From Clostridiales bacterium (GTDB lineage: Bacteria > Bacillota > Clostridia > Lachnospirales > Lachnospiraceae), in assembly GCA_003343625.1 (NCBI GenBank), contig QAKV01000034.1:1-14860 (forward strand): a stretch of 14,860 nt of DNA, read 5' to 3'. Under the pieces are notes generated by a model that was given only the letters and a program-made list of their open reading frames with translations, made no database searches and was not told where the DNA came from. The position numbers and the translations under genes were made by a program. Positions 1-14,860 of the stretch are shown piece by piece (position 1 is the stretch's first letter; every line of letters starts with the position of its first letter).

Positions 1-79
1 TCACCTTATCCTCAGGTTTTTGTTGTTTCCTAATGCTTCGAGAATATGGGAGAACCAGAAAAAGAGGGCTCGAATATAG
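1..79. other. Left edge, no assignable gene
   Basis: Two plus-strand frames stay open from the window edge: one to a stop at 77-79 and one to a stop just inside the following hairpin. Either could be the 3' end of a gene converging on the minus-strand operon. The stretch is too short to distinguish coding from chance, so no product is proposed. Confidence 0.3.
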
Positions 80-136
80 AAAAGCCTAAGGCTCGCCAAA
101 ATCTAATTGTTAGATTTTGGCGAGCCTTAGGCTTTT
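80..136. terminator. 27-bp perfect hairpin closing the operon
   Basis: Positions 80-106 and 110-136 are perfect reverse complements around a 3-nt loop (TTG). The outer ends are AAAAGCC and GGCTTTT, so both strands carry a short T run at the base of the stem. It lies 25 bases past the stop of the last minus-strand gene. A bidirectional intrinsic terminator is the simplest reading. The stem is much longer than usual for a terminator, so it could also be an RNA-processing hairpin or a remnant of a palindromic repeat element. Confidence 0.75.
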
Positions 137-160
137 AGTAGAGCTTAACCAATTATAAAT

Positions 161-1045
161 TCAATAACGGGAATAGGAAGCGCCAAGCTCTTGTAGGCGA
201 GCAATCCTATCATCAGTATGTGGATGAGAAGCAAATAAAACTTTCAACAATCCATTCTCAGGTGAAGTGGACAATTCGGTATCTAAAACACGAGCCAAGC
301 AATTGCCAAATCCCAAGTCATATGCATATTGATCAGCAATAAACTCGTTTTGGCGCATTGACCACATTAAAAATAGTGAGCAGAATTTAGTCCATAGCCA
401 AACAGTTACAAAAGATATACTTGTTACAATGGCCGATACAACTCCTATCCAGAAGTTTCTTGTTGCAATTCCCGCAAGTACGCTGCACAACCCCGATATA
501 ACCCAGCACATAATTTTAATAATTAAAATTGCGCCGGAGATAAAAAGGTTTCCGCCACCTATAAGCAATTGAATCGCGGAATGTCCATAAGCTAAGTGCC
601 CAAGCTCATGAGCAAATACTGCCATAATCTCTTCATCTGACAAATTAAGCAGCCCATCTGTTACACATATCGTTTTTCTTCCAATAGCATATGCGTTCGG
701 TGATTGGTCATGGATAATTTTCAAGTGGATTGATGAAACGATCGAGGGCGTTTTTCTTTTTGCTTTGTTATAAACAATTTCCAGCAAGGGTATAAGTCGA
801 ATTTGAATATCTTTTCGTTTTATCTCTTTTGCATCAGCAAATATGGCAAGTGTCCACTCACCAAGGGGGGATAGACTGATTAAAACTGTAACTATGTATA
901 TAGTCGCCAAAGGAGTTGCTGATTCGAGTGTCACGCCTTCAGGGCAAAACACCACCAAGATTAACCCGATGTTTAGCAAGAAGAATATCAGTACACCCAA
1001 ATTGGAAAGCCTGAATATTCTACCTAATCTATGCCATATATCCAT
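161..1045 (-). CDS. Membrane M48-family zinc metalloprotease
   Basis: The product is 294 aa and last in the operon. It has two hydrophobic segments near the N-terminus (about residues 15-35 and 45-65), then the zinc-metalloprotease motif HELGH (H146, E147, H150). More membrane-spanning stretches follow at about 155-185 and 195-225. The third zinc ligand is probably E234 in the NEFIAD segment, the usual M48 arrangement. This is HtpX/Ste24-like topology, with the active site expected on the cytoplasmic face. I chose the ATG at 1045 because an almost perfect AAAGGAGGTG ribosome site precedes it; the in-frame start at 1102 lacks one. It may process or police membrane or secreted components of the locus, which is inference. 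The family call is firm, the substrate unknown. Confidence 0.88.
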   Translation of the reverse strand: MDIWHRLGRIFRLSNLGVLIFFLLNIGLILVVFCPEGVTLESATPLATIYIVTVLISLSPLGEWTLAIFADAKEIKRKDIQIRLIPLLEIVYNKAKRKTPSIVSSIHLKIIHDQSPNAYAIGRKTICVTDGLLNLSDEEIMAVFAHELGHLAYGHSAIQLLIGGGNLFISGAILIIKIMCWVISGLCSVLAGIATRNFWIGVVSAIVTSISFVTVWLWTKFCSLFLMWSMRQNEFIADQYAYDLGFGNCLARVLDTELSTSPENGLLKVLFASHPHTDDRIARLQELGASYSRY

Positions 1046-1098
1046 TGAGCCACCTCCTTTGACAAATTTCTCAATTATAAAATCAGAAGAAAATCGCC

Positions 1099-1314
1099 TC
1101 ATTCATCACTATCATTTTTGTACTTTCTGTCTTTGAAAAAATCAACCCAAAAAGGATTTACTTCATCAAATAACCTTTTTTGTTCAGGCGTAAGTGCGTT
1201 GGGGTAATCCCTAAAAAGATTAAAAATTTCCTTACCATCGAATGTAAAAAGTCTTTCACCTAATTTATCTGACTTTGGCAACCAAGAAAATTTCAGATTG
1301 CTATTATCGGACAT
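1099..1314 (-). CDS. Small acidic protein downstream of the effector
   Basis: The product is about 71 aa, soluble and acidic, ending in SDE. Its central part, FTFDGKEIFNLFRDYP, is followed by a helical stretch, LTPEQKRLFDEVNPFW. There is no signal peptide or membrane segment. I prefer the ATG at 1314, which has GGGG nine bases upstream, over the in-frame GTG at 1320. With that start its first codons overlap the end of the effector gene by 11 bases, indicating translational coupling. A small gene coupled to a toxin-like gene is a classic place for an immunity protein or a dedicated chaperone. That role is inferred from position only; I do not recognise the family with certainty. Confidence 0.7.
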   Translation of the reverse strand: MSDNSNLKFSWLPKSDKLGERLFTFDGKEIFNLFRDYPNALTPEQKRLFDEVNPFWVDFFKDRKYKNDSDE

Positions 1315-2305
1315 ATCCACTCGCCCCTCTCATCTGTGCAAATTCGTCTGTGTTAATATATCCCAGAAGATCTAAAAACTCCATATTGCTTTGCAAAGAA
1401 TCCAATTCTATGAGGTAATTAGAGTACTCTCTTGGCTGGCCATCTTCGCAACCAAATCGAGAATACAAAACGCTTAAGCTAAGAGAATGCCAACCGTTTT
1501 CGCTCGGAGTTCCACTTTGCAACTCCAAATATTGATAAACCCCTTCGTTATTCAAACGTACAACGGCAGCATGAGCTCCGGTAGCCATATAATATTGTCT
1601 TCCGGGTTCCATCCTTGATAACAATTGTTCAGCACAAACTGTATCGTCTACTCCACTTAATATAATTGAGTTTACGCCATCCATATTTGCAATTTGTTCA
1701 ATTGTTGCTCTTGAAGAAAAAACCTCACGGCTTTGTCCATCACGAAAGTCATAAACAATATATCCAGCTCTATTACCAGCATACGCAAGTGCCAATGATG
1801 AACAAGAACCTTGTGTCATATCGCCGCCACTTATGCTACAAATAATTTGTTGCTCACTTCTTGCTGTAGGTGCAAATTGTAACGGTTTATATTCAACTCC
1901 TTTTAATGCGTCAATGATATTTTGACCTCTATGGAATGCATTAGCAAAATTACCACCTTCTCCATTAGAACCAAGCCATCTCATGTTTCCGTTTAAGTCA
2001 CTCGCTCCCCGACCCTGACCGAATGATTGCTCAAATGATGTATCTTCGTATTCTTGCAGACTCTTTGCAAGTGTGCCAATAAATTTTTCGCTATTGCATA
2101 ATACTTTTAGAACGTCATTTAGAGCTTTATTGCATTCCTGAACAATACTGCCTAATTCTTTATATTTCTTATCTTTCCATACTCCGTTAAGCTGCTGGTA
2201 CTTATACCTCACAGCCGTTCTTGTCGTTTCGACGCTTGTAATTGCCGTCTTAATATTATTCCAATATCGTAATAGTTCACCAATATCGGCATTGACTGTA
2301 CTCAC
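1304..2305 (-). CDS. Putative T7SS effector: WXG-like N-terminus, papain-like C-terminus
   Basis: The product is about 333 aa from a GTG start at 2305, chosen because GGAGG lies 8 bases upstream; an in-frame ATG at 2350 has no ribosome site. Residues 1-95 look like a WXG100 helical hairpin with W43 in GVWKDKKYKELGSIVQEC. This closely matches the 93-aa protein at 10972-11253 (GGWKDQKYAALGGIVEEC). A Gly/Asn/Ser-rich linker follows. The C-terminal part (about 155-310) has C168 in QGSCSSLA, H245 in TGAHAAVVR and E261/Q263 in YLELQSG. That order and spacing resemble the Cys-His-acid triad of papain-fold toxins and peptidases. No signal peptide is seen, as expected for a T7SS substrate. Secretion by the upstream FtsK-type ATPase is inferred. 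The catalytic assignment is by motif only and could be another alpha/beta fold. Confidence 0.6.
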   Translation of the reverse strand: MSTVNADIGELLRYWNNIKTAITSVETTRTAVRYKYQQLNGVWKDKKYKELGSIVQECNKALNDVLKVLCNSEKFIGTLAKSLQEYEDTSFEQSFGQGRGASDLNGNMRWLGSNGEGGNFANAFHRGQNIIDALKGVEYKPLQFAPTARSEQQIICSISGGDMTQGSCSSLALAYAGNRAGYIVYDFRDGQSREVFSSRATIEQIANMDGVNSIILSGVDDTVCAEQLLSRMEPGRQYYMATGAHAAVVRLNNEGVYQYLELQSGTPSENGWHSLSLSVLYSRFGCEDGQPREYSNYLIELDSLQSNMEFLDLLGYINTDEFAQMRGASGYVR

Positions 2306-2337
2306 GAAATCGCCTCCAATATACTGTATTGGAATTA

Positions 2338-2376
2338 GCCATATACACAAAGGAATATTTCCTCTGTGTATATGGC
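2338..2376 (-). promoter_or_regulatory. 18-bp hairpin in the effector leader
   Basis: Positions 2338-2355 and 2359-2376 are reverse complements with one mismatch around a 3-nt loop, in the 83-base gap between the ATPase stop and the effector start. On the minus strand no U run follows, so it is not a standard terminator. A second small hairpin (CCAATA / TATTGG, 2319-2335) ends on the GG of the effector's ribosome site. Together they suggest an mRNA processing or translation-control element. Confidence 0.6.
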
Positions 2377-2396
2377 ATATCCACTCGTTTAGTCAA
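2367..2396 (-). promoter_or_regulatory. Possible internal promoter before the effector gene
   Basis: On the minus strand TTGACT (2396-2391) and TATACA (2372-2367) are separated by 18 bases, a moderate match to a vegetative promoter. It begins over the last codons of the ATPase gene and would initiate inside the hairpin ahead of the effector gene. It could give the last three genes some switch-independent expression. Chance matches of this quality occur in AT-rich DNA. Confidence 0.3.
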
Positions 2397-5300
2397 ACAA
2401 TCTCTTCAATTCACATGGAGAGGGCGAAATATATGGTTTCATTTGGAATGTATTTTTGACGCCATCCGTGAAATAAACTGTGTTATCTCTCAGTCCTGTG
2501 ACCGAGACATTTTCAATAAGGCTGTCTGCATCGTTCGAGCCAAGAGAAAAGATGATCCGCTCAGGAAACTTTGCAAGGATATTTTCTCCATAATACATAC
2601 ACTCTCTTACAGGTTGGTATTCAAGCGAAGTAACTACAAAGTGAATTCCAAAACCTGATCCATCTTCGATAAGTCTAACGAGCTTTTCACCGATCGCCAT
2701 ATTATCATCACTGTCTCTGCTGGCAAACATTGTATTTACCGCTGCAAACGGATCAGCCGGATTAAATTCTGGTTCGGTAGAAACCTTATCAACATATTCA
2801 CTTTCATCTATCACATCACCCTTGAACATAGACTTAACAATATCCAAAAATTGAAGATTTTTGATTACAACAAAAATAACATCATCGCTATTTTGCTTTT
2901 TCCAAGACTGGTAATTCTGATAAATTTCATTTATAAAGTGAATAATATCTGCGCGATCCTGTGCCACTTTGAACTGAGCACTACACTCTGCAAGAGCACT
3001 ATAATAATTTGCCGAGCTATCATCTCCAATAAGTTTATCGCCATCAATGCAATAGACGGTCGCATTGCGATTAAGCAAGGCTGAAATCATATAGTTATTT
3101 GAAATGGTATTTGCCATTTTCTCATTAGCACCACAGATCAAAAGGTTATGTTTCTTTTTCTTGTCGATACAAATAGCAAATGGAGGAGCAACCTTGATAA
3201 GTGTACCCATATGGATATGAACAGGAAGCTCAGAGGTTACTCCAATATTAGCCTCAGCAAAATATTCGAGCAAGTTGATTGTTCTGTTGCCTTCAAAGGT
3301 TTGCAATGTAGACGGTCGATTCGCATAAGTCTTACTTATTAAATCAAGATAATATTTCTGCGTTTCATCATCACAATATGCAACCCTAAATCCTACATTA
3401 GCTTGCTCTGTGTAGTCCTGATTAAGCACTGCGGTACCAATCGGCCCCTTCATCATGGCAAGAGCCTTCTGATCGTTTTGATCTCCGAACAAATAACGCG
3501 CATCGTTCTCCCCACATTTAAGACCGATCCGAATTCTCATTTGTTCAATTGTACCAGAAGATAGTGTGAGATCAGTAATAATCCGTGTTGATTGAGTTGC
3601 CATAAACAAATGAATACCAAATGAACGGCCTTCCGTGACAATTCGCTTAGTCAGTTCTGCACAATGCTGGGCAACTTTCCTATTTGTAGCGTCATTAAAT
3701 AGGATTTGAAACTCGTCCATAATGACTACAATTCGCGGCATTGGTTTCCCCGTAAGCTCTACGTAGTCCTTTATTTTGGTGACACCTTCTGCATCATCTT
3801 TGAATGCCCGGGCACGTTTGTCCATTTCAGCCACCAGATTTTCCAAAATGCTTTCGCCAAATTCTTGCATAGCATCCAACGCGAGCAATTGTATATGCGG
3901 TAATTTAACCGATTCATATATTTTGAATTCTGTACCGCTCTTAAAATCCATAAGGTAAAGATGTAACTGATCCGGGCTATAATGAAGCATACAACTCATG
4001 ATCATCGTATGGAGTAGCGTTGATTTACCAGAACCGGTTGCACCTGCAATCAGACCATGATGGGAAGAGCCTATGCCAACATTGATACTGACGATAGAGT
4101 CTCCATCTCCAATACCAACGGGAATAGACAGCGATTTGGCAGAATTCATAGTGAATAATTCTGGGTGTAAAATATCCTTAAATGACAATCCTTGTTTCTT
4201 TATCGCCTCGCTCTTTTCTACATATTCCTCGATAAATTTATCCACATCGCAAGCTGACAGCGGTTCCAATGTACTAATTGTCAAGTTGTATGGCAGCAGA
4301 CGGTAGTGCCCACTCTTATACTCTATAGAAGTAGAATATTGATGGATCACTTCAAGGCGCTCATCAATGTTCTCATATCTTGAGAAAGGAATATCGGGAT
4401 TATAGCAAATCATGGTATAAACACCGCATTTATTCCCATTCCTCATTATATTGGTGAGTAGATCGATGCTTCGACCATCCATCCCTTTCGGAAAATCATA
4501 AATAATAAGCAATGTGATCGCTTCAGAGCGGGTGGATGTATTCTGGTTGTAATCCAAAATATCATGGTACCTATTTCCAAGCTTTTCTTGGATAAATTCA
4601 TCAATATAATCATTTAATTTCTGAAGGCGAGTCATCATATCTTCAGAGGACGTATATATCTTTTGATCAAATACATCCGGACAAGCCTTTCGGAACTCCA
4701 AAAACGGTATAACACTGTTCCCACGCTTTTCACCGTCAAAAATGCAGATATTTATTCCTGAGACAGGAATAGCAGAGAGTAAACTCCATACCACATGATG
4801 CGTTAAAAGAAGGATTGCATCATTACTGCTCTCCGGGCTATTAAGAAACAGATTGAAATTCTTTTTTAAGTCGAACACCAACGGAAGCTCTACAAGAGCG
4901 GCATCAGAATCAGTCTCATTCTTATACATGAAAGTTTTGCATATTTTTTTGTAAGCGACGCTATCAGAAAAAATATCAGCAGGGTATAGCACTGAACCCA
5001 ATATAACAAAGGTAGGGAATGAAGTTCCAAGTGATGGAACCGTGCCATATTTTTTCTCACTTTCGGCCATAATTGCGCAAATGTGCGAAATGTGAGAGTC
5101 CAAATCCATTGAGTCTCTGGAATCAACAAGCTGCTTAATAAGCGGAGAGAACGCAATTCCTCGGTTCTTAATACCTTCATATATCAACATATACTTTCCA
5201 AAGAACGAGCCGAACTGCTTCTTCTCTGGTAAGACATGGTACGTCAAGGGCAGTCCACAGAAAATAAATTCACTGTTTTCTTGTTGAATAACTGTAGATA

Positions 5301-6774
5301 GGTCAAGGACTGACTGAACATTTTTTTGATATTCACTTGAGTATGTAGTTTCTGAACTTGGCTGGCAATGTATAAGGACATAAATCCCGCATTTCGCTCC
5401 ATTCCGAAGAATATTCCTCAATTCGCCCAAAGTACGTTCATCAAATCCCTTAGGGAAATCATAAATTGTAAGCAATTCAGTCTGGAAGTCATAATCACCA
5501 TGTTCCCGCGCATAATCAAAAATATTTGCATATTCAGTTCCAATTTTATCTTGCAGCAAATTCTCAATCCGGGTATTTAATTGTTCGATTTTGTTGGCTA
5601 TTTCATTTTTGCTTATATAAATTTGGTCTCCAAAAAGCTCAGGCAATTTTTTCTTTGCATCAAAGAAAGGAGAAATGCTATTCCCGTGGTTTTCCGGATC
5701 AAACACACTATACATAAGCTTTGAAACGGGAACCGAAGAAAGGTAACCGAACATGACAGAATGAGTAAATTCCTGCACTGCTGTCAAATTGCTATTATCG
5801 CTCAAAACAAGCCAAACAGGAGCATCTTGGACGGATGCGGCGACTGGAAAACGTATTGAACCGTCTACAACTAATGACTTGCATTTTTCACGAAGCGTAT
5901 TTGCAACTATAGCGGATTGAACAAAAAAATCGACCGGATAATCTATGAACATCATATTGAACGTGTCATTGCAAAGCTCATCTGATGAATTCACTTTGAA
6001 AACTTGTGAATTATAGTGATCCATTAACACGTGTAAATACTCTACAAATTCGTCGGGTAAGATGTTGTCTAAATCAGCGCAGATTTCTGACGCAACATCA
6101 TCTAATGTAATAAGATACTTCTCTTCAAATGCTTCGAGTTCATCTTTTTGACGTTTTTCTAATTGCCCTTTCTTTTCTAAATAGTCTTTTCTGTACGAGG
6201 CAATTTGTTCATTCACAATTTGCGGCAATTCGACTTCAATCTCTTTCACAAAGGCGGTCACTGTATTACGAAGAATTATCAAATCCTCATAATCCTTTTT
6301 CCTCTGACTCGAAAACAAGTAATTGAGGCCGTTAATAAGGCCGGGCAGTATATCCTCAGCATATTTTTTGTAGAGTGAGGTAAATCTCTCTTGAATTACA
6401 CCCAAGGTTTCAAAATAGTCTGTTGATTCGGTAAAGCCAGTATCGGTTTTCTCCAATAGGCTTTCTTCTCTTTTTTTCTTTGTTTTCACAAAGTATTTAT
6501 CTACAGCAGATAATTTGTCCTCGAGCTTTATGATCTCATCGAGAATACTTTTTGCATCACGTAGTGTACGCTGTGACTGCCTGTTGATTGCAGCACAGGA
6601 TGCTTGGAAAGTGCTCTCCAAATTCCCAGACTCACTCTTATGCCTGCTATACATGGTGTTCTTCTGGCGAGCATAATTTTCTTTTGTTGAAGTAATTAGT
6701 GCCTCAGCCTTATCAGCAAATGCATTGATGTCCGAAATCAATGCAATAATTTCTGCTTGTGCAATTGCTTTCAT
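2389..6774 (-). CDS. FtsK/SpoIIIE-type ATPase of a divergent type VII secretion system
   Basis: The product is 1461 aa. Residues 1-250 are mostly coiled coil, not the FHA domains and membrane helices of EssC. Two tandem related segments follow (about 315-480 and 635-800), each containing a YDFPKG[FM]D motif (D439, D760) and an NILRNGAKCG or NIMRNGNKCG segment, but no Walker A; they look like degenerate ATPase repeats. The single intact motor has Walker A GATGSGKST (K917) and Walker B RIVVIMDEF (D1020, E1021). A third degenerate domain at about 1190-1460 has CGANEKMA where a P-loop would be. The ATG at 6774 is chosen because GGAAGGA lies nine bases upstream. WXG100-type genes and a putative effector in the same operon suggest it powers their export. 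The absence of membrane segments means it must dock on another membrane protein. Confidence 0.9.
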   Translation of the reverse strand: MKAIAQAEIIALISDINAFADKAEALITSTKENYARQKNTMYSRHKSESGNLESTFQASCAAINRQSQRTLRDAKSILDEIIKLEDKLSAVDKYFVKTKKKREESLLEKTDTGFTESTDYFETLGVIQERFTSLYKKYAEDILPGLINGLNYLFSSQRKKDYEDLIILRNTVTAFVKEIEVELPQIVNEQIASYRKDYLEKKGQLEKRQKDELEAFEEKYLITLDDVASEICADLDNILPDEFVEYLHVLMDHYNSQVFKVNSSDELCNDTFNMMFIDYPVDFFVQSAIVANTLREKCKSLVVDGSIRFPVAASVQDAPVWLVLSDNSNLTAVQEFTHSVMFGYLSSVPVSKLMYSVFDPENHGNSISPFFDAKKKLPELFGDQIYISKNEIANKIEQLNTRIENLLQDKIGTEYANIFDYAREHGDYDFQTELLTIYDFPKGFDERTLGELRNILRNGAKCGIYVLIHCQPSSETTYSSEYQKNVQSVLDLSTVIQQENSEFIFCGLPLTYHVLPEKKQFGSFFGKYMLIYEGIKNRGIAFSPLIKQLVDSRDSMDLDSHISHICAIMAESEKKYGTVPSLGTSFPTFVILGSVLYPADIFSDSVAYKKICKTFMYKNETDSDAALVELPLVFDLKKNFNLFLNSPESSNDAILLLTHHVVWSLLSAIPVSGINICIFDGEKRGNSVIPFLEFRKACPDVFDQKIYTSSEDMMTRLQKLNDYIDEFIQEKLGNRYHDILDYNQNTSTRSEAITLLIIYDFPKGMDGRSIDLLTNIMRNGNKCGVYTMICYNPDIPFSRYENIDERLEVIHQYSTSIEYKSGHYRLLPYNLTISTLEPLSACDVDKFIEEYVEKSEAIKKQGLSFKDILHPELFTMNSAKSLSIPVGIGDGDSIVSINVGIGSSHHGLIAGATGSGKSTLLHTMIMSCMLHYSPDQLHLYLMDFKSGTEFKIYESVKLPHIQLLALDAMQEFGESILENLVAEMDKRARAFKDDAEGVTKIKDYVELTGKPMPRIVVIMDEFQILFNDATNRKVAQHCAELTKRIVTEGRSFGIHLFMATQSTRIITDLTLSSGTIEQMRIRIGLKCGENDARYLFGDQNDQKALAMMKGPIGTAVLNQDYTEQANVGFRVAYCDDETQKYYLDLISKTYANRPSTLQTFEGNRTINLLEYFAEANIGVTSELPVHIHMGTLIKVAPPFAICIDKKKKHNLLICGANEKMANTISNNYMISALLNRNATVYCIDGDKLIGDDSSANYYSALAECSAQFKVAQDRADIIHFINEIYQNYQSWKKQNSDDVIFVVIKNLQFLDIVKSMFKGDVIDESEYVDKVSTEPEFNPADPFAAVNTMFASRDSDDNMAIGEKLVRLIEDGSGFGIHFVVTSLEYQPVRECMYYGENILAKFPERIIFSLGSNDADSLIENVSVTGLRDNTVYFTDGVKNTFQMKPYISPSPCELKRLFD

Positions 6775-6814
6775 AGATAACATTCCTTCCATCGAACATC
6801 AATGCCGTGTTGAC

Positions 6815-7966
6815 TTACTTTTCCTCTAACTCATACTTGCAGATACAGTCGGTTTTACATTTTGGATTTCTGAAATCAACAACCAGTGATGTTGTAATCT
6901 GAAGAGGGTAAGAGAAAATCTCTACCATCTCGCCGCCAATTTTGGGATTCGATGTATTGCAAATTACAGTGTATTGTTTAAGTTCGTTTACAAGGCGGGG
7001 GATATATTCCTCATTTGTTAGATTGAGCAAATCTATGATTATCTTAATTCCAATTGTTGTAATGAAGTTAATATCAACTGAGATACCCGGTTCAAATTTA
7101 AGTCCTTCCGTATTTTCTTGGTTGGAATAGACGTGATGATTAGCTTGCGCTCGTGCAGAGATTGTACCTCCATCACCTAACGCACACTCGTAACATGGCA
7201 TTCCGCGATTAGGAATATGGTAAAAAATTTCTCCTGCATATGCCCGCTCCCAAAATCCAATTGAAATAAAATAAGCAGAATAGTAGATGCTAATTCTATT
7301 CGCATAAACATCGGCTGCTCTATTATCGGCGCACCCAACAAAAATTGTATCTCCTTCTACGCAAAAATCATCCAACATGGCTTTGGGGAGATTCTGGATT
7401 ATACCTTCAAACTTCTCTATGTGTACATTCGGATTTATGCTCTGCAATTTTCTCTCCAAAGCATTGATCTTGAGATCGCCAACATCTTCTATACCACATT
7501 GATGTCTACAGATATTATGATACTCAACAATGTCCGGATCTGCGAGAAGAAAATAACCGACACCAGCACGTGCAAGTTCCATAGCTACCAAGCTGCCTAC
7601 AGAACCGCATCCGAGAATAATTGCTCTCTTTTTTGCCATAACGTCAGTCTCAAGAATTCCTTTGTTTCTCGAGAAAATACTTTGATACAGTCCATATGAT
7701 TCAACCTTCAATTTCTTTCCATCATAGTAAAAATCGACACGATCATCCGTAGAGATGGCTTCCAGCCCTTTATGCGTAAGAGAGTAACCGGCAGTTTTGA
7801 CCTCGCATAAAAACTCCCCACGTTGTTCTAATGTTTCCGGGAAAACATTGAAAATATAAGTGTCTTCAAAATAGTGTCCAAATAGCTTTCGAGGAGAACG
7901 ATTTGCAAGTTGCTCTTCTGAGATAAATACCGTCTTCTCAATTTCGTCGTTAAAAAAATTCTGCAT
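6815..7966 (-). CDS. ThiF/E1-like adenylyltransferase
   Basis: The product is 383 aa. Residues 1-110 form an N-terminal extension I cannot name. The Rossmann-type E1 core begins with the nucleotide loop GCGSVG (119-124), followed by D143/D145 (LLADPD), R154 (NICRHQ), K166 and D214-N215 in GCADNR, the residue set that binds ATP in ThiF, MoeB and E1 enzymes. A zinc-site Cys set is present: C258 and C261 (PCYEC) with C370, C374 and C376 at the C-terminus. C212 (GCADN) sits where the ThiF/MoeB family often has Cys. Expected activity is adenylation of the C-terminus of a ubiquitin-like modifier and its transfer toward the E2-like partner encoded two genes upstream. The ATG at 7966 is preferred, with AAGGTG nine bases before it; a GTG at 7978 overlaps the JAMM gene. 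Confidence 0.88.
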   Translation of the reverse strand: MQNFFNDEIEKTVFISEEQLANRSPRKLFGHYFEDTYIFNVFPETLEQRGEFLCEVKTAGYSLTHKGLEAISTDDRVDFYYDGKKLKVESYGLYQSIFSRNKGILETDVMAKKRAIILGCGSVGSLVAMELARAGVGYFLLADPDIVEYHNICRHQCGIEDVGDLKINALERKLQSINPNVHIEKFEGIIQNLPKAMLDDFCVEGDTIFVGCADNRAADVYANRISIYYSAYFISIGFWERAYAGEIFYHIPNRGMPCYECALGDGGTISARAQANHHVYSNQENTEGLKFEPGISVDINFITTIGIKIIIDLLNLTNEEYIPRLVNELKQYTVICNTSNPKIGGEMVEIFSYPLQITTSLVVDFRNPKCKTDCICKYELEEK

Positions 7967-7970
7967 GAGA

Positions 7971-8978
7971 TCATTCACCTTTCTTGTAAAATCCTATCAA
8001 CTTCAAGACACCATTAACTATCTTTGAAGGATCAGTAGCATCAGAACCTGATTTTTCATCTTCAGATTCATCGCCCTTACGTTGTACCTCTGTTGCGATA
8101 CGGTAAAGGTTTTCCAAAAGTCCTTCTTCGTATATGTAATTATTCCCTTCAAACTGAAATATTACTTGCTTCTTCATATCATCGTATGCGAAAAAGGCTT
8201 TGCACACCCCATCAATGGTGTCCTGCACTAAAGCCAATAATCCATCTTTCTGAAGAACAGACATCTCTATTCCTAATACATCAGACATAAATGTAATATC
8301 AGGAACAACTCGGTCAATAAGGTTGTTATTGATTTCTTCGCTATATAGGGGAGGACGTACTGCTTGTTCTTTTATCAAACGATCCACCAGGTACGGCATG
8401 ATACGTTGAAAAAAAGAGTTCATGCTTGCTGACGGGTGTAATTCTTCCTGCTTTTTGGAAGGAGAAAGAATCCGCTTCATGATCTTTTCAAAATGATCTG
8501 CCGTTTTTAGTCTCAGATATTTTTCTGGTATAAAATCATTTCCAACAACATAGGCGATTTTAGTGTATTTACAGGGCGGTGCCACGTGGTACATTGTAAG
8601 TCGAAATCTTGGATCAACATTCACAAGCGCAGAGATTGCCCCTTCACCACGCATTTTTGCGTACTTAGAGTTGGTGCCGTTATCTGTCGATGAAAAAACA
8701 TCAAACGAGCCGGGATGCCTATGCCATAACCCTATAAGATCAAGTTTAGCTTCGTATATATTCGCAACTTTGTTTATAAGATGTTGTGTATACGTCTGAT
8801 CATACTCAAAATAGGCGACTTCAAAGACCGATTTGGGACCAGGATCAATGGCTTCAATGACATACCATATACCATTCTCAACTGTCCCTAAAAATAATCC
8901 CCCTGTCTCTGTTTCAATCTTTTCTGTGGTTTCTGCCATGATCGCCGAGAATGCTCTATCAGAAAAAACCACCTTCAT
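7971..8978 (-). CDS. JAMM/MPN (Mov34) metalloprotease, deubiquitinase-like
   Basis: The product is 335 aa. The N-terminal half (1-180) is an MPN domain with a complete JAMM zinc site: E24 (ETGGLFLG), H86 and H88 in LWHRHPGS, S96 and D99 in SSTD. This family removes or trims ubiquitin-like modifiers by cutting isopeptide bonds or C-terminal tails. Residues 190-335 form an extra domain I do not recognise, with a charged low-complexity tail (about 295-315, GDESEDEKSGSD). The ATG at 8978 is chosen because GGAGG precedes it by 8 bases; upstream in-frame codons run through a hairpin and lack a ribosome site. The stop lies 4 bases before the ThiF start, indicating coupling. It probably matures or removes whatever the E1/E2 pair conjugates. 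Confidence 0.9.
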   Translation of the reverse strand: MKVVFSDRAFSAIMAETTEKIETETGGLFLGTVENGIWYVIEAIDPGPKSVFEVAYFEYDQTYTQHLINKVANIYEAKLDLIGLWHRHPGSFDVFSSTDNGTNSKYAKMRGEGAISALVNVDPRFRLTMYHVAPPCKYTKIAYVVGNDFIPEKYLRLKTADHFEKIMKRILSPSKKQEELHPSASMNSFFQRIMPYLVDRLIKEQAVRPPLYSEEINNNLIDRVVPDITFMSDVLGIEMSVLQKDGLLALVQDTIDGVCKAFFAYDDMKKQVIFQFEGNNYIYEEGLLENLYRIATEVQRKGDESEDEKSGSDATDPSKIVNGVLKLIGFYKKGE

Positions 8979-9000
8979 GTTTATACCTCCAATAGCAAAG

Positions 9001-9035
9001 GGGCACTCAGCTTCTTTGTATGAAGCTGAGTGCCC
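9001..9035 (-). promoter_or_regulatory. 14-bp intra-operon hairpin before the JAMM gene
   Basis: Positions 9001-9014 (GGGCACTCAGCTTC) and 9022-9035 are perfect reverse complements around a 7-nt loop, filling most of the 64-base gap between the E2-like stop and the JAMM start. No U run follows on the minus strand (CUUUGC), so complete termination is unlikely. It may be an RNA processing or stability element that sets the ratio of conjugating to deconjugating enzymes. Confidence 0.75.
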
Positions 9036-9042
9036 GCAAAAT

Positions 9043-9591
9043 TTAGTAATTACCCTCCATAGCAACATCGTCGCTAATTTCTCCGTTCAGCCACATTTCG
9101 CAGAGGACAATCCATTTGCAAGCCCAGCTCAAAGCGGATGCAGCAGATGTCGAGTATGTTTGCCCCGATTTGAAATACTTCGGATCAGCGGTACAAATAA
9201 AATATTCCTCGTTACGGCCAAAATTATCGCGGTAAATGTGAGGAAGGCCAAGTCCGAAACCATGTCTTGCTGCATTGTCATATGTGCCATAAGTATCTAT
9301 GATAAGCGGCATCATTCGTTCGGCAATATCTTTGAGCCTTGGCTTAACTGGCAAAATTTGAACAGAGCCACCGTATTCGCCTTGGGATGCATGAGGATGG
9401 TCATTTTTGTAGATGAGCATCAGGTCCCACACCATACCACCTTCCCCAGTAGGCTGTACCTTACCTCGCCAGTACAAACGACCAGAGCCATCCGGCAGTT
9501 GGTTAATTTGGAATGAGGGGAAAAACTTACGCATTGCAGCGACCTCAGCCTGATATAGCTGTGGATCGCTTTGATACCAGTAGAACGCCAT
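9043..9591 (-). CDS. E2-like (ubiquitin-conjugating-fold) protein
   Basis: The product is 182 aa, within the E2 size range. It has an N-terminal helix (about 8-24), beta-strand segments including GRLYWRGKVQ and VWDLMLIY, then a conserved LPHIY segment (H118), and C133 in EYFICTADPKYF. The C-terminal helical part carries TSAASALSWACKW and EMWLNG (W160, W167). Bacterial E2-like proteins characteristically show a PH motif, then a Cys after a hydrophobic strand, then a tryptophan-rich C-terminal helix ending in W-x-x-G. C133 is the proposed thioester site. The location two genes before the E1-like gene, with the JAMM gene between, supports the call. It begins 3 bases after the preceding stop, with the ribosome site inside that gene's last codons. 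Similarity is motif-level; no search was run. Confidence 0.72.
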   Translation of the reverse strand: MAFYWYQSDPQLYQAEVAAMRKFFPSFQINQLPDGSGRLYWRGKVQPTGEGGMVWDLMLIYKNDHPHASQGEYGGSVQILPVKPRLKDIAERMMPLIIDTYGTYDNAARHGFGLGLPHIYRDNFGRNEEYFICTADPKYFKSGQTYSTSAASALSWACKWIVLCEMWLNGEISDDVAMEGNY

Positions 9592-9594
9592 ACT

Positions 9595-9780
9595 TTAGTC
9601 CTCCTTAGCAAGCTTGCCCTGAGGGACTTCAATACCAGAGAGACCATTGTCCTGCATTTCATCTTTCTGGCCGACTTCGCCAGTAGGAGTTACCACCACA
9701 GGTTCGCCTTGCCTAAGAGCCTCGGCCAATGCGCGGCGACGAGCAGCGATAGCATCATTGTTCACATTATTGTTTTCCAT
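9595..9780 (-). CDS. 61-aa protein of unknown function
   Basis: A good ribosome site (AAGGAGG) precedes the ATG at 9780, and its final codons AAG GAG GAC supply the ribosome site of the E2-like gene, so it is very probably expressed. The N-terminus is polar (ENNNVNND), followed by a basic/Ala helix (about 9-24, AARRRALAEALRQG), a short hydrophobic strand VVVTPTG (28-34), and a Gly-containing tail with GIEVPQG (49-55) before KLAKED. It lacks the length and alternating strands of a beta-grasp ubiquitin-like fold and has no terminal di-glycine. Position directly before the E2-like gene makes it a candidate substrate, modifier precursor or adaptor for the conjugation enzymes. That is inference from position. 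Confidence 0.75.
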   Translation of the reverse strand: MENNNVNNDAIAARRRALAEALRQGEPVVVTPTGEVGQKDEMQDNGLSGIEVPQGKLAKED

Positions 9781-9811
9781 CGTGTAGCCTCCTTATTTGG
9801 CAATCGAATGA

Positions 9812-10660
9812 TTATGCAGCAGCTCGGAAATCACGGATAATTTCGCCATGTTCATTGATCATAGTAGTTGCCTGACGAAGAGCCGCATCCGCAGCTTCTT
9901 CACCCTGATCTCGAACTGCCTGAGCATAAGAGTTATTGTACAGTTCACTGCCTTCGTTCATAAGGGTTTCAAGGTCAACGCCCTTATTCTGATTTCGTAC
10001 AAGGGTATATTCCATATAGGCCCGCATCTGATCAAGTGCTGCCGAATCAGATTCGATAAATCCTTGTGTCTTTCTGATGTAGTTAATGTAGTAAAATGTA
10101 TTGCTGACTGTCACCCAAATGCACTTGAACACGATAACAATGATTTGGACTATAATCGAGAGAATGGTCAGAATACCGAACTGGCCTTGAAACGCAATCT
10201 TGATGGCTTCCCATGTCAATGAGCCAAATGCTTTCAAGGCGCTCAGGAACACGCCGCCGATGCAGGCACAGATTAAACCAGCAACAAAGCCACCGCCGAT
10301 GTCGCCACTTGAAATCCCGGCTCCGAGACCATATATGAAGCCAATAACCATGCCGATAATCTGCAAAATAAACTGACCTTTAATTTTTTTCAGGTTTGCA
10401 TTTAGATCGGCGACATTTTCGGAAACAAGCTGCTGACAACAATCATAACACAAACACTTCCCAGCATAGTCACCGGAAGTTACACCATATGCCTCTGCAC
10501 AATCTTTACAAATGTACTTCCCGCAACGAGCACACTGTGCAACCGCAGGCTCAGTCGGATGATGGTAGCACACAGGACCATCATGCTGTGGCTGGGGCGG
10601 TGGCGTAAATGTAGGTGCGGTCGGTGGTGTGAAAGTTGGAATTTTACTATTTTCTCCCAT
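9812..10660 (-). CDS. Membrane protein with B-box/treble-clef-like zinc finger
   Basis: The product is 282 aa. A Pro/Thr-rich N-terminus with a repeated TFTPP motif (about 9-24) precedes a Cys/His cluster: C31, H34, C43, C46, C51, C54, C69, C71, C74 and C75. The C-x2-H ... C-x2-C-x4-C-x2-C pattern suits a B-box or related binuclear treble clef. Hydrophobic segments at about 97-113, 122-145 and 161-185 should place it in the membrane. The C-terminal 90 residues are helical and charged. GGAGG lies 8 bases before the ATG. It is one of only two clear membrane proteins in the operon, so it may anchor the FtsK-type ATPase. Zinc domains of this class act as E3 ligases or adaptors in eukaryotes, so an E3-like role beside the E1/E2 genes is possible but unproven. 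Confidence 0.78.
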   Translation of the reverse strand: MGENSKIPTFTPPTAPTFTPPPQPQHDGPVCYHHPTEPAVAQCARCGKYICKDCAEAYGVTSGDYAGKCLCYDCCQQLVSENVADLNANLKKIKGQFILQIIGMVIGFIYGLGAGISSGDIGGGFVAGLICACIGGVFLSALKAFGSLTWEAIKIAFQGQFGILTILSIIVQIIVIVFKCIWVTVSNTFYYINYIRKTQGFIESDSAALDQMRAYMEYTLVRNQNKGVDLETLMNEGSELYNNSYAQAVRDQGEEAADAALRQATTMINEHGEIIRDFRAAA

Positions 10661-10688
10661 TTTGAAACCTCCTCAAAGTGTCTATTTA

Positions 10689-10958
10689 TTAAAATTTGAC
10701 ACTGTTATACTGATCCAACGACTGTGCAAGCTTCTCCAACTTTGGTAAAGCTGCTCTAAGTGTATCAATTGGAGTAGCTGTAAGTCTCGCGATCTGTTGC
10801 ATCAACATATTAAACTGAGCTGCTTGGGCGTCGTCCCATCCAGCCGAGGCCGACATCCCGGTTCTAATTCCATTGCTAATTCTCTCAATATCCTTAATCG
10901 TATCGGATATATCCTTTTTCATTTCCCGAATAGCTTCTGGTGATGCTTTTACTGCCAT
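10689..10958 (-). CDS. WXG100-family secreted protein
   Basis: The product is 89 aa, typical for WXG100. Two amphipathic helices (about 7-36 and 44-85) flank a turn with AGWDD (W41), the position of the W-x-G motif, here with Asp in place of Gly. There is no signal peptide or Cys. The gene follows the 93-aa WXG-like gene by 13 bases with a GGAG ribosome site before the ATG. Proteins of this type form helical hairpin dimers that are exported by FtsK-type ATPases, often as obligate partners of larger substrates. It may pair with the 93-aa protein or with the effector N-terminus. Confidence 0.85.
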   Translation of the reverse strand: MAVKASPEAIREMKKDISDTIKDIERISNGIRTGMSASAGWDDAQAAQFNMLMQQIARLTATPIDTLRAALPKLEKLAQSLDQYNSVKF

Positions 10959-10971
10959 ATATCACATCTCC

Positions 10972-11253
10972 TTATAAGTTAGTAGATTCGTAGTCCTGAA
11001 TGGCGGCAAGCAAATCCTGCAATTTCCCCATGCATTCTTGCAGCTCACCTATCGGTTTTGTCAGAGCGCTACAGCATTCTTCGACAATCCCACCAAGTGC
11101 CGCGTATTTTTGATCCTTCCATCCACCTGAACCAGCTTGCTGATAACTTCTTTTCAGGCTATTCGAGGCTGCTTCAAGTTCATGCATAGATGTCCGGCAG
11201 CATCCAATACCGCCTTGAACAGCAGCACTCTCTACAGAAACTCCACTTGCCAT
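10972..11253 (-). CDS. WXG100-like protein with WKDQKY motif
   Basis: The product is 93 aa. A helical hairpin surrounds GGWKDQKYAALGGIVEEC (W45 at the turn). This segment is almost the same as that in the N-terminus of the effector at 1304-2305, and the 75-aa protein at 12037-12264 has a looser version, so the three appear to be locus paralogues. Cys residues occur near the N-terminus (CCR) and in the second helix (EECC, ECM), unusual for WXG100 proteins and possibly able to form disulfides outside the cell. GGAGG precedes the ATG at 11253. It is likely an exported partner or structural component of the T7SS. Confidence 0.8.
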   Translation of the reverse strand: MASGVSVESAAVQGGIGCCRTSMHELEAASNSLKRSYQQAGSGGWKDQKYAALGGIVEECCSALTKPIGELQECMGKLQDLLAAIQDYESTNL

Positions 11254-11279
11254 ATTAAATCCTCCTTAAGTAATTCAGT

Positions 11280-12026
11280 TTATATTGATACAGACATATA
11301 GCTGTCAATGCTGGCAATGCACTGATCAAGCGCGGACGAGTTGTTTTGTGTAATACTACTTGATGTGGCTTCAAATTTCTTTACAGCATTTAGGTACTCA
11401 TTCAAGTCAGCCTCAGTTCTTGTAAAGGCACTTTTAAGGCGAGCCAGTTTGTCTCTTAAATGGCTGTATCTCTTTTTTTCGGTTTCCATAGAAGCTATTA
11501 ACTCTGATAACTTAGCTTTTAAGGAAGTGATTTTTTGTCTTAACTCAATTTTCCTATTCTCAGCGTTTTGTAACTGATCGGTAAGTTGAGCGACGGCACG
11601 TTCATTCTGAGCCAGTTTCGATTCAAGCATATCTATTTGAGATTGTATCTCTTGACGTTGTTTGTCATCGTCACACTTTGCTAATTGAGCTCGTAGTGCA
11701 GATAACTGAGAGCGAATTGAAGTAATTTGTTCATTGAGAGAATAAATTCGAGTACGAATTTGGGGAATACTCTTTTCGACAGAATCAATCTCTGCACTTA
11801 GATGAGAAATTTGGTTTTCAGTCGCATCGACAGCTTTCTCTATGCTTTTAATTCTTGTTTCAGATTGAGCCACGTCATTTTCTGTAGAAATGATTTTTTC
11901 GTGCGATTCTGCAAGAATAAGATCTATCTTATTTGCCACTCGCGGTGCTAATCCACTAATATCATTTCTGAAATCTCCCAGCGCAGCCTTAATGCCCATA
12001 AGTGCTTCTTCTGATACACTTACCAT
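11280..12026 (-). CDS. Long coiled-coil protein
   Basis: The product is 248 aa. An N-terminal helical part (1-40) is followed by an almost unbroken coiled coil to about residue 215, rich in Glu, Lys, Gln and Ser with heptad-like Leu/Ile spacing. The C-terminal 30 residues (ending DSYMSVSI) are Ser-rich. There is no signal peptide, membrane helix or catalytic motif. Its start (SVSEEALMGIKAALGDFRNDI) resembles the first helix of WXG/LXG-type proteins. A GGGGGCG ribosome site lies before the ATG at 12026, and the gene follows the preceding stop by 10 bases. It could be an exported structural substrate, a chaperone, or a scaffold for the coiled-coil N-terminus of the ATPase. None of these is shown by the sequence. 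Confidence 0.78.
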   Translation of the reverse strand: MVSVSEEALMGIKAALGDFRNDISGLAPRVANKIDLILAESHEKIISTENDVAQSETRIKSIEKAVDATENQISHLSAEIDSVEKSIPQIRTRIYSLNEQITSIRSQLSALRAQLAKCDDDKQRQEIQSQIDMLESKLAQNERAVAQLTDQLQNAENRKIELRQKITSLKAKLSELIASMETEKKRYSHLRDKLARLKSAFTRTEADLNEYLNAVKKFEATSSSITQNNSSALDQCIASIDSYMSVSI

Positions 12027-12036
12027 AAAGCGCCCC

Positions 12037-12264
12037 CTAATACTTTTCAGAGGCTATCTTCTCTAATTGATCAACGGATTTGCAGCCTCTTTCTCCAATG
12101 ACTATAACATCCCTTGAAATACGCGCAATCTCTTGAATGGAGGCAAACAGATCGGAATATTTGCTATCAGTCCAAATTGATGAAGCTTTACTTATTTCAC
12201 TGCTAAGTTTCTTTACAGACTTCTCAAATTCTTGAATATCAGTGCGCATAAGTGACGAGTTCAT
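12037..12264 (-). CDS. Short WXG100-like protein
   Basis: The product is 75 aa with two helices around IWTDSKYSDLF (W31), matching the W-x-D-x-K-Y signature of the 93-aa protein and the effector N-terminus. The second helix is shorter than in standard WXG100 proteins. Its ATG overlaps the stop of the HTH gene by four bases (ATGA), with GGGAG seven bases upstream, so translation is coupled to the regulator. It is probably a secreted or partner protein of the T7SS. The family call depends on the shared motif with neighbours. Confidence 0.72.
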   Translation of the reverse strand: MNSSLMRTDIQEFEKSVKKLSSEISKASSIWTDSKYSDLFASIQEIARISRDVIVIGERGCKSVDQLEKIASEKY

Positions 12265-12608
12265 AATTCGCTCCCGATCTGACCAATTTTACCTGTCAGC
12301 CAGCATTCATCTAACCGATTTGGAAAAGCATCTAACTGACGAATCGTATTGTGAGAAGCCGGATTATAGTCAAAGAAGAGAATAAGCGCCATATAAGTGC
12401 TCCATGACATTTGCCGTTTCTGGGATTCGATTGCATTGTATGTTTGCCTTGATACGCCAATAGCATTTGATATTTCCTCTTGTGAGGCTTGTACCGAAGC
12501 TCGAAGCATGGGCAGCGCCACTGTGAGTTTACGAATGAGCGCCCCTTTTTCTTCCTTTGTAAAGTGCCAATAATCCATATATGACCTTCTCTTACTCTCC
12601 GAAATCAT
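12261..12608 (-). CDS. Small XRE-like HTH regulator heading the operon
   Basis: The product is 115 aa. A helix-turn-helix is visible at about residues 40-70 (ASQEEISNAIGVSRQTYNAI), followed by ESQKRQMSWSTYMALILFF, as in XRE-type repressors. The C-terminal 35 residues are not recognised. The ATG at 12608 has AAGGTG about 5 bases upstream; an internal ATG at 12578 with its own AGAAGG is an alternative that would keep the HTH. It is the first gene after the switch promoter, so it is made only when the operon is on and may feed back on the operon or on the recombinase promoter. The target operator is not identified. Confidence 0.78.
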   Translation of the reverse strand: MISESKRRSYMDYWHFTKEEKGALIRKLTVALPMLRASVQASQEEISNAIGVSRQTYNAIESQKRQMSWSTYMALILFFDYNPASHNTIRQLDAFPNRLDECWLTGKIGQIGSEL

Positions 12609-12631
12609 TGTTTCACCTTTTTCAACATGGT

Positions 12632-12657
12632 TTTCGTAGAGTATTCCCCTTGACGAT
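12632..12657. repeat. Left inverted repeat (recombination site) of the invertible segment
   Basis: This 26-bp sequence is the exact reverse complement of 14070-14095. Internally it has 8-bp arms TCGTAGAG (12634-12641) and CTTGACGA (12649-12656), which match as inverted copies at 6 of 8 positions, around a 7-bp spacer TATTCCC. This is the layout of a tyrosine-recombinase core site. It falls in the 5' untranslated leader of the operon, between the promoter and the first gene. Confidence 0.9.
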
Positions 12658-12685
12658 GACTCGTCCAGCGACTTTTATGCTTATA

Positions 12686-12714
12686 ATTTTACATGGTGTT
12701 GCTGGATTTGTCAA
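12686..12714 (-). promoter_or_regulatory. Near-consensus promoter of the secretion/conjugation operon
   Basis: On the minus strand a perfect -35 box TTGACA (12714-12709) is followed by a 17-base spacer and -10 box TAAAAT (12691-12686). Initiation near 12679 would give a leader of about 70 bases crossing the left inverted repeat before the HTH gene at 12608. The promoter lies inside the inverted-repeat-bounded segment, so inversion would detach it from the operon. Confidence 0.85.
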
Positions 12715-12863
12715 GATGTAAAAGAGGAATTCGCCCGAACTCGGCCGATAAATCGTTTAATTGGCACTTTTTGGGGGGATAGACAGGGTGACGATGGCTA
12801 TTTCGTTTCCTTTCTCCGTCAGATAATCCGTCAACCCAAAATTACTGAGTGAGGAAGGAAACA

Positions 12864-13997
12864 ATGTCAAGAACAGGAGAAAATATCTACAAACGTAAGG
12901 ATGGGCGCTGGGAGGCGCGATATATAAAATATTACGATGGCAATGGCAAAGCTAAATATGGCTATGTTTACGGTCACTCATATGCAGAAGCCAAGAGTAA
13001 ACTGATTCGCTGTCTAACTTCTATCAAAAGCGGCCCTGCGTCTAATAGTAAACCAAACTCCTTTAAGGGATTTGACTTTTGGCTGGATGAATGGTTAAAG
13101 GTAAAGAAGGTAAGAGTGAAGGAACCTACCTACATACGATATAGAAACTCTATCGAGAATCATATCAAGCCATATTTGGGGAAATATCCGATTGAGCGGA
13201 TTAGTACTGCTCTGATCGAAAAATTCGCACAATACCTTCTTGAAAAAGGAAGGCTGGATAAAACCGGAGGACTTTCTGAAAAAAGTGTTTTGGATATTTT
13301 AACAATAGTAAAGGAAGTAATTAAATATACAAATACCCTTGGAATTGCGACTTCTTGCCAAATAGAATTTATCCCACTGAAGAACAAACGAAAAGAGATG
13401 CGAGTGCTCTCCAAAGAAGAAAGCCAAAAACTCGTTAGTTATCTGACCGTCGATACCGATAATTATAAATTCGGCATCTTCTTAGCGTTCTATACCGGTA
13501 TTAGAGTTGGCGAGTTATGTGCGCTTCAATGGAAAGATTTGTCTTTCAATGATAAGACTCTTCATATTTCAAAAACCATGCAGAGACTTCAAAAGGTAGA
13601 GCATAATGAAGAAAAGAAAACCCATGTGATTGTTGTTGAGGCAAAAAGTCAATCGTCCCATAGACTTATACCACTGCCTGACTTTATCCTTGAAATGGCT
13701 TCAAAATACAAGCAGTCTCCGAATTGTTACATTATTTCAACATCCCGTGGAAAGTTCATTGAGCCTCGGGTAATGCAATACCAATTCAAGAAGTGTATGG
13801 AAGATTGCGGAATAAAGGATGTAAATTTCCATGCATTACGACATACGTTTGCTACACGATGTATTGAGGCGGGATTCGATATAAAAACACTTAGTGAGAT
13901 CTTGGGACATTCCAGTGTTAAAATTACTCTTGATAAATACGTGCATTCATCACTTGAACTTAAAAGGATTAACATGGAAAAACTACGGATGTTCTAA
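12864..13997 (+). CDS. Tyrosine recombinase (integrase family) of the promoter switch
   Basis: The product is 377 aa. Residues 1-50 resemble an AP2-like arm-binding domain (YKRKDGRWEARYIKYYDGNG), 67-170 a SAM-like core-binding domain, and 180-377 the catalytic domain. Catalytic residues are R214 (TGIRVGE), H323 and R326 (HALRHTF), H349 (LGHSS) and the nucleophile Y359 (LDKYVH). The ATG at 12864 is preferred, with GAGGAAGGA just upstream; a GTG at 12849 precedes that site. The gene is divergent from the operon and lies wholly between 26-bp inverted repeats that look like its own core sites. This suggests it inverts the segment that carries it and the operon promoter. No excisionase, relaxase or direct-repeat att pair is visible nearby, although an element integrase remains possible. 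Confidence 0.92.
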   Translation: MSRTGENIYKRKDGRWEARYIKYYDGNGKAKYGYVYGHSYAEAKSKLIRCLTSIKSGPASNSKPNSFKGFDFWLDEWLKVKKVRVKEPTYIRYRNSIENHIKPYLGKYPIERISTALIEKFAQYLLEKGRLDKTGGLSEKSVLDILTIVKEVIKYTNTLGIATSCQIEFIPLKNKRKEMRVLSKEESQKLVSYLTVDTDNYKFGIFLAFYTGIRVGELCALQWKDLSFNDKTLHISKTMQRLQKVEHNEEKKTHVIVVEAKSQSSHRLIPLPDFILEMASKYKQSPNCYIISTSRGKFIEPRVMQYQFKKCMEDCGIKDVNFHALRHTFATRCIEAGFDIKTLSEILGHSSVKITLDKYVHSSLELKRINMEKLRMF

Positions 13998-14028
13998 TAT
14001 TATTCGCCGTCATTTTTCTGGTCAGGAT

Positions 14029-14069
14029 AAAGGTACAATCCCAGCACATACACGGGTTTGTGCCTTTTT
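14029..14069 (+). terminator. Intrinsic terminator of the recombinase gene
   Basis: Positions 14029-14042 pair with 14054-14067 (one U-U mismatch, one wobble) around an 11-nt loop, and the right arm runs into a TTTTT tract. It lies 32 bases after the recombinase stop and ends at the edge of the right inverted repeat. In the flipped orientation it would keep recombinase transcripts out of the operon. Confidence 0.75.
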
Positions 14070-14095
14070 ATCGTCAAGGGGAATACTCTACGAAA
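14070..14095. repeat. Right inverted repeat (recombination site) of the invertible segment
   Basis: Exact reverse complement of 12632-12657 over 26 bp. The arms are TCGTCAAG (14071-14078) and CTCTACGA (14086-14093) around the spacer GGGAATA, the complement of the left spacer. Because the two sites are inverted with identical spacers, recombination between them would invert the 1.4 kb between them rather than delete it. Confidence 0.9.
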
Positions 14096-14105
14096 TAGAT
14101 TCTGG

Positions 14106-14138
14106 TCGGTAGGTGAAGTTCACCTACCGATTTTTTTT
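14106..14138 (+). terminator. Strong intrinsic terminator just outside the right repeat
   Basis: A perfect 10-bp stem (TCGGTAGGTG 14106-14115 with CACCTACCGA 14121-14130), a 5-nt loop and then eight T. Only 10 bases separate it from the right inverted repeat, and the recombinase already has its own terminator, so it has no obvious client gene as sequenced. It would stop transcription from the switch promoter after inversion. Confidence 0.92.
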
Positions 14139-14244
14139 CCATTCCCGTCATACGGAACATCACTAATTCGGCTTGATTTCTTTGCCAGTGCAGTAAAGGC
14201 GTTCTTCTATACTGAATTATATCGCGTGTTGTGGAATTAAGTCA

Positions 14245-14275
14245 ACAATGCGCGCTTAATTTATTCGCGCACTGT
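14245..14275. promoter_or_regulatory. Candidate operator and promoter region of the XRE gene
   Basis: ACAATGCGCG (14245-14254) and CGCGCACTGT (14266-14275) form an inverted repeat matching at 9 of 10 positions with an 11-base spacer, centred about 45 bases before the XRE start. A possible -10 box TATACT (14279-14284) adjoins it; the -35 region is weak. This suits autorepression by the XRE protein. Confidence 0.5.
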
Positions 14276-14307
14276 GGATATACTTAAACAGTATAGGGGG
14301 TGCTGCG

Positions 14308-14652
14308 ATGCAGGAAAAAGAATTATGTCTCCAAGAAATAGGGCAAAGGATAATAGATCGAAGGAAACAACTTGGCCTAACTCAGGAAGCTCTTGCTGAA
14401 AAAGGGGAGATGACAACCCAATTTGTTTCTTATGCTGAATCAGGAAAGAGAGCTATGCGGCCTGAAAATCTACTTAAAATTTCATCAGCCTTGGGCGTAA
14501 GCGCAGATTACTTGCTCACCGGGGATGTTATAGATAAAGACCTGCTACTATTGTCTGATAAGCTTCGCAAGCTAACTCCAACTCAAATTAGAATTATCGA
14601 AACTATCATAGACGAAACGATAGAATTATTTGAGCCCCGCGACAAACAATAA
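14308..14652 (+). CDS. XRE-family transcriptional repressor
   Basis: The product is 114 aa. A clear N-terminal HTH_3 domain spans about residues 8-66 (IGQRIIDRRKQLGLTQEALA, then TTQFVSYAESGKRAM and LLKISSALGVSADYLLTG), the Cro/CI-type fold with the common DYLLTG ending. The C-terminal helical tail (KLRKLTPTQIRIIETIIDET) probably dimerises. ATAGGGGGTG precedes the ATG by 5 bases. It is transcribed away from the invertible segment and separated from it by the orphan terminator. It may control itself through the upstream palindrome, and possibly the recombinase or a neighbouring element to the right; neither is shown. Confidence 0.9.
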   Translation: MQEKELCLQEIGQRIIDRRKQLGLTQEALAEKGEMTTQFVSYAESGKRAMRPENLLKISSALGVSADYLLTGDVIDKDLLLLSDKLRKLTPTQIRIIETIIDETIELFEPRDKQ

Positions 14653-14655
14653 AAA

Positions 14656-14699
14656 AAGAGCCTCCGCCGACACCCGCAAGGGCATCGACCGAGGCTCTT
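14656..14699. terminator. Bidirectional terminator after the XRE gene
   Basis: AAGAGCCTC (14656-14664) and GAGGCTCTT (14691-14699) pair, with partial inner pairing (CCGA/TCGACCG). On the minus strand a run of seven T follows, so it best terminates leftward transcription arriving from beyond the window. On the plus strand the T run is only CGCTTTT. It starts 4 bases after the XRE stop. Confidence 0.75.
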
Positions 14700-14860
14700 C
14701 GCTTTTGATAGAAAATCGACCTTTATTCTGACATTTTGGGCATTACGGACTTCGACAGGAAAACATACGGGGCAATGCGTCACCTCTGCTCAGAGGGCAG
14801 GAAATCAGTGATTTTCAACCTTTAATCCGACAGATTTTGGCTTTGTCCTGAGCGCTTGGA
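14700..14860. repeat. Right edge with an imperfect direct repeat, no assignable gene
   Basis: 14717-14741 (CGACCTTTATTCTGACA, then TTTTGGGC) recurs imperfectly at 14816-14841 (CAACCTTTAATCCGACA, then GATTTTGGC), 99 bases apart, with about 20 of 23 aligned bases identical. A short palindrome CCTCTG/CAGAGG lies between. A minus-strand frame is open from the right edge to a stop at 14805-14807 and could be the end of a gene entering the window, which would suit the leftward terminator. It is too short to name. Confidence 0.4.

Follow-up and report, generated by a model that had tools for sequence, protein, structure and literature searches.

A recombinase-bearing segment bounded by inverted repeats as a probable invertible promoter switch for a type VII secretion-like operon with E1-, E2- and JAB-type genes

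A 1,464-bp segment at the head of a 14-gene operon in contig QAKV01000034.1 of a Clostridiales bacterium is, with a probability of roughly 0.8 on our reading of the sequence, a self-contained phase-variation cassette that gates the operon. The stretch of DNA analyzed, referred to here as the window, spans 14,860 nt. An invertible promoter switch with its own tyrosine recombinase had been proposed at this position in a first-pass annotation, and comparison with relatives makes that mechanism well supported: naturally inverted pairs, a conserved outward promoter, the placement of terminators, and an HTH partner gene found on either side of the cassette all point to it. By the same comparison, the window segment is one of a large family and not unique.

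In terms of mechanism, an Int-type tyrosine recombinase would pair two inverted 26-bp core sites and flip the segment between them in the window's strain. In the ON state, which is the state as assembled, a promoter at the left edge would face outward and transcribe the 14-gene T7SS-like/E1–E2–JAB operon from the HTH gene onward; we infer that transcription of the whole operon depends on this promoter. In the OFF state, the inverted promoter would face the other side, where transcription would halt at an outer terminator, and the recombinase's own terminator would block read-through into the operon. The CCGTCA motifs that flank the recombinase gene would probably serve as arm-type sites for the N-terminal domain of the enzyme.

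A repeat scan of the window places the left recombination site at 12632–12657 and the right site, its perfect inverted copy, at 14070–14095. The two 26-nt arms are 100% complementary and are spaced 1412 nt apart, and the chance expectation for such an arm pair is ~6e-8 at the length and composition of the window; the perfect repeats around a segment of ~1.46 kb described in the first-pass annotation are thus confirmed. The left half of the left site fits the family consensus, TTTCGYAGAGT-N5-ACTCTRCGAAA, and its right half is degenerate. The exact 26-bp site has no occurrence in viral_contigs, and a plasmid search returned no near match of the window sequence.

The segment contains, as had been claimed, a tyrosine recombinase gene and its own terminator. 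The gene (12864–13997, plus strand, with an alternative GTG start at 12849), assigned from its ORF, Pfam and alignment, is intact and encodes 377 aa with Phage_integrase and SAM-like core-binding domains (Pfam). Residues R214, K261, H323, R326, H349, and Y359 are invariant across 24 aligned sequences, and we take them to be the catalytic R-K-H-R-H-Y set of an Int-type tyrosine recombinase. The predicted structure of the protein has a pLDDT of 79.9. The terminator of the gene (14032–14069, plus strand), whose T tract abuts the right site, scored 30 in the cassette analysis but is absent from the sites of the window's terminator scan.

At the left inner edge, an outward near-consensus promoter is present as described, facing the operon in the assembled, ON orientation (12686–12714, minus strand). 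The predicted site comprises TTGACA at 12714–12709, a 17-nt spacer, and TAAAAT at 12691–12686, and matches 11 of 12 consensus positions. A promoter scan of the window returns 48 sites, three of which, including this one, score 11/12, and shuffled sequences return 41.8 (sd 6.1); the match alone is therefore within chance, and the reality of the promoter rests on its conservation in relatives. In the stretch of 64 repeat-bounded cassettes that runs from the left repeat to the start of the recombinase gene, the best outward promoter scores 11–12 of 12 in 26 and the best inward promoter does so in none. The outward score is the higher in 47 cassettes, tied in 12, and the lower in 5 (Wilcoxon 2.8e-9), a conserved outward bias.

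Beyond the right repeat lies an outer intrinsic terminator found in the terminator scan (14104–14138, plus strand; stem 14104–14132, 13 pairs, followed by a T tract), at which transcription from the inverted promoter would end. By sequence arithmetic, the predicted transcription start at ~12679 would map to ~14048 after inversion, ~56 nt before this terminator, which agrees with the "tens of bases" of the first-pass annotation. Across the family, both an outer terminator and a single outward client could be called in 29 loci, and in 24 of these the two are on opposite sides of the cassette (Fisher p 0.004). This figure depends on automatic and crude client and terminator calls, with a terminator threshold of the analyst's choice, and it retains two misplaced client calls (L020 and L086, in which the HTH client is on the other side). 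The other 35 of the 64 cassettes are not callable; 14 of them have a one-sided client but no flanking terminator that passes the threshold, and the window belongs to the 35 because both of its neighbors face outward.

The relatives behind these counts come from a large population. A protein search with the window recombinase gave 7,994 homologues among 7,999 scored, and among the best 120 of these the identity drops from 86% directly to 59%, with P0002–P0005 at 86–97%. In 23 of the same 120 (counted by hand), the longest contig measures 1,437–1,488 bp, which is the size of the cassette; in three it measures 1,490–1,550 bp and in one 1,370–1,430 bp. Cassette-sized contigs are the expected assembly outcome for a segment in two orientations or for a multicopy segment, and because a multicopy element would produce an identical peak, we rejected the peak as proof that the segment inverts. 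A scan of genome_contigs and one of viral_contigs together supplied 160 loci (the best 80 of 581 and the best 80 of 493). The cassette analysis took the 80 genome loci, 7 viral loci (L081–L086 and L149), the window, and locus L180, giving 89 rows, 86 of them different; L021 and L023 (the same element as L020) and L083 (the same as L082) were dropped before counting.

An ungapped repeat pair with a score of at least 14 surrounds the recombinase in 64 of the 86 non-redundant loci, mostly 1.39–1.6 kb in extent, and in none of the 86 when the right flank is shuffled. Direct-orientation matches of that score occur in 6 of the 86, perhaps because the sites are palindromic or tandem, and 23 of the 89 rows have no good repeat pair around the recombinase. 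The 53 anchorable sites yield the consensus given above, an imperfect palindrome of the core-site type; anchoring was on a short pattern, so that positions 3–9 are favored, and 11 rows, L180 among them, could not be anchored. Some cassettes (L007, L022, L030, L034, and L052) have a second repeat pair, and such tandem sites could allow more than two states. With a cut-off of E 1e-20, genome G351 has eight related recombinases, seven by profile, and possibly several switches.

A motif scan located two CCGTCA motifs upstream of the window's recombinase gene (12816–12821 and 12828–12833) and one after its stop codon (14007–14012), all on the plus strand, as candidate arm-type sites. On the strand of the recombinase, the motif is present upstream of the start in 40 of the 64 repeat-bounded cassettes, downstream of the stop in 40, and on both sides in 38, and mononucleotide shuffles predict 1.3 and 1.0, respectively, for the two sides; the reverse complement is found in 4 upstream and 2 downstream. 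L180, despite its unrelated core site, is counted among the cassettes bearing the motif. The 23 rows without good repeats have it in 9 and 6 cases. For comparison, 20 more distant phage integrases were hand-picked for long matches from the other 73 viral loci and examined with fixed flanks of 150 and 120 nt. None of the 20 has the pair, vs 35 of 62 repeat-bounded loci (window and L180 excluded) when flanks are fixed in the same way. The motifs are probably arm-type sites bound by the N-terminal domain of the recombinase.

Relatives in the opposite orientation were sought, and they were found for the family. L016 and L024 share a 1,475-bp segment that is 93% identical in the same orientation, with flanks that are homologous in the opposite one: positions 11192–11931 of L016 match 1665–938 of L024 (741 bp, 72%), and positions 9705–9764 match 3150–3093 (60 bp, 77%) as the second inverted flank. 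The breakpoints coincide with the repeats. The cassette of L038 is likewise inverted relative to homologous flanks in L048 and L053, again with breakpoints at the repeats. Among the relatives compared, there is no inverted copy of the window's own locus.

The side on which the HTH gene lies provides a second record of orientation. In the initial set, ten non-redundant loci have this first gene of the window's operon next to the cassette. It is on the promoter side in two (the window, at 24 nt, and L071, at 734 nt with a JAB-like ORF in between) and on the opposite side in eight, with L003 a weak case. When 368 genomes were searched for the HTH gene, 17 had a match and 17 loci were fetched. The family recombinase is beside the gene in five, on the other side in each and in two as the L020 element; eleven have no adjoining family recombinase, and one (L215) has a remote recombinase (23%) and is omitted from the tally. 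Overall, 2 loci are ON (window and L071) vs 11 OFF, a tally that also omits weaker hits further out or in longer proteins (L019, L015, L082, L083, second hits of L020, L021, and L023, and L062, where the HTH hit falls in a 427-aa ORF that is 97 nt away on the promoter side). The OFF excess means that flipping could be rare or one-way.

The putative client comprises 14 closely packed minus-strand ORFs running from 12608 down to 161, the first of them 24 nt from the left repeat. The HTH regulator (12261–12608; Pfam HTH_3, 22.8 bits against a cut-off of 23), a recurrent neighbor of the cassette family, is followed by a small WXG-like protein of 75 aa (12037–12264; no Pfam hit), a coiled-coil protein (11280–12026; coiled-coil models only), a small WXG100-like protein (10972–11253; similarity to WXG proteins, no Pfam hit), and a putative WXG100 protein (10689–10958; Pfam 26.5 bits, just under the cut-off of 27.3). 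Next are a zinc-finger protein, B-box-like below the Pfam cut-off (9812–10660), and an ORF of 61 aa (9595–9780). The E2-fold protein (9043–9591), with invariant H118 and C133, was assigned by alignment, structure comparison, and PADLOC, the JAB-domain protein (7971–8987, with a possible start upstream at 9068) and the E1-like ThiF-family protein (6815–7978) by Pfam and PADLOC. The operon continues with an FtsK/SpoIIIE ATPase (2389–6792) and a protein with a WXG-like N-terminal part (1304–2350; WXG similarity, no Pfam hit), a candidate secreted substrate, and ends with a DUF7675 protein (1099–1320) and an M48 metallopeptidase (161–1102), both assigned by Pfam. A perfect 27-bp hairpin at the operon end (80–136) is terminator-like on both strands.

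The first-pass annotation had called this a combined T7SS-like and ubiquitin-like operon. The nearest NCBIfam models of the ATPase are EssC and EccC, with 117.6 bits against an EssC cut-off of 778.4 and 114.4 against an EccCa cut-off of 509.15; since the WXG100 and EssC/EccC scores are below curated cut-offs, we term the operon T7SS-like and not T7SSa or b. The E1, E2-fold, and JAB proteins are present and match PADLOC models of CBASS type II, the E2 being closest to the CdnG-associated E2; a Foldseek search with the E2 structure model gave no significant hit, and VIA-align ranked E2-fold chains at the top. No ubiquitin-like modifier was recognised by Pfam among the 14 genes. A CD-NTase gave no hit among the 14 by Pfam, nor among seven of them by PADLOC. 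When the ten locus genomes were searched for ThiF (E 1e-5), 6 of the 10 had matches, all of them weak and general (best 1.3e-11).

Related operons occur with and without the cassette. L180 has a syntenic operon (13 of 14 genes) with a distant recombinase (40%), other repeats, and its cassette in the OFF orientation; the syntenic operons of L192 and L194 have no recombinase of the window's family on their contigs. In L199 (1–7709), E1–E2–JAB genes follow a recombinase end and site, and a HerA/TraG-like ATPase (by eye) replaces FtsK. An identical cassette-bearing stretch is found in Butyricicoccus, Blautia, and Agathobaculum (L020, L021, and L023); in this element the HTH gene is followed by an Erm-like methyltransferase ORF (by eye), and the T7SS-like operon is reduced to its tail. 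A client protein of 1,058–1,084 aa recurs in L061, L073, and L086, and in all but L073 it comes after the HTH gene; the L086 copy, the only one scanned, contains HerA/DUF87 (Pfam), and a Big_2 protein is also encoded in L086. The XRE regulator at 14308–14652 of the window has a 76% identical relative beside the L031 cassette, and a relative of the L020 XRE gene is divergently upstream of the cassette-free L194 operon (by eye).

Of the competing explanations, the one that survives best, though we consider it unlikely, is that the segment is a switch by origin that is now locked or nearly so in the window's strain, leaving the operon constitutively ON. It would account for the lack of a second orientation of the window's locus among the relatives compared and for the degenerate right half of the window site relative to the family, and the 11 to 2 OFF skew would fit slow flipping. 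However, all 26 bp agree between the two repeats, the recombinase is intact and has its catalytic residues, and the degenerate right half (TTGACG) recurs in the near relatives L001 and L002, whose repeats are also intact.

It is less probable again, and in our view improbable, that the recombinase is a mobile-element integrase acting on a distant att pair, or that the repeats are transposon-like ends, with the orientations arising from independent insertions. The recombinase does resemble integrases (it matches phrog_1, and the matching solved chains are named only "Int protein"), its relatives occur in 2,763 of 50,697 phage records (all <60% identity, best 48%), the stretch shared by L020, L021, and L023 is identical across three genera, the cassette-sized contigs also fit multicopy elements, and 23 of 89 relatives lack good repeats. 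Against this, L016/L024 and L038/L048/L053 keep homologous flanks around the inverted cassette (in L016/L024, 741 bp on one side and only 60 bp on the other), the repeats are imperfect palindromes of the core-site type, no direct repeat was found by eye in the bases adjoining the window's two repeats, and the layout of promoter and outer terminator is built around a client gene. We rejected a transposon or distant att pair as the main reading on the flank homology, the core-site palindromes, and the client-oriented layout. Slightly more doubtful still is a two-client toggle, in which the T7SS-like operon and the outward XRE regulator would take turns as the promoter's client: an XRE-like gene is found outside the far or promoter-facing site in the window, L020 (9241–9669), L031, L061 (by eye), and L086 (by translated match to L020), but the strong terminator of 13 pairs plus T tract separates the right site from the XRE gene in the window, and terminator-like sites occupy the same place in L020, L031, and L086.

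Returning to the invertible switch, a broader reading, for which we see even odds, is that a very large family of Int-type recombinases in Clostridia constitutes an exchangeable phase-variation cassette of fixed plan, ordered as outer terminator, core site, promoter, arm motif, recombinase, arm motif, terminator, core site, and client. Different cassette lineages would have been placed repeatedly before operons of ubiquitin-type enzymes and secretion-type ATPases (the window, L180, L199, L002, and the interrupted L020 type), and from this repeated placement population-level bet-hedging would be a regular feature of such operons. If the switch reading is right, a secretion-like system with bacterial ubiquitin-type enzymes would be an on/off lottery within a population and, as 11 of 13 HTH-partner relatives are assembled OFF, systems of this kind may go unexpressed in routine culture. 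The fixed plan would make the switches findable by sequence and give a ready orientation assay, the cassette would offer a compact flip module for Clostridia, and the repeated operon capture would allow a test of whether such functions are advantageous in only part of a population.

The fixed plan, the CCGTCA pair, and the repeated coupling to ubiquitin-type and secretion-type ATPase operons were not found described in the literature searched, whose coverage is incomplete and partly limited to portions of papers. Within the same coverage, which includes few subscription papers or preprints, there was no report of an invertible promoter of a T7SS among the papers listed and no match for the combination of inverton, recombinase, and type VII secretion; the items that did come up included a bifidobacterial pilus paper and a 2006 paper on prokaryotic ubiquitin antecedents. 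A 2019 Science survey reportedly treated invertible promoters, and Aravind and co-workers are said to have published later surveys of bacterial ubiquitin-type operons.

The class of mechanism is already known, from Hin and from invertons. The first-pass annotation had stated that invertible promoters beside tyrosine recombinases are an established arrangement in gut bacteria. Inverton group 139, as far as the accessible text describes it, is dominated by Clostridia, has a tyrosine-type recombinase family nearby (invertase group 35), and shifts orientation over passages; inversion of the invertons near group 35 is visible in reads (PMC11892184). Group 139 invertons resemble the window cassette in the first two respects; the sole example given with coordinates in that text, at ~257 bp, is unlike it in being too short for a recombinase gene (PMC11892184). 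The ESX-1-associated phase variants of M. tuberculosis likewise touch a type VII secretion system, but the consulted sections attribute them to indels in homopolymeric tracts, in contrast to the DNA inversion proposed here (PMC11898584). T7SS subtypes c–j combine WXG100 proteins with an EssC-type ATPase in Bacillota, which the WXG100-like proteins and the ATPase of the window operon resemble; most of these subtypes have a YukD-like protein, whereas the window operon has E1, E2-fold, and JAB proteins and YukD was not recognised in it, and the main text on the subtypes, the part consulted, has no mention of ThiF, JAB, or a recombinase (PMC11217815). The likeness to CBASS type II E1–E2/JAB modules lies in the PADLOC matches of the three proteins; unlike CBASS, no CD-NTase is recognised among the window genes, and E1 and E2 are separate genes. 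RecV of Clostridioides difficile, in the accounts available in part, is likewise a tyrosine recombinase of a Clostridia relative that acts on invertible regulatory segments, but it inverts several switches, whereas each cassette of the window's family carries its own recombinase; the RecV gene is not known to be carried inside the segments that RecV inverts. In Hin/fljBA of Salmonella, a promoter within the segment drives the adjacent operon. Hin is also, in the excerpts consulted, an example of a recombinase gene within its invertible segment, as in the window cassette (PMC5903667). Hin is described in the accessible part of a further source as a serine recombinase with a Fis-bound enhancer (PMC3798978), whereas the window cassette has an Int-type tyrosine recombinase, core sites that are palindromic, and CCGTCA motifs flanking the gene on either side.
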